DNA of 64,000 nucleotides, from contig NC_008027.1 in assembly GCF_000026105.1 (NCBI RefSeq), positions 1 through 64,000 on the forward strand. Direction: 5' to 3'. This document shows positions 1 to 64,000 of the stretch, in pieces. This stretch comes from Pseudomonas entomophila L48 (GTDB lineage: Bacteria; Pseudomonadota; Gammaproteobacteria; Pseudomonadales; Pseudomonadaceae). The notes beneath the pieces were generated by a model. That model ran no database searches, had not been told where the DNA came from, and was given only the letters and a program-made list of their open reading frames with translations. Every line of letters starts with the position of its first letter. Within the stretch, counting starts at the first letter, position 1. Both the position numbers and the translations under genes were made by a program.

Positions 1-30
1 CGGATGGGCCCCCTTTTTAAGAGATCGGCG

Positions 31-59
31 ATTCTAGAGAAAGCAAGCCGATAGGTCAA
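31..59 (-). promoter_or_regulatory. Leftward sigma-70 promoter, probably for rpmH
   Basis: On the minus strand TTGACC (54-59) and TAGAAT (31-36) are separated by exactly 17 bases, a near-ideal sigma-70 promoter firing out of the left edge. In Pseudomonas the gene left of oriC, divergent from dnaA, is rpmH (ribosomal protein L34). The gene itself is outside the window, so the target is inferred. Confidence 0.7.
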
Positions 60-129
60 TTTCCAACCAGCCTTTCCTTATGGAAGGTCATTGCGGATCT
101 GTTGCCGGGTTTTGCTTGAAGGCACGGGC

Positions 130-483
130 AAGAGACACCAACATGAAAAAAAGAAAGAGGCATATAAAAAGCTTTTCTGAAGAACTTATAGAGCTTATGT
201 GGACAACCTTCTGTGGATAACCATCGCAAGGCCACAAATATCGCCATGTACAGAGATTCACAACCTTGTCGGTAACAGGTGCTCTGCTTGTGCCGGTCAT
301 GGGTAAAACCTGTGCAGCAAAAGCTAGTTTATCCACAGGCGAATTATCCACAGACCAGAACCCAGGGTTGTGCATAGACCTCAATGGCGTTTATCCACAG
401 GGCTTATTCACAGTGCTGGGGTGCCATTTCTGTCTTTTTTTGGCGTGTCAGCCCCTGTGTCTAGTGCCGCCACGTGTGGATAA
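130..483. other. oriC: oriC: AT-rich segment and DnaA boxes
   Basis: Replication origin between the presumed rpmH and dnaA. Exact DnaA boxes (TTATCCACA or complement) lie at 212-220, 329-337, 344-352, 391-399 and 475-483. One-mismatch boxes lie at 198-206 (TGTGGACAA) and 404-412 (TTATTCACA). The stretch about 140-200 is strongly AT-rich compared with the GC-rich surroundings and is the likely unwinding element. Three boxes on one strand (329, 344, 391) and two on the other suggest a DnaA filament pointing towards the AT-rich part. The exact left limit cannot be set because the window begins here. Confidence 0.88.
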
Positions 484-505
484 CTGCTCGCCCGCCCGGT
501 ACAAT
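475..505 (+). promoter_or_regulatory. Candidate dnaA promoter overlapped by a DnaA box
   Basis: TACAAT at 500-505 is a good -10 element. The expected -35 position falls on the exact DnaA box at 475-483 and shows no good hexamer. Binding of DnaA there would cover the promoter, consistent with the known autoregulation of dnaA. The promoter assignment is inference. Confidence 0.5.
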
Positions 506-551
506 GGCGGTTTGTTTTTGCCTCATCCGGCTTTCAACTCAGGGGATATCC

Positions 552-2078
552 GTGTCAGTGGAACTTTGGCAGCAGTGCGTGGAGCTTCTGCGCGATGAAC
601 TGCCTGCCCAGCAATTCAACACCTGGATCCGTCCGCTACAGGTCGAAGCCGAAGGCGACGAGTTGCGCGTCTATGCGCCCAACCGCTTCGTGCTCGACTG
701 GGTTAATGAAAAGTACCTGGGTCGTCTGCTCGAGCTGCTGGGCGAACACGGCAATGGCCTTGCGCCCGCTCTGTCTCTATTAATAGGCAGCCGTCGCAGC
801 TCGGCACCGCGCGCCGCCCCCAACGCGCCAGTCAGCGCAGCGGTCGCCGCGACCATGGCGCAGCAAACACAACAGGCTGCGCAGGTCGTGGTGCCGAGCG
901 AACCCATCGTCGTGCCGGTGGCTGAGCCTGTGCTGAGTGAGGTAGAAGAGCCGTCCAGCCGGGACAGCTTCGACAGCATGAGCGATTCGGGTTCGGTGCC
1001 AGCGGCCAGCGGCCGTACCGAACAGCGCACCGTGCAGGTCGAAGGGGCGCTCAAGCACACCAGCTACCTGAACCGCACCTTCACCTTCGAAACCTTCGTG
1101 GAAGGCAAGTCGAACCAACTGGCGCGCGCCGCCGCCTGGCAGGTCGCCGACAACCCCAAGCACGGCTACAACCCGCTCTTCCTTTATGGCGGTGTCGGCT
1201 TGGGTAAGACGCACTTGATGCACGCTGTGGGTAACCACCTGCTCAAGAAGAACCCGAATGCCAAGGTGGTCTACCTGCATTCCGAGCGTTTCGTCGCCGA
1301 CATGGTCAAGGCGCTGCAACTCAACGCCATCAACGAGTTCAAGCGCTTCTACCGTTCGGTCGACGCGCTGCTCATCGATGACATCCAGTTCTTCGCCCGC
1401 AAGGAGCGTTCGCAGGAGGAGTTTTTCCACACCTTCAACGCCCTGCTCGAAGGTGGCCAGCAGGTGATCCTCACCAGCGACCGCTACCCGAAGGAAATCG
1501 AAGGCCTGGAAGAGCGCCTGAAGTCGCGTTTCGGCTGGGGGCTGACGGTGGCCGTCGAGCCGCCGGAGCTGGAAACCCGCGTGGCGATCTTGATGAAGAA
1601 GGCCGACCAGGCCAAGGTCGAGCTGCCGCATGACGCCGCGTTCTTCATCGCCCAGCGCATCCGCTCCAACGTGCGTGAACTCGAAGGTGCCCTGAAGCGG
1701 GTAATTGCCCACTCGCACTTCATGGGCCGCGATATCACCATCGAGCTGATCCGTGAATCGCTCAAGGATCTGCTGGCGCTGCAGGACAAGCTGGTCAGTG
1801 TGGATAACATCCAGCGCACCGTGGCCGAGTACTACAAGATCAAGATCTCCGATCTGCTGTCCAAGCGCCGGTCGCGCTCCGTTGCGCGTCCACGCCAGGT
1901 GGCCATGGCGTTGTCGAAAGAGCTGACCAACCACAGTCTGCCGGAGATCGGCGACATGTTTGGCGGCCGCGACCACACCACCGTGCTGCACGCTTGCCGC
2001 AAGATCAACGAATTGAAGGAATCCGACGCGGACATCCGCGAGGACTACAAGAACCTGCTGCGCACGCTGACGACCTGA
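552..2078 (+). CDS. dnaA: Chromosomal replication initiator DnaA
   Basis: Initiates chromosome replication by binding DnaA boxes in oriC and melting the AT-rich element. The 508-residue product has an N-terminal helicase-loading domain (SVELWQQ...), a variable Pro/Ala/Ser-rich linker around residues 85-170, an AAA+ domain with Walker A GGVGLGKT at 213-220 and Walker B LLIDDIQF, and a C-terminal box-binding helix-turn-helix ([15 protein letters not shown]). The GTG at 552 is chosen over the upstream ATG at 474. It has an AGGGG ribosome site six bases before it and gives the family N-terminus, while the upstream extension would run through the promoter and DnaA box. An exact DnaA box (1799-1807) lies inside the gene. 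First gene of the dnaA-dnaN-recF-gyrB cluster. Confidence 0.98.
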
Positions 2079-2118
2079 TGGCCGTCTGCGCAGCTAATTG
2101 AAGGCAAGGGACTAGACC

Positions 2119-3222
2119 ATGCATTTCACCATTCAACGCGAAGCCCTGTTGAAACCCCTGCAACTGGTCGCCGGCGTCGTCGAGCGCCGCCAGACCTTGC
2201 CGGTCCTGTCCAACGTCCTGCTGGTCGTGCAAGGCCAGCAGCTGTCGTTGACCGGTACCGACCTGGAAGTCGAACTGGTTGGCCGCGTTCAACTGGAAGA
2301 GCCTGCGGAGCCGGGCGAGATTACTGTCCCGGCGCGCAAGCTGATGGACATCTGCAAGAGCCTGCCCAGCGATGCGCTGATCGATATCAAGGTCGATGAG
2401 CAGAAGTTGCTGGTCAAGGCCGGTCGCAGCCGTTTCACCTTGTCCACCCTGCCGGCCAATGACTTCCCGACTGTCGAAGAAGGTCCTGGCTCGCTGACCT
2501 GCCAGCTGGAGCAGAGCAAACTGCGCCGCCTGATCGAGCGCACCAGCTTCGCCATGGCCCAGCAAGACGTGCGCTACTACCTCAACGGCATGTTGCTGGA
2601 AGTGTCCCCCGGCACCCTGCGTGCCGTGGCCACCGACGGTCACCGTTTGGCGTTGTGTGCCATGCAGGCACCGATCGACCAAGCTGATCGCCACCAGGTC
2701 ATCGTGCCACGCAAAGGTATCCTCGAGCTGGCGCGCCTGCTCACCGATCCGGAAGGTACAGTCAGCATCGTCCTGGGCCAGCACCACATTCGCGCCACCA
2801 CCGGTGAGTTCACCTTCACCTCCAAGCTGGTCGATGGCAAATTCCCGGACTACGAGCGCGTCCTGCCCAAGGGCGGTGACAAGCTGGTGATCGGCGATCG
2901 TCAGGCGCTTCGTGAAGCGTTTAGCCGTACCGCGATCCTGTCCAACGAGAAGTACCGCGGTATCCGCCTGCAACTGGCCGCCGGCCAGCTGAAAATCCAG
3001 GCCAACAACCCGGAGCAGGAAGAAGCGGAAGAAGAAATCAGCGTCGACTACAACGGCAGTTCGCTGGAGATTGGTTTCAACGTCAGCTACCTGCTGGACG
3101 TGCTGGGCGTCATGACCACTGAACAGGTTCGCCTGATTCTGTCGGATTCCAACAGCAGTGCCCTGCTGCAGGAAGCTGGCAATGACGACTCGTCCTACGT
3201 TGTCATGCCGATGCGTCTGTAA
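2119..3222 (+). CDS. dnaN: DNA polymerase III beta subunit (sliding clamp)
   Basis: Ring-shaped processivity clamp that tethers DNA polymerase III and other partners to DNA. The 367-residue product begins MHFTIQREALLKPLQLVAGVVERRQTLPVLSN and ends SYVVMPMRL, both characteristic of the family. The C-terminal residues line the clamp's partner-binding pocket. Full length. It lies 40 bases after dnaA and 15 bases before recF on the same strand, so co-transcription with dnaA is likely. An AAGG ribosome site precedes the ATG. Confidence 0.98.
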   Translation: MHFTIQREALLKPLQLVAGVVERRQTLPVLSNVLLVVQGQQLSLTGTDLEVELVGRVQLEEPAEPGEITVPARKLMDICKSLPSDALIDIKVDEQKLLVKAGRSRFTLSTLPANDFPTVEEGPGSLTCQLEQSKLRRLIERTSFAMAQQDVRYYLNGMLLEVSPGTLRAVATDGHRLALCAMQAPIDQADRHQVIVPRKGILELARLLTDPEGTVSIVLGQHHIRATTGEFTFTSKLVDGKFPDYERVLPKGGDKLVIGDRQALREAFSRTAILSNEKYRGIRLQLAAGQLKIQANNPEQEEAEEEISVDYNGSSLEIGFNVSYLLDVLGVMTTEQVRLILSDSNSSALLQEAGNDDSSYVVMPMRL

Positions 3223-3237
3223 CCCATAGCTGGCGAC

Positions 3238-6766
<3,529 letters not shown>

Positions 6767-6782
6767 TTAGCGGGCAGTACAA

Positions 6783-6814
6783 AAAAGCCAATCCTTAGGG
6801 ATTGGCTTTTTTTT
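6783..6814 (+). terminator. Rho-independent terminator of gyrB
   Basis: AAGCCAATCC (6785-6794), loop TTAG, GGATTGGCTT (6799-6808), followed by a T run to 6814. The A run before the stem makes it potentially bidirectional, so it could also serve the convergent fisR-like gene. Confidence 0.93.
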
Positions 6815-6825
6815 GCTTACGCAAA

Positions 6826-6841
6826 TGTTCCACGTGGAACT
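6826..6841. other. parS: parS centromere site 3 (gyrB-fisR junction)
   Basis: The GTTCCACGTGGAAC core at 6827-6840 lies between the gyrB terminator and the 3' end of the fisR-like gene. Its last base is also the last base of that gene's TAG stop codon (6840-6842 on the minus strand). Confidence 0.92.
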
Positions 6842-8141
6842 ATGAAATGCCCAGCGCCTTCAGCCGACGGTACAACGTGCGTTCGCTCATCCCCAGATGA
6901 TCGGCCAACTCGCTACGGGAGCCATTGAAGGTTTCCAAGGCATGGGCCAGGTCGGCCATTTCATTCCTGCCCCGCCCTCGTGAACATGCCGGCTTTGCGG
7001 CCGGGTACATATCTTCTGGAAGATGCTCAGGGCGGATCAGACCGTCATCCGTGAACAGCCGGGCGCGTTCCAGAATATTCCTGAGTTCACGGATGTTGCC
7101 TGGGAAGGTGTGCAGGTTCAGCTGCTCGAGCGCCTCAGCCGTAACTTTTGGCGATTGCTTGCCGGCCATTCGTTGCAGCAGACTTTCACAGAGCAGTGGC
7201 AAGTCTTCGACCCGTTCGCGCAGTGATGGCAAGCGGATCGGGAATCCACTGATGCGGTAATAGAGGTCTTCGCGGAACGTCCCTTCAGTGGCCATCTCTT
7301 TCAGTGGTTTGTGCGTGGCCGAGACCAGGCGAAAATCTGAGTGGACCGTGCGTGTGCTGCCGACCGGGCGGAAGCTGCCGGACTCGATCAGGCGCAGCAG
7401 CTTTACCTGCATGGCCAGCGGTACCTCACCGATCTCATCGAGGAACAGGGTGCCACCGTGAGCGGCTTCGGCCAGGCCGATCTTGCGTTGAGTCGCGCCG
7501 GTGAAGGCGCCCTTCTCATAGCCGAACAATTCACTCTCGAACAACGACTCGGTCAACCCGGTGCAGTCCACCACCACCAGGGGGCCATTGGCGCGTGGGC
7601 TACCCAGGTGCAAGGCACGGGCGAACAGTTCCTTGCCAGTGCCGGACTCACCCTGAAGCAATACCGGAATCTGTGCAGGCGCCGCGCGCTGCAAACTGGC
7701 CACGGCGGCCTTGAACGCGGGTGCTCGGCCAACCAGCCCTTGCTGTTGAGGTTGAGCCGATGCCAGGGTGACGCTGGTCAGGCGCTCGACGAAGGCTACT
7801 ACCCTACCCTCGTCATCGAGGATCGGGCGCAGTTCCACATCCACATGTTCAGGCCCGCGTGGGGTGTGATGGATGTGGAGAACGCGCTCGGGCACCTTGC
7901 TGTCCAGTGACTTGCGCAGCGGACAATGTTCCCCGGCCTGGTCGCAAGGGACGGCATAGTGGTGCGAGACTCGATGGCACTTTTCGCCGATGGGCGCGTG
8001 CTCCTCGGTGCCAAACTGGCGACGGTACGCCGCGTTGGCTGCCAGGATGTTGTAGTCAGTATCCAGCACGATGCTGGGCAGCACATCGTGTTCGAGGTAG
8101 GACACCAGCGCGAAGATCGCAGGATGGGAAGCGGCTAGCAT
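6840..8141 (-). CDS. fisR: Sigma-54-dependent sulfane-sulfur regulator, FisR-like
   Basis: Bacterial enhancer-binding protein of 433 residues. The N-terminal PAS-like sensor domain carries Cys55, Cys66 and Cys73. Their spacing (11 and 7) matches the persulfide-sensing cysteines Cys53/64/71 described for FisR. An AAA+ domain follows with Walker A GESGTGKE and the sigma-54-contacting loop GAFTGA, then a C-terminal Fis-type helix-turn-helix ([21 protein letters not shown]). The ATG at 8141 is preferred over one at 8228, whose extra 29 residues would lie on the CTGNCA array. It is divergent from persulfide dioxygenase and sqr, its likely targets, which lie behind a sigma-54-like promoter. The name rests on domains, cysteine spacing and context. 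Confidence 0.85.
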
Positions 8142-8180
8142 GACAGCACCAGATGAAGGACCTGGCGAGGGTAGCAAGGA

Positions 8181-8241
8181 CTGCCAAACACTGCCATCGG
8201 CTGACAGTCGACTGCCAGGAACTGTCACCTTTGGCTGTCAG
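8181..8241. promoter_or_regulatory. Phased CTGNCA direct-repeat array, candidate FisR enhancer
   Basis: Six direct copies of CTGNCA begin at 8181, 8191, 8201, 8212, 8222 and 8235, steps of 10, 10, 11, 10 and 13 bases, so they face roughly the same side of the helix. The third and fourth form the imperfect palindrome CTGACAGTCGACTGCCAG (8201-8218). The array ends about 73 bases upstream of the sigma-54-like promoter, a typical enhancer distance, and starts 40 bases from the regulator's start codon. Confidence 0.65.
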
Positions 8242-8264
8242 TGTGGGGGCCGCTGCGCTGCCCA

Positions 8265-8289
8265 TCGCGGCACAAGGCCGCTCCCACAG
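8265..8289. repeat. REP half-element between enhancer array and promoter
   Basis: A single unit of the family with core CACAAGGCCGCTCCCACAG, the same family that occurs as inverted pairs at 22085, 28641 and 63473. It lies between the CTGNCA array and the sigma-54-like promoter. Confidence 0.75.
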
Positions 8290-8313
8290 GGGGCCGCGGT
8301 CGTCGAAAAGGTA

Positions 8314-8329
8314 TGGCATGCATCTTGAT
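8314..8329 (+). promoter_or_regulatory. Sigma-54-like (-24/-12) promoter of the sulfide operon
   Basis: TGGCATGCATCTTGAT fits TGGCACG-N4-TTGCW except for T in place of C in the -24 box and GA in place of GC at -12. The -24 GG and the spacing are kept. It lies about 60 bases upstream of the dioxygenase start and is consistent with a divergent sigma-54 activator next door. The missing -12 C lowers confidence. Confidence 0.6.
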
Positions 8330-8387
8330 AAAGCACCCTTCACTGCCTATGCCTTCAAGGAGGCCTGGTGGATTACTGGAGAGTGTA

Positions 8388-9272
8388 ATGATCATCGGCA
8401 ACAACCTTCACGTTGAAGCGTTCTTCGACAAAGCGACCTGGACCATCAGCTACCTGGTCATGGATGGCGAGACCCGCCAATGCGCGCTGATCGACAGCGT
8501 GCTGGACTACGATCCAAAGTCCGGACGTACCTGCACCCATTCGGCGGACCAGATGATTGCCCGCGTCGAGGCGCTGGGTGCCAAGGTGCAATGGCTGCTC
8601 GATACCCATGTGCACGCCGACCATCTGTCTGCGGCGGCCTATCTCAAGCAGAAGCTTGGCGGCAGCATCGCCATTGGTGCGCAGATCACCCAGGTGCAGA
8701 AAGTCTTCGGGACTTTGTTCAATGCCGAGCCTGGCTTTGCCCGGGACGGCAGCCAGTTTGATGTCCTGTTCGTGGATGAAGAGGGTTTCCGCATCGGCAA
8801 CCTGCATGCGCGCGCACTGCACACCCCTGGTCATACACCGGCTTGCATGAGCTACATGGTCGAGGACGCAGGCGAGATCGCCGTGTTCGTCGGCGACACC
8901 TTGTTCACGCCCGACTATGGCACCGCCCGTTGCGACTTCCCAGGCGCCAGCGCGAGAACCCTGTACCAGTCGATCCGTCGGCTGCTTGCCTTCCCTGACC
9001 AGACCCGCCTGTTCATGTGCCATGACTACCTTCCCGGTGGCCGTGAACTGCGCTACGTCACCACCGTGGCCGAGCAACGCGCCGACAACATTCATATCCA
9101 TGAAGGTGTCAGTGAAGAGAGCTTCGTCGAGATGCGCGAAGCCCGCGACAAGACCCTCGACATGCCGGTGCTGATCCTGCCCTCGGTGCAGATCAACATG
9201 CGCAGCGGGCAGTTCCCCGAACCCGAAGCGAACGGTGTGAGCTACCTGAAGATCCCGCTGAACAAGCTGTAA
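8388..9272 (+). CDS. Persulfide dioxygenase-type metallo-beta-lactamase-fold protein
   Basis: Probable non-haem iron persulfide dioxygenase, oxidising glutathione persulfide to sulfite. The 294-residue product has the metal-binding motif T73-H-V-H-A-D-H79, a second region HTPGHTPACMSY, the Asp ligand in VFVGDTLF, and a late His in MCHDYLPGGRELRY. It belongs to the ETHE1/Pdo-like MBL group rather than to true beta-lactamases. The ATG at 8388 has a GGAGAG site seven bases upstream; the longer frame from 8241 would start in the enhancer and REP region. It is followed 41 bases later by sqr. Substrate is inferred from family and neighbours. Confidence 0.82.
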   Translation: MIIGNNLHVEAFFDKATWTISYLVMDGETRQCALIDSVLDYDPKSGRTCTHSADQMIARVEALGAKVQWLLDTHVHADHLSAAAYLKQKLGGSIAIGAQITQVQKVFGTLFNAEPGFARDGSQFDVLFVDEEGFRIGNLHARALHTPGHTPACMSYMVEDAGEIAVFVGDTLFTPDYGTARCDFPGASARTLYQSIRRLLAFPDQTRLFMCHDYLPGGRELRYVTTVAEQRADNIHIHEGVSEESFVEMREARDKTLDMPVLILPSVQINMRSGQFPEPEANGVSYLKIPLNKL

Positions 9273-9313
9273 GCCACGTTGCACCTATAACGAAGATTCA
9301 AAGGAACACCGCC

Positions 9314-10594
9314 ATGCCTGCCTTGCTGTCCCCTGCCGATACCTCCCGTGCCGACCACCATAAGGTGGTGATCGTCGGCGCTGGTGCCGCCGGCATCGCC
9401 ACCGCCTCCAGCCTGATCGCCCGTGATCCGTCGCTGGATATCGCCTTGATCGACCCCGCCGAAGTCCACTACTACCAGCCCGGCTGGACCATGGTCGGCG
9501 CGGGTGTGTTCAAGGCACCAAGCACCGCCCACACCATGGCCGCGACCCTGCCCCGTGGCGTGCGCTGGATCAAGGCGCGGGTCGAAGGTTTCGACCCCCA
9601 GGGGCAACTGGTGATGCTTGATGATGGCCGTGCCGTCAGCTATGAACAGCTGGTGGTCTGCCCAGGGCTCAAGCTTGATTGGAATGCCATCGAAGGCTTG
9701 AGCGAAACGCTGGGGCGTAACGGCGTCACCTCCAATTATCGCTACGACCTGGCGCCCTACACGTGGCAACTGGTGCAGAAGCTGAAGCACGGACGCGCCC
9801 TCTTCACCCAACCACCGATGCCGATCAAGTGCGCGGGAGCACCACAGAAAGCGCTGTACCTGTCCTGCGACTACTGGTTACGCAATGGCCACCTTGGCAA
9901 TGTCAGGGCCAGCTTCTTCAATGCCGGTGCTGTGCTGTTCGGGGTCGTGGACTATGTCCCGGCCCTGATGAGCTACATCGACAAGTACGCGGTCGACCTC
10001 AATTACCAGCATCGCCTGGTGGCTGTGGACGGCCCGAACAAGCGCGCCACCTTCATGCGCACTCTTCCCGATGGCAGCACCGAGACCCGCGTCGAAGCGT
10101 TCGACATGCTGCATGTGGTACCGCCGCAAGTGGCGCCGGACTTCATCCGCCAGAGCCCACTGGCCGACGCCGGCGGCTGGGTGGACGTCGACCCGCACAC
10201 CCTGCGCCATCGCCAGTTCGGCAATGTCCATGCCCTGGGTGACGTGGCCAACACCACCAACGCCAAGACTGCGGCCGCCGCACGCAAGCAGGCGCCGGTG
10301 GTGGCCAACAATGTGCTGGTGGCGCTCGGTCGCTTGTCGACCCTGGCGCAGTACGACGGCTACGGCTCATGCCCATTGACGGTGGAGCGCGGCAAGATCG
10401 TCCTCGCTGAGTTCACCTACGGGGGCAAGGTGGCGCCGAGCTTCCCGCGCTGGCTGCTCGACGGACGCAAGCCGACCCGCCTCGCCTGGCTGCTCAAGGC
10501 GCGGATCCTGCCACCGCTGTACTGGAAGGCGATGCTCAAGGGGCGTGAATGGCTGGCACGGCCGAAACCGCTGGTAGCCGAGGCGCAACAGTGA
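9314..10594 (+). CDS. sqr: Sulfide:quinone oxidoreductase-like flavoprotein
   Basis: FAD-dependent pyridine nucleotide-disulfide oxidoreductase family member, 426 residues, expected to oxidise sulfide to sulfane sulfur and pass electrons to quinone. The dinucleotide fold VVIVGAGAAG has GxGxxG at residues 22-27. Candidate redox cysteines are Cys116 (CPGLKLDW), Cys173 (PIKCAGAPQK, a motif typical of SQR) and Cys185. The second nucleotide region (HALGDVANT) lies near residue 310. The tail is hydrophobic and basic, suiting a peripheral membrane enzyme. Its stop TGA overlaps the GTG start of the next gene, so the two are translationally coupled. Confidence 0.86.
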   Translation: MPALLSPADTSRADHHKVVIVGAGAAGIATASSLIARDPSLDIALIDPAEVHYYQPGWTMVGAGVFKAPSTAHTMAATLPRGVRWIKARVEGFDPQGQLVMLDDGRAVSYEQLVVCPGLKLDWNAIEGLSETLGRNGVTSNYRYDLAPYTWQLVQKLKHGRALFTQPPMPIKCAGAPQKALYLSCDYWLRNGHLGNVRASFFNAGAVLFGVVDYVPALMSYIDKYAVDLNYQHRLVAVDGPNKRATFMRTLPDGSTETRVEAFDMLHVVPPQVAPDFIRQSPLADAGGWVDVDPHTLRHRQFGNVHALGDVANTTNAKTAAAARKQAPVVANNVLVALGRLSTLAQYDGYGSCPLTVERGKIVLAEFTYGGKVAPSFPRWLLDGRKPTRLAWLLKARILPPLYWKAMLKGREWLARPKPLVAEAQQ

Positions 10595-11409
10595 TCGAGC
10601 ATCAATTGCTGGGGGCTGGGCTCGGCGCGATCATTGGGGCGGTACTGGCCCTGACCGGTGCTGGCGGTGGCATCCTCGCGGTGCCGTTGCTGGTCTTCGG
10701 GCTTGGGCTGAGCATGGTCGAGGCGGCGCCGATCGGTCTGCTGGCCGTGGGGTTGGCGGCGGCGGTCGGTGGTGTGTTGGGTTTGCGCCAGGGCCTGGTG
10801 CGCTACCGGGCGGCCTTGTTCATTGCCGTGATCGGTATCGCTTGCGCACCGTTCGGCCTGATGCTCGCGCACCGTTTGCCCAACGCACCGCTGGCGCTGG
10901 TGTTCGCCGGGGTGCTGGTCTATGCCTGCCTGCGCATCTGGCGTAAAGCTACCCGCGAGTTGCGCGGTGAATCGCCCTGCGATGATCGGCAGATCATGCC
11001 CTGCGTGCTCAATCCGCTGCAGGGGCGGCTGCGCTGGACCCTGCCCTGCGCCCGGGCTTTGGCGTTCACCGGTATGTTGTCGGGGCTGCTGTCCGGCCTG
11101 TTGGGTGTCGGTGGCGGCTTCGTGATCATCCCGGCGTTGAACCGCTACACCAACCTGAACATGAAGAGCATCGTTGCCACCTCGCTGGCGGTGATCGCCC
11201 TGGTGTCCACCGGCAGTGTGGTCAGCGCCAGCGTGGCGGGCGTGATGCACTGGCGGGTCGGGGCACCGTTTGCCGTGGGGGCGGTACTGGGCTTGCTGCT
11301 GGCGAGGCCACTGGCGGGCAAGCTGGCCGGCCCGCGCCTGCAACAGCTGTTCGCCGTGGTGGGGTGTGGCGCCGCGGTGCTGCTGGCCGGCAAGGCGCTA
11401 CTCGGCTAG
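10591..11409 (+). CDS. TauE/SafE-family membrane protein, putative sulfite or sulfoacetate exporter
   Basis: 272-residue inner-membrane protein with about eight hydrophobic segments in two similar halves, each carrying a Gly-rich TauE/SafE motif (LTGAGGGILAVPLLVFGLGL and GVGGGFVIIPAL). The GTG at 10591 overlaps the sqr stop (GTGA). The alternative ATG at 10549 would overlap sqr by 46 bases. In this context it probably removes sulfite or another anionic sulfur product made by SQR and persulfide dioxygenase. Its last 12 bases overlap the convergent LysR gene. Transported species is inferred. Confidence 0.8.
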   Translation: MIEHQLLGAGLGAIIGAVLALTGAGGGILAVPLLVFGLGLSMVEAAPIGLLAVGLAAAVGGVLGLRQGLVRYRAALFIAVIGIACAPFGLMLAHRLPNAPLALVFAGVLVYACLRIWRKATRELRGESPCDDRQIMPCVLNPLQGRLRWTLPCARALAFTGMLSGLLSGLLGVGGGFVIIPALNRYTNLNMKSIVATSLAVIALVSTGSVVSASVAGVMHWRVGAPFAVGAVLGLLLARPLAGKLAGPRLQQLFAVVGCGAAVLLAGKALLG

Positions 11410-12285
11410 CAATTCGTCCTGCTCGGCGGCGCACAGCGCCAGCAGATAGTCCCACACCACCCGCAGGCGTACCGACTTGTGCAGTTCGCGGCGGGTGCAG
11501 ATCCAATAGCTGCGCTGGATGGTCTCGCTGGGCAGCACGCGCACCAGCTTCGGGTCGTGGCGGGCCATGTAGTTGGGCAGCACGGCGATACCCAGCCCGG
11601 CCTGGGCGGCGTGCTGCTGGGCGATCACGCTGGTGCTGCGGAACACCACGTTGGGTGTTCGGCAGAAGCTGTTGAGGAACAGCAGCTCTTGGCTGAACAG
11701 CAGGTCGTCGACGTAACCAATCCAGCTGTGCCGGGCCAGGTCCTCGCGGCTTTGCAGCGGTGGTGCGCGGTCCAGGTAGTCTTGGCTGGCGTAGAGTGCC
11801 AGGCGGTAGTCGGTGAGCTTGCGGGTGATCAGCAGGTCGGCGTTGGGGCGTTCCAGGTGGATGCTGATCTCGGCTTCGCGGTTGAGGATGCTGACGAAGC
11901 GCGGCACGGCCACCAATTCCACTTCGAGCCCCGGGTAGCGCTGGAACAAGGCGTTCATGCGCGGGGTGAAGAACATGATGCCGATACCCTCGGTCACCCC
12001 CAGGCGAATCTTGCCCAGCGGCGTGATGGCCTGGGTGATTTCTTCCTGCGCCAGCAGGGCAACGTTTTCCATCGCTTCGGCGTGCTTGAGCAGGGCCTGG
12101 CCGGAGGGGGTGAGTTCGTAGCCCTGGGCATGCTGGACGAACAGCGCGGTGCCCAGGTGCTTTTCGATGCTCTCGATATGCCGGGCCACGGTGCTGTGGG
12201 TGGTGTTGAGGCGCTTGGCGGCGGTGAGCAGACGGCCGCTGCGCTGCAACTCGAGGAAAAACCGCAGATCGTTCCAGTCGAACAT
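11398..12285 (-). CDS. LysR-family transcriptional regulator
   Basis: 295 residues: N-terminal winged helix-turn-helix (FDWNDLRFFLELQRSGRLLTAAKRLNTTHSTVARHIESIEK) and a LysR effector-binding domain. The start at 12285 is preceded by AAAGGATC; the in-frame ATG at 12306 adds seven residues without a better site. It is divergent from the GMC oxidoreductase and MHS transporter genes and probably controls them. It overlaps the TauE-type gene tail to tail by 12 bases. The inducer is unknown. Confidence 0.85.
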   Translation of the reverse strand: MFDWNDLRFFLELQRSGRLLTAAKRLNTTHSTVARHIESIEKHLGTALFVQHAQGYELTPSGQALLKHAEAMENVALLAQEEITQAITPLGKIRLGVTEGIGIMFFTPRMNALFQRYPGLEVELVAVPRFVSILNREAEISIHLERPNADLLITRKLTDYRLALYASQDYLDRAPPLQSREDLARHSWIGYVDDLLFSQELLFLNSFCRTPNVVFRSTSVIAQQHAAQAGLGIAVLPNYMARHDPKLVRVLPSETIQRSYWICTRRELHKSVRLRVVWDYLLALCAAEQDELLAE

Positions 12286-12319
12286 GCTGATCCTTTTGCC
12301 GTTCATGGGGACCCTTTCG

Positions 12320-12406
12320 CTGTAGGAGCGGCTTTAGCCGCGATCATCCGCGAAGCGGATGCCAGACAACGCGGTGCCTGCATCGCGGCTGAAGCCGCTC
12401 CTACAG
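12320..12406. repeat. Paired REP element (TGTAGGAGCGGCTTYAGCCGCGA family)
   Basis: Two inverted units, starting CTGTAGGAGCGGCTTTAGCC and ending GGCTGAAGCCGCTCCTACAG, flank a spacer with a second short palindrome (TCCGCGAAGCGGA). It lies between the LysR gene and the GMC oxidoreductase. Confidence 0.92.
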
Positions 12407-12537
12407 GATTCGCGTCGATCATGGGGACGGCGCTGTGCTAAAACGCACAACGGCTGCGCGAAATCTCGTGTTTCCTCGGCGAAATTAATCAATAAGATGG
12501 TGCGGGACAAGAATAATAATCAGGCGCGAGGTTGCAC

Positions 12538-14187
12538 ATGCCATCAGCCGATTCTGTCTACGACTACGTGGTCGTGGGTGCCGGGCCCGCCGGGTGCCTG
12601 CTGGCCAATCGTTTGTCCGCTGACCCTTCGTGTCGCGTATTGCTGCTCGAGGCGGGTGGTCGTGACAACTATCCCTGGATACACATCCCTGTCGGTTACC
12701 TCTACTGCATTGGCAATCCACGCACCGACTGGTGCTTCAAGACCGAGTCCCAACCTGGCCTTAACGGGCGCAGCCTTGGTTATCCACGGGGCAAGGTGCT
12801 GGGGGGCTGTTCATCGATCAACGGCATGATCTACATGCGTGGACAGGCCGCCGACTACGACCGCTGGGCCGAGCAAGGCAACGACGGCTGGGCGTGGAAA
12901 GATGTGCTGCCGTTGTTCAAGGCCAGCGAGAACCACTTCGCCGGCGCCAGTGACAGCCACGGCGCCGAGGGGGAATGGCGGGTCGAACAGCAGCGCTACA
13001 GCTGGCCGATTCTTGATGCCTTCCGCGATGCCGCCGAGCAGAGTGGCATCGCCAAGGTGGCCGACTTCAACACAGGCGACAACGCAGGCTGTGGATACTT
13101 TCAGGTGAACCAGCGCAGCGGTGTGCGCTGGAACTCAGCCAAGGCGTTTCTCAGGCCTGTCCTCAAGCGGCCGAACCTCACCGTCTTGACCGGTGTGCAG
13201 GTCGACCAGGTGCTGCTCGACAACACGCGCGCCCGAGCGGTGAAGGCCTTGTGGCAAGGCGCTTGGCATGAGTTCGCCGCCCGTCGCGAGATCATCCTTT
13301 GTGCGGGCTCCGTCGGCTCGCCCGGCATTCTCCAGCGCTCCGGCATCGGCCCGCGCAAACTGCTGGAGGATCTGGGTATCGGTGTGCGCCACGACATGCC
13401 GGGTGTCGGCGGCAACCTGCAGGACCATTTGCAATTGCGCCTGATCTACCAGATCAACAACACCCGAACCCTCAACCAGATGGCCAACAGCCTGTGGGGC
13501 AAGCTGGGGATGGGCCTTCGTTATGCCTATGACCGCAGCGGCCCATTGGCCATGGCGCCCAGCCAGTTGGGTGCCTTCGCGCGATCAGGCCCTGAGCAGG
13601 CAACGGCCAACCTGCAATATCACGTGCAGCCGTTGTCGCTGGACCGCTTCGGTGAACCGCTGCATCGGTTCCCGGCCTTCACCGCCTCGGTATGCAACCT
13701 GCGCCCGGCCAGCCGCGGGCGAATCGATATCCGATCGGCGGACATGAATACCGCGCCGCTGATCGATCCCAACTACCTTAGCGCCCCTGAGGACCTGCGC
13801 GTCGCCGCCGACGCCATCCGCCTCACCCGGAAGATTGTCCAGGCCCCTGCCCTCGCCGCTTTCGCACCTCGCGAATACCTGCCCGGCCCTGCCCTGCAGA
13901 ACGAGGAGGACTTGCACCAGGCCGCCGGCCAGATCGGCACCACCATCTTCCACCCGGTCGGCACCTGCCGCATGGGCAGCGGGCCGCTGGACGTTGTGGA
14001 TAACCAGCTGCGCGTTCACGGCATCCCTGGCCTGCGCGTGGCCGACGCCTCGATCATGCCGCAGATCGTCTCCGGCAATACCTGTTCACCCACGTTGATG
14101 ATTGCCGAAAAGGCGGCACAACTGATCCTCAAGGGGGCCAATACCCAGACCAACCTCAGCGACGCCAGCGCGATACCGACGCCCTGA
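12538..14187 (+). CDS. GMC-family FAD-dependent oxidoreductase (choline dehydrogenase-like)
   Basis: 549-residue flavoprotein of the glucose-methanol-choline family, oxidising an alcohol group. Visible motifs are the N-terminal FAD fold YVVVGAGPAGCLLANRL, the GMC signature PRGKVLGGCSSINGMIYMRG, the second signature GSVGSPGILQRSGIG, and the C-terminal catalytic His region (TIFHPVGTCRMG followed by VSGNTCSPTLMIAEKAA). The ATG at 12538 is used; a TTG two codons upstream is less likely. The neighbouring transporter and LysR gene suggest uptake and oxidation of an unidentified alcohol. True choline dehydrogenase BetA is similar but usually sits with betB and betI, absent here. An exact DnaA box lies at 13995-14003. 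Confidence 0.85.
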   Translation: MPSADSVYDYVVVGAGPAGCLLANRLSADPSCRVLLLEAGGRDNYPWIHIPVGYLYCIGNPRTDWCFKTESQPGLNGRSLGYPRGKVLGGCSSINGMIYMRGQAADYDRWAEQGNDGWAWKDVLPLFKASENHFAGASDSHGAEGEWRVEQQRYSWPILDAFRDAAEQSGIAKVADFNTGDNAGCGYFQVNQRSGVRWNSAKAFLRPVLKRPNLTVLTGVQVDQVLLDNTRARAVKALWQGAWHEFAARREIILCAGSVGSPGILQRSGIGPRKLLEDLGIGVRHDMPGVGGNLQDHLQLRLIYQINNTRTLNQMANSLWGKLGMGLRYAYDRSGPLAMAPSQLGAFARSGPEQATANLQYHVQPLSLDRFGEPLHRFPAFTASVCNLRPASRGRIDIRSADMNTAPLIDPNYLSAPEDLRVAADAIRLTRKIVQAPALAAFAPREYLPGPALQNEEDLHQAAGQIGTTIFHPVGTCRMGSGPLDVVDNQLRVHGIPGLRVADASIMPQIVSGNTCSPTLMIAEKAAQLILKGANTQTNLSDASAIPTP

Positions 14188-14284
14188 CCTGGGTGTTTGC
14201 AACAGCGGCGGCTTGTAATCGGAAGTCGCCGGCAGTGGAACAACAAGAATAATCACTGTGGCCCGCGGGCCGAGGACAGCAACG

Positions 14285-15904
14285 ATGTCGGATTACATCC
14301 AGGAACAGGGGGCGGCGGCGAGCAGCCCCAGCCGCCGTGAAGAGCGCAAGATCATTTTCGCGTCATCCCTCGGGACGGTGTTCGAGTGGTATGACTTTTT
14401 TCTCTATGGCGCGCTGGCCGCAGTCATCAGCAAGCAGTTCTTTGCCGGCGTCAACGACACCACTGCCTTCATCTTTGCCTTGATGGCCTTCGCGGCCGGT
14501 TTCCTGGTGCGCCCGTTCGGGGCGCTGGTGTTCGGCCGGCTGGGTGACATGATTGGACGCAAATACACCTTCCTGGTGACCATTGTGCTGATGGGCCTGT
14601 CCACCTTCGCGGTGGGCCTGCTACCGACCTATGCCAGCATCGGCATCGCTGCCCCGATCATTCTGGTTGTGCTGCGCATGCTCCAGGGCCTGGCGCTGGG
14701 CGGTGAGTACGGTGGTGCGGCTACCTATGTCGCCGAGCACGCGCCCCATGGCAAGCGTGGTTTCCACACCGGCTTCATCCAGTCCACCGCCACGCTGGGC
14801 CTGCTGTTGTCGCTGACCGTGGTCCTGGCCAGCCGCTATATCAGCGGTGACCAGTTTGAAACCTGGGGCTGGCGCCTGCCGTTCCTGCTGTCGATCGTAC
14901 TGCTGGCGATCTCCACCTGGATCCGCATGAGCATGCATGAGTCGCCGGCCTTCGTGAAAATGAAGGCCCAGGGCAAGGTGAGCAAATCGCCGATTCGTGA
15001 GTCGTTCACCTCCTGGCCCAACCTCAAGGTGGTGCTCACCGCGCTGTTCAGTATCAACGCCGGGCAGGCGGTGACCTTCTACACCGCACAGTTCTACGTG
15101 CTGTTCTTCATGACCCAGATGCTCAAGATGGACCCCGCCCAGGCCAACACGCTGCTGATCATCAGCGTGGTGATCGGCGCGCCGTTCTTCGTATTCTTCG
15201 GCTGGCTGTCGGACCGTGTTGGGCGCAAGCCGATCCTGATGCTTGGCCTGTTGCTGGCGACGGTGCTGTACTTCCCGTTGTTCAAGGCCCTGAGCCACTA
15301 CGCCAACCCGCAGATCGATGCCGCCAGCCGCCAGGCACCGATTGTCGTCACCGCCGACCCCAAAGGCTGCACCTTCCAGTTCGACCCGGTGGGCAAGGCG
15401 CGCTTCGACAGCCCGTGCGACAAGGTCAAGACGTTCCTGGTCAAACAGGGCCTGCCCTATAGCTCGGTGAATGTCGGCGGCAGCGAGGTGATCGTCAGCA
15501 TCGGTGACAAGACCATCAATGGCTTCGACGAGACGGCCATGCGCAGTGCCATCGATGCGGCGGGTTATCCGGCCAAGGCAGACCCGGCGAACGTGAACCA
15601 GGTAATGGTGGTGGTGCTGATCGTCGCCATGATCCTGATCGCCACCATGACCTACGGGCCTCTGGCGGCGGTGATGGTCGAGCTGTTCCCCACGCGTATT
15701 CGCTATACCTCGATGTCCCTGCCCTATCACATCGGTAACGGTTGGTTCGGGGGCTTCCTGCCAACGGTGTCGTTCGCGTTGGTGGTGTATACCGGGGATA
15801 TCTTCTATGGGTTGTGGTATCCGGTGCTAATCACCGGGGTGAGCCTGGTGGTGGGGATCTTCTGTTTGAAAGAGACCCGGGATGTGGATATCGACAAGGT
15901 GTGA
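14285..15904 (+). CDS. MHS-type major facilitator transporter with large periplasmic loop
   Basis: 539-residue inner-membrane symporter of the metabolite:H+ symporter group: GTVFEWYDFFLYG in TM1, the loop RLGDMIGRKYTF, GGEYGGAATYVAEHAP, and a second DRVGRKP loop. About 100 residues (roughly 336-437) with two cysteines, Cys362 and Cys378, separate TM9 from TM10, where the standard topology places the loop in the periplasm. The usual loop is only a few residues. The ATG at 14285 has GAGGAC upstream; the GTG at 14258 lacks a site. Probably co-transcribed with the GMC gene 97 bases upstream. Substrate unknown. Confidence 0.87.
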   Translation: MSDYIQEQGAAASSPSRREERKIIFASSLGTVFEWYDFFLYGALAAVISKQFFAGVNDTTAFIFALMAFAAGFLVRPFGALVFGRLGDMIGRKYTFLVTIVLMGLSTFAVGLLPTYASIGIAAPIILVVLRMLQGLALGGEYGGAATYVAEHAPHGKRGFHTGFIQSTATLGLLLSLTVVLASRYISGDQFETWGWRLPFLLSIVLLAISTWIRMSMHESPAFVKMKAQGKVSKSPIRESFTSWPNLKVVLTALFSINAGQAVTFYTAQFYVLFFMTQMLKMDPAQANTLLIISVVIGAPFFVFFGWLSDRVGRKPILMLGLLLATVLYFPLFKALSHYANPQIDAASRQAPIVVTADPKGCTFQFDPVGKARFDSPCDKVKTFLVKQGLPYSSVNVGGSEVIVSIGDKTINGFDETAMRSAIDAAGYPAKADPANVNQVMVVVLIVAMILIATMTYGPLAAVMVELFPTRIRYTSMSLPYHIGNGWFGGFLPTVSFALVVYTGDIFYGLWYPVLITGVSLVVGIFCLKETRDVDIDKV

Positions 15905-15915
15905 GGCCTGATCGC

Positions 15916-15940
15916 CTGTAGGAGCCGGCCTTGCCGGTGA
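15916..15940. repeat. Single REP unit (GGAGCCGGCCTTGCCGG family)
   Basis: CTGTAGGAGCCGGCCTTGCC followed by GG. One unpaired unit just downstream of the MHS transporter gene. Confidence 0.8.
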
Positions 15941-15968
15941 AGAAATCGCCACACATTCCAAGGCACAA

Positions 15969-15996
15969 AAAAACCGGCGTAAAAGCCGGTTTTTTT
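15969..15996 (+). terminator. Rho-independent terminator after the MHS transporter
   Basis: AAAAACCGGC (15969-15978), loop GTAAAA, GCCGGTTTTT (15985-15994) and further T residues. A runs and T runs on both sides make it bidirectional, suiting the convergent plsC-type gene. Confidence 0.93.
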
Positions 15997-15999
15997 ATA

Positions 16000-16125
16000 G
16001 CGCGAAAAAACTTATGCACGATTTTCAGAAAAACGTCATACAGAGAAATAAATAGCTAATTCAACAGGTTAGCTATGTTATGACACACGTAATCCCAAAA
16101 TTGCTAACAACTTATCCACAGAACG
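16000..16125. other. AT-rich intergenic segment with hairpin and DnaA box
   Basis: A gene-free AT-rich stretch between convergent genes. ATAGCTAA (16052-16059) and TTAGCTAT (16069-16076) form a perfect 8-base inverted repeat around a 9-base loop, without a T run. An exact DnaA box TTATCCACA lies at 16112-16120. No promoter or ORF is supported here. Confidence 0.6.
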
Positions 16126-16896
16126 TCAGGCGTGCTGCTGTTCCGGATTTTCCGCCACCGGCGGCAGCGAACCCATGGCCCGCTGGGCTGCCTCGTTCCA
16201 CGCCTGGGCGCGGTCGTTGAGCTCGGCAATGGCCCGTGGCCCCGTCCCTTCCGGGTACATCGGCGCGCCAATTACCACCTCGATGGTGCCCGGGCGCTTG
16301 CCCCAGCCTTCACGGGGCCAGAACTTGCCGGCGTTGTGGGCGATCGGCAGCACCGGCAGGCCGGCATTCACTGCGAGCGCGGTGCCACCGCGGGAGAACT
16401 TGCCCATCTGGCCGTGGGGCACGCGGGTGCCTTCGGGGAAGATCAGCACCCAGGTGCCCTGTTTGAGCAACTCGTCACCCTGGCTGGCAACCTGGCGCAA
16501 GGCCTCTTTCGGGTTCTTCCGGTCGATGGCGATCGGTCGCAGCATGGCCATGGCCCAGCCGAAGAACGGCACGTACAGCAGCTCGCGCTTGAGTACCTGG
16601 CTCAGCGGCGAGAAGTACGCCGAAAGGAAGAACGTCTCCCAGGTGCTCTGGTGGTTCGACAGGATCACGCACGGCACATCAGGCACATGTTCGGCGCCGG
16701 TGATCTTGTAGTCGATCCCGAGGATCGTCTTCACCAGGAACAGCGCGCAGCGGCACCAGTACACGTTGATGAACTTGTAGCGCTTGGGGAACGGCAGGAA
16801 AGGCGCGACGAAGAAGCTCAGCGAGCACCACAGCAGCGAACTGGTGCCCAACAGCAGGTAAAAAAGAAAGATTCTGATCGCCTGCAGGATCGACAT
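16126..16896 (-). CDS. 1-acyl-sn-glycerol-3-phosphate acyltransferase (PlsC family)
   Basis: 256-residue membrane-bound acyltransferase making phosphatidic acid from lysophosphatidic acid. An N-terminal hydrophobic helix (about residues 5-33) precedes the catalytic motif NHQSTWE at 81-87, in which Glu replaces the Asp of the usual NHX4D, a variant common in this subgroup. The second conserved motif is FPEGTR. It lies 65 bases after gmhB on the same strand and probably continues that transcript. Pseudomonas have several paralogues, so the symbol plsC is not assigned. Confidence 0.87.
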   Translation of the reverse strand: MSILQAIRIFLFYLLLGTSSLLWCSLSFFVAPFLPFPKRYKFINVYWCRCALFLVKTILGIDYKITGAEHVPDVPCVILSNHQSTWETFFLSAYFSPLSQVLKRELLYVPFFGWAMAMLRPIAIDRKNPKEALRQVASQGDELLKQGTWVLIFPEGTRVPHGQMGKFSRGGTALAVNAGLPVLPIAHNAGKFWPREGWGKRPGTIEVVIGAPMYPEGTGPRAIAELNDRAQAWNEAAQRAMGSLPPVAENPEQQHA

Positions 16897-16961
16897 AGTG
16901 GCATGTACCGTTGCGGGGCGTGCCCGCCTAATGAAAAGTGCGCCGTTCCTGGCGCACTCAT

Positions 16962-17489
16962 TTAAATAAGTTCTCTGGCGATGGCTGCCAGATCGTCGAA
17001 AATCAGTGTAGTTTCCGGGACGCCTTTTTCCAGGGTCCTTTCGCCCTTGCCGGTTTTTACCAACACGGGTTGTGCATCGACGGCCAGGGCCGCCTCCAGG
17101 TCACCTTTGCTGTCGCCGACGAACCATACGCCGGCCAGCGGTACCTGGTAGTGCTCGGCGATTGCCCGCAGCATGCCGGGCTTGGGCTTGCGGCAATCGC
17201 AGCCTTCATCCGGGCCGTGCGGGCAATGCACGATCAAGCCAACCTCGCCGCCCAGCTCGGCCACCAGCGCGCGCAGGCGCGCATGCATGGCCTCGAGGGT
17301 TTCCAGCGGGTAGTAGCCACGGGCAATGCCGGACTGGTTGGTGGCAACAGCCACCGTCCAGCCCGCCTTGCTCAACTGCGCGATGGCCTCGATCGAGCCG
17401 GGAATGGGAACCCACTCCTCCAGCGACTTGATGTAGGCGTCGGAGTCGTGGTTGATCACTCCGTCTCGATCAAGAATCAGCAGTTTCAA
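16962..17489 (-). CDS. gmhB: D-glycero-D-manno-heptose-1,7-bisphosphate 7-phosphatase
   Basis: HAD-superfamily phosphatase removing the 7-phosphate in ADP-heptose synthesis for the LPS inner core. The 175-residue product begins with the HAD nucleophile motif LLILDRDGVIN (Asp7, Asp9), has the Thr motif in VATNQSGIARG, the zinc-binding CPHGPDEGCDCRKPKPGM, and the late VGDSKGDLEAA. The start is a TTG at 17489; longer readings would run into glyS, whose stop is only four bases upstream. Part of the glyQ-glyS-gmhB-plsC minus-strand transcript. Confidence 0.93.
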   Translation of the reverse strand: MKLLILDRDGVINHDSDAYIKSLEEWVPIPGSIEAIAQLSKAGWTVAVATNQSGIARGYYPLETLEAMHARLRALVAELGGEVGLIVHCPHGPDEGCDCRKPKPGMLRAIAEHYQVPLAGVWFVGDSKGDLEAALAVDAQPVLVKTGKGERTLEKGVPETTLIFDDLAAIARELI

Positions 17490-17493
17490 CGAC

Positions 17494-19548
17494 TTACCCC
17501 AGCAGCGAGATATCGGCCACGCCCAGGAACAGGCCGCGCAGGCGGCTGAGCAGGGCATAACGGTTGGCGCGTACCTTGGCGTCCTCGGCGTTGACCAGTA
17601 CCGCTTCGAAGAAGGCGTCTACCGGGTCGCGCAGGGCGGCCAGGCGGGCCAGGGCTTCGTTGTACTGGCGCGCGGAGGCCATCGGCTGCACGGCCTGGTC
17701 GGCCTGCTGGATGGCCGAGTACAGCGAGAACTCGTTGGCGTTGTCGAAGTACTTGGGCTCGACCTGGTCGGCGATGGCGCCTTCGGCCTTGCCCAGCAGG
17801 TTCGACACGCGCTTGTTCGCCGCAGCCAGGGCATTGGCTTCCGGCAGCTTGCGGAAGGCCTGCACGGCCTGTACGCGCTGGTCGAAGTCCAGGGCCGAGC
17901 CCGGCTTCAGGGCACGCACCGACAGGTAGGTGGCAACGTCGATGCCTTCGTCTTCGTAACGCGCGCGCAGGCGGTCGAAGATGAACTCCAGCACCTGCTC
18001 GGACAAGCCGGCAGCCTTCACCTTGGTGCCGAACTGCTTGACCGCGAACTCGACCGCGGTGGTCAGGTCCAGGTCCAGCTGTTTCTCGATCAGGATGCGC
18101 AGCACGCCCAGGGCGGCACGGCGCAGGGCGTACGGATCCTTGCTGCCGGTGGGCAGCATGCCGATGCCGAAGATGCCGACCAGGGTGTCGAGCTTGTCGG
18201 CGATGGCCACGGCGGCACCGGTGAGGGTTTGCGGCAGCTCGGCGCCAGCGCCGCGCGGCATGTACTGCTCGTTCAGTGCCAGGGCGACGTCTTGCGGCTC
18301 ACCGTCGTTGAGGGCGTAGTAGTAGCCGGCGATACCCTGCATTTCAGGGAATTCACCGACCATCTCCGAGGCCAGGTCGCACTTGGACAGCAGGCCGGCA
18401 CGGCCAGCGTTGGCGGCGCTGCCGCCGATGTACGGGGCAATGAAGGCAGCCAGTTTCGACACGCGCTCGGCCTTGTCGAACACGGTGCCCAGCTGAGCCT
18501 GGAACACCACGTTCTTCAGGCGCTCGTTGAAGCTTTCCAGCGGTTGCTTCTTGTCTTGCTTGAAGAAGAACTCGGCGTCGGTCAGGCGTGGGCGCACGAC
18601 CTTCTCGTTGCCTTCGACGATCTGCTTCGGATCGCGGCTCTCGACGTTGGCCACGGTGATGAAGCGCGGCAGCAGCTTGCCTTCACTGTCCAGCAGGCAG
18701 AAGTACTTCTGGTTGTCCTGCATGGTGGTGATCAGGGCTTCCTGCGGCACCTCGAGGAAACGCTCCTCGAACGAGCACACCAGCGGCACCGGCCACTCGA
18801 CCAGGGCGGTCACTTCGTCCAGCAGCGCCGGCGGCACGATGGCCGAGCCTTCCTGCTGCATGGCCAGTTCCGCGGTGCGCTTGCTGATCAGCTCGCGACG
18901 CTCGGCGAAGTCGGCCAGCACGTAGGCTTTGCGCAGGTCTTCGACGTAGTTGGCCGGGGTGGTGATGACCACGTTCTCAGGGTGGTGGAAGCGGTGGCCA
19001 CGGGATTCACGGCCGGCTTTCTGGGCGAGGATGGTGCAGTCGACGACCTGGTCGCCGAGCAGCATCACCAGCCATTGCGTCGGGCGCACGAACTCTTCAC
19101 GGCTGGCGCCCCAGTGCATGCGCTTGGGGATCGGCAGGTCGTTGAGCGAATCCTCAACGATGGTGGGCAGCAGGCTGGCGGTGGCCTTGCCCGGAATGTG
19201 CTGCGAGAAGCGCAGCTTCGGGCCGCTCTGGTCGATGTCCGACAGCTCCACGCCGCACTTCTTGGCGAAGCCCAGGGCGGCTTGAGTCGGGTTGCCTTCG
19301 GCGTCGAAGGCCGCCTGGCGGGGCGGGCCGTCGATGTTGATGCTGCGATCCGGCTGTTGCACGTCCAGCTGGCGCAGCAGCACGGCCAGGCGGCGCGGCG
19401 CGGCGTAGACCTGCTTGCTGGTGTAGTTCAGGCCGGCGGCCTGCAAGCCTTTCTCGATGCCGGCGAGGAACGCATCGCCCAACGAGGCCAGGGCCTTCGG
19501 TGGCAGCTCTTCGGTGCCCAGTTCAACCAGGAAATCTTGAGCACTCAT
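17494..19548 (-). CDS. glyS: Glycine--tRNA ligase beta subunit
   Basis: 684-residue beta subunit of the alpha2-beta2 bacterial glycyl-tRNA synthetase; it mainly binds tRNA. The N-terminus [19 protein letters not shown] and the central IPKRMHW region are family-typical. It overlaps the glyQ stop by four bases (ATGA) in the usual glyQ-glyS arrangement, giving equal subunit production by translational coupling. A long open frame on the opposite strand here is a GC-rich shadow. Confidence 0.97.
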
Positions 19549-20492
19549 TGTGCAGCCTCCAGCTTAGCCAACACTTCGTCACGCAGTTCAGGAGAAGCCA
19601 TCGGGAAGCCCAGGCGTGCGCGGGCTTGCAGGTAGCTTTGCGCCACGTCACGGGCGAGCGTGCGTACGCGCAGGATGTAGCGCTGGCGCTCGGTCACCGA
19701 GATGGCGCGGCGGGCGTCCAGCAGGTTGAAGGTGTGCGAGGCCTTCAGGACCATTTCGTAGGTGGGCAGCGGCAGGTCCAGCTTGATCAGGCGGTTCGCT
19801 TCGCTCTCATAGAAGTCGAACAGCTCGAACAGTTTCTCGACGTTGGCGTGCTCGAAGTTGTAGGTCGACTGCTCCACTTCGTTCTGGTGGAACACGTCGC
19901 CGTAGGTGACCTTGCCGAACGGGCCGTCGGCCCACACCAGGTCGTAGACCGAGTCCACGCCCTGCAGGTACATGGCCAGGCGCTCCAGGCCGTAGGTGAT
20001 TTCACCGGTGACCGGGTAGCACTCGATGCCGCCGACCTGCTGGAAGTAGGTGAACTGGGTCACCTCCATGCCGTTCAGCCAGATTTCCCAGCCCAGGCCC
20101 CAGGCGCCCAGGGTTGGCGATTCCCAGTTGTCTTCGACGAAACGGATGTCGTGAACCAGCGGGTCCAGGCCGATGGCTTTCAGCGAGCCGAGGTACAGCT
20201 CCTGGAAGTTGGCCGGGTTCGGCTTGAGCACCACCTGGAACTGGTAGTAGTGCTGCAGGCGGTTGGGGTTTTCACCATACCGTCCGTCGGCGGGGCGACG
20301 GCTAGGCTGCACATAGGCGGCGTTCCACGTCTCCGGGCCCACGGCGCGCAGGAAGGTGGCGGTATGGAAAGTGCCGGCGCCTACTTCCATATCGTAGGGC
20401 TGAAGCACCACACAACCTTGCTCGGCCCAGTAGTTCTGCAGGGCGAGGATCAGGTCTTGGAAGGTACGCACGGCTGGCGTAGGCTGGCTCAC
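19545..20492 (-). CDS. glyQ: Glycine--tRNA ligase alpha subunit
   Basis: Catalytic alpha subunit forming glycyl-adenylate, 315 residues, the usual length. Strong family features are [41 protein letters not shown] residues and [20 protein letters not shown]. The GTG at 20492 is used: an AGGTGA ribosome site lies five to ten bases upstream and overlaps the alternative GTG at 20501, which would then lack a site. Divergent from tag; a possible -10 TATACT on the minus strand lies at 20534-20539. Confidence 0.97.
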
Positions 20493-20576
20493 GAAATTCA
20501 CCTGTATCTGGGGATGCGGATGTAAAGAGCGGGAGTATAACCCGATTCGCCTCGCCCTCTACGTAATTGGAGCCTT

Positions 20577-21128
20577 ATGCCACGCTGCTTTTGGTGTTCC
20601 GACGATCCTTTGTACGAGGCCTATCACGACCACGAGTGGGGAACGCCGCAGCGCGACCCGGCGTTGCTCTTCGAGATGCTTTTGCTCGAAGGGTTCCAGG
20701 CGGGGCTCTCGTGGATCACCGTATTGAAGAAACGTGAGCGTTATCGTGAAGTGCTGCACGGGTTCGACCCGGTGCAACTGGCGCGCTTGAGCGATGAACG
20801 CATCGAGGCGTTGATGCTCGACGCGGGCATCATCCGCAACCGCCTCAAGCTCAAGGCCGTGCGCCGCAACGCCGAGGCCTGGCTGGCTGTGGATAACCCC
20901 GCCGAGTGGCTGTGGTCGTTCGTCGGTGGGCAACCGAAGATCAACCATTTCGCCACCCGCAACGATGTGCCGGCGGTGACCGACGAAGCCAAGGCCATGA
21001 GCAAGGCCCTGCAGAAGGCCGGCTTCACGTTCGTTGGCCCGACCATCTGCTACGCCTTCATGCAGGCCACCGGCATGGTCATGGACCACACCACCGACTG
21101 TGATCGCTACGCCGCGCTGGCGCGCTGA
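20577..21128 (+). CDS. tag: DNA-3-methyladenine glycosylase I
   Basis: Base-excision repair enzyme removing 3-methyladenine from alkylated DNA. The 183-residue product begins MPRCFWCSDDPLYEAYHDHEWG, has LLLEGFQAGLSWITVLKKR, and ends with the zinc ligands in MDHTTDC. The four-residue zinc site of Tag (Cys and His near each end) can be read. Full length. Divergent from glyQ and 41 bases before the acyltransferase gene. An exact DnaA box lies at 20888-20896. Confidence 0.95.
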   Translation: MPRCFWCSDDPLYEAYHDHEWGTPQRDPALLFEMLLLEGFQAGLSWITVLKKRERYREVLHGFDPVQLARLSDERIEALMLDAGIIRNRLKLKAVRRNAEAWLAVDNPAEWLWSFVGGQPKINHFATRNDVPAVTDEAKAMSKALQKAGFTFVGPTICYAFMQATGMVMDHTTDCDRYAALAR

Positions 21129-21169
21129 CGGGGTACAATGCGCGCCTTGCTGAAATAAGGAATTCGCCT

Positions 21170-22057
21170 GTGGAAAAGTTCAAGGGCGCCCTGATGGTCG
21201 GGGTGCTGCGCCTGTTTGCCAAGCTGCCCTGGGGCGCTGTGCAGCGCGTCGGCGCCGGTATCGGCTGGCTTATGTGGAAAGTCCCCAATGGCTCGCGCAA
21301 TGTCGTGCGCATCAACCTGGCCAAGTGTTTCCCGGAGATGGACCCGGTTGAGCGCGAGCAACTGGTGGGTCGTGCGTTGAAGGATATCGGCAAGTCGTTC
21401 GTCGAGAGCGCCTGCGCCTGGATCTGGCCACCGCAGCGCTCGCTGGAACTGGTCAAGGAAGTGCACGGCCTGGAAGTGCTGGAGCAGGCCCTGGCCTCGG
21501 GCAAGGGCGTGGTGGGCATCACCAGCCACCTGGGCAACTGGGAAGTGCTCAACCACTTCTATTGCAACCAGTGCAAACCGATCATCTTCTATCGCCCGCC
21601 CAAGTTGAAGGCGGTGGATGACCTGCTGCGTGAGCAGCGCGTGCAGATGGGCAACCGCGTGGCGCCCTCGACCAAGGAAGGCATTCTCAGCGTGATCAAG
21701 GAAGTGCGCCGGGGTGGGCAGGTGGGGATTCCCGCGGATCCGGAGCCGGCCGAGTCGGCGGGTGTGTTCGTGCCGTTCCTCGGTACCCAGGCACTGACCA
21801 GCAAGTTCGTGCCGAACATGCTGGCCGGCGGCAAGGCGGTCGGGGTGTTCCTGCATGCCCTGCGGTTGCCGGATGGGTCAGGCTTCAAGGTGTTCCTCGA
21901 GGCGGCGCCGGAAGAGATGTACAGCGAGGATGTGACGGTAGCGGCGGCGGCCATGAGCAAGGTGGTCGAGCGTTATGTGCGCGAGTATCCGAGCCAGTAC
22001 ATGTGGAGCATGAAGCGCTTCAAGAAGCGCCCGGCGGGCGAGGCGCGCTGGTATTGA
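21170..22057 (+). CDS. Lipid A biosynthesis lauroyl-type acyltransferase (LpxL/HtrB family)
   Basis: 295-residue inner-membrane acyltransferase that adds a secondary acyl chain to lipid A. The catalytic HX4E motif is visible in TSHLGNWEVLN, followed by FYRPPK and the IPADPEPAESAGVFVPFLG region. The start is GTG at 21170 with AAGG ten bases upstream. The C-terminus ends in a basic, aromatic stretch (QYMWSMKRFKKRP), common for this family. Pseudomonas usually carry more than one paralogue, so the chain position it serves is not assigned. Confidence 0.88.
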   Translation: MEKFKGALMVGVLRLFAKLPWGAVQRVGAGIGWLMWKVPNGSRNVVRINLAKCFPEMDPVEREQLVGRALKDIGKSFVESACAWIWPPQRSLELVKEVHGLEVLEQALASGKGVVGITSHLGNWEVLNHFYCNQCKPIIFYRPPKLKAVDDLLREQRVQMGNRVAPSTKEGILSVIKEVRRGGQVGIPADPEPAESAGVFVPFLGTQALTSKFVPNMLAGGKAVGVFLHALRLPDGSGFKVFLEAAPEEMYSEDVTVAAAAMSKVVERYVREYPSQYMWSMKRFKKRPAGEARWY

Positions 22058-22064
22058 GAACCTG

Positions 22065-22084
22065 GGGGCGCTTTGCGCCCCTTT
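22065..22084 (+). terminator. GC-rich hairpin after the lipid A acyltransferase gene
   Basis: GGGGCGC (22065-22071), loop TTT, GCGCCCC (22075-22081), then TTT. The T tail is short, so termination is plausible rather than certain. Confidence 0.6.
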
Positions 22085-22154
22085 CGCGACGCAAGGCCGC
22101 TCCCACAGAGGCCCTGCATATGTCGATCAATGTGGGAGCGGCCTTGTGTCGCGA
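22085..22154. repeat. Paired REP element (CGCGACRCAAGGCCGCTCCCACAG family)
   Basis: Inverted units at 22085-22108 and 22131-22154 around a 22-base spacer, between convergent genes. It may form a large hairpin that ends or stabilises both transcripts. Confidence 0.92.
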
Positions 22155-22180
22155 TGGGCTGCATAGCAGCCCCGGCGATC

Positions 22181-22489
22181 TCAAGCCTTGTTGAGCTTCT
22201 TGAGGAAAACGGTCATCTCTTTCTCGGCCTGCTTGTCGCCATGGGCCTGCGCCGCGACGATCCCCTCTTCCCAGGCCGTGCGCGCGCCAGCCAGATCGCC
22301 GCTGAGCTGATACGCCTTCCCCAGCAGCTTCCACGCCGCCGAGTACTTCGGATCCTGCCGCACACAAGCCGCCAGGTGCACCGCCGCTTCAGCGCCATTG
22401 CCCTCGTCCAGCCAGGCCTTGCCCAGCCCGAACCGCAGCAGCGGGTTATCCACACCCTTGGCCAGCATTTTCTCCAGCGATTCACGCAT
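22181..22489 (-). CDS. Small tetratricopeptide-repeat protein
   Basis: 102-residue protein with about two TPR-like helical pairs (NPLLRFGLGKAWLDEGNGAEA, SAAWKLLGKAYQLSGDLAGA) and no signal peptide, so cytosolic protein-protein interaction is expected. ATG at 22489 with GGAGAG six bases upstream; the GTG one codon earlier is too close to it. It starts 11 bases after the trkA stop and is the last gene of def-fmt-rsmB-trkA-TPR. Function unknown. An exact DnaA box lies at 22446-22454. Confidence 0.82.
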   Translation of the reverse strand: MRESLEKMLAKGVDNPLLRFGLGKAWLDEGNGAEAAVHLAACVRQDPKYSAAWKLLGKAYQLSGDLAGARTAWEEGIVAAQAHGDKQAEKEMTVFLKKLNKA

Positions 22490-22500
22490 CACGTCTCTCC

Positions 22501-23874
22501 CTAGAAGAAACTCAGGCCCACGTGGAACAGTTTCTCCACGTCTCGAATCTGCTTTTTATCCACAACGAACAGGATCACATGGTCGCCCGACGCGATCACC
22601 GTGTCATCGTGGGCGATCAGCACTTCCTCGTCGCGGATGATCGCGCCGATGGTGGTGCCTGGCGGCAACGAGATGTCCTCGATGGCCTTGCCCACCACCT
22701 TGCTCGACTTCGAATCGCCATGGGCCACCGCCTCGATGGCCTCGGCCGCGCCCCGGCGCAGCGAGTGCACGCTGACGATATCGCCGCGGCGCACGTGGGC
22801 CAGCAAGGTGCCGATGGTGGCCAGCTGCGGGCTGATGGCGATGTCGATCTCGCCGCCCTGCACCAGGTCGACGTAGGCCGGGTTGTTGATGATGGTCATC
22901 ACCTTGCGCGCACCCAAGCGCTTGGCCAGCAGCGACGACATGATGTTGGCCTCGTCGTCGTTGGTCAGGGCCAGGAAGATGTCGGCGTCGGCGATGTTTT
23001 CTTCGAGCATCAGGTCCCGGTCGGACGCACTGCCTTGGAGCACCACGGTGCTCTCGAGGTTTTCCGAGAGGTGGCGGCAGCGTGCCGGGTTCATCTCGAT
23101 GATCTTCACCTGGTAGCGGCTCTCGATGGCCTCGGCCAGGCGCTCGCCGATCTGCCCGCCACCGGCGATGACCACGCGCTTGTTGGTCTCGTCGATGCGA
23201 CGCAGCTCACCCATCACTGCGCGGATGTCCTTCTTCGCGGCGATGAAGAACACTTCGTCGTCGGCCTCGATCACCGTGTCGCCCTGCGGGGTGATCGGCC
23301 GGTCGCGGCGGAAGATCGCCGCCACGCGGGTGTCGACATTGGGCATGTGGGCGCGGATCTGGCGCAGTTGCTGGCCCACCAGCGGGCCGCCGTAGTAGGC
23401 CCGGACCGCCACCAGCTGGGCCTTGCCCTCGGCGAAGTCGATCACCTGCAGCGAACCTGGGTGTTCGATCAGGCGCTTGATGTAGTTGGTCACCACCTGC
23501 TCGGGGCTGATCAGCACGTCCACCGGGATGTGGTCGTTGTCGAACAGCTCTTCACGGGTGAGGTAGGCCGACTCGCGTACCCGGGCGATCTTGGTCGGGG
23601 TGTGGAACAGCGAGTAGGCGACCTGGCAGGCGACCATGTTGGTCTCGTCACTGTTGGTTACCGCCACCAGCATGTCGGCGTCGTCGGCGCCGGCCTGGCG
23701 CAGTACCGTCGGCAGCGACGCGCGGCCCTGCACGGTGCGGATGTCCAGGCGGTCGCCCAGGTCGCGCAGGCGCTCGCTGTCGGTGTCGACCACGGTGATG
23801 TCGTTGGCTTCGCTGGCCAGGTGTTCCGCCAGCGTGCCGCCCACCTGCCCTGCGCCGAGGATGATGATCTTCAT
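22501..23874 (-). CDS. trkA: Trk potassium uptake system NAD-binding protein TrkA
   Basis: 457-residue peripheral membrane regulator of TrkH-type K+ channels. Two RCK halves can be read, each a Rossmann NAD-binding fold ([19 protein letters not shown] at the N-terminus and [17 protein letters not shown] near residue 235) followed by a RCK_C ligand domain. It sits after rsmB in the order fmt-rsmB-trkA known from gammaproteobacteria, 25 bases downstream of rsmB. A degenerate parS-like site (22515-22528) falls in its last codons, and an exact DnaA box at 22556-22564. Confidence 0.96.
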
Positions 23875-23899
23875 CCGCTACTCCCTACCCTTTTTGTTC

Positions 23900-25210
23900 T
23901 TACCCGCGCGAAGCGGCGATCTTGATCAGTTTGGCGTAATAGAACCCGTCATGGCCGCCTTCCTGGGCCAGCAGCTGGCGGCCGTGGGGCTGGCGCAGGC
24001 CGGCTTCGGTGGCCAGGTCCAGCTCGCGGGCACCGGGGGTGCGGGCGAGGAAGGCGTCGATCACTTCGGTGTTCTCGGTCGGCAGGCTCGAGCAGGTGGC
24101 GTAGAGCAACATGCCGCCCACTTCCAGGGTCGGCCACAGGGCATCGAGCAGCTCGCCTTGCAGCGTGGCCAGGGCCGGGATGTCCTCGGCCTGACGGGTC
24201 AGCTTGATGTCCGGGTGACGGCGGATCACACCGGTGGCCGAGCATGGCGCGTCGAGCAGGATGCGCTGGAATGGCTTGCCGTCCCACCAGCTGGCGGTGT
24301 CACGGGCGTCGCAGGCGATCAGCTCCGCGTCGAGCTTCAGGCGGTCGAGGTTCTCGCGCACGCGGGCCAGTCGCTTGGCTTCCAGGTCGATGGCGACCAT
24401 GTGGGCCAGGCCGGGTTCGGCTTCCAGTAGGTGGCAGGTCTTGCCGCCCGGGGCGCAGCAGGCGTCGAGCACGCGCTGGCCGGGGGCCAGTTCCAGCAGG
24501 TCGGCGGACAGCTGCGCGGCTTCGTCCTGCACGCTCACCCAACCGTCGGCGAAGCCCGGCAGGCCACGCACGTCGCAGGCTTCGGCCAGGACGATGCCGT
24601 CACGGCTGAACTGGCAGGCGCTGGCCTGGATGCCGGCCTCGGCCAGCAACGACAGGTAGGCGTCACGGCTGTGGTGGCGGCGATTGACCCGCAGAATCAT
24701 CGGCGGGTGGGCGTTGTTGGCGGCGCAGATGGCTTCCCACTGCTCCGGCCAGAAGGCTTTCAGCGACTTCTGCAGCCAGCGCGGGTGGGCGGTGCGCACC
24801 ACCGGGTCGCGTTCCATGCTGGCGAGCAGTTCCTCGCCTTCACGCTGGGCGCGGCGCAGCACGGCGTTGAGCAGGCCCTTGGCCCATGGCTTCTTGAGCT
24901 TGTCGGCGCAGCCGACGGTCTCGCCGAGGGCGGCGTGTGCCGGGATGCGCGTGTAGAACAGCTGGTACAGGCCGACCAGCAGCAGCGCCTGCACATCGGC
25001 ATCGGCGGCCTTGAACGGCTTCTGCAGCAGTTGCGCGGCCAGCAGGTCCAGGCGTGGCTGCCAGCGGGCGGTGCCGAAGGCTAGGTCCTGGGTCAGGCCA
25101 CGGTCGCGCTCGTCGACCTTGTCCAGTTGCGCCGGCAGCGAGCTGTTCAGCGAGGCCTTGCCGCTGAGCACGGCGGCAAGGGCACGGGCGGCGGCCAGGC
25201 GTGGGTTCAT
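23900..25210 (-). CDS. rsmB: 16S rRNA (cytosine-967-C5)-methyltransferase
   Basis: Methylates C967 of 16S rRNA using S-adenosylmethionine. The 436-residue protein has an N-terminal NusB-like RNA-binding domain ([20 protein letters not shown]...), the SAM motif [17 protein letters not shown], and the catalytic cysteines in [18 protein letters not shown] and [15 protein letters not shown]. Its ATG overlaps the fmt stop by four bases, so the two are translationally coupled. Confidence 0.96.
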
Positions 25211-26139
25211 TGGCCGAGCACCTTGCCACCGGCGAACTTCTCGCGGCGGCTGTTGAACAGGTCGCTGAAGGCCAGGGCCTTGCCGCCGGGCAGTTGCAGG
25301 CGGGTCAGGCTCAGGGCGCCATCACCGCAGGCGACGACCAGGCCGTCCTTGCTGGCGGAGAGGATCTCACCAGGAGTGCCCTTGCCTGTGGACAAGTTGG
25401 CGGCCAGCACCTTCACGCTTTCGCCGTCGAGGGTGCTGTGGCACACCGGCCACGGGTTGAAGGCACGGATCAGGCGTTCCAGTTCGACGGCTGGGCGGTT
25501 CCAGTCGATGCGCGCCTCGTCCTTGTTCAGCTTGTGTGCATAAGTGGCCAGGGTATCGTCCTGTACTTCACCTTGCAGCGAACCGTCGGCCAGGCCGGCG
25601 ATGGCCTGCACCACGGCGCCCGGGCCCATGGCGGCGAGGCGGTCGTGCAGGGTGCCGCCAGTGTCCTCGGCGCTGATCGGGGTAACCACCTTGAGCAACA
25701 TCGGGCCGGTATCCAGGCCCGCTTCCATACGCATCACGGTCACGCCGCTCTCGGCGTCGCCGGCTTCCACGGCACGCTGGATCGGCGCCGCCCCGCGCCA
25801 GCGCGGCAGCAGGGAGGCATGGCTGTTGATGCAACCCAGGCGCGGAATATCCAGCACCACTTGCGGCAGGATCAGGCCATAGGCGACCACCACCATCAGG
25901 TCCGGCTTGAGCGCGGCGAGCTCGGCTTGCGCCTCGGGGTTGCGCAGGGTCTGCGGCTGGTACACCGGGATGTCGTGGGCAACGGCCAGTGCCTTCACTG
26001 CGCTCGGCATGAGCTTCTGGCCACGGCCAGCCGGGCGGTCGGGCTGGGTGTAGACGGCCACGATCTCGTACGGGCTGTCGAGCAGGGCCTTGAGGTGTTC
26101 GGCGGCAAACTCTGGAGTGCCTGCGAAGACGATGCGCAT
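25207..26139 (-). CDS. fmt: Methionyl-tRNA formyltransferase
   Basis: Formylates initiator Met-tRNA with 10-formyltetrahydrofolate. The 310-residue product shows [20 protein letters not shown], the catalytic Asn-His region [21 protein letters not shown] with the following Asp, and an OB-fold C-terminus. It forms the usual def-fmt pair, 63 bases downstream of def, joining formylation and later deformylation in one transcript. Confidence 0.97.
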
Positions 26140-26202
26140 GGAGTTCTCGCTTCCTTGAAAAAGAAAAAGGCTTGCCGGAGCAAGCCTTCTGGAAGGTGGG
26201 GA

Positions 26203-26709
26203 TCAGGCTTGCTGGCGGTGCTGCTTTTCCAGCTTCTTCTTGATCCGGTCGCGTTTGAGCTGGGACAGGTAGTCGACGAACAGCTTGCCGTTGAGGTGGT
26301 CGAACTCGTGCTGCACGCATACGGCCAGCAGGCCTTCGGCTTCGAGTTCATAGGGCTTGCCGTCGCGGTCCTGGGCCTTGACCCGCACACGCAGCGGGCG
26401 GTCTACGTTTTCGTAGAAGCCGGGCACCGACAGGCAGCCTTCCTGGTACTGGCCCATGTCGTGGGTCAGCTCCTCGACCGTGGGGTTGATGAAGACGCGC
26501 GGTTCGCTGCGGTCTTCGCTCAGGTCCATCACCACGACCTGCTTGTGCACGTTGACCTGGGTGGCCGCCAGGCCGATGCCAGGGGCTTCGTACATGGTCT
26601 CGAACATGTCGTCGATCAACTGGCGCAGGGCGTCGTCGAACTCCGTTACCGGTTTGGCAATGGTGCGCAGGCGCGGATCGGGGAATTCGAGAATGTTCAA
26701 GATGGCCAT
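26203..26709 (-). CDS. def: Peptide deformylase
   Basis: Metal enzyme removing the N-formyl group from new proteins. The 168-residue product has all three family motifs: [17 protein letters not shown] with the metal-ligand Cys, and QHEFDHLNG with the two His ligands and catalytic Glu. The ATG at 26709 gives the family start [15 protein letters not shown]; the reading from 26754 adds 15 unrelated residues. No strong ribosome site is visible. Head of the def-fmt-rsmB-trkA-TPR transcript and divergent from dprA. Confidence 0.96.
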
Positions 26710-26850
26710 AGGGGGCAGGCAGTCACTGTGCGGTCGGTTGAAAACTGAGCACACATAATAAAGGGAAATGGGGCGTTCGGCACCTGCGAAGCTTGGCTAG
26801 GGTGTGAATGGGCGCTGGAAAGCCCATTCCATGGACAGCTTGTCAAAGTA

Positions 26851-26871
26851 TTATCAACAAAGTTATCCACA
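26851..26871. promoter_or_regulatory. DnaA-box pair in the def-dprA divergent region
   Basis: TTATCAACA (26851-26859, one mismatch) and TTATCCACA (26863-26871, exact) are direct repeats 12 bases apart in the 207-base region between the divergent def and dprA genes. This is where promoters of both are expected, so DnaA could influence either. No clean promoter hexamer pair is assigned. Confidence 0.5.
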
Positions 26872-26916
26872 GGTTGTGCCACGCCGTTGGCCCCTGTCGA
26901 TCAAGGATGATCCCCT

Positions 26917-28014
26917 ATGACCGAACCCCGTTCGTCGCCTTGTTCGCCTGCCGAACTCGAGGCGCGGTTGCGTCTGCATCGGCTTCCCGATGCCGGGCTG
27001 CGTCGTTTTCACACCCTCATCGAAGCTTTCGGCAGCGCCTCGTCGGCGCTCACTGCGCCAGCAAGTGCCTGGCGTGCCCTGGGGCTGCCGGCAGCCAGTA
27101 TCGACGCCCGGCGCAGCCCTGAAGTGCGCGATGGGGCATTGGCCGCAATGGCCTGGTTAGAGCGGCCGGGCCAGCATTTACTGATGTGGGACGAGCCTGG
27201 CTACCCGGCGTTGCTGGCCGAGATAGACGATCCGCCGCCCTTGCTGTTCGTCGCTGGAAACCCTGCTTTGCTCGAGCGACCGCAGCTTGCGATTGTGGGC
27301 AGCAGGCGTGCTTCACCCCCGGCGCTGGATACGGCGGGCGCGTTTTCCCGTTGCCTTTCCCAGGCCGGGTTCACCATCACCAGCGGGCTGGCGCTGGGCG
27401 TGGACGGTGCCGCTCATCGGGCCGCGTTGAAGGCCGGTGGGTACACGATCGGGGTGCTGGGCACGGGGTTGCAAAAATGTTATCCACAGCGCCATCGTGA
27501 CTTGGCACGGATGATGATCGACAGCGGTAGCGCGCTGGTTTCCGAGTACCCGCTGGACGCCGGGCCGCTGGCGGGTAACTTCCCACGGCGCAATCGGATC
27601 ATCAGTGGCTTGTCGCTGGGTGTACTGGTGGTCGAGGCCAGCCTGGCCAGCGGCTCGTTGATCACCGCGAGGCTTGCTGCCGAACAGGGGCGGGAGGTGT
27701 ATGCGATTCCAGGCTCCATCCACCACCCTGGCGTCAAAGGCTGCCACCAGTTGATCCGCGATGGCGCCCTGCTGGTGGAAAGCGTGGAGCAGATCCTCGA
27801 CAGCCTGGGCGGCTGGCAGAACCTGCCGCCCGCTGTTGTGGATAAACCCGCTCACCCCCTCCTCGCCCTGCTTCATGCCGCGCCCCAGACCAGCGAGGGC
27901 CTGGCCCACAGCAGCGGCCTGCCGCTGGCCCAGGTACTGGCCAGCCTGACCGAGCTGGAGCTCGAAGGCCGGGTCAGCAATGAAGCCGGGCGTTGGTTTG
28001 CCCGTGCCGGCTAA
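26917..28014 (+). CDS. dprA: DNA-processing protein DprA
   Basis: Loads RecA on incoming single-stranded DNA during natural transformation and is widely kept in non-competent species. The 365-residue product has an N-terminal helical region (SPAELEARLRLHRLPDAG), the Rossmann-like domain (AIVGSRRASPPALDTAG, SGLALGVDGAAHRAALKAGG, GNFPRRNRIISGLSLGVLVVEA), and a C-terminal winged-helix region. The start has AAGGATG upstream. Two exact DnaA boxes (27480 and 27837) fall in the gene. tsaC follows after 39 bases. Confidence 0.95.
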   Translation: MTEPRSSPCSPAELEARLRLHRLPDAGLRRFHTLIEAFGSASSALTAPASAWRALGLPAASIDARRSPEVRDGALAAMAWLERPGQHLLMWDEPGYPALLAEIDDPPPLLFVAGNPALLERPQLAIVGSRRASPPALDTAGAFSRCLSQAGFTITSGLALGVDGAAHRAALKAGGYTIGVLGTGLQKCYPQRHRDLARMMIDSGSALVSEYPLDAGPLAGNFPRRNRIISGLSLGVLVVEASLASGSLITARLAAEQGREVYAIPGSIHHPGVKGCHQLIRDGALLVESVEQILDSLGGWQNLPPAVVDKPAHPLLALLHAAPQTSEGLAHSSGLPLAQVLASLTELELEGRVSNEAGRWFARAG

Positions 28015-28053
28015 GTACACTGCGCGCACGGCGTTTATGCGGAGAGACGGAAA

Positions 28054-28611
28054 ATGGTGAGCAGTTGGCGTGTGCAGCAAGCCGCGCGCGAGGTGAAGGC
28101 GGGTGCGGTGATCGCCTATCCGACGGAAGCGGTCTGGGGCCTGGGCTGCGACCCGTGGAACGAGGACGCGGTGTATCGCCTGCTGGCGCTCAAGTCGCGG
28201 CCTGTGGATAAAGGGCTGATCCTGATCGCCGACAACATCCGCCAGTTCGACTTTCTGTTCGAGGATTTCCCGCAGGATTGGATTGATCGCATGAGCGCTA
28301 CTTGGCCGGGGCCGAACACCTGGCTGGTGCCGCACCAGGACCTGTTGCCCGAGTGGGTGACCGGGCAGCACGACACCGTGGCGCTGCGGGTCAGCGATCA
28401 CCCACAGGTGCGCGAGCTGTGCGCGTTGGTCGGGCCGTTGATCTCTACCTCCTGCAACCCGGCCGGGCGGCCGGCGGCCAAGAGTAGGTTGCGGGTGGAG
28501 CAGTACTTCCACAACGAGCTGGACATGGTGCTGGGTGGGGCGTTGGGTGGGCGGAAGAACCCGAGCCTGATTCGCGACCTGGCGACCGGCGAGGTTGTGC
28601 GCCCGGGCTGA
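28054..28611 (+). CDS. tsaC: Threonylcarbamoyl-AMP synthase (TsaC/YrdC)
   Basis: Makes L-threonylcarbamoyladenylate from threonine, bicarbonate and ATP for the t6A37 modification of ANN-reading tRNAs. The 185-residue single-domain form matches TsaC (YrdC) rather than the longer Sua5. Family residues are [40 protein letters not shown] and the substrate loop [13 protein letters not shown]. The dprA-tsaC order is the same as in other gammaproteobacteria. An exact DnaA box (28203-28211) lies within. Confidence 0.95.
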
Positions 28612-28640
28612 TACCGCTGGCGAGGGCTTCGCCCTCGTAT

Positions 28641-28722
28641 CGCGACACAAGGCCGCTCCCACAGATACAGCGCAGCTCTCAGGCTTGGCGCTGGCATCTG
28701 TGGGAGCGGCCTTGTGTCGCGA
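28641..28722. repeat. Paired REP element with accessory hairpins
   Basis: Inverted units of the CGCGACACAAGGCCGCTCCC family at 28641-28664 and 28698-28722. Small GC hairpins flank it: GAGGGCTTCGCCCTC just before and GGGCCGCAAAGCGGCCCC just after, the latter a recurrent companion of these REPs. Confidence 0.92.
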
Positions 28723-28889
28723 AAGGGCCGCAAAGCGGCCCCAGAATTCCCCGCCGATTTTTCTGATTTCCACCCAGATGGCTGCCCATTCTGAATTCAG
28801 AGAAATATCCTACGCAGTCTGTCGACCGCCATTACCTTCTCAGTGGGAACTCCTGCCTCTAGGCTCCAGACCGTCGCCGAATAACTTGG

Positions 28890-29062
28890 CGATCGGGTGT
28901 GGTAACCCGGTAACAGGAAGGTATCAGAGTCGTCTATGGCGGCTGTGCGCGGGAGGCTTTCGAGCCTGCCGGGTCTGGTACCTCCCCGGTTTACCACCCC
29001 GTGTACAGCTGCCACCCATTCGTGTGGTAACGGACGAGGTGTCAGCCCTACTCTGGTAGAGG
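28890..29062 (+). promoter_or_regulatory. Structured leader RNA candidate upstream of the DUF3077 gene
   Basis: Gene-free stretch with several compatible stems. CGGGT/ACCCG hairpin at 28894-28909. A nine-pair stem between 28938-28946 (GGCGGCTGT) and 29005-29013 (ACAGCTGCC, one G-U) encloses two hairpins: AGGCT-TTCG-AGCCT (28954-28967) and CCGGG/CCCGG (28969-28989). TTACCAC (28991-28997) is a perfect seven-base complement of GTGGTAA (29024-29030), crossing the nine-pair stem like a pseudoknot or competing with it. ACCTC (28980-28984) can pair with GAGGT at 29036-29040 or with the ribosome site GAGGT (29059-29063). Together this suggests a cis-regulatory RNA. It matches no riboswitch class I recognise. 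Confidence 0.55.
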
Positions 29063-29067
29063 TTGCC

Positions 29068-29379
29068 ATGACCAAAAAGATTGTCCCCGATCCACCACTT
29101 CCTAACACCACAACTCACCCCTTCGGCCGCTGCGACGCCGGCCACCCTCCACTCTTCACCGTAAACCCCAACATCGAAGCCCACGACGCCCTGGTACACG
29201 TAGCGCTCTACCTGCGCTGTGCCTACGACACCGGCATCAAGGCACTCGACCACCTGCGCGACGAGGGGCGTGGCATGTACTGGTCGAGCCTGCATTCGCT
29301 GGAAATGGCGGAGGGGTTGGTGGAGGCGATGCTCGATGGCATCGAGTCCGCGCCGGCAGCCGATAGGCCTGTTGGCTGA
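29068..29379 (+). CDS. DUF3077-family small protein of unknown function
   Basis: 103-residue protein with the Pseudomonas DUF3077 pattern: a Phe-Thr-Val entry (LFTVNPNIEAHDALVHVALYL) and two helices (LRCAYDTGIKALDHLRDEG and SSLHSLEMAEGLVEAMLDGI). No signal peptide or membrane segment. ATG at 29068 with GAGG six bases upstream; the open frame from 28936 would start inside the structured leader and is rejected. Single gene, preceded by about 340 bases of REP and structured leader and followed by another REP pair. No function is known to me. Confidence 0.75.
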   Translation: MTKKIVPDPPLPNTTTHPFGRCDAGHPPLFTVNPNIEAHDALVHVALYLRCAYDTGIKALDHLRDEGRGMYWSSLHSLEMAEGLVEAMLDGIESAPAADRPVG

Positions 29380-29388
29380 GCTGCCGTG

Positions 29389-29452
29389 TTCGCCGGCAAG
29401 CCGGCTCCTACGGGGGCGGCGTAATCCCTGTAGGAGCCGGCTTGCCGGCGAA
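29389..29452. repeat. Paired REP element (TTCGCCGGCAAGCCGGCTCC family)
   Basis: Inverted units with cores GCCGGCAAGCCGGCTCCTAC and GTAGGAGCCGGCTTGCCGGC around a short spacer, followed by the GGGCCGC/GCGGCCC companion hairpin. It separates the convergent DUF3077 and qor genes. Confidence 0.93.
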
Positions 29453-29476
29453 GGGCCGCAAAGCGGCCCCAGGATC

Positions 29477-31498
<2,022 letters not shown>

Positions 31499-31523
31499 GC
31501 CTGTGGATAACCGAGGAGCCCCC

Positions 31524-32348
31524 ATGGACCAGTACGTCGTATTCGGCAACCCCATCGGCCACAGCAAGTCGCCGCTGATCCACCGCCTGTTCGCCGACCA
31601 GACCGGCCAGGACCTGGAGTACGCCACCCTGCTCGCGCCGCTGGACGAGTTCAGTGACTGCGCCACAGGCTTCTTCAAGCAAGGCAGCGGCGCCAACGTC
31701 ACCGTACCGTTCAAGGAAGAGGCCTATCGCTTGTGTGACAGCCTTACCCCAAGGGCACAGCGTGCAGGCGCGGTGAATACCCTGACCAAGCTGGCCGACG
31801 GCACCCTGCAGGGTGACAACACCGACGGCGCGGGGCTGGTGCGGGACCTGACGGTAAACGCCGGGGTGACCTTGGCGGGCAAGCGCATCCTTATCCTTGG
31901 CGCCGGTGGCGCGGTACGCGGTGTGCTGGAGCCGATCCTGGCGCACAACCCGCAATCGCTGGTGATCGCCAACCGTACCGTTGAGAAAGCCGAGCAGCTG
32001 GCGCGGGAGTTCGATGAACTTGGGCCGGTGGTGGCCAGTGGTTTCAGCTGGTTGCAGGAGCCGGTGGACGTGATCATCAATGCCACCTCGGCGAGCCTGG
32101 CCGGCGAGTTGCCGCCGATTGCCGACAGCCTGGTCGAGGCGGGGCGCACGGTCTGCTACGACATGATGTATGGCAAGGAGCCGACGCCTTTCTGCCAGTG
32201 GGCGAGCAAGCTGGGGGCGGCCAAGGTGCTTGATGGGCTGGGGATGCTGGCCGAGCAGGCAGCCGAGGCGTTCTTTATCTGGCGGGGGGTGCGTCCGGAC
32301 ACGGCGCCTGTGCTGGATGAACTGCGTCGGCAATTGGCGCGCAGTTGA
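31524..32348 (+). CDS. aroE: Shikimate dehydrogenase (NADP+)
   Basis: Reduces 3-dehydroshikimate to shikimate in aromatic amino acid biosynthesis. The 274-residue product has the substrate motif [12 protein letters not shown], the catalytic Lys in [10 protein letters not shown], the Asp-containing [12 protein letters not shown], and the NADP fold [14 protein letters not shown] with NRT. The ATG at 31524 has GAGGAG upstream; the reading from 31503 is in the DnaA-box gap. Follows hemF, as is usual in Pseudomonas. Its 3' end overlaps an opposing small gene by 74 bases. Confidence 0.96.
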
Positions 32349-32583
32349 CGTCGGAGCGTTGTCGGATGAATTGGTGCTCCAGTTCGACCTGCTGACGGTA
32401 GTGAGCGAGTTTTGCTGCGGATTGCGTCATGCCGGTGTAGGGTTCGCGTGCGGTCATATTGCTTTCCAGGCGGGCAATACGTGCCTGTGCATCGGCAACG
32501 CTCCAGCAGTTTTCCGCAGCACCGCTGTTAGGCGCGGCCAGTAATGGCACCAGTGCCAGTGCGAAATAAACGCAACTACTCAT
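32275..32583 (-). CDS. Small secreted hypothetical protein
   Basis: 102 residues with a short N-terminal signal peptide ([22 protein letters not shown], cleavage likely near residue 23), then a mature region with Cys, Trp and helical [21 protein letters not shown] lies seven bases before the ATG. It overlaps the aroE 3' end tail to tail by 74 bases, which is unusual for a real gene in this dense genome, so the true protein may end in a region constrained by aroE. No family recognised. Confidence 0.6.
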
Positions 32584-32666
32584 GGCGTGCTCCGCAGTGA
32601 ATGAGCGTTATTCACTCTTTCACTGCCTGCACGTTGCACGCAACTGACAGAAATGCCAGTTGACCG

Positions 32667-34232
32667 TCAGCCCTCGAAGCGTATTGGGCAGCTCGCCAGG
32701 CCTTCCAGCTTCTGCAGTTCCTCTATCACCTGCGGCCGCGCTCGCCGCAATGTCAGGCTCCCGCCATTGCGCAGCAACCGCCGCGCCTCGCGGTGCAACA
32801 TATCCACACCCGAGTAATCGATGAAGTTCACCTGCCGCGCATCGATCACCACATGCGGCCCCTGGCAGCGCTGCAAGCGCACCTGCAGGTAATGCGCCGC
32901 GCCGAAGAAGATCGACCCGCCCACCCGCAACACATCCGCCTCCCCTTCCCGGCTCTGCTGCACCCGTGGCCGCGAAGTGCGCTTGAGGTAGAAGAACAGC
33001 GATGCCAGCACCCCGGCGTAGATCGCCGTTTGCAGCTCCAGCAGCAGCGTCGCGGCGGCGGTCAGCGCCATTACCAGGAACTCCGAACGGCTGACCCGGA
33101 ACAGCGCGCGGATGCCGCGATGGTCCACCAGCCCCCAGCAGATCAGTAGGATGCTGCCCGCCATCGCCGGGATCGGCAGATGAGCGATCAGCCCGGCACC
33201 AGCGACCGCGAACAGCGTCACCCACAGCGCCGAGAACACTCCGGCCAATGGCGAGCGGGCGCCTGCGTCGTAGCTGAGCCCGGAGCGGGTAAAGGAGCCG
33301 GAGGACAGATAGCCGGAGAACAATGCCCCGACGATGTTCGACAGGCCCTGGGCGCGGATCTCCTGGTTGGCGTCGATCAGTTGCTCGGAACGGGCGGACA
33401 GGGAACGGGCGATGGACAGGCTGGTGACCAGCCCGAGCATGCCGACAGCCACGGCACTGGGCAGCAGGCGCAGGATAAGTTCCACATCGAGTAACGGCAG
33501 CGGGCTGAGCGGTGGCAACTGGCCGACGAAAGCGGGCACGCGTGGTACATGGCCGAACACGCCGGGCAACAGCCAGGCCGCCAGGCTGACCAGCAGCAAA
33601 CTTATCAACAGGCTCGGCCAGCGCGGGCGCCATAGCTTCAACACCACGCCAATCACCAGGGTGCTCAGTCCCAGAATCAGCGATGGCATGTCCACCTCAC
33701 CAACATGGCCGGTCAGTTCCTGCACGGTCTTCAGAGCCGTGGCCTGGCTTGGCAGGTCCAGGCCCAGCAGATTGGGCAGTTGCCCCAGCGCGATGACGAT
33801 GGCAGCACCGAGGGTGAAGCCCAGCACCACCGAATGGGAGACGAAGTTGACCAGCGCGCCGAAGCGCAGCAGCCCCAGCATGAGCTGGAAGACGCCGCCG
33901 AGGAAGGTCAGCAGCAGCACCAGGGTCACGTAGTCGGCGCTGCCGGCCACGGCCAGTGGGCTGATGCTGGCATAGAGGACGATGGAAATGGCGGCGGTGG
34001 GGCCGCAGATCAGGTGCCAGGACGAGCCCCACAGGCAGGCGACCAGCACCGGCACGATGGCGGCGTACAGGCCGTATTCGGCGGGCAGGCCGGCGATCAG
34101 GGCGTAGGCGATCGATTGCGGCAGGGCGAGGATGGCGCCGCTCAGGCCTACCAGCAGGTCCTGGCGCAGGCTGCGACCCGATTGGCGGGGGAGCCAGGCG
34201 AGGAAGGGCAGCAGGTGGTGTGGACGGGGCAT
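32667..34232 (-). CDS. SulP-family inorganic anion transporter with STAS domain
   Basis: 521-residue inner-membrane transporter: about ten to fourteen transmembrane segments in the Sulfate_transp fold (LVGLSGAILALPQSIAYALIAGLP, YGLYAAIVPVLVACLWGSS, LICGPTAAIS) and a cytosolic STAS domain from about residue 430 (VVIDARQVNFIDYSGVDMLHREARRL). ATG at 34232 with AGGACC upstream; the frame from 34289 starts in the REP. The substrate may be sulfate, bicarbonate or another anion; neighbours do not decide. A second SulP gene occurs at 52331. Confidence 0.88.
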   Translation of the reverse strand: MPRPHHLLPFLAWLPRQSGRSLRQDLLVGLSGAILALPQSIAYALIAGLPAEYGLYAAIVPVLVACLWGSSWHLICGPTAAISIVLYASISPLAVAGSADYVTLVLLLTFLGGVFQLMLGLLRFGALVNFVSHSVVLGFTLGAAIVIALGQLPNLLGLDLPSQATALKTVQELTGHVGEVDMPSLILGLSTLVIGVVLKLWRPRWPSLLISLLLVSLAAWLLPGVFGHVPRVPAFVGQLPPLSPLPLLDVELILRLLPSAVAVGMLGLVTSLSIARSLSARSEQLIDANQEIRAQGLSNIVGALFSGYLSSGSFTRSGLSYDAGARSPLAGVFSALWVTLFAVAGAGLIAHLPIPAMAGSILLICWGLVDHRGIRALFRVSRSEFLVMALTAAATLLLELQTAIYAGVLASLFFYLKRTSRPRVQQSREGEADVLRVGGSIFFGAAHYLQVRLQRCQGPHVVIDARQVNFIDYSGVDMLHREARRLLRNGGSLTLRRARPQVIEELQKLEGLASCPIRFEG

Positions 34233-34276
34233 GGGGTGGTCCTGATTTGAGATCGCAGGCGAGGGCTTTGCCCTCG

Positions 34277-34344
34277 TTTCGCGGCACAAGGCCGCTCCTA
34301 CAGGGATTCGCGCTCGCCTGTAGGAGCGGCCTTGTGCCGCGAAA
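34277..34344. repeat. Paired REP element (hybrid GCGGCACAAGGCCGCTCCTACAG form)
   Basis: Inverted units at 34277-34303 and 34318-34344. The sequence combines the CACAAGGCCGCTCC core of one family with the CTACAG end of another, followed by the GGGCCGC/GCGGCCC companion hairpin. Confidence 0.9.
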
Positions 34345-34382
34345 GGGCCGCAAAGCGGCCCCAGCAGCCTAACAGACGAAAC

Positions 34383-35306
34383 TCAGAGCTTGGCCTTGAG
34401 CACTTCTGATGCATCTCCACCGTCCTTGGAGGTCACTCCGGCCAGCCAACCGTCCAGCAATTCCGGATGAGCCTTCACCCACCTCCTGGCCGCTTCATCA
34501 AAGCTCACCTTCTTATCCACAACCTCGGCCATGATGCTGTTCTCCATCTCCAGCGTGAACGTCAGGTTGCTCAGCAACTTCGCTGCATTCGGGCAAGCCT
34601 GTGGATAGCCCTTGCGGGTCAGCGTGTACACATCGCCTTTGCTGCCAAACCATTGTTCGCCACCCGTGAGGTAATGCATCTTCAACTTCACGTTCATCGG
34701 ATGCGGGGTCCAGCCCAGGAAGGTGATGAACTGCTGCTTTTTCACCGCCCGGTCCACCTGGGCCAGCATCGCCTGCTCGCTGGATTCGACCAGCTTCCAC
34801 TGCCCAAGCGCGAAGTCGTTCTTGTCGATGATCTCCTTCAGCGACAGGTTGGCCGGCGCGCCGGAGCCGATGCCGTAGAGCTTCTTGTCGAACTTGTCAG
34901 CGTACTTGTGCAGGTCGGCGAAGTCCTTCACGCCGGCTTCCCACACATAATCGGGCACCGCCAGGGTGAACTCGGTGCCCTCCAGGTTGCGCGCCAGCTG
35001 CTGCACGTCGCCATTGGCGATGAATTTGTCATGAAAGCCCTGCTGCGCCGGCATCCAGTTGCCGAGAAAGGCGTCCACCCGGCCGTCCTTCAGGCCGCCG
35101 TAGATTATCGGCACGGCCAGGCTGTCGATCTTCACCTGGTAGCCCAGGTTTTCCAGGAGCAGGCGAGCGACGGCGTTGGTACTGGCGATATCGCTCCAGC
35201 CAGGGTCGGCCAGTTTCACGGTGCTGCATTGCACGTTGCCGTCGGCGGCGTGGGCCGTGCCCAGGCTCAGGGCCAGGGCGAGCACGGCGGTGGAGAACTT
35301 CTGCAT
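34383..35306 (-). CDS. Periplasmic choline/betaine-type substrate-binding protein (ChoX-like)
   Basis: 307-residue binding protein of the glycine betaine/choline ABC family. Signal peptide MQKFSTAVLALALSLGTAHA, then a type-II binding fold rich in Trp and Tyr (DPGWSDIASTNAVARLLLENLGY, FLGNWMPAQ, FLGWTPHPMN), as expected for an aromatic cage holding a quaternary ammonium group. ATG at 35306 with GAGAGG upstream. Starts 14 bases after betC, so it is co-transcribed with choline sulfatase. No ATPase or permease gene is nearby; orphan binding proteins of this kind in Pseudomonas share a distant Cbc-type transporter. Confidence 0.88.
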   Translation of the reverse strand: MQKFSTAVLALALSLGTAHAADGNVQCSTVKLADPGWSDIASTNAVARLLLENLGYQVKIDSLAVPIIYGGLKDGRVDAFLGNWMPAQQGFHDKFIANGDVQQLARNLEGTEFTLAVPDYVWEAGVKDFADLHKYADKFDKKLYGIGSGAPANLSLKEIIDKNDFALGQWKLVESSEQAMLAQVDRAVKKQQFITFLGWTPHPMNVKLKMHYLTGGEQWFGSKGDVYTLTRKGYPQACPNAAKLLSNLTFTLEMENSIMAEVVDKKVSFDEAARRWVKAHPELLDGWLAGVTSKDGGDASEVLKAKL

Positions 35307-35320
35307 GGCGGCCTCTCTTC

Positions 35321-36838
35321 TCAATCCAGGGGTGCGGGCTGTGGATAACGTGCCTTGCGCTCGAGGTCGTCGAGATCGATGTGGTTGCGCATGTACTGTT
35401 GGCTGGCGTCCACCAAGGGTTGGTGGTCCCAGCTTTTCAGCGTGCCGATGGCCAGCGCCTCGGCCACCAGGCGGCGGCGGCGCTGGCTGGCCAGCACCTG
35501 CTGGCGCAGGCTGGGGATATCCCAGCGTTGCTTCGCTTCATCGACAAATGCCTGCAGCAGCACCTGGTGGTCCGGGCTGCCGGTGAGGTTCTCCCGCTCG
35601 TGCGGGTCGCGGCTCAGGTCGTAGAGTAAACAGGGGTCGTCTTCGCTGTACACGAACTTGTAGGCGCCGCGGCGGATCATCATCAGCGGGCCGACGGTAC
35701 CCTCGGCCATGTATTCGCCGATCACCTCGTCATGCCCGCCCTGCCCTTGCAGGTGCCCGAGCAGTGAGCGGCCGTCCAGGTGCAGGTCTTTATCCACAGC
35801 GCCGCCGGCCAGTTCGACCAGGGTCGGCAGCAGGTCGCAGGTGGATACGCTGGCGCTGATCCGCGCGGGTGCGAAGCGCTTGGGCGCGTGGATCAGCAGC
35901 GGCACCCGCGCCGACATCTCGAACCAGTGCATCTTGTACCAGAGCCCTCGCTCGCCAAGCATGTCGCCGTGGTCGCCGGAGAAGACGATCAGGGTGTCGT
36001 CGGCCAGGCCGCAGTCTTCCAGCGTCTGCACAAGCAGGCCGATATTGTCGTCGATGTAGCTGCAGGCGCCGAAGTAGGCGCGGCGGGCATCGCGGATCTT
36101 GTCCACGGGCAGCGGCTTGTCCCACAGGTCGTAGACCTTGAGCAGGCGTTGCGAATGCGGGTCTTGCTGGCTTTGGGCGATCACGTCGCGGGGCAGCGGG
36201 ATATCCACAGCCTCGTAGAGATCCCAGTAGCGTTTGGGGATGGTGTACGGGTCGTGGGGGTGGGTCATCGACACGGTCAGGCAGAAAGGCCGGCCATGGT
36301 CTTCGCGCACATGGTCGTAGAGATACTGGCGTGCCTTGAACACCACTTCCTCATCGAAATCCAGCTGGTTGGTGCGTACGCACGGCCCGGCCTGCAGCAC
36401 CGAGGACATGTTGTGGTACCAGCTCGGGCGTTGGTCTGGCGCGTCCCAGTTCACCGCCCAGCCGTAGTCGGCCGGGTAGATGTCGCTGGTCAGGCGCTCC
36501 TCGTAGCCGTGCAGCTGGTCCGGGCCGCAGAAGTGCATCTTGCCCGAGAGCGCGGTGCGGTAGCCGAGGCGGCGCAGGTAGTGGGCGTAAGTCGGAATGT
36601 CGGCAGGAAAGTCGGCGGCGTTGTCGTAGGCGCCGATGCGGCTGGGCAACTGGCCGCTGACCAGGGTGAAGCGCGAGGGCGCGCACAGCGGGCTGTTGCA
36701 GTAGGCGGAGTCGAACACCACGGCCTGCTCGGCGAGGCGCGCCAGGTTGGGCATCTTGATCGGCGATGGGGTGTAGATCGGCAGCAGCGGCGCGGCCATC
36801 TGGTCGGCCATGATGAACAGGATGTTGGGTTGTTTCAT
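35321..36838 (-). CDS. betC: Choline-sulfatase
   Basis: Hydrolyses choline-O-sulfate to choline and sulfate, supplying osmoprotectant precursor, carbon, nitrogen and sulfur. The 505-residue sulfatase has Cys52 in CAPSR, the Cys converted to formylglycine, an N-terminal metal region (NILFIMADQM), and VFSGDHGDMLGERGLWYKMHWFE with further metal ligands. The C-terminal region matches choline sulfatases. ATG at 36838 with GGAAGGG upstream. Operon with the ChoX-like gene, divergent from its LysR regulator. Two exact DnaA boxes lie at 35340 and 35790. Confidence 0.95.
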   Translation of the reverse strand: MKQPNILFIMADQMAAPLLPIYTPSPIKMPNLARLAEQAVVFDSAYCNSPLCAPSRFTLVSGQLPSRIGAYDNAADFPADIPTYAHYLRRLGYRTALSGKMHFCGPDQLHGYEERLTSDIYPADYGWAVNWDAPDQRPSWYHNMSSVLQAGPCVRTNQLDFDEEVVFKARQYLYDHVREDHGRPFCLTVSMTHPHDPYTIPKRYWDLYEAVDIPLPRDVIAQSQQDPHSQRLLKVYDLWDKPLPVDKIRDARRAYFGACSYIDDNIGLLVQTLEDCGLADDTLIVFSGDHGDMLGERGLWYKMHWFEMSARVPLLIHAPKRFAPARISASVSTCDLLPTLVELAGGAVDKDLHLDGRSLLGHLQGQGGHDEVIGEYMAEGTVGPLMMIRRGAYKFVYSEDDPCLLYDLSRDPHERENLTGSPDHQVLLQAFVDEAKQRWDIPSLRQQVLASQRRRRLVAEALAIGTLKSWDHQPLVDASQQYMRNHIDLDDLERKARYPQPAPLD

Positions 36839-36947
36839 GGTGCCCTTCCATCGTCGAGGATTATGGTGAACGCTTGCAATCCAGCATGGTGCTGTGGATA
36901 ACGTGGGTAAAGCCCATGCCGGGCAATGACTGGGGTTAGCCAAGCTT

Positions 36948-37844
36948 ATGTTTGAGCACCTTGCCGACCTGTCCCTCGATGCCTTGCGCGTGTTCGAGGC
37001 CGCCGCACGTCTGCGCGGCTTTACCGCTGCCGCCGTGGAGCTGGGCACCACGCAGCCGGCGGTGAGCCAGCAGGTAAAGCGCCTGGAGGCGCAGTTGGGA
37101 ACGCGGTTGTTCGACCGTATCTACCGGGGCATCGAGCTGACCGAAGCGGGCCAGCTGCTGTTCGAACAGGTACATCAGGGGTTGCAGGCCATGGATGATG
37201 GTGTTGCCCAGGCCAGTGGTCGTGGGCAGCGCGAGGTGTTGCAGGTGGCCACCGACTTCGCCTTTGCCGCGTTCTGGCTAATGCCGCGCTTGCAGCGTTT
37301 TCACGAGGCCAATCCACAGGTGGACGTGAGCCTGGTGACCGGCGAGCGCAGCCAGGGGATGTTGCGCCCGGACATCGATGTGGCGGTGCTGTTTGGCGAT
37401 GGGCGTTTCCATCAGGGCGAGAGCCGCTGGTTGTTTGACGAGGAGGTCTTCCCGGTCTGCAGCCCACGGCTGATTCATGGCAAACCCTTGTCAGCCGTGG
37501 CTTTGCAACGATTGCCGTTGCTGCATCTGAAGGGTGAGCAGGCCAGTCGCTGGTTCGATTGGGCGGGGGTGTTTCGGGGGCTTGGCGTGGACAGCCCTCC
37601 TCCGTCCGGGCAACTGCGGTTCGATAACTACACGCTGCTGATTCAGGCGGCGATTGCCGGGCAAGGCGTGGCGATTGGCTGGGCACACCTGGTCGATGGG
37701 CTGGTCGAGCAAGGGTTGTTGTGTCGGCCTATGGAAGGCAGTTTGCGGTCGGCGCGGGGGTACTACGTGGTGCTGCCGCAGCGCAAACGGCGTGGGGCGC
37801 TGATCCATCGGTTCGTGGATTGGCTGGAGCATGAGCGCCTGTAG
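36948..37844 (+). CDS. LysR-family regulator of choline-sulfate use
   Basis: 298-residue LysR protein: helix-turn-helix SLDALRVFEAAARLRGFTAAAVELGTTQPAVSQQVKRLEAQLG and an effector domain resembling the GcvA/TrpI branch. Divergent from betC across a 109-base region that also holds an exact DnaA box (36893-36901). This position is typical for the choline-sulfate regulator, so control of betC-choX is inferred. Its TAG stop (37842-37844) is formed by the CTGTAG edge of the following REP element. Confidence 0.87.
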   Translation: MFEHLADLSLDALRVFEAAARLRGFTAAAVELGTTQPAVSQQVKRLEAQLGTRLFDRIYRGIELTEAGQLLFEQVHQGLQAMDDGVAQASGRGQREVLQVATDFAFAAFWLMPRLQRFHEANPQVDVSLVTGERSQGMLRPDIDVAVLFGDGRFHQGESRWLFDEEVFPVCSPRLIHGKPLSAVALQRLPLLHLKGEQASRWFDWAGVFRGLGVDSPPPSGQLRFDNYTLLIQAAIAGQGVAIGWAHLVDGLVEQGLLCRPMEGSLRSARGYYVVLPQRKRRGALIHRFVDWLEHERL

Positions 37845-37925
37845 GAGCGGCTTCAGCCGCGATGCAGGCAACGCGGTGTCTGGCACCCACTGCGTGGGTG
37901 ATCGCGGCTGAAGCCGCTCCTACAG
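37839..37925. repeat. Paired REP element fused to the LysR stop codon
   Basis: CTGTAGGAGCGGCTTCAGCC at the left and its inverted partner ending TACAG at 37925 surround a spacer with a small palindrome (ACCCACTGCGTGGGT). The left edge provides the TAG stop of the upstream gene. Confidence 0.93.
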
Positions 37926-37974
37926 GGATGGCGTAGACTTCGAGATGTTCGCATGACCGCTATCAGGAGCCACC

Positions 37975-38307
37975 GTGCAAAGGATCAAGGGCTATCACGC
38001 CCACGTGTACTACGACGCATCGACCATGGAACAGGCCCGTGAGCTGTGCGAGGAGGCGACGCGGCTGTTCCCCGTGACCATGGGGCGCATGCACCAGAAG
38101 CCGGTCGGGCCGCACCCGGACTGGAGCTGTCAGCTGGCCTTCGGGCCGGAGGTGGTGGGTGTGGTGTTGCCGTGGCTGGCGCTGTATCGCAAGGGGCTGG
38201 TGGTGTTCCTGCACCCGGAAACCGGGGATGAGCTGGCGGATCACCGCGATCATGCGATCTGGATGGGAGCGATCAGGCCGTTGGATCTTTCGATCTTCGA
38301 AGGTTAG
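37975..38307 (+). CDS. DOPA 4,5-dioxygenase-family (aromatic ring-cleaving) protein
   Basis: 110-residue small protein of the DOPA-dioxygenase-like family. Conserved His-rich motifs that could bind iron are GYHAHVYYD near the N-terminus, MHQKPVGPHPDWSCQL, and FLHPETGDELADHRDHAIWMG. The start is GTG at 37975 with AGGAG upstream. Stands alone between two REP elements. The family can extradiol-cleave catechols, but the substrate here is unknown. Confidence 0.8.
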   Translation: MQRIKGYHAHVYYDASTMEQARELCEEATRLFPVTMGRMHQKPVGPHPDWSCQLAFGPEVVGVVLPWLALYRKGLVVFLHPETGDELADHRDHAIWMGAIRPLDLSIFEG

Positions 38308-38326
38308 GTTGCGCCGGCTGACGCTG

Positions 38327-38393
38327 TTCGCCGGCAAGGCCGGCTCCTACAGATGATCGTCGTATACCTGTAGGAGCCGGCCTTGCCGGCGAA
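38327..38393. repeat. Paired REP element (GCCGGCAAGGCCGGCTCC form)
   Basis: Inverted units TTCGCCGGCAAGGCCGGCTC... and ...GCCGGCCTTGCCGGCGAA around a short spacer. It lies between the convergent dioxygenase-like gene and trpA and may act as shared 3' end. Confidence 0.93.
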
Positions 38394-38407
38394 CAAGACG
38401 ACGCGAA

Positions 38408-39217
38408 TCAGACGCGAGCGGCGCGTACGCCGTCGGCCAGCGCCGAGCACAGGCTCAACACATCCTTCACCGCCTGGCCGGCATCCTTGGCCTGGGCGAT
38501 CTTGTCGACCAGCGCCGAACCGACCACCACGCCATCAGCCAGGCGGGCAATGGCAGCAGCCTGCTCCGGTGTGCGGATGCCGAAACCGACGCTGATCGGC
38601 AGGTCGGTATGCCGGCGCAGGCGCGCAATGGCTTCGGTCACATGTTCGGTGGTCGCCGAGCCCGCACCGGTCACCCCGGCCACCGACACGTAGTAGACGA
38701 ACCCGGAGCTGCGCTCCAGCACGCGCGGCAGGCGCGCATCGTCGGTAGTCGGGGTGGTCAGGCGGATGAAGTCGATGCCTGCGGCCTGGGCTGGGGTGGC
38801 CAGTTCGGCGTCGTGCTCCGGAGGCAGGTCGACGATGATCAGGCCGTCTACGCCCGCCTCTTTCGCCTCGGCGACGAACTGCTCAACGCCGAAACGGTGG
38901 ATCGGGTTGTAGTAACCCATCAGCACGATGGGCGTGGTCTGGTTGCCGACACGGAATTCGCGAACCATCTGCAGGGTCTTGGCCAGTGTCTGACCGGCTT
39001 CCAGGGCACGCAGGGTGGCGAGCTGGATAGCGACGCCGTCGGCCATCGGGTCGGTGAACGGCATGCCCAGTTCGATCACATCGGCGCCAGCGGCCGGCAG
39101 GCCCTTGAGGATCTCCAGCGAGGCGTCGTAGCCCGGGTCGCCGGCGGTGACGAAGGTGACCAGGGCGGAGCGGCCTTCGGCCTTCAATTCGGCGAAGCGT
39201 TGTTCGAGACGGCTCAT
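38408..39217 (-). CDS. trpA: Tryptophan synthase alpha chain
   Basis: Cleaves indole-3-glycerol phosphate to indole and glyceraldehyde 3-phosphate; indole passes through a tunnel to TrpB. The 269-residue TIM barrel has the catalytic Glu in [16 protein letters not shown], the Asp in [13 protein letters not shown], and the phosphate-binding [10 protein letters not shown]. Its ATG overlaps the trpB stop by four bases (ATGA). The separate trpBA operon with divergent trpI is the Pseudomonas arrangement. Confidence 0.98.
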
Positions 39218-40431
39218 GCCTGTTTCTCCTGGGCGGCCATGTGGTTCATCACGGTTTGCATGTCCTTGTCGCCGCGACCGGACAGGCAGATCACCATCAG
39301 GTGGTCCTTGGGCAGCTTCGGCGCGCGCTTGATCGCCTCGGCCAGGGCGTGGGAGCTTTCCAGCGCCGGGATGATGCCTTCCAGGCGGCAGGTGGCGTGG
39401 AAGGCGTCGAGTGCTTCGTCGTCGGTGATGCTGACGTACTCCACACGCTTCACTTCATGCAGGTAGGCGTGCTCCGGGCCGATGCCAGGGTAGTCCAGGC
39501 CTGCCGAGATCGAGTGGGCGTCGGTGATCTGGCCGTCGTCGTCCTGCAGCAGGTAGGTGCGGTTGCCGTGCAGTACGCCCGGCACGCCGCCGTTGAGGCT
39601 GGCCGCGTGCTTGTCGGTGTGCACGCCGTGACCGCCGGCTTCGACGCCGATGATCTGCACACTGGCATCATCGAGGAAGTCGTGGAACAGGCCCATGGCA
39701 TTGGAGCCGCCGCCGACGCAGGCGATCAGGCTGTCGGGCAGGCGCCCTTCCTTCTCCTGCAGCTGGGCGCGGGTTTCCTTGCCGATGATCGACTGGAAGT
39801 CGCGGACCATCGCCGGGTACGGGTGCGGGCCGGCCACGGTGCCGATCAGGTAGAAGGTGTCCTCGACGTTGGTGACCCAGTCGCGCAGGGCCTCGTTCAT
39901 GGCGTCCTTGAGGGTGCCGGTGCCGGCGGTGACCGGGACGATCTCGGCGCCCAGCAGCTTCATGCGGAACACGTTGGCCTGCTGGCGCTCAATGTCGGTG
40001 GCACCCATGTAGATCACGCAAGGCAGGCCGAAGCGCGCGGCGACGGTGGCGGTGGCCACACCGTGCATGCCGGCGCCGGTCTCGGCGATCAGGCGTTTCT
40101 TGCCCATGCGCTTGGCCAGCAGCACCTGGCCGATGCAGTTGTTCACCTTGTGCGCGCCGGTGTGGTTGAGCTCTTCACGCTTGAAGAAGATCTTCGCGCC
40201 GCCGCAGTGCTCGGTCAGGCGCTCGGCGAAGTACAGCGGGTTGGGGCGGCCGATGTAGTCGCGCTGGAAGTAGGCGAGTTCTTCGAGGAACTTGGGGTCG
40301 GCCTTGGCGGCTTCGTATTCGCGGGCCAGGTCCAGCACCAGGGGCATCAGGGTTTCGGCCACGTAGCGGCCGCCGAACGAGCCGAACAGGCCGTTGGCAT
40401 CGGGGCCGGCGCGGTATTGGGTCTGGGTCAT
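39214..40431 (-). CDS. trpB: Tryptophan synthase beta chain
   Basis: Pyridoxal-phosphate enzyme condensing indole with serine to tryptophan. The 405-residue product has the PLP lysine in [29 protein letters not shown], the phosphate-binding [12 protein letters not shown] and the [15 protein letters not shown] region. First gene of trpBA; transcription is activated by TrpI with indole-3-glycerol phosphate in Pseudomonas, and a matching operator lies upstream. Confidence 0.98.
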
Positions 40432-40519
40432 GGGGCGCTCCAGGGCGTAATGGGATGAGTGATGGGCTTTACTCTAACCACGACGCGGCTAGCTGAAAAC
40501 CGATAAGATTGCGCAAACC

Positions 40520-40536
40520 TGTCAGGAAAACTCACA
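40520..40536. promoter_or_regulatory. TrpI operator in the trpB-trpI divergent region
   Basis: TGTCAGGAAAACTCACA matches the TrpI site TGTGAG-N5-CTCACA in 11 of 12 fixed bases. It ends six bases before the trpI start codon, so binding would both repress trpI and activate trpBA across the divergent region, as known in other pseudomonads. Confidence 0.8.
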
Positions 40537-40542
40537 AGTAAA

Positions 40543-41439
40543 ATGGCCCAGGACCTTCCTCCTCTCAACGCCCTGCGGGCCTTCGAGGCAACCGCCCGGC
40601 TCAATAGCGTCAGCCAGGCGGCCGAAGCGCTTCATGTTACCCACGGTGCCGTCAGCCGGCAGATCAAGGTGCTCGAGGAGCATCTGGGCGTGGCGCTGTT
40701 CGTCAAGGATGGTCGTGGCGTCAAACTCACAGATGCCGGCATGCGCCTACGCGATGTGAGTGCCGAGGCCTTCGACCGGTTGCGAAGTGTCTGCGCCGAG
40801 CTTTCCCGCGATGCCGACGAAGCACCCTTCGTGCTCGGCTGCTCCGGCAGCTTGCTGGCCCGCTGGTTCATCCCGCGCCTGGGGCGCTTGAAAGCCGACC
40901 TGCCGGAATTGCGCCTGCACTTGTCAGCGGGCGAAGGTGATCTAGATCCTCGCCGCCCGGGGTTGGACGCCCTGCTGGTGTACGCCGAGCCGCCTTGGCC
41001 GGCGGACATGCAGGTGCACGTGCTTGCTGAAGAGCGGATCGGCCCGGTGATGAGTCCGCACTTTGAAGGCTTCGATCGGTTGAAGGCCGCGCCAGCCGTG
41101 GCTTTGCAACGAGAAGCAGTACTTCACACGACCTCTCGGCCCCAGGCTTGGCCGACCTGGGCACAGCAACATGGCATCGAGCCTGGCGCGCTGAGTTACG
41201 GCCAGGCATTCGAGCATCTGTACTACCTGTTGGAGGCTGCGGTGGCTGGGCTTGGCGTGGCCATTGCGCCACAACCGCTGGTTGCGGACGACCTGAAAGC
41301 CGGACGGCTGGCCGCACCGTGGGGATTTTCCCCCACCCGTGCGGCGTTGGCCTTGTGGGTACCCCGGCGCGCCGCCGACGGGCGCGCCGAGCAGCTGGCG
41401 CAGTGGCTGCGCCGCGAGTTGCAGCAGCAGGCGGGCTAG
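40543..41439 (+). CDS. trpI: LysR-family activator of trpBA
   Basis: 298-residue LysR protein with helix-turn-helix [43 protein letters not shown] and an effector domain of the GcvA-like branch. Divergence from trpB and the TrpI-type operator directly upstream support the name. Activates trpBA when indole-3-glycerol phosphate accumulates. The ATG lacks a clear ribosome site. Its last bases overlap the convergent DUF883 gene by four bases. Confidence 0.93.
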
Positions 41440-41759
41440 TCGCGGCGGCACATCAGGTAGGCGGCCAGCAGGCCCAGGGCGCCGATGGCCACGCCGGCAG
41501 TGGTCCAGGGGTGCTGCTGGGCATAGTCGCGGGTGGCGACACCTGTCTGACGGGTGCGGGTCTTCACCTCCGAATAGGCATCGCTGAGCAGGCTGCGCGA
41601 GTGCTTGAGGGCGTTCTCGGCATTGCCGCGCAGCGCCTTCATGGTCTTGTGGGACTCTTCCGAGGCATCGTGCTTGAGGTGCTCCAGCGTCTTGAGCAGG
41701 CTCTCGATCTCCGCTTCCATGCTTTCCAGCGAGGCGTTGCGCAGCGAGTTGTGGGCCAT
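41436..41759 (-). CDS. DUF883/ElaB-YqjD-type membrane-anchored protein
   Basis: 107 residues: long amphipathic helices ([32 protein letters not shown]...) followed by a C-terminal membrane anchor ([22 protein letters not shown]), the ElaB/YqjD layout. Relatives bind ribosomes at the inner membrane in stationary phase, so a stress role is likely. GGAGAG precedes the ATG; the frame upstream to 42173 is a shadow through the dodecin gene. Confidence 0.85.
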
Positions 41760-41876
41760 GGTGACTCTCCTTCGCGGTGGTGGGCTGTAAGAGTTGCGAC
41801 TGCGCAGGCCGGCGAAAGTGCGATCGGATTTTGCGCTGCTAGGCTCAGTTGACACTTCACTGTTAGGAGAACACTG

Positions 41877-42092
41877 ATGTCCGATCATCACACCTACAAG
41901 AAGATCGAGCTGGTCGGGTCCTCGCCCACCAGCATCGAAGAGGCGATCAACAATGCCCTGGCCGAGGCCGGCAAGAGCATCAAGCACCTGGAGTGGTTCG
42001 AGGTGGTTGATACTCGCGGGCATATCCGCGACAACAAGGCCGCGCACTTCCAGGTGACGCTTAAGGTTGGGTTCCGCATCGCCAACAGCTGA
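41877..42092 (+). CDS. Dodecin flavin-binding protein
   Basis: 71-residue dodecin ([42 protein letters not shown]...). Twelve copies form a hollow sphere that stores or buffers flavin. The Trp in [14 protein letters not shown] is the residue that stacks on flavin in dodecins. AGGAG precedes the ATG. Divergent from the DUF883 gene. Confidence 0.93.
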
Positions 42093-42132
42093 AATCAGGC
42101 TTGCCCGGGCTGATCGGGCAGATGATGTTCCA

Positions 42133-42151
42133 GGGCGCGAGCTTCGCGCCC
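42133..42151 (+). terminator. GC hairpin after the dodecin gene
   Basis: GGGCGCGA (42133-42140), loop GCT, TCGCGCCC (42144-42151), followed by TTCCCGTCTTTG. The T tail is weak, so it may be an attenuating hairpin before the DUF1161 gene rather than a full terminator. Confidence 0.5.
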
Positions 42152-42185
42152 TTCCCGTCTTTGATCTGTACAAGGAAAGCGATCG

Positions 42186-42407
42186 ATGAAGAAGTTGATG
42201 CTGGCTGTAGGGCTGATGGTGTTGGCCGGTGGCGCGATGGCGGCGGGCAAGCCGTGCGAGGAGCTCAAGGCGGAGATTGCAGCGAAGCTGGATGCCAAGG
42301 GTGTGAAGGGTTACACGCTGGAGATCGTCAAGAAGGGCGACCCGGCGGGCAAGGTGGTGGGGACCTGTGAGGGCGGGGCCAAGGAGATTGTCTACCGGCG
42401 TGGTTGA
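42186..42407 (+). CDS. DUF1161-family periplasmic protein (copy 1)
   Basis: 73 residues: signal peptide MKKLMLAVGLMVLAGGAMA, then a mature domain of about 53 residues with two cysteines (KPCEELKAEI and GTCEGGAKEIVYRR) probably joined by a disulfide. Matches the DUF1161 pattern KPCEELKAEIAAKL...GYTLEIV. AAGGAAA precedes the ATG. A paralogue lies 1.3 kb away at 43688, on the other side of the flavin monooxygenase gene. Function unknown. Confidence 0.85.
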   Translation: MKKLMLAVGLMVLAGGAMAAGKPCEELKAEIAAKLDAKGVKGYTLEIVKKGDPAGKVVGTCEGGAKEIVYRRG

Positions 42408-42447
42408 TGCGCCGCGGGTAAACCCGCCCCCACAACGACACTGCCGT

Positions 42448-42534
42448 CTGTAGGAGCGGCTTTAGCCGCGATGCAAGCAACGCGGTGATTGGCACCGGCT
42501 ACGCCGGTGTTCGCGGCTGAAGCCGCTCCTACAG
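42448..42534. repeat. Paired REP element supplying the stop of the LLM gene
   Basis: Inverted units of the TGTAGGAGCGGCTTTAGCCG family with an internal palindrome (CCGGCTACGCCGG). Read leftwards, the right edge CTGTAG gives the TAG stop (42529-42531) of the luciferase-like gene. A degenerate GTAAACCCGCCCCCAC unit precedes it. Confidence 0.92.
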
Positions 42535-43524
42535 GGCCTGCGCCATCAGCTCGTAAGACCTGATCCGGTCGGCATGCTCATACAGGTCGCTGGTGAAGAT
42601 CAGCTCATCCGCACCGGTCTGCTCCAGTAGCACCTCCACCTTGGCCCGCACTTTCTGCGGGCTGCCAATCATCGCCAACCCCAGGAAGCTGCTCACCGCA
42701 TCGCGCTCATGGGGCAGCCACAGGCCATTCATGCTCTCTACAGGCGGGCGCTGCATCAGGCTCTGGCCACGGATCAGCGCGAGGATGCGCTGGTACACCG
42801 AGGTCGCCAGGTACTCGGCTTTCTCGTCGGTCTCGGCCACCACCATCGGGATGCCCAGCATCACGTAGGGCTTGTCCAGCGTCGTCGAGGGCTTGAAGTG
42901 GTCGCGGTAGATGCGGATCGCCTCGTGCATGTAGCGCGGCGCGAAGTGCGAGGCGAAGGCATAGGGCATGCCGCGCATGCCGGCCAGCTGGGCGCTGAAC
43001 AGGCTGGAGCCGAGCAGCCACATCGGCACTTCGGTGTCGTGGCCGGGCACGGCGATGACCTTCTGGTCGTCGGTGCGCGGGCCCAGGTAGCGCGACAGCT
43101 CCTCGACATCGTCCGGGAAGTCGTCGGCACTGCCAGAACGCTCGCGGCGCAGGGCGCGGGCGGTCATCTGGTCGGAGCCGGGGGCACGGCCCAGGCCCAG
43201 GTCGATGCGGCCAGGGTACAGGCTGGCCAGGGTGCCGAACTGTTCGGCGATCACCAGCGGTGCGTGGTTGGGCAGCATCACGCCGCCGGAGCCGATGCGA
43301 ATCGTCGAGGTGCCGCCCGCCAGGTAGCCCATCAGCACGGCGGTGGCGGAGCTGGCGATGCCATCCATGTTGTGGTGTTCGGCCACCCAGAAACGGTTGT
43401 AACCGAAACGCTCGACATGCTGTGCCAGGTCCAGCGAGTTGCGCAGCGACTGCGCCGGGCCGCCGTCGGCGCGCACGGGCACGAGGTCGAGGGTGGAAAT
43501 CTTCAGGTCACGCAGGTGCGTCAT
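42529..43524 (-). CDS. Luciferase-like monooxygenase (LLM class flavin-dependent)
   Basis: 331-residue TIM-barrel flavoprotein: [55 protein letters not shown] is the alkanal monooxygenase alpha-like N-terminus, followed by [40 protein letters not shown]. It probably uses FMNH2; the substrate is unknown. ATG at 43524 with GGAGG upstream. The stop codon lies in the REP element, so the last residues (MAQAL) abut a repeat. Confidence 0.87.
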
Positions 43525-43687
43525 CGGAGCCTCCGCAGTAGGTGGTTGGCCAGTGGCCTTTGGGACTCTGTATGGGCACATTCGAAGGATTCAATGCCTG
43601 CGTGCATTTGCCCCGAGGCGCAACGGCGGCGGTTTCCTGTAGTCTAACCAGCGTTGGCAGCGTGTCTGCCCTGTCAGGAGCCGTTCC

Positions 43688-43921
43688 ATGATCCGCGTAG
43701 CAATCGCCGTGCTGGCATCCCTGCTGGCCACGGCCGCACTGGCCGCCCCCAAGCCGTGCGAAGAACTGAAGGCCGAGATCGAAGCGAAGATCCAGGCGCG
43801 CGGGGTAACCTCCTACACGCTGGAGATCGTGCCCAACAGCGAGGTCAGCGACCCGAACATGGTCGTGGGCAGCTGCGATGGCGGGACGAAGAAGATCATC
43901 TACCAGAAGAATGACCGGTAG
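43688..43921 (+). CDS. DUF1161-family periplasmic protein (copy 2)
   Basis: 77 residues with signal peptide MIRVAIAVLASLLATAALA and the same two-cysteine mature pattern (KPCEELKAEIEAKI...SYTLEIV...GSCDGGTKKIIYQK) as the protein at 42186. Divergence of the mature parts shows an old duplication. AGGAGCC precedes the ATG. The TAG stop is six bases from the next REP unit. Confidence 0.84.
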   Translation: MIRVAIAVLASLLATAALAAPKPCEELKAEIEAKIQARGVTSYTLEIVPNSEVSDPNMVVGSCDGGTKKIIYQKNDR

Positions 43922-43926
43922 TTCGG

Positions 43927-43990
43927 TTCGCCGGCAAGCCGGCTCCTACAAGGGTTGCGCCTTGTCTGTAGGAGCCGGCTTGCCGGCGAA
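43927..43990. repeat. Paired REP element (TTCGCCGGCAAGCCGGCTCC family)
   Basis: Inverted units beginning TTCGCCGGCAAGCCGGCTCC and ending GGCTTGCCGGCGAA. It separates the convergent DUF1161 and lipoprotein genes. Confidence 0.93.
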
Positions 43991-43995
43991 TGACT

Positions 43996-44409
43996 TCAAG
44001 GAATGCAGAACACCTCGCTGGGTTCATCCACCACCACCTTGCGACTGGCGTCGTACAGCAGCACCTGCGGCTGCATCACCGGCGCCCGGGCTTCCAGCCG
44101 GTAACGTTCGCCAGCCTTGAAGTCGTTGAAACGCACGGTGAGGTAGCAGGTTCTTTCAGTGGGGTCGGTGGTGAAACCGCCGGAATAAACCTCGAAGTCG
44201 AAACGCACCACCAGTTCATGCTTGCCGGGCGTCAACTGGAAGTAGCGGCCATCATCCAGACGCTTACCGTCCAGGCGGTCGGCCATGATGGTGCGACCGG
44301 GGGTGATGGTATAAAGGTCGACCCAGGCCTTGGACGGGTCGACGGGGGGCAAGGGGCTGGCGCAGGCCCCGAGTGCGCTGATGGCGAACAGCATCATGGG
44401 CTGGCGCAT
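43996..44409 (-). CDS. Small lipoprotein, paralogue A
   Basis: 137 residues. Lipoprotein signal MRQPMMLFAISALGAC with lipobox ALGAC, so it is probably anchored to the outer membrane. The mature part carries KAWVDLYTITPGR, RYFQLTPGKHELVVRFDF and CYLTVRFNDFKAGERYRLEA, a beta-rich pattern shared with the next gene. GGGAG precedes the ATG. Tandem duplicate of 44465-44878, both 137 residues. Resembles envelope proteins with a PEGA-like beta fold, but no function is assigned. Confidence 0.82.
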   Translation of the reverse strand: MRQPMMLFAISALGACASPLPPVDPSKAWVDLYTITPGRTIMADRLDGKRLDDGRYFQLTPGKHELVVRFDFEVYSGGFTTDPTERTCYLTVRFNDFKAGERYRLEARAPVMQPQVLLYDASRKVVVDEPSEVFCIP

Positions 44410-44464
44410 GGCGAAACTCCCGCTCGCGGTTCACAGCAAACAAGCATAGCGCCATTTGCGGGGT

Positions 44465-44878
44465 TCAGCTGCGTTGGCAACCTGCCGGCTCACCTTGGCC
44501 GAGCAGTTTCTGCTGCTGGTCGTAGAGCTTGATCCAGGGGCGGAAGCCAATGCTGCCCGCCTGCATCTGATAGCGCTGGCCGGCGGCGAAGTCCTTGAAC
44601 GTCAGGTTGAGCTGGCAGTCGCGCCACAGCGGTTCGTCCACCGCGCCGATGTTGCTGGGCGTCACCGGGAATTGGTAGCGCACGGTCAGCTCGTGGTTGC
44701 CGGGCTGCACTTCGAAATAACGGGTGTCGGCCCAGTCGCGTTCGTCCACTTGCAGCGCGTGCAGCGAGTCGTTGTTGCCTGGGGCCAGGTCGATCCAGGC
44801 CTGTTTCGGGTCTGGGTCTGGCAATGTGGAACAGCCTGAAAGCAGCACGAGCGTGCTGGCGGCAAACAGAGTACGCAT
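44465..44878 (-). CDS. Small lipoprotein, paralogue B
   Basis: 137 residues with lipobox in MRTLFAASTLVLLSGC. It shares KAWIDL, RYFEVQPGNHELTVRYQF and CQLNLTFKDFAAGQRYQMQA with paralogue A 55 bases downstream. GGGGAAG precedes the ATG at 44878. The two are likely one transcript, divergent from the lipoprotein metallopeptidase at 44946. Function unknown. Confidence 0.82.
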   Translation of the reverse strand: MRTLFAASTLVLLSGCSTLPDPDPKQAWIDLAPGNNDSLHALQVDERDWADTRYFEVQPGNHELTVRYQFPVTPSNIGAVDEPLWRDCQLNLTFKDFAAGQRYQMQAGSIGFRPWIKLYDQQQKLLGQGEPAGCQRS

Positions 44879-44945
44879 GGCGAAGCTTCCCCTTGGCGAG
44901 ATAGTCTTGGTCGCATTCGGCCGACGAGCGAGATAGACAGCCTCG

Positions 44946-46085
44946 ATGTTTGGACTTTTTCTTTTCATGCGCTGCAGCCGTCGGGCTCTCGACCGCGTTT
45001 TCATCCGGTTTGTTCCCGTGGCGGTCGCGCTCCTGCTGAACGGTTGCTCCAGCATGGGTTACTACGGGCAGTTGGCCGAGGGCCAATGGCAGTTGTTGCG
45101 GGCGCGCCAGCCGGTGGCGCAGGTGATCGCCGACCCTGCCACCCAGCCGGTGTTGCGTCAGCGTCTGCATTTCGCCGAGCAAGCCCGGGTATTTGCCAGC
45201 GAGCACCTGAAGCTGCCGGACAACGGCAGCTACCGCGTCTATGCCGACCTGGGGCGGCCTTACGTGGTGTGGAATGTATTCGCCACCCCGGAGCTTTCCT
45301 TGCAGCCGGTGACCCATTGCTTCCCCATCGCCGGTTGCGTGGCTTATCGCGGCTATTACCAGCAAGGTGATGCCCGTGGCGCGGCGGCGCTGATGCGCCA
45401 GGAAGGGCTGGATGTCTACGTGGGCGGCGTGGAGGCCTACTCGACACTGGGCTGGTTCGATGACCCTATCCTTTCGAGCATGGTGGGTTGGGGGAATGAG
45501 CGGCTGGCCACGGTGATCTTCCATGAGCTGGCGCACCAGCGTTTCTATGTGCAGGACGACACCGAGTTCAACGAGTCGTTTGCCTCCTTCGTCGAGCAGG
45601 AAGGATCGCGGCAATGGCGCATGGCGCGTGGGCTGGCAGCGGTCGAGGATGGCAGCGTGAAACAGCGCGAGGGGTTCACCCGGCTGATATTGGCCAGCCG
45701 TGAGCGGTTGCAGGCGATCTATGCCGGGCCGCTGGACGAGGCGGGCAAGCGGGCGGCCAAGCAGGCGGAGTTTGAACGGTTGCGCAGGGAGTACCGCGAG
45801 GTGCGGGACCGGGAGTGGGCTGGGGATCGAAGGTTTGATGCCTGGATCTATGCGCCGATGAACAATGCCAAGTTGCTGCCGTTTGGGCTGTATGACCAGT
45901 GGGTGCCTGTGTTTTCGCGGCTGTTCCAGGATGTTGGCGGAGACTGGTCACGGTTCTATGAGCGGGTCGAGGCGTTGGGGCGGCTTTCGATCGAAGAACG
46001 CAAGGCGGCGTTGACGCGATTGCAGCAACCTGGGGCCGCGTTGCGGCCCATCGCCGGCAAGCCGGCTCCTACAGGTGCTGACTAG
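44946..46085 (+). CDS. Putative aminopeptidase lipoprotein (zinc metallopeptidase)
   Basis: About 379 residues with a lipobox (VALLLNGCSSMGYY), so an outer-membrane lipoprotein facing the periplasm. The zinc motif HELAH is at residues 193-197 (VIFHELAHQRFYVQDDTEFNESFASFVEQEG), with the Glu-containing helix 18 residues later. Matches the putative aminopeptidase family (PF10023 type). The start could be 44946 or the ATG at 44967. The last residues (PIAGKPAPTGAD) are encoded by a REP half-element, meaning the stop was lost into the repeat. Confidence 0.85.
   Translation: MFGLFLFMRCSRRALDRVFIRFVPVAVALLLNGCSSMGYYGQLAEGQWQLLRARQPVAQVIADPATQPVLRQRLHFAEQARVFASEHLKLPDNGSYRVYADLGRPYVVWNVFATPELSLQPVTHCFPIAGCVAYRGYYQQGDARGAAALMRQEGLDVYVGGVEAYSTLGWFDDPILSSMVGWGNERLATVIFHELAHQRFYVQDDTEFNESFASFVEQEGSRQWRMARGLAAVEDGSVKQREGFTRLILASRERLQAIYAGPLDEAGKRAAKQAEFERLRREYREVRDREWAGDRRFDAWIYAPMNNAKLLPFGLYDQWVPVFSRLFQDVGGDWSRFYERVEALGRLSIEERKAALTRLQQPGAALRPIAGKPAPTGAD
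46050..46076. repeat. REP half-element inside the end of a coding region
   Basis: TCGCCGGCAAGCCGGCTCCT followed by ACAGG. It is read in frame as IAGKPAPTG at the C-terminus of the metallopeptidase. Confidence 0.88.
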
Positions 46086-46091
46086 ACACGC

Positions 46092-46742
46092 TCAACCGTG
46101 CATGAACGCCTGGTGCAACTCGGCCAGTGTCTCGAAGTGGAACGCTGGCGCCTCGGCCACCAACTCCTCCCGACTGCCGAACCCGTACCCCACCGCTACC
46201 GCCTGAAGCCCATTGCTGCGGGCGCCGATCAGGTCGTGCTTGCGGTCACCGATCATCAGGGTCTGCGCCGGGTCCAGCCCTTCTTCATCCAGCAGATGGC
46301 GAATCAGCTCGACCTTGTTGGTGCGGGTACCGTCCAGTTCGCTGCCGTAGATCACCTTGAAGTGCTGGGCGAAGGCGAAGTGCCGGGCGATTTCACGGGC
46401 ATATTCCCACGGCTTGGAGGTGGCGATGTACAGGGTGCGGCCTTGGGCATTGAGGGCTTGCAGCAGCTCAGGCACACCGTCGAATACCAGGTTTTCGTAC
46501 AGCCCGGTCACCTTGAAGCGCTCACGGTAGAAGTTCACCGCCTGCCACGCCTTGGCCTCGTCGAAACCGTAGAACTGCATGAAGGCTTGCAACAGGGGTG
46601 GACCGATGAAGTGCTCGAGGCGGGCCAGGTCGGGCTCGTCGATGCCCAGCTTGGCCAGGGCGTACTGGATCGAACGGGTGATGCCTGAGCGCGGGTCGGT
46701 CAGGGTGCCGTCGAGGTCGAAGAGGATGTTCTGCTGATGCAT
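46092..46742 (-). CDS. HAD-superfamily hydrolase, phosphoglycolate phosphatase-like
   Basis: 216 residues with the HAD nucleophile motif ILFDLDGTLTDPRSGI, the Thr/Ser motif LYIATSKPWEYA, the Lys in GTRTNKVELIRHLL and the acidic motif MIGDRKHDLIGARSN. Resembles Gph-type phosphatases acting on small phosphates. ATG at 46742; the GTG at 46754 is less likely. Substrate not determinable. Confidence 0.85.
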   Translation of the reverse strand: MHQQNILFDLDGTLTDPRSGITRSIQYALAKLGIDEPDLARLEHFIGPPLLQAFMQFYGFDEAKAWQAVNFYRERFKVTGLYENLVFDGVPELLQALNAQGRTLYIATSKPWEYAREIARHFAFAQHFKVIYGSELDGTRTNKVELIRHLLDEEGLDPAQTLMIGDRKHDLIGARSNGLQAVAVGYGFGSREELVAEAPAFHFETLAELHQAFMHG

Positions 46743-46774
46743 GTCGGGGTCCACTTGAATCTATCGTCGACTGC

Positions 46775-46794
46775 TTCGCGGGCTTGCCCGCGAA
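46775..46794. repeat. Short palindrome between HAD and gamma-carbonic anhydrase genes
   Basis: TTCGCGGGCTTGCCCGCGAA is a 20-base hairpin with a TT-centred loop and no T tail. It is a fourth REP-like core variant and may end or attenuate the transcript of the upstream gene. Confidence 0.7.
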
Positions 46795-46798
46795 TGGG

Positions 46799-47347
46799 TC
46801 ATTCCGGTTGGTCGTAGCCTTCGGCCAGGTGTTGGTCCTTGAGCTTCACGTAGTTGCCGGCGCTGTAGGGGAAGAACGCGTGTTCCTGCTCGCTCAGCAG
46901 GCGCACCTGCTTCACCGGGCTGCCCATGTACAGGTAGCCGCTGACCAGGCGCTTTCCTGGTGGAACCAGGCTGCCGGCGCCGATGATCACCTCATCCTCG
47001 ACGATGGCGCCGTCCATGATCGTGCTGCCCATGCCTACCAGGATGCGGTTGCCCAGGGTGCAACCATGCAGCATGACTTTATGACCGATGGTCACCTCGT
47101 CGCCGATGATCAGCGGGAAACCGTCAGGGTTGAACGGCCCGGCGTGGGTGATGTGCAGCACACTGCCGTCCTGCACGCTGGTGCGCGCGCCGATGCGGAT
47201 GCGGTGCATGTCGCCGCGTACTACGGTCAGCGGCCAGATCGAGCTGTCCGCGCCGATCTCGACGTCGCCGATGACCACCGCCGAACGGTCGACGAAGGCC
47301 CGTGCTCCCACTTTCGGCGTGTGTTGCTGGAAGGTCCGGAGGGCCAT
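46799..47347 (-). CDS. Gamma-class carbonic anhydrase-like protein (left-handed beta helix)
   Basis: 182 residues with hexapeptide repeats forming a left-handed beta helix (IGDVEIGADSSIWPLTVVRGDMHRIRIGARTSVQDGSVLH). The zinc His residues are visible in HITHAGPF..GHKVMLHGC. Related to CaiE/YrdA-type proteins. AGAGG precedes the ATG. Divergent from prlC. Carbonic anhydrase activity of this subgroup is often weak or unproven. Confidence 0.88.
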   Translation of the reverse strand: MALRTFQQHTPKVGARAFVDRSAVVIGDVEIGADSSIWPLTVVRGDMHRIRIGARTSVQDGSVLHITHAGPFNPDGFPLIIGDEVTIGHKVMLHGCTLGNRILVGMGSTIMDGAIVEDEVIIGAGSLVPPGKRLVSGYLYMGSPVKQVRLLSEQEHAFFPYSAGNYVKLKDQHLAEGYDQPE

Positions 47348-47449
47348 GATAGTGTTCCTCTGCAATGCCGATAGGCAGGCTGCCTGCTGCGGTCGGCGTC
47401 GATTGTAATTAAGATGGTCCCGTGTTTCTCCTGCCAAGGTACCCGAACC

Positions 47450-49501
47450 GTGAGTGCGAACAACCCGCTGCTGCAGTCCCATGATCTGCCGCCCTTCTCG
47501 GCAATCCGCGCCGAGCATGTGCTGCCGGCGATCGAGCAGATCCTCGCCGACAACCGCAAGGCCATCGCCGACCTCCTCGAACAGCAGGGCAAGAACCCGA
47601 CCTGGGCCGGCCTGGTGCTGGCGATGGACGAGCTCAACGACCGCCTGGGCGCCGCCTGGAGCCCGGTCAGCCACCTCAACGCGGTGTGCAACAGCAAGGA
47701 GCTGCGCGAGGCCTACGAGTCGTGCCTGCCGGCCCTGAGCGCCTATTCCACCGAGCTGGGCCAGAACCGCGCCCTGTTCGAAGCGTATGAAGCCCTGGCC
47801 GCCAGCCCAGAGGCCGCTGGCTTCGACGTGGCGCAGAAGACCATCATCGACCACGCCCTGCGCGACTTCCGCCTGTCGGGCATCGACCTGCCGGCCGACA
47901 AGCAGCAGCGCTACGCCGAAGTGCAGAGCAAGCTCAGCGAGCTGGGCAGCCGCTTCTCCAACCAACTGCTCGACGCCACCCAGGCCTGGACCAAGCACGT
48001 CACCGACGAGGCCGCCCTCGCCGGCCTGACCGACTCGGCCAAGGCGCAGATGGCCGCCGCCGCCCAGGCCAAGGGCCTCGACGGCTGGCTGATCACCCTG
48101 GAATTCCCCAGCTACTACGCGGTGATGACCTACGCCAGCGACCGCGCCCTGCGCGAAGAGCTGTACGCCGCCTACTGCACCCGCGCCTCCGACCAGGGCC
48201 CGAACGCCGGCCAGTTCGACAACGGCCCGGTGATGGAAGAGATCCTCGACCTGCGCCAGGAACTGGCCGGGCTGCTGGGCTACCAGAACTTTGCCGAACT
48301 GAGCCTGGCCACCAAGATGGCCGAGTCCAGCGACCAGGTGCTGACGTTCCTGCGTGACCTGGCCAAGCGCAGCAAGCCGTTCGCCGCCCAGGACCTGGAG
48401 CAGCTCAAGGCCTATGCCGCCGAGCAGGGTACCCCTGAGCTGGCCAGCTGGGACGCCGGTTACTTCGGCGAGAAGCTGCGCGAGCAGCGCTACAGCGTGT
48501 CGCAGGAAGCCCTGCGCGCCTACTTCCCGATCGACAAGGTGCTGACCGGCCTGTTCGCCATCGTCCAGCGCCTGTATGGCATCGAAATCAACGAACTCAA
48601 GGGCTTCGACAGCTGGCACCCGGACGTGCGCCTGTTCGAGATCAAGGAGAACGGCCAGCACGTCGGCCGCTTCTTCTTCGACCTCTACGCCCGCGCCAAC
48701 AAGCGTGGCGGTGCCTGGATGGACGGTGCCCGCGACCATCGCCGTACCGCCGCCGGCGCGCTGCAGAGCCCGGTGGCCAACCTGGTGTGCAACTTCACCC
48801 CGGCCACGCCCGGCAAGCCAGCGCTGCTGACCCACGACGAAGTCACCACCCTGTTCCACGAATTTGGCCACGGCCTGCACCATCTGCTGACCCGCATCGA
48901 GCATGCCGGTGTATCCGGCATCAACGGTGTGGCCTGGGACGCGGTGGAGCTGCCGAGCCAGTTCATGGAAAACTGGTGCTGGGAGCCGGAAGGCCTGGCG
49001 TTGATCTCCGGCCACTACGAAACCGGCGAAGCGCTGCCCCAGGACCTGCTGGACAAGATGCTGGCGGCGAAGAACTTCCAGTCCGGCATGATGATGGTGC
49101 GCCAGCTGGAGTTCTCGCTGTTCGACTTCGAGCTGCACGCCACCCATGGCGACGGCCGCGGTGTGCTGCAGGTGCTCGAAGGCGTGCGCGACGAGGTCTC
49201 GGTGATGCGTCCGCCGGCCTACAACCGTTTCCCCAACAGTTTCGCCCACATCTTCGCCGGTGGTTACGCGGCGGGTTACTACAGTTACAAGTGGGCCGAA
49301 GTGCTGTCGGCCGACGCCTTCTCGCGCTTCGAAGAGGAAGGTGTGCTGAACGCCGAGACGGGCCGCGCCTTCCGCGAAGCCATCCTCGCTCGCGGTGGTT
49401 CCCGCGAGCCGATGGTGCTGTTCGTCGACTTCCGTGGCCGTGAACCTTCCATCGATGCATTGCTGCGCCACAGTGGTCTCACCGAGGACGCGGCGGCATG
49501 A
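47450..49501 (+). CDS. prlC: Oligopeptidase A
   Basis: M3-family zinc peptidase that degrades signal peptides and short peptides in the cytosol. The 683-residue product has the catalytic HEFGH at 470-474 (TLFHEFGHGLHHLL) and the third ligand region downstream (VELPSQFMENWCWEPEGL). The GTG at 47450 gives the family start SANNPLLQSHDLPPFSAI and has AAGGT upstream; the longer reading from 47414 is not supported. Its stop overlaps the yheV start (ATGA). Confidence 0.95.
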   Translation: MSANNPLLQSHDLPPFSAIRAEHVLPAIEQILADNRKAIADLLEQQGKNPTWAGLVLAMDELNDRLGAAWSPVSHLNAVCNSKELREAYESCLPALSAYSTELGQNRALFEAYEALAASPEAAGFDVAQKTIIDHALRDFRLSGIDLPADKQQRYAEVQSKLSELGSRFSNQLLDATQAWTKHVTDEAALAGLTDSAKAQMAAAAQAKGLDGWLITLEFPSYYAVMTYASDRALREELYAAYCTRASDQGPNAGQFDNGPVMEEILDLRQELAGLLGYQNFAELSLATKMAESSDQVLTFLRDLAKRSKPFAAQDLEQLKAYAAEQGTPELASWDAGYFGEKLREQRYSVSQEALRAYFPIDKVLTGLFAIVQRLYGIEINELKGFDSWHPDVRLFEIKENGQHVGRFFFDLYARANKRGGAWMDGARDHRRTAAGALQSPVANLVCNFTPATPGKPALLTHDEVTTLFHEFGHGLHHLLTRIEHAGVSGINGVAWDAVELPSQFMENWCWEPEGLALISGHYETGEALPQDLLDKMLAAKNFQSGMMMVRQLEFSLFDFELHATHGDGRGVLQVLEGVRDEVSVMRPPAYNRFPNSFAHIFAGGYAAGYYSYKWAEVLSADAFSRFEEEGVLNAETGRAFREAILARGGSREPMVLFVDFRGREPSIDALLRHSGLTEDAAA

Positions 49502-49776
49502 GCGAGGTAGCCGTGAGCAAGAGCAAACGACGCTTCATCGCCGGTGCCGTATGCCCGGCGTGCAGCGAGATGGACAAGCTGATGATGTGGAACGAGGACG
49601 GCGTGCCGCACCGCGAGTGCGTGGCCTGCGGGTTCACCGACACCCTGAACGAACAGGGCCTGTCGGTACCCAAGGAGCTGGGCACCCGGGTCAACCACCT
49701 GGAACCGAAGGCAGCGCCGGCCAAGGTGCAGACCGTGCAGTTCTTCCCCAATCCGAAGCTGAAGAAGCCAGAGTAA
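49498..49776 (+). CDS. yheV: YheV-family putative zinc-ribbon protein
   Basis: 92 residues with two CxxC pairs (VCPACSEMD at Cys19/22 and CVACGF at Cys41/44) that can bind one zinc ion. The order prlC-yheV and the four-base overlap recur in gammaproteobacteria, suggesting coordinated production with oligopeptidase A. Ends with a basic tail FFPNPKLKKPE. Function unknown; a nucleic-acid or protein adaptor is possible. Confidence 0.85.
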   Translation: MSEVAVSKSKRRFIAGAVCPACSEMDKLMMWNEDGVPHRECVACGFTDTLNEQGLSVPKELGTRVNHLEPKAAPAKVQTVQFFPNPKLKKPE

Positions 49777-49799
49777 CCTGGGGCCCGCCTTGCGGGCCA

Positions 49800-49880
49800 T
49801 CGCCGGCAAGCCGGCTCCTGCCCCGACCGCGTTGGTCCATCGAACGGCGCTGTACCTGTAGGAGCCGGCTTGCCGGCGAA
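49800..49880. repeat. Paired REP element after yheV
   Basis: Units TCGCCGGCAAGCCGGCTCCT and GTAGGAGCCGGCTTGCCGGC in inverted orientation with an unusually long spacer of about 35 bases, preceded by the GGCCCGCCTTGCGGGCC hairpin. Confidence 0.9.
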
Positions 49881-49943
49881 GAGGCCGGTACCGGCAACGT
49901 TCATCTGCCTGACGGTCCTGGCCTTTGGAAAGAACCCGATATA

Positions 49944-49959
49944 CTGTATTCATATACAG
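49944..49959. promoter_or_regulatory. LexA (SOS) box
   Basis: CTGTATTCATATACAG fits CTGT-N8-ACAG with the AT-rich core typical of gammaproteobacterial LexA boxes. It is centred in a longer inverted repeat with perfect 15-base arms (49936-49969, left arm CCCGATATACTGTAT). It ends 18 bases before the start codon of the radical SAM gene, so LexA would block its promoter. Confidence 0.9.
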
Positions 49960-49977
49960 TATATCGGGACTTCCACC

Positions 49978-51033
49978 ATGACCCCTGCCCCCCTCCGTGG
50001 TCGCGGCACCGCCGCCAACCCCCACAACCGCTTCGCTCCAAGCCGCTCGGTGGCCGAGGACGACGGCTGGCACCAGGAAGTCCCGCCCACCCAAGGCACC
50101 GAAGTGCGGATCGAGACGGCCAAGACCATCATCGCCCGCAACACTTCCCCCGACCTGCCCTTCGACCGTTCCATCAACCCCTATCGCGGCTGTGAGCACG
50201 GCTGCATTTACTGTTACGCCCGCCCCAGCCACGCCTACTGGGACCTCTCCCCCGGCCTGGACTTCGAAACCAAGCTGATCGCCAAGACCAACGCCGCCGA
50301 AGTGCTCGAGCAGCAACTGAGCAAACCCGGCTACGTCTGTGCGCCGATCAACCTCGGCTCCAACACCGATCCCTACCAGCCCATCGAGCGCGAGCAGCAA
50401 CTCACCCGGCGCTTGCTCGAAGTGCTGCTGCGCTACCGCCATCCGGTCACCATCGTCACCAAAGGCTCGCTGATACTGCGCGACCTCGACCTGATCAGCG
50501 AACTGGCCAGCCAGCGCCTGGCGCGGGTGATGATCAGCCTCACTACCCTCGACGACGAACTCAAGCGCACGCTGGAGCCGCGGGCGGCGGCGCCCAAGGC
50601 GCGACTTCGCGCGATCCGGGTATTGCGCGAGGCGGGAGTGCCAGTGGGCGTGCTGTGCTCGCCGATGATTCCGATGATCAACGACAGCGAACTGGAGCGC
50701 TTGCTGGAAGCGGCGAAGGAGGCCGGCGCGCAGAGCGCGGCGTACATGATGCTGCGCCTGCCGCTGGAAGTGGCGCCGTTGTTCGAGCAGTGGCTGCAGG
50801 ATCACTACCCACAGCGCGCCGCTCATGTGTTGAGCCTGATCCGCCAGAGCCGTGGTGGTGAGCTGTATGACAGCCGGTTCGGTGCGCGGATGCGCGGTGA
50901 AGGGGTGTTCGCCGAATTGCTGGCGCAGCGCTTTCGCAAGGCGGCCAGACGGTTGGGGTTTGAAGGGCGGGAAGACTTGGCGCTGGACTGCACGGCCTTT
51001 TGTCCGCCGGGCTCGCAGATGGCGTTGTTCTGA
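49978..51033 (+). CDS. SplB-like radical SAM protein, predicted SOS-induced
   Basis: 351-residue radical SAM enzyme of the DNA repair photolyase SplB-like group (COG1533). The cluster motif C72-x3-C76-x2-C79 is in RGCEHGCIYCYARPSHAYW, followed by LGSNTDPYQPIER and the late MLRLPLEVAPLFEQWL. The LexA box directly upstream predicts induction by DNA damage; the P. aeruginosa counterpart PA0069 is, as I recall, in the reported LexA regulon. ATG at 49978; the frame from 49870 would run through the LexA box and is rejected. Substrate unknown; unlike true spore photoproduct lyase, this group has no proven lesion. Confidence 0.88.
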   Translation: MTPAPLRGRGTAANPHNRFAPSRSVAEDDGWHQEVPPTQGTEVRIETAKTIIARNTSPDLPFDRSINPYRGCEHGCIYCYARPSHAYWDLSPGLDFETKLIAKTNAAEVLEQQLSKPGYVCAPINLGSNTDPYQPIEREQQLTRRLLEVLLRYRHPVTIVTKGSLILRDLDLISELASQRLARVMISLTTLDDELKRTLEPRAAAPKARLRAIRVLREAGVPVGVLCSPMIPMINDSELERLLEAAKEAGAQSAAYMMLRLPLEVAPLFEQWLQDHYPQRAAHVLSLIRQSRGGELYDSRFGARMRGEGVFAELLAQRFRKAARRLGFEGREDLALDCTAFCPPGSQMALF

Positions 51034-51046
51034 GTGCACGCGATCT

Positions 51047-51133
51047 CTGTAGGAGCGGCTTCAGCCGCGATGCAGGCAGCACGGTGCATGGCACCCGCTT
51101 CGCGGGTGATCGCGGCTGAAGCCGCTCCTACAG
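51047..51133. repeat. Paired REP element after the radical SAM gene
   Basis: CTGTAGGAGCGGCTTCAGCC and its inverted partner surround a spacer with the palindrome ACCCGCTTCGCGGGT, the same layout as at 37839 and 59178. Confidence 0.93.
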
Positions 51134-51421
51134 CGGTATGCGCCGCTACTCATAGCGTCGCTAATGCTAGGTATTAAAATCAGGCGTGGGTATTGGCACC
51201 TGATGTAATTTTGCTATTATCGAAAGCCCGCCAAAACCTTCTGGAACGCCCGTTCTAGAGCCTCCGGAATTAAGTTTCAGTTAAGTTTTCTCCGCTAGCG
51301 TAGGAATCCAGTCCTCAGCGACTGTGATCATTTGCCTGTGCGTGTCATCTAAATCCCCGCATAGCCAGAATCTTTCCCCGGTAAACTGGAACTTACCTTC
51401 AAACCGTCAAGAGGATGAATC
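51134..51421. other. Upstream region of the beta-carbonic anhydrase gene
   Basis: Gene-free, relatively AT-rich, about 290 bases. It contains TCAGG...CCTGA (51181-51205) as an imperfect dyad and a TTAAGTTTCAGTTAAGTTTT stretch (51269-51288). No confident promoter or known operator is seen, but its length suggests regulation of the gene that follows. GAGGAT at 51412 is the ribosome site. Confidence 0.4.
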
Positions 51422-52141
51422 ATGCCCATCAAGGACCCATCCAAGGTTGTCCCGGCCGCACCCGCCGAAAGCGCCGATGCCGCCCTGAAGCATATCGTCG
51501 ACGGCTTCCTGCGGTTCCACACCGAAGTCTTCCCCGAGCAGCAGGAGCTGTTCAAGAAGCTGGCCACCGCGCAAAAGCCGCGGGCCATGTTCATCACCTG
51601 CGCCGACTCGCGCATCGTCCCCGAGCTGATCACCCAGAGCTCGCCGGGCGACCTGTTCGTCACCCGTAACGTCGGTAACGTCGTGCCGCCGTATGGCCAG
51701 ATGAACGGCGGTGTTTCCAGCGCCATCGAATACGCGGTGCTGGCGCTGGGCGTGCACCACATCATCGTCTGCGGCCACTCCGACTGCGGCGCGATGCGCG
51801 CGGTGCTCAACCCGCACTCGCTGGACAAGATGCCGACCGTTTCCGCCTGGCTGCGCCATGCCGAAGTGGCACGCACCGTGATCGAGGACAACTGCTCCTG
51901 CGGCAGCGAGCACGAAAGCATGCAGTTGCTGACCAAAGAGAACGTCATCGCCCAGCTGCACCACCTGCGCACCCACCCGTCGGTCGCCTCGCGCCTGGCA
52001 GCCGGCCAACTGCACATCCATGGCTGGATCTACGACATCGAAACCAGCCAGATCGAAGCCTACAATGCCGCCAGTGATCGCTTCCTGCCACTGACCGCAG
52101 GCGAGCCGATCCCCTCCGCTACTCCGAGAGGCCGCTACTAA
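51422..52141 (+). CDS. Beta-class carbonic anhydrase
   Basis: 239-residue zinc enzyme interconverting CO2 and bicarbonate. Zinc ligands Cys60, His119 and Cys122, with the catalytic Asp62/Arg64 pair, are visible in ITCADSRIVPEL and VCGHSDCGAM. Full length. It lies 189 bases upstream of a SulP transporter on the same strand, suggesting joint bicarbonate supply. Confidence 0.94.
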   Translation: MPIKDPSKVVPAAPAESADAALKHIVDGFLRFHTEVFPEQQELFKKLATAQKPRAMFITCADSRIVPELITQSSPGDLFVTRNVGNVVPPYGQMNGGVSSAIEYAVLALGVHHIIVCGHSDCGAMRAVLNPHSLDKMPTVSAWLRHAEVARTVIEDNCSCGSEHESMQLLTKENVIAQLHHLRTHPSVASRLAAGQLHIHGWIYDIETSQIEAYNAASDRFLPLTAGEPIPSATPRGRY

Positions 52142-52330
52142 GCGACCCGAACACGCTGAAACGACCTTGATAGCCGGCTGCACCCGATGGGTGCGGCGCG
52201 GTCTTCGCCTGCCTTGAATTTCTCTGGACGCCTTGCCGGCAAGCCCGCTGGCGGCCCGCGCCTGCGCGCGATCCAGGGATCCCCGTGCCTGCGGCCAGAG
52301 GAATGGCCGTGAACTTGAGAAAGGAGCGTC

Positions 52331-53866
52331 ATGGTGAACAAGACACAGATCAAAGCGGCAGTGCCGCGTGAGTTGCTGGCCTCGGTGGTGGTGTTCCTGG
52401 TGGCCCTGCCGTTGTGCATGGGCATTGCCATCGCCTCCGGCATGCCCCCGGCCAAAGGCCTGATCACCGGCATCATCGGCGGAATCGTGGTGGGCTTCCT
52501 GGCGGGCTCGCCGCTGCAGGTGAGCGGCCCGGCGGCGGGCCTGGCGGTGCTGGTGTTCGAGCTGGTGCGCCAGCATGGCATGGCGATGCTCGGGCCGATC
52601 CTGTTGCTGGCGGGGTTGCTGCAACTGCTGGCCGGACGCTTGCGCTTGGGGTGCTGGTTCCGGGTAACGGCGCCAGCGGTGGTGTACGGCATGCTCGCCG
52701 GCATCGGTGTGCTGATCGTGCTGTCCCAGGTGCACGTGATGTTCGACACGGCGCCGCAGCCGTCGGGTGTGGATAACCTGCTGGGCTTCCCGGCGACGCT
52801 GGCTTCGGCCCTGCCGCTGGAGCGCGCGGGCAATGGCTGGCAGGCCGGCGCATTGGGCCTGGGCACCATTGCCATCATGTGGGGCTGGGAGCGCTTTCGC
52901 CCGCAACGTTTGCGCTTCATCCCTGGTGCGCTGCTCGGGGTCGCAGCGATGACCGCCGTCAGCCTGTGGCTGGCGCTGCCGGTCAATCGCGTGCAGGTAC
53001 CAGCCGACCTGTCCGAAGCCATCGACTGGCTACGCCCGGACGATCTGCTCAAGCTGGCCGACCCCACGCTGCTGGTGGCAGCTTTCGCCCTCGCATTCAT
53101 CGCCAGCGCCGAGACCTTGCTGTCCGCAGCCGCGGTGGACCGCATGCACAGCGGCCAGCGTTCGGACTTCGACCGTGAACTGTCGGCGCAGGGCATCGGC
53201 AACATGCTCTGCGGTGTGCTCGGCGCGCTGCCTATGACCGGGGTGATCGTGCGCAGCTCGGCCAACGTGCAGGCCGGCGCGCAGACCCGGGCTTCGGCGA
53301 TCTTGCATGGTGTGTGGTTGCTGGCCTTCGTGGTCGTGTTGAGCAGCGTGCTGCAGCAGATCCCGGTGGCGAGCCTGGCGGGCGTGCTGGTGTACACCGG
53401 CGTGAAGCTGGTGGACTTCAAGGCATTCCGCGGCCTGGGCCGTTATGGGCGGATGCCGATGTTCACCTATGCCGCCACGGCACTGGCGATTGTCTTCACC
53501 GATTTGCTGACCGGGGTGCTGCTGGGCTTTGCCCTCACCCTGCTGAAGTTGGCGTTCAAGGCGGCGCGATTGAAGATCAACCTGGTGGCGCTGGATGCGC
53601 CGGGGCACATGGAGCTGCGCCTGAGCGGGGCGGCGACGTTCCTCAAGGTGCCGGCGCTGACCCAGGTGCTGGAGACCGTGCCGGAAGGGACGACGCTACA
53701 TGTACCCTTAGGCAACCTGAGCTATATCGACCATTCCTGCCTGGAGTTGCTGGAGGACTGGGGGCGCAGTGGCGCGGTCAAGGGGGCGCGGTTGGTGCTG
53801 GAAGAGCGGCGGCTGAAGCGGCGGGTCGAGGGGCGGCTGCGGACTACGGCAGGGCTTGGGGCTTGA
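52331..53866 (+). CDS. SulP-family transporter, putative bicarbonate uptake
   Basis: 511-residue inner-membrane SulP protein: VPRELLASVVVFLVALPLCMGIAIASGMPPAKGLITGIIGGIVVGFLAGSPLQVSGPAAG is the conserved N-terminal half, with about ten membrane segments and a C-terminal STAS-like domain (LSYIDHSCLELLEDW). GAGAAAGGAG precedes the ATG. Next to carbonic anhydrase, so bicarbonate (BicA-like) is a better guess than sulfate, but substrate is inferred. An exact DnaA box lies at 52768-52776. Confidence 0.85.
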   Translation: MVNKTQIKAAVPRELLASVVVFLVALPLCMGIAIASGMPPAKGLITGIIGGIVVGFLAGSPLQVSGPAAGLAVLVFELVRQHGMAMLGPILLLAGLLQLLAGRLRLGCWFRVTAPAVVYGMLAGIGVLIVLSQVHVMFDTAPQPSGVDNLLGFPATLASALPLERAGNGWQAGALGLGTIAIMWGWERFRPQRLRFIPGALLGVAAMTAVSLWLALPVNRVQVPADLSEAIDWLRPDDLLKLADPTLLVAAFALAFIASAETLLSAAAVDRMHSGQRSDFDRELSAQGIGNMLCGVLGALPMTGVIVRSSANVQAGAQTRASAILHGVWLLAFVVVLSSVLQQIPVASLAGVLVYTGVKLVDFKAFRGLGRYGRMPMFTYAATALAIVFTDLLTGVLLGFALTLLKLAFKAARLKINLVALDAPGHMELRLSGAATFLKVPALTQVLETVPEGTTLHVPLGNLSYIDHSCLELLEDWGRSGAVKGARLVLEERRLKRRVEGRLRTTAGLGA

Positions 53867-53875
53867 GTGAGGCGG

Positions 53876-53923
53876 TTCGCCGGCAAGCCGGCTCCTACAG
53901 GTAGGAGCCGGCTTGCCGGCGAA
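53876..53923. repeat. Perfect 48-base REP palindrome
   Basis: Two REP units of the TTCGCCGGCAAGCCGGCTCC family joined head to head with only two bases (AG) between perfect 23-base arms. The most compact pair in the window, between two convergent genes. Confidence 0.95.
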
Positions 53924-53941
53924 TGGCTGCAAACGGTCAGC

Positions 53942-54583
53942 TCAAGCCGATTGGCCCAGCTCGACCCCAAGTTGGCGCGACAGGCACGGCCAGCGTTTCC
54001 ACGCCGCGCCGGTTTCCGGGCTCGACAGCTTGTCGCGATAAGCCTCCACAGATTCAGCGGCGAAGCTTTCGTCATCGAGCATTTCATCCACCGAATGGTG
54101 CACCACCTCGTCCAGCTGGTTGGCAAAAGTCTCGCCGATCAACTGGTGGGCGATCAGGTTGGCCACCGTGGTATCCACCGGAATCAGCGGCTGCTGGAAG
54201 TGGCGGATGTACAGGTCGTTGACCTCCTCGACCAGGCGGTGCGCCAGGTAGGCCTCGTCCAGCAGGCAGTCGAGACCGACATGCCCGGCCATCACGCTGG
54301 GCGGCTGCAGGAAGTAGGCTTCGGCGATCTTCAGCACCGGTTTGATCTGCGACTCGATACCGGCTTCGAGTGCCACGTTGTGCGCGGCCTCGAGCAGTTC
54401 CGGAACCTCGTTGATGTAGGCGCCGACGAAGCGCGCCAAGGTACCCTGGGCATCCTGCTGGGGTAGTTGAATCGATGGATGCAGGTGCGGCAATTGCAGT
54501 TCGAGGCGGGCTTTCAGTTGGCCTGTGCGGCTCTCATGTTGATGGGCGGTTTCGATCTGCTCGCGTACAGCAGCGATGTTCAT
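53942..54583 (-). CDS. Conserved hypothetical protein next to the cox operon
   Basis: 213 residues, mainly helical, no signal peptide or membrane segment: NIAAVREQIETAHQHESRTGQLKARLELQLPHL, then LARFVGAYINEVPELLEAAHNVALEAG and a His/Asp-rich C-terminal half. GGAG precedes the ATG. Divergent from coxB across 379 bases. I recognise no family. Its place beside cox in pseudomonads suggests, but does not show, a related role. Confidence 0.75.
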   Translation of the reverse strand: MNIAAVREQIETAHQHESRTGQLKARLELQLPHLHPSIQLPQQDAQGTLARFVGAYINEVPELLEAAHNVALEAGIESQIKPVLKIAEAYFLQPPSVMAGHVGLDCLLDEAYLAHRLVEEVNDLYIRHFQQPLIPVDTTVANLIAHQLIGETFANQLDEVVHHSVDEMLDDESFAAESVEAYRDKLSSPETGAAWKRWPCLSRQLGVELGQSA

Positions 54584-54962
54584 GACAACTCCAGGGACAA
54601 GGCGTTACAAACGGAAGACACTAAGTTAGCTTGCTTACGAGAATGCCTAAGACGCATTTGTTATATCTCTGAGACACGTGTAGGAAATTGGCTATATCAA
54701 TGTGCCATCATTGTGCCCCGCCCCAGCATTCATGCGGCTTTCAGCGCAAACGTTTGGATGGATGAAGATCATTTAAAACCCTTCATTGCGCACCATTGGT
54801 CGGTGTCTATACTCCGCTTGAAACGTGATTCGTTGATGAGGCCCGACTGCCGTTTGCAGGGGGCTCGGTCGTCGAAGCCAGGCAGTCTTGGCCACCGTTC
54901 CCCCCCATGTCGTAAGGTCGTCCGCGCCTCCGGGACTACAAGAACGATAAGGGGAACCCGCA
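54584..54962 (+). promoter_or_regulatory. Long coxB upstream region with RpoS-type -10
   Basis: 379 bases without a gene. CTATACT at 54807-54813 is the exact RpoS -10 consensus, and TTGCGC (54786-54791) lies 16 bases before TATACT. The 5' half (54605-54720) is AT-rich. The remaining 150 bases before coxB form a long leader. Known aa3-type oxidase control in P. aeruginosa is by RpoS under starvation, which fits. Confidence 0.55.
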
Positions 54963-56090
54963 ATGATGCGACATCCACATGTCTGGATGGGCCTGTTGCT
55001 GTGGTCAATGTTTGGTCAGGCACAGGCGGCATGGACCGTGAACATGGCTCCCGGGGCGACGGACGTCTCCCACGCCGTGTTCGACCTGCACATGACCATC
55101 TTCTGGATCTGCGTGATCATCGGCATCGTGGTGTTCGGCGCGATGTTCTGGTCGATGGTCATCCATCGCCGCTCCACTGGCCAGCAGCCCGCGCATTTTC
55201 ACGAGCACACCTGGGTTGAGATTCTCTGGACCGTCGTCCCCTTCCTGATCCTCGTGGCCATGGCCATCCCGGCCACCAAGACCCTGATCGAAATCTACGA
55301 CGCCAGTGAGTCGGACATCGACATCCAGGTCACCGGCTACCAGTGGAAGTGGCACTACAAGTACCTGGGCCAGGACGTGGAGTTCTTCAGCAACCTGGCC
55401 ACCCCCGCCGACCAGATCCACAACAAGGCGCCCAAGGACGAGCACTACCTGCTCGAAGTCGACCAGCCGCTGGTGCTGCCGGTGGGGGCCAAGGTGCGCT
55501 TCCTGGTCACCGCCGCCGATGTCATCCATTCCTGGTGGGTACCTGCCTTCGCGGTCAAGCGCGACGCCATCCCCGGCTTCGTCAACGAGGCTTGGACCCG
55601 CATCGAGAAACCCGGCATCTACCGTGGCCAGTGCACCGAGCTGTGCGGCAAGGACCACGGTTTCATGCCGGTGGTGGTGGAGGTGAAGTCCAAGGCTGAC
55701 TACGAGACCTGGCTGGGCGAGCGCAAGGCCGAGGCGGCCAAGCTCAAGGAGCTGACCAGCAAGGACTGGACCCTGCAGGAGCTGGTCGAACGCGGCGACA
55801 AGGTCTACCACACCACTTGCGTGGCCTGTCACCAGGCCGAAGGCCAGGGCCTGCCGCCGATGTTCCCGGCGCTCAAGGGTTCGAAGATCGCCACCGGGCC
55901 GAAGGAAGGCCACCTGAGCATTGTCTTTCACGGTAAGCCCGGCACGGCCATGGCCGCATTCGGCAAGCAACTCTCGGAAGTCGACATCGCCGCCGTGGTC
56001 ACCTACGAGCGCAACGCCTGGGGCAACAACAAGGGCGACATGGTCACGCCGAAGGACGTGCTGGCGCTCAAGCAGGCGGAAAGCAAATGA
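54963..56090 (+). CDS. coxB: Cytochrome c oxidase subunit II with fused cytochrome c domain (caa3 type)
   Basis: 375 residues. Signal peptide (MMRHPHVWMGLLLWSMFGQAQA), two membrane helices, and the CuA domain with CTELCGKDHGFMP carrying the two Cys, His and Met ligands. A C-terminal cytochrome c domain with haem motif CVACH and a Met in PPMFPALKG makes it the caa3 form, which takes electrons without a separate soluble c. AAGGGGA precedes the ATG. First gene of coxB-coxA-ctaG-coxC. Confidence 0.96.
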   Translation: MMRHPHVWMGLLLWSMFGQAQAAWTVNMAPGATDVSHAVFDLHMTIFWICVIIGIVVFGAMFWSMVIHRRSTGQQPAHFHEHTWVEILWTVVPFLILVAMAIPATKTLIEIYDASESDIDIQVTGYQWKWHYKYLGQDVEFFSNLATPADQIHNKAPKDEHYLLEVDQPLVLPVGAKVRFLVTAADVIHSWWVPAFAVKRDAIPGFVNEAWTRIEKPGIYRGQCTELCGKDHGFMPVVVEVKSKADYETWLGERKAEAAKLKELTSKDWTLQELVERGDKVYHTTCVACHQAEGQGLPPMFPALKGSKIATGPKEGHLSIVFHGKPGTAMAAFGKQLSEVDIAAVVTYERNAWGNNKGDMVTPKDVLALKQAESK

Positions 56091-56121
56091 ACCGGTGCCT
56101 TAGGGTTGCAGGAGACAGGAC

Positions 56122-57711
56122 ATGAGTGCAGTGATCGACGACCACGCCCACGGTCATGAACACGCCCACGGCCCGGCCAAGGGCCTGATGCGCTGGGTGC
56201 TGACCACCAACCACAAGGACATCGGCACGATGTACCTGTGGTTCGCCTTCACCATGTTCCTGCTCGGCGGCTCGTTCGCCATGGTGATCCGCGCCGAGCT
56301 GTTCCAGCCCGGGCTGCAGATCGTCGAGCCGGCGTTCTTCAACCAGATGACCACCATGCACGGGCTGATCATGGTGTTCGGCGCGGTGATGCCGGCGTTC
56401 GTCGGGCTGGCCAACTGGATGATCCCGCTGATGATCGGCGCCCCGGACATGGCCCTGCCGCGAATGAACAACTTCAGCTTCTGGCTGCTGCCGGCGGCGT
56501 TCCTGCTGCTGGTCTCGACCCTGTTCAGCCCTGGCGGCGGGCCCAACTTCGGCTGGACCTTCTACGCGCCGCTGTCGACCACCTACGCCCCGGCCAGCGT
56601 CACCTTCTTCATCTTTGCCATCCACCTGATGGGCATCAGCTCGATCATGGGCGCGATCAACGTGATCGCCACCATCCTCAACCTGCGCGCCCCGGGCATG
56701 ACCCTGATGAAGATGCCGCTGTTCGTCTGGACCTGGCTGATCACCGCGTTCCTGCTGATCGCGGTGATGCCGGTGCTGGCCGGCGTGGTGACCATGATGC
56801 TGATGGACATCCACTTCGGCACCAGCTTCTTCAGTGCCGCCGGTGGTGGTGACCCGGTGCTGTTCCAGCATGTGTTCTGGTTCTTCGGCCACCCCGAGGT
56901 GTACATCATGATCCTGCCCGCCTTCGGCGCGGTCAGCTCGATCATCCCGGCGTTCTCGCGCAAGCCGCTGTTCGGCTACACCTCGATGGTCTACGCCACC
57001 GGCGCGATCGCCTTCCTGTCGTTCATCGTCTGGGCCCACCACATGTTCGTGGTCGGTATCCCGGTGGTGGGCGAGCTGTTCTTCATGTACGCCACCATGC
57101 TGATCGCCGTGCCCACCGGGGTGAAGGTGTTCAACTGGGTCAGCACCATGTGGGAGGGCTCGCTGACCTTCGAGACGCCGATGCTGTTCGCCATCGCCTT
57201 CGTCATCCTGTTCACCATCGGTGGCTTCTCCGGGTTGATGCTGGCCATCGCCCCGGCGGACTTCCAGTACCACGACACTTACTTCGTGGTCGCCCACTTC
57301 CACTACGTGCTGGTGCCCGGGGCGATCTTCGGTATCTTCGCCTCGGCCTACTACTGGCTGCCGAAATGGACCGGGCACATGTATGACGAAACCCTCGGCA
57401 AGCTGCACTTCTGGTTGTCGTTCATCGGCATGAACATGGCCTTCTTCCCCATGCACTTCGTCGGTCTGGCCGGCATGCCACGGCGGATCCCCGACTACAA
57501 CCTGCAATTTGCCGACTTCAACATGGTCTCGTCGATCGGCGCCTTCATGTTCGGTGCCACGCAGATCTTCTTCCTGTTCATTGTCATCAAGTGCATCCGC
57601 GGCGGTGCGCCGGCAGCGGCCAAGCCCTGGGACGGTGCCGAGGGGCTGGAGTGGTCGATTCCGTCGCCGGCGCCTTATCACACCTTCCAGACCCCTCCGG
57701 AAGTGAAGTAG
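56122..57711 (+). CDS. coxA: Cytochrome c oxidase subunit I
   Basis: 529-residue, twelve-helix haem-copper oxidase core that reduces oxygen and pumps protons. Haem a and a3/CuB ligands are in TMHGLIMVFGAV, FWFFGHPEVYIMILPAFGAVSSI (His-Pro-Glu-Val-Tyr, the CuB His and cross-linked Tyr), the following AHHMFVVGIPV, and VAHFHYVLVPG. This is an A-type oxidase with the K and D channel regions. AGGAGAC precedes the ATG. 31 bases after coxB. Confidence 0.97.
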   Translation: MSAVIDDHAHGHEHAHGPAKGLMRWVLTTNHKDIGTMYLWFAFTMFLLGGSFAMVIRAELFQPGLQIVEPAFFNQMTTMHGLIMVFGAVMPAFVGLANWMIPLMIGAPDMALPRMNNFSFWLLPAAFLLLVSTLFSPGGGPNFGWTFYAPLSTTYAPASVTFFIFAIHLMGISSIMGAINVIATILNLRAPGMTLMKMPLFVWTWLITAFLLIAVMPVLAGVVTMMLMDIHFGTSFFSAAGGGDPVLFQHVFWFFGHPEVYIMILPAFGAVSSIIPAFSRKPLFGYTSMVYATGAIAFLSFIVWAHHMFVVGIPVVGELFFMYATMLIAVPTGVKVFNWVSTMWEGSLTFETPMLFAIAFVILFTIGGFSGLMLAIAPADFQYHDTYFVVAHFHYVLVPGAIFGIFASAYYWLPKWTGHMYDETLGKLHFWLSFIGMNMAFFPMHFVGLAGMPRRIPDYNLQFADFNMVSSIGAFMFGATQIFFLFIVIKCIRGGAPAAAKPWDGAEGLEWSIPSPAPYHTFQTPPEVK

Positions 57712-57721
57712 GAGCCTGCCC

Positions 57722-58279
57722 ATGGACGGCCTGTCGCTCAAACGCCTGGTCACCCGCCTGCTGATGCTGACCGTGGTGATGTTCGCCTTCGGCTTTGCCC
57801 TGGTGCCGATCTACGACGTGATGTGCAAGGCCTTTGGCATCAACGGCAAGACCGGTGGGCAGTACGAGGGCAGCCAGGTGAGTGACCCGTCGCGCTCGGT
57901 GCGGGTGCAGTTCATGTCGACCAACGCCGGTGACATGAGCTGGGAGTTCCACTCCACCGCCGACCAGCTCGAGGTCAACCCGGGGGCGGTGAACCAGATG
58001 ATCTTCATCGCCCGCAACCCGACCGACAAACCCATGAGCGCCCAGGCCATCCCCAGCATCACCCCGGCCGAGGCCGCGGCGTATTTCCACAAGACCGAGT
58101 GCTTCTGTTTCACCCAGCAGGTGCTGCAGCCGGGCGAGCGCATCGAGATGCCGGTGCGTTTCATCGTCGACCGCGACCTGCCGGAGGCGGTGAAGCACCT
58201 GACCCTGGCCTACACCCTGTTCGACATCACCGCTCGCCACCCCCCGGTCGCCCATGTCGCGACCGAGGCCGCCCGTTGA
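57722..58279 (+). CDS. ctaG: Cytochrome c oxidase assembly protein CtaG/Cox11
   Basis: 185-residue membrane-anchored copper chaperone that inserts CuB into subunit I. One N-terminal helix, then a periplasmic immunoglobulin-like domain with the copper motif ECFCFTQQ near residue 120 and the family start PIYDVMCKAFGINGKTGGQ. AGGAG precedes the ATG. Only ten bases separate it from coxA. Confidence 0.95.
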   Translation: MDGLSLKRLVTRLLMLTVVMFAFGFALVPIYDVMCKAFGINGKTGGQYEGSQVSDPSRSVRVQFMSTNAGDMSWEFHSTADQLEVNPGAVNQMIFIARNPTDKPMSAQAIPSITPAEAAAYFHKTECFCFTQQVLQPGERIEMPVRFIVDRDLPEAVKHLTLAYTLFDITARHPPVAHVATEAAR

Positions 58280-58295
58280 GGGAAGGAGATCAACC

Positions 58296-59183
58296 ATGGC
58301 AAGCCACGAGCATTACTACGTCCCGGCGCAGAGCAAGTGGCCGATCATCGCCACGATCGGCATGTTCATTACCGTGTTCGGCCTGGGGACCTGGTTCAAC
58401 GACCTCAAGGCCGGGCACCCGGAATCCCACGGGCCGCTGATCTTCTTCGTCGGCGGGCTGTTCCTGGCGTACATGTTGTTCGGCTGGTTCGGCGCGGTGG
58501 TCAAGGAGAGCCATGCGGGGCTGTACAGCTCGCAGATGGACCGCTCGTTCCGCTGGGGCATGAGCTGGTTCATCTTTTCCGAGGTGATGTTCTTCCTGGC
58601 GTTCTTCGGGGCGCTGTTCTATGTGCGGGTGCTGGCAGGGCCATGGCTGGGGGGCGAGGGGCACAAGGGCGTGGCGCACATGCTCTGGCCTAACTTCGAG
58701 TTTGTCTGGCCACTGCTGCACACGCCTGACCCGAAACTGTTCCCGCCGCCCAAGGAGGTGATCGATCCGTGGCACCTGCCGCTGATCAACACCATCCTGC
58801 TGGTGAGTTCCAGCGTGACCGTGACCATCGCCCACCACGCCTTGCGCAAGGGGCATCGCGGCCCGCTGAAACTGTGGCTGGGGCTGACGATTCTGCTGGG
58901 GCTGTCGTTCCTGGCGTTGCAGGCCTACGAGTACCACGAGGCCTACACCAAGCTGGGGCTGACGCTGGGGTCTGGGGTCTATGGCGCGACGTTCTTCATG
59001 CTCACGGGCTTCCACGGCGCGCATGTGACGTTGGGCACGATAATCCTGTTCGTGATGTTCTGCCGGGTGCTGCGGGGGCACTTCAACCCGGAGAAGCACT
59101 TCGGGTTCGAGGCGGCGAGTTGGTACTGGCACTTCGTCGATGTGGTGTGGGTGGGGTTGTTCATCTTTGTTTATGTGCTGTAG
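58296..59183 (+). CDS. coxC: Cytochrome c oxidase subunit III
   Basis: 295-residue, seven-helix subunit that stabilises the oxidase core. Typical residues: HEHYYVPAQSKWPIIATIGMF, FRWGMSWFIFSEVMFFLAFFGALFYVR, GATFFMLTGFHGAHVTLGTI and ASWYWHFVDVVWVGLFIFVYVL. GGAAGGAG precedes the ATG at 58296. Its TAG stop (59181-59183) is formed by the CTGTAG edge of the following REP element. Confidence 0.97.
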   Translation: MASHEHYYVPAQSKWPIIATIGMFITVFGLGTWFNDLKAGHPESHGPLIFFVGGLFLAYMLFGWFGAVVKESHAGLYSSQMDRSFRWGMSWFIFSEVMFFLAFFGALFYVRVLAGPWLGGEGHKGVAHMLWPNFEFVWPLLHTPDPKLFPPPKEVIDPWHLPLINTILLVSSSVTVTIAHHALRKGHRGPLKLWLGLTILLGLSFLALQAYEYHEAYTKLGLTLGSGVYGATFFMLTGFHGAHVTLGTIILFVMFCRVLRGHFNPEKHFGFEAASWYWHFVDVVWVGLFIFVYVL

Positions 59184-59264
59184 GCGCGGCTTCAGCCGCG
59201 AAGCAGGCACCTTGGCGTGTGGCACCCGCTTTGCGGGTGATCGCGGCTGAAGCCGCTCCTACAG
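59178..59264. repeat. Paired REP element fused to the coxC stop codon
   Basis: CTGTAGGCGCGGCTTCAGCC (one base different from the family form) and its inverted partner around a spacer with ACCCGCTTTGCGGGT. The left edge supplies the coxC TAG stop. It ends the structural cox operon. Confidence 0.93.
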
Positions 59265-59280
59265 GAGGGCGGCGGTGATT

Positions 59281-59484
59281 TTAGAAGGGGGCGTGCGACA
59301 CCAGTTGGCCGCTGATGAAGCCCCAGGCGACCAGCCCGATGGTCAGGGCTGCCAGGGTGACACGCACGGTCAGGGCCTTGAGCAGGCGGGTCGAATGGTC
59401 GTCGTCCTTGACCAGGAATACCAGGCCACTGAACAGGCTGGCGACCGTGGCCAGCAGCATCAGGACTATCGCGGCCTTGAGCAT
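59281..59484 (-). CDS. DUF2909 twin-transmembrane protein
   Basis: 67 residues with two hydrophobic helices (AAIVLMLLATVASLFSGLVFLVKDDD and VTLAALTIGLVAWGFISGQL) joined by a short acidic-to-basic loop, the twin-transmembrane pattern of DUF2909. It lies on the minus strand between the coxC and surf1 genes, opposite to all the cox genes. The family is common beside cox in pseudomonads, so a role in oxidase assembly or stability is plausible but unproven. Confidence 0.8.
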   Translation of the reverse strand: MLKAAIVLMLLATVASLFSGLVFLVKDDDHSTRLLKALTVRVTLAALTIGLVAWGFISGQLVSHAPF

Positions 59485-59546
59485 GGCGCTACTCCGGGGG
59501 ATGTGGTGATGCGGACAAGTATAGCGGTTGCCCCGACGAGGCCTCG

Positions 59547-60290
59547 ATGAGGCCGTTCCGTCCGGGCTGGATCCCGACCCTGGTGGTGCTCGCGCTGCTG
59601 CCGGGGCTGATCGCGCTTGGCTGCTGGCAACTGCGCCGCGCCGACGAAAAGCGCGCCCTGCTCGATACCTACACCGAACGCCAGATCGAGGCGCCGGTGG
59701 CTGCCGCGCAGCTACGCCAGTTGCCGGATCCTGCCTTCTACCCGGTGCACCTCTACGGCAGTTTCGACGCCGAGCACAGCCTGCTGCTGGATAACCAGAT
59801 GCGCGATGGCAAACCCGGCGTCGAGCTGTTGCAGCCGTTCCACGACCAGGCCAGCGGGCAGTGGCTGCTGGTCAATCGCGGCTGGCTGCCCTGGCCGGAT
59901 CGCCGTGTGCCGGTGCGCTTCGACACCCCCGATCAGCCGCTGGCGCTGGAAGCCTTGGTGTATGTCGCGCCCGGCAAGACGTTCCAGCTCCACCCCGACT
60001 CGACCGAAGGCCGCTGGCCGCATCTGCTCACCGCCATCGACCCGACTGCGCTGTGGCAACAACTGGGACGGGAAGGTTTCGCCCATGAACTGCGCCTGCA
60101 ACCGGGCCCAGCTAGTTATCGGCTGGACTGGCCGGTAGTCGCCATGGGCCCCGAGAAGCACCTGGGCTACGCCGTGCAGTGGTTCGCCCTGGCCACGGCA
60201 TTGCTGCTGCTCTACCTCTATTTCGGCTGGCATCACAACGACAAGGAGAACCGCCATGGCCGCCGCCACGAGTCCATTGCACGCACCTGA
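59547..60290 (+). CDS. SURF1-family cytochrome oxidase assembly protein
   Basis: 247 residues with a helix at each end (PTLVVLALLPGLIALGCWQLRRADEK and WFALATALLLLYLYFGW) around a periplasmic domain with LLLDNQMRDGKPGVELLQPF and VNRGWLPWPDRR, the SURF1 layout. Helps haem a insertion into oxidase subunit I. GAGG precedes the ATG. Overlaps the next gene by 35 bases. Confidence 0.92.
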   Translation: MRPFRPGWIPTLVVLALLPGLIALGCWQLRRADEKRALLDTYTERQIEAPVAAAQLRQLPDPAFYPVHLYGSFDAEHSLLLDNQMRDGKPGVELLQPFHDQASGQWLLVNRGWLPWPDRRVPVRFDTPDQPLALEALVYVAPGKTFQLHPDSTEGRWPHLLTAIDPTALWQQLGREGFAHELRLQPGPASYRLDWPVVAMGPEKHLGYAVQWFALATALLLLYLYFGWHHNDKENRHGRRHESIART

Positions 60291-60834
60291 AGGCCGCAAG
60301 GCCCGCGGGCGCCTGCAGTTGCTGCTGATCCTGTTCGTCGTGCTCGGGCCGATGATCCTCGCCACCAGCATGTACAAGCTGCAGTTCTGGGTACCGGACG
60401 GGCGCAGCTACCACGGCGTGATGATCGGCAACGGCCTGGGCCGCGCCGATATCGGCATCGACGCCCAGGACGAGCGCTGGCAACTGCTGGTCAGTGCCCC
60501 CGAGGCCTGCGCCGAAGACTGCCGGCAGTTGGTGTACCTGGCCCGGCAGATCCAGGTTGGCCTGGGGCGCGACGCCAGCCGCGCCAGCCATGCCCTGGCC
60601 TCGGCCCGGCCGTTGGAGGGCGATTACCAAGGCGTGCTCGACCGCGAGTACCCGCAGCTGCAGCGCTATCCGCTGGACGCCGAGCGTTACCGGCAAAAGG
60701 TGAGTGAACCGGGGCCGCAACTGTGGATCGTCGACCCCCACGGCAACCTGGTGCTGCGCTACGACGCCAAGGTCAACGGCAAGCAAGTGCTGGACGATCT
60801 GCGCCACCTGCTCAAGCTGTCCAACATCGGCTAG
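60256..60834 (+). CDS. Membrane-anchored thioredoxin-like hypothetical protein of the cox cluster
   Basis: 192 residues: one N-terminal helix (LQLLLILFVVLGPMILATSMY) and a periplasmic domain that resembles the SCO/thioredoxin fold in its end (QLWIVDPHGNLVLRYDAKVNGKQVLDDLRHLLKL) but has only CAEDC in place of the SCO CxxxC site. It overlaps surf1 by 35 bases and has AAGGAGA upstream. In pseudomonads it recurs between surf1 and ctaA. A copper or haem delivery role is inferred from context only. Confidence 0.78.
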   Translation: MAAATSPLHAPEGRKARGRLQLLLILFVVLGPMILATSMYKLQFWVPDGRSYHGVMIGNGLGRADIGIDAQDERWQLLVSAPEACAEDCRQLVYLARQIQVGLGRDASRASHALASARPLEGDYQGVLDREYPQLQRYPLDAERYRQKVSEPGPQLWIVDPHGNLVLRYDAKVNGKQVLDDLRHLLKLSNIG

Positions 60835-60843
60835 GAGGCCGCC

Positions 60844-61917
60844 ATGGCCAGACCCGGATTCCGCCTCGCTGTGTTCGCCACCCTGTTGGCGTTGCTGGTC
60901 GTGCTGCTCGGTGCCTATACCCGCCTGACCCACGCTGGCCTCGGCTGCCCGGACTGGCCGGGCTGCTACGGCTTCATCAGCGTGCCCAAGACCGATGCGC
61001 AGCTGGCCCATGCCGAGCTGCACTTCCCCGAGCACCCGGTCGAGGAAGCCAAGGGTTGGGCGGAGATGGTCCATCGCTATTTCGCCGGGACCCTGGCGAT
61101 GGTGATCGCCCTGCTCGCCTTCCACGCCGTGCGCCGGCATGCCCGCGATGGCCAGCCTTATCGCTTGCCGCTGCTATTGCTGGGGGTCGTGCTGGCCCAG
61201 GCGGCGTTCGGCATGTGGACGGTGACCTTGAAACTCTGGCCCCAGGTAGTCACGGCGCACTTGCTCGGGGGCTTCACCACGGTCAGCTTGCTTTTCCTGC
61301 TATCCCTGCGTCTATCCCGGGCCTTTGCGCCCTTGCCGAAACTGCCCCTGAGCCTACGCCGTATCGCTGCGTTGGCACTGCTGGTGGTGATCGGCCAGAT
61401 CGCCTTGGGCGGCTGGGTCAGTTCCAACTATGCGGCGGTGGCCTGTATCGACTTGCCCACCTGCCACGGTCAATGGTGGCCGGCGGCGGACTTCAGCAAC
61501 GGTTTCCACCTCACCCAGCACGTCGGCCCCAACTACCTGGGCGGGCAGCTGGATAGCGATGCGCGCACGGCAATCCATATCAGCCATCGTCTCGGTGCCT
61601 TGTTGGTCACGCTGGTGCTGCTGATGCTCAGCTGGAAGCTGCATCGCAATGGCCTGACCGGCTTGGCGCGCCTGGTACTGCTGGCGCTGGCGCTGCAAAT
61701 CGGGCTGGGCGTGAGCAACGTGTTGCTGCACCTGCCGCTGGCCGTGGCCGTGGCCCACAACGCTGGCGGCATCCTGCTGCTGCTGAGCATGGTGCTGGTG
61801 AACTACCGCATCCGCGTGGCCGACAAAGTACGTGTCGGTCTTGGCTGGCGTCTCACCCCGGTGAGCAACGTCGGGCTCTCCCATCACATGAGGAATGATT
61901 CGTGGCGACGCTTCTGA
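60844..61917 (+). CDS. ctaA: Haem A synthase (COX15/CtaA)
   Basis: 357-residue, eight-helix membrane enzyme that oxidises the haem O methyl group to formyl, making haem A. Family residues: LVVLLGAYTRLTHAGLGCPDWPGCYG, EMVHRYFAGTLA, VVTAHLLGGFTTVSLL, GGWVSSNYAAVACIDLPTC and HISHRLGALLV, with paired His residues for haem. ATG at 60844 with AGGAGG upstream. Its end overlaps the ctaB start by 16 bases. Confidence 0.95.
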   Translation: MARPGFRLAVFATLLALLVVLLGAYTRLTHAGLGCPDWPGCYGFISVPKTDAQLAHAELHFPEHPVEEAKGWAEMVHRYFAGTLAMVIALLAFHAVRRHARDGQPYRLPLLLLGVVLAQAAFGMWTVTLKLWPQVVTAHLLGGFTTVSLLFLLSLRLSRAFAPLPKLPLSLRRIAALALLVVIGQIALGGWVSSNYAAVACIDLPTCHGQWWPAADFSNGFHLTQHVGPNYLGGQLDSDARTAIHISHRLGALLVTLVLLMLSWKLHRNGLTGLARLVLLALALQIGLGVSNVLLHLPLAVAVAHNAGGILLLLSMVLVNYRIRVADKVRVGLGWRLTPVSNVGLSHHMRNDSWRRF

Positions 61918-62801
61918 GCACGGAACGCCCGCGCACCGGCTGGCGCGACTACATGGAGTTGACCAAGCCCAAGGTGGTGGTGCTGATGCTGATCACCTCG
62001 CTGGTGGGCATGTTTCTCGCCACCCGCGCCGGCGTCGCCTGGAGCGTGCTGCTGTTCGGCAACCTGGGGATCGGCCTGTGCGCCGGGGGCGCGGCGGTGG
62101 TCAACCACGTGGTGGACCGGCGCATCGACGCGCTGATGGCCCGCACCCACAAACGCCCGCTAGCCCAGGGCCGGGTCGCGCCGCTACCGGCCCTGGCCTT
62201 CGCCTTGCTGTTGGCAGTGATGGGCCTGGCATTGCTGCTGGCGTTCACCAATACCCTCACCGCCTGGCTGACCCTGGCTTCGCTATTGGGTTATGCGGTG
62301 CTCTACACCGGCTTTCTCAAGCGCGCGACGCCGCAGAACATCGTGATCGGCGGCCTGGCCGGCGCGGCCCCGCCGTTGCTGGGTTGGGTGGCGGTGAGCG
62401 GGCATGTGAGCGCCGAGCCGCTGTTGCTGGTGCTGATCATTTTCGCCTGGACCCCGCCGCACTTCTGGGCCCTGGCCATCCACCGCAAGGCCGAGTACGA
62501 AAAAGCCGATATTCCCATGCTGCCGGTGACCCATGGCGAGCATTACACCGCGCTGCATATCCTGCTCTACACCCTGATTCTGCTGGCTGTCAGCCTGTTG
62601 CCCTATGCCATCCACATGAGTGGCCCGCTTTACCTGGCCTGTGCCCTGGCCCTGGGCCTGCGCTTCCTGCATTGGGCCTGGGTGTTGTACCGTGGCACCC
62701 GGCCGCACGCGGCGATCAAGACGTTCAAGTACTCTATCGGCTATCTGTTCGCCCTGTTCATCGCGCTGCTCGTTGACCACTACCTGTTGCTGAACCTATG
62801 A
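61902..62801 (+). CDS. ctaB: Protohaem IX farnesyltransferase (haem O synthase)
   Basis: 299-residue polytopic prenyltransferase making haem O from haem B and farnesyl diphosphate. Asp-rich motifs for the prenyl diphosphate are in NHVVDRRIDALMARTHKRPL and the second YEKADIPMLPVTHG region. GTG start at 61902 with AGGAAT upstream, overlapping ctaA by 16 bases. Its stop overlaps sco by four bases (ATGA). Pseudomonas usually have a second copy (cyoE) with the bo3 oxidase. Confidence 0.95.
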   Translation: MATLLSTERPRTGWRDYMELTKPKVVVLMLITSLVGMFLATRAGVAWSVLLFGNLGIGLCAGGAAVVNHVVDRRIDALMARTHKRPLAQGRVAPLPALAFALLLAVMGLALLLAFTNTLTAWLTLASLLGYAVLYTGFLKRATPQNIVIGGLAGAAPPLLGWVAVSGHVSAEPLLLVLIIFAWTPPHFWALAIHRKAEYEKADIPMLPVTHGEHYTALHILLYTLILLAVSLLPYAIHMSGPLYLACALALGLRFLHWAWVLYRGTRPHAAIKTFKYSIGYLFALFIALLVDHYLLLNL

Positions 62802-63430
62802 CCCGAACCCAGAAAACCGTCTTCATCCTCGTTGCCCTGGTCGCGCTGATCATGGGCCTGACCGTCAACAAGGTGCTCAGCGACCGCGGTCAGCTGAACC
62901 CCACCGAACTGATCGACGCCGGCATCATCCTGTTGCCACAAAGCCGCACGGTGCCAGACGTGAAGATGACCGACCAGAACGGTCAGCCCGTCGCGCTGGA
63001 CCAGCTCAAGGGCAAATGGTCGTTACTGTTCTTCGGCTACACCTACTGCCCGGACATCTGCCCGACCACCCTCGCCCAGCTTCGCCAGGTGAAGAGCGAG
63101 CTGCCCAAGGAGGCCATCGAGCGCCTGCAGGTGGTGTTGGTGAGCGTGGACCCGCACCGTGACACGCCGAACCAGCTCAAGCAGTACCTGGGCTATTTCG
63201 ACAAGGATTTCGTCGGGGTGGCGGGGTCGATCGAGGACACGCAGAAGCTGGCCAATGCCCTGAGCATTCCGTTCATTCCGGCTGATACCAGCAAGCCGGG
63301 GTATACCGTGGACCACAGCGGCAACCTGGCGGTGGTCGGGCCGGATGGGCGCCAGCGCGGGTTCATTCGTGCGCCGTTCAACAACCAGAAGCTGGTGGCG
63401 CAGTTGCCGGGGCTGGTCGAACGGGATTGA
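62798..63430 (+). CDS. SCO1/SenC-family copper chaperone
   Basis: 210 residues with an N-terminal membrane anchor (VFILVALVALIMGLTV) and a periplasmic thioredoxin fold carrying the copper motif Cys84-P-D-I-Cys88 in FFGYTYCPDICPTTL and the distal His173 in GYTVDHSGNL. Delivers copper to the CuA site of subunit II. Last gene of the cox assembly transcript; its ATG overlaps the ctaB stop. Confidence 0.95.
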   Translation: MTRTQKTVFILVALVALIMGLTVNKVLSDRGQLNPTELIDAGIILLPQSRTVPDVKMTDQNGQPVALDQLKGKWSLLFFGYTYCPDICPTTLAQLRQVKSELPKEAIERLQVVLVSVDPHRDTPNQLKQYLGYFDKDFVGVAGSIEDTQKLANALSIPFIPADTSKPGYTVDHSGNLAVVGPDGRQRGFIRAPFNNQKLVAQLPGLVERD

Positions 63431-63472
63431 CCAGGGATTGGTGTTCGATCATTGGGCCTGCTGCGCAGGCCA

Positions 63473-63553
63473 TCGCGACGCAAGGCCGCTCCCACAGGTA
63501 CAGCGCCAGGCTTGAGTTGGCACCGAACCTGTGGGAGCGGCCTTGTGTAGCGA
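63473..63553. repeat. Paired REP element after the sco gene
   Basis: Inverted units TCGCGACGCAAGGCCGCTCC... and ...GGAGCGGCCTTGTGTAGCGA with a spacer, followed by the GGGCCGC/GCGGCCC companion hairpin. It separates the convergent sco and metQ-type genes. Confidence 0.92.
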
Positions 63554-63584
63554 TGGGCCGCAAAGCGGCCCCGGGGACATCAGA

Positions 63585-64000
63585 TTAGAACGCCGGAATC
63601 ACCGCGCCCTTGTACTTCTCGGTGATGAACTGCTTCACCTCAGGCGAGTGCAGGGCCGCGGCCAGCTTCTTCATGGCATCCGCGTCCTTGTTGTCCGGGC
63701 GGGCAACCAGGATGTTCACGTAAGGCGAGTCGCTGCCTTCGATGACCAGCGCGTCCTTCTCCGGGTTCAGCTTGGCTTCCAGCGCATAGTTGGTGTTGAT
63801 CAGCGCCAGGTCGACCTGGGTCAGCACACGCGGGATGGTGGCCGCTTCCAGCTCGCGGAACTTCAACTTCTTGTCGTTGCCGGTGATGTCCTTCACGGTC
63901 GACAGGATGTTCTTGTTGTCCTTGAGCTTGATCACGCCGGCCTTGTCCAGCAGCAGCAGGGCGCGGCCGCCGTTGGTGGCGTCGTTGGGGATGACCACGG
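63585..64000 (-). CDS. metQ: MetQ-type D-methionine ABC binding lipoprotein (C-terminal part)
   Basis: Partial: only the C-terminal 138 or so residues are inside the window; the N-terminus with its signal lies beyond base 64000. The visible part has VIPNDATNGGRALLLLDKAGVIKL, ITGNDKKLKFRELEAATIPRVL, VDLALINTNYALEA and the typical end VKQFITEKYKGAVIPAF, matching NlpA/MetQ methionine-binding proteins. It should work with MetN/MetI encoded outside the window. Paralogues for other substrates exist, so the substrate is probable rather than certain. Confidence 0.88.
   Translation of the reverse strand, partial: VVIPNDATNGGRALLLLDKAGVIKLKDNKNILSTVKDITGNDKKLKFRELEAATIPRVLTQVDLALINTNYALEAKLNPEKDALVIEGSDSPYVNILVARPDNKDADAMKKLAAALHSPEVKQFITEKYKGAVIPAF

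Follow-up and report, generated by a model that had tools for sequence, protein, structure and literature searches.

The phages P1 and P7 silence icd-ant by means of C4, an antisense RNA. In satellite phage P4, the CI RNA is a small immunity RNA that is processed from a leader and has matching elements in the same transcript. In the P1 record, C4 is a 77-nt misc_RNA that follows the elements a1 and b1 and precedes a2, which lies right after c4, and b2, which lies near the start of icd; icd is annotated as an inhibitor of cell division and is overlapped by ant1 by 4 bases. P1 C4 is cut by RNase P (PMC5320573), and C4 RNA has been recorded for Proteobacteria as well as phages (PMC2864571, which PMC5320573 cites for C4 in Pseudomonadales). 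One Acinetobacter baumannii genome has 21 Group 1 C4-like RNAs, 15 of them full length; nearly all of those that were folded have the C4 structure, their a' and b' elements are variable and they are processed from a longer transcript (PMC5320573). The IsrK-orf45-anrP arrangement of Gifsy-1 (RF01394) likewise combines a short leader RNA with a read-through mRNA, a small ORF and a further gene (PMC4825925).

Here we describe a chromosomal leader of this type in Pseudomonas entomophila L48. The stretch of DNA analysed, called the window below, comprises the first 64,000 nt of contig NC_008027.1, and the module occupies 28859-29379 on the forward strand. Its upstream neighbour is tsaC (28054-28611; Pfam Sua5/YrdC), and on its other side lies an opposite-strand gene that we take to encode a quinone reductase. 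We conclude, at a probability of roughly 80%, that the leader encodes a C4-type antisense RNA that silences its own downstream small gene.

The leader contains a full-length C4 element and matching sites

An Rfam scan placed a match to RF01695 (C4 antisense RNA) at 28932-29019 (+), covering the model over its full length (1-87) at 75.9 bits (gathering cut-off 45; E 8.3e-15). RF01695 was the sole Rfam family to reach its cut-off anywhere in the window, and no riboswitch matched there at cut-off. The initial annotation of this DNA had proposed an undescribed element, and had named a match to an existing Rfam family as the finding that would speak against it; because RF01695 matches, the leader is not an undescribed RNA class.

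The individual structures that the annotation had described are present, and each corresponds to a part of the C4 anatomy. The nine-pair stem that it drew between 28938-28946 and 29005-29013, one pair of which is G-U, makes up pairs 2-10 of a 17-pair outer stem (5' arm 28937-28953, 3' arm 28998-29014; 3 of 17 pairs G-U). The two hairpins enclosed by the stem are hairpin 1 (28954-28967), with the sequence AGGCT-TTCG-AGCCT, and hairpin 2 (28968-28990), the loop of which bears b' (CTGGTACCTC, 28975-28984). The seven-base complement reported across the stem is exact: TTACCAC at 28991-28997, in the linker, is the a' element of C4, and it faces GTGGTAA at 29024-29030, the target a2, 4 bases past the C4 match. 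The recurrence of GTGGTAA further upstream (28899-28905) is also confirmed and represents a1, again an exact complement of a'. As had been suggested, ACCTC (28980-28984) can pair with GAGGT, both at 29036-29040 and at 29059-29063; the latter falls in the likely ribosome-binding site AGAGGT (29058-29063), a second partner of b' with 5 pairs.

Two longer matches to the hairpin-2 loop had been overlooked. The best b2 match, GAGGTGTCAG at 29036-29045, forms 10 pairs with b' (2 G-U; score 22) and lies 23-32 bases 5' of the start codon. The b1 element, AGGTATCAGA at 28919-28928, complements 28974-28983, overlapping b', with 10 pairs (1 G-U; score 22.5), and nearly abuts C4. By simple base shuffling of the target stretch, the a'/a2 7-mer match arose by chance in 57 of 20000 shuffles and a loop/b2 match of score 22 in 118 of 20000. 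The upstream a1b1-type target region (28859-28913), which consists of a hairpin at 28873-28893 followed by the a1 hairpin, resembles RF03163 (c4-a1b1) below cut-off (34 bits versus a gathering threshold of 46.7; E 1.4e-6); in some relatives the RF03163 score passes the cut-off, at 47.6-61 bits. The isrK model (RF01394) scored far under its cut-off in the window (20.1 versus 50). A pattern scan of 28612-29476 found neither a sigma-70 consensus promoter nor a terminator, including between a1b1 and C4.

The likeness to the C4 of P1 and P7 comprises the 17-pair outer stem, two hairpins, a' and b', a1 and b1 upstream, and a2 and b2 downstream. The order of elements is that of P1, and the spacing is similar: counted from the end of the Rfam match, the start of icd is 48 bases away and the window ATG 49, and 3 bases separate the annotated c4 from a2 in P1, compared with 4 between the C4 match and a2 in the window. 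Unlike P1 icd-ant, the window has one fused ORF, and its main b2 site lies more upstream. The window also differs in this respect from its sibling loci (described below), as its strong b2 match ends 23 bases 5' of the start codon and is not over the ribosome-binding site, which is matched by just 5 b' pairs; in 26 of the 30 loci of this genome, 8-19 bases separate the beginning of the b2 match from the start codon (for 5 of the 30 loci the start was assumed).

Folding of the leader gave a z-score of -4.34, with none of 200 shuffles reaching its fold. Taken alone, C4 folds into the cloverleaf (-48.9 kcal/mol). For the full leader, the minimum free energy is -102.7 kcal/mol, in a fold where the upstream copies bind the C4 loops, and -96.0 kcal/mol when the cloverleaf is enforced. 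The best fold thus has a1/b1 holding a'/b', suggesting that a1/b1 masks C4 until excision or relieves repression. The earlier suggestion of a switch-like or protein-bound RNA stands in part: two alternative full-leader folds exist, but a ligand- or protein-binding switch is not indicated, the pairs being those of an antisense RNA and its targets.

A stretch resembling GGTGGCAGC recurs, by eye, between a2 and b2, at 29038-29046 in the window and in the same place in siblings. Its sequence is similar to what would pair with the 3' arm of C4, and it may represent a third pairing.

C4 loci of this genome carry private pairing codes

At least 30 C4 loci exceed the cut-off in the P. entomophila genome (150 of 2217 candidates were scored), and 22 of these 30 precede DUF3077/DUF6124-type genes. 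The association also holds from the side of the genes, as 21 of 22 DUF3077 matches and 2 of 3 DUF6124 matches follow a same-strand C4 at a distance of no more than 1 kb; the one remaining match of each family is not near any listed C4. In 25 of the 30 loci, the first ORF has a (V)PDP-type start and begins 40-59 bases past C4. Six loci have a second ORF with a four-base overlap with the first, in the manner of ant1 and icd in P1.

The outer stem covaries. Overall, 97.8-100% of its cells are paired and 10-12 of the 17 pairs have changed on both sides, a count that refers to the outer stem alone; over the 30 paralogues, 97.8% are paired with both-side changes at 11 of 17 pairs, compared with 25-46% for slid controls. 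Covariation, which the initial annotation had proposed to look for, was thus found both in the stem and in the a and b pairings, and the dense set of competing pairs that it had noted before the small gene includes both stem and pseudoknot-like pairs that covary.

Pairing between the loops and their targets is specific to each locus. After identical loops had been collapsed, the 29 distinct loops of this genome paired with their own b2 at a score of 21.0, compared with 12.8 for permuted partners (z 15.3; 0 of 10000 permutations), and with their own b1 at 17.3 versus 13.0 (z 9.5). The 13 distinct a' elements behaved in the same way towards a2 (15.9 versus 10.7, z 7.6) and a1 (15.6 versus 11.4, z 6.4). 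By the loop alone, the own C4 was the best match for 21 of 29 b2 sites; when both elements were combined, and the orphan C4 at 2115142 (-) left out, 28 of 29 targets had their own C4 as the best antisense. This count includes a tie between 3291852- and 1180765+, which have identical loops and were each counted as best. For the window target, the best of the 29 was its own C4, scoring 39, and the next-best C4 scored 27. At the one exception, 619442+, the C4 is a poor match for its own b2, and two other C4s do as well or better on this target. That the codes avoid their siblings suggests action in trans.

The exception has a visible counterpart in the genome. The downstream leader and first ORF of 619442+ and 1026431+ are nearly identical, their C4 loops differ, and the C4 of 1026431+ fits the 619442+ target at least as well as the C4 of 619442+ itself. 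This natural mismatch has the pattern seen after gene conversion.

Two further features concern individual loci. The orphan C4 (2115142-2115228, -) has no matched downstream ORF and has probably decayed. In 4 of the 30 loci (4960206-, 791007-, 4962229- and 2115142-), a1b1 and C4 are separated by a terminator-like GGCGC(A)TTTTTT, so a short IsrK-like decoy RNA could be made there.

The code at one locus differs between species

To follow a single locus, we searched with the window protein. C4 was present at 26 of the 30 loci found by protein similarity (window included), the other 4 having no C4 at cut-off, and at 37 of 38 loci in a collection with one genome per species, a sample that partly overlaps the first. 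Of these 37 C4-bearing loci, 30 adjoin tsaC and have 22 distinct loops among them. At this fixed position, loops again pair better with their own targets than with permuted ones (30 species-level genomes, 22 distinct loops), both for b2 (19.7 versus 14.9, z 7.4, 0 of 10000) and for b1 (20.3 versus 14.1, z 9.3, 0 of 10000). The own loop is the best for only 6 of 22 b2 and 11 of 22 b1 sites, because many orthologues have similar loops. The a' element reads CTACCAC in 5 of the 30 tsaC-side loci, with a1 and a2 altered to match. The a and b elements of P. soli (L175) are identical to those of the window; L185 has lost a2/b2, and L202 has one a2 mismatch. The loop of L209 was not extracted and was scored zero in the 'all' set of the tsaC-locus test.

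Of 30 tsaC loci drawn separately from across the genus, 3 had the module and the other 27 showed neither the C4 pattern nor the protein within 1.5 kb after tsaC, which suggests that part of the genus has gained the module.

C4 itself is widespread in Pseudomonas. It was detected in 138 of 149 sampled genomes of the genus (137 over the cut-off), with a median of 13 copies and at least 10 copies in 91; scoring stopped at 27 copies per genome, a cap that 34 genomes reached. At the level of the order it was found in 44 of 293 genomes, with 13 copies in one genome of a sister genus, and at the level of the class in 18 of 274 genomes including this one, the others having 1-6 copies each. Private pairing extends to both wider sets. 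The 30 best genus loci (19 distinct loops) gave z 12.9, with the own C4 best in 18 of 19, and C4 loci of other genera (29 loci with 25 distinct loops) gave z 14.5 for b'-b2 (own best 23 of 25) and z 10.8 for a'-a2 (own best 14 of 18 distinct a'). The script found no ORF at L171 and L173, and b2 is also weak at L173. Only 2 of the 30 best genus loci have an xDP first ORF; the remainder include one tested Bro-N protein (with five alike), one DUF3077, one DUF6124 and many ORFs of ~52 aa.

Taken with the codes of this genome, these patterns make it somewhat more likely than not that, in Pseudomonas, a phage immunity RNA has given rise to about 30 mutually insulated antisense switches spread over the genome, each with a drifting three-copy code of its own (upstream decoy, antisense and target), many of which guard small paralogous proteins, and that the code of one locus has been rewritten between species in all three copies together.

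Among the genus loci, six (L060, L062, L065, L066, L069 and L072) precede a gene of 172-175 aa. The L062 protein is Bro-N (Pfam, 1.4e-11) and the other five are similar by eye; this is the arrangement closest to that of ant in P1. At L086, two back-to-back C4 RNAs (890-1066) and a third (1358-1445) stand before one gene. L104 and L106 encode distant relatives of the window protein without C4, beside PrrF sRNA genes.

The downstream gene encodes a conserved small protein

The gene that follows the leader (29068-29379, +) encodes a protein of 103 aa in which a KKIVPDPP start is fused, in one ORF, to a DUF6124/DUF3077-like domain. Its Pfam scores fall slightly below cut-off (DUF6124 25.6, cut-off 27; DUF3077 19.4, cut-off 21), and some close relatives carry PF19619 or PF11275. 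The domain was modelled as a helical hairpin (AF2 mean pLDDT 81). At two siblings, 1922676+ and 5194589-, the two parts are separate: a short KIVPDPP ORF ends where a window-like ORF starts, the two sharing four bases. The protein evolves under purifying selection, with a median dN/dS of 0.17 (320 of 378 pairs usable; 28 of 31 coding sequences found). DUF3077 appears as a mutated pseudogene in the available account of furfural-adapted P. putida (PMC9630843).

Searches of Pfam, PDB sequences, and PDB and viral folds returned no toxin-like family or fold for the window protein. No relatives were found by tblastn among 50,697 phage and 72,556 plasmid records, or in a scan of viral contigs. One DUF3077 second ORF was also unmatched in the phage records; the same ORF has a match at 1.3e-41 to PHROG 36471, which is a viral family of unknown function, and matches 5 viral contigs, so viral collections do not lack DUF3077 entirely. 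All of these contig matches are no more than ~250 bases from the end of the contig, where flanking host DNA would be expected. The cargo showed no relatedness to Icd or Ant1 by blastp (best E 0.24 for first ORFs and 0.20 for 21 first and second ORFs).

Proposed mechanism and alternative explanations

By analogy with P1, the most likely mechanism is that pairing of C4 with a2/b2 prevents translation of the adjacent gene, and that C4 can itself be masked by a1/b1. The transcript would run from a1-b1 through the C4 cloverleaf and a2-b2 to the start of the small DUF6124/DUF3077-type gene, and C4 would presumably be excised from it, as in P1. Pairing of a' with a2 and of b' with b2 on its own mRNA would then block ribosome entry, a block that would extend to any gene translationally coupled to the small gene. 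Were a1-b1 to pair with a'-b' instead, C4 would be masked and the gene translatable. Private a/b codes would keep the ~30 sibling C4 RNAs in one cell from cross-silencing. Membership of an RNA family is not proof of activity, and we infer transcription, excision, repression and a1-b1 relief from the analogy with P1.

Other arrangements would produce some of the same features. The module may be akin to a type I toxin-antitoxin system, with a harmful small protein and C4 as its RNA antitoxin, a tentative reading that we consider rather unlikely. An antisense RNA beside a small gene, in many copies, fits such a module, as does the annotation of P1 icd as an inhibitor of cell division. The leader of IsrK controls a cascade that ends in a toxic protein (PMC4825925), and isrK matches at cut-off fall on the a1b1 part of some C4 loci. 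These likenesses are offset by the searches for toxin-like families and folds reported above and by the 4 of 30 loci at which relatives of the protein occur without C4. The IsrK parallel has its own limits, as IsrK activates (PMC4825925) whereas C4 represses, and the window has a sub-cut-off isrK match and no terminator found between a1b1 and C4. An attenuator acting only in cis, in which the leader is never cut and a1-b1, C4 and a2-b2 serve as alternative partners whose choice of fold sets translation, would explain why a1/b1 is bound to a'/b' in the best full-leader fold, which has an advantage of 6.7 kcal/mol over the cloverleaf-enforced one, and would suit a b1 that nearly abuts C4 with no terminator found between them. 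We regard it as improbable: P1 C4 is a separate processed RNA, according to both the P1 record and the RNase P cleavage described in PMC5320573; covariation maintains a 17-pair cloverleaf stem that a cis switch alone would not need; and the sibling-avoiding codes suggest trans action.

Chromosomal C4 RNAs could also act mainly against incoming phages or satellites with C4-type leaders, and an anti-phage role has been proposed for the Acinetobacter copies (PMC5320573). DNA similar to the window C4 occurs in four phage records, and the two examined are small integrase-primase elements with C4 at cut-off; moreover, the commonest a' of this genome (CTGTCAA, 12 of 30 loci) is the complement of TTGACAG, the sequence of both a1 and a2 in P1. 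Immunity as the main function is nevertheless quite improbable in our view, as nearly every C4 has a matched a2/b2 on the next gene and the targets change together at a fixed locus, which is a local-target signature. Nor do we give much weight to a neutral remnant of a P1-like or satellite prophage, which is very improbable even though C4 is a phage RNA and a Bro-N antirepressor-type gene follows it in another genome (1.4e-11): the neighbours, tsaC and the presumed quinone reductase, are not phage genes, and both the pairings and the protein are under selection, as judged by covariation and dN/dS.

Relation to known C4 RNAs and further features of the region

Compared with the C4 of P1 and P7, the elements described here are chromosomal, number at least 30 in one genome and carry private codes. 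This setting, with many chromosomal copies before DUF3077/DUF6124-type genes, looks new, and a search of the open-licence literature that was not exhaustive found no link between C4 and DUF3077 or DUF6124. A chromosomal C4 family had already been reported in A. baumannii, the targets of which are left open in the available text (PMC5320573); here, the likely targets are the RNA's own a1/b1 and its own neighbouring gene. As these likely targets can be read from the sequence, the open question of targets becomes testable with reporters. DUF3077 and DUF6124, families of unknown function, gain a candidate regulator. The dozens of natural antisense pairs, apparently without cross-talk, should be useful for studying how the specificity of RNA pairing evolves and, if the proposal is correct, would form a natural collection of orthogonal RNA regulators.

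Further recurrent sequences surround the module. TATCCTACG, perhaps an operator, lies at 28806-28814 in the window, ~120 bases 5' of C4, and some siblings have it about as far away; other siblings share CATTTCCCAAACATACT. On either side of the module are long palindromic REP-like repeats, at 28633-28729 and 29386-29455.
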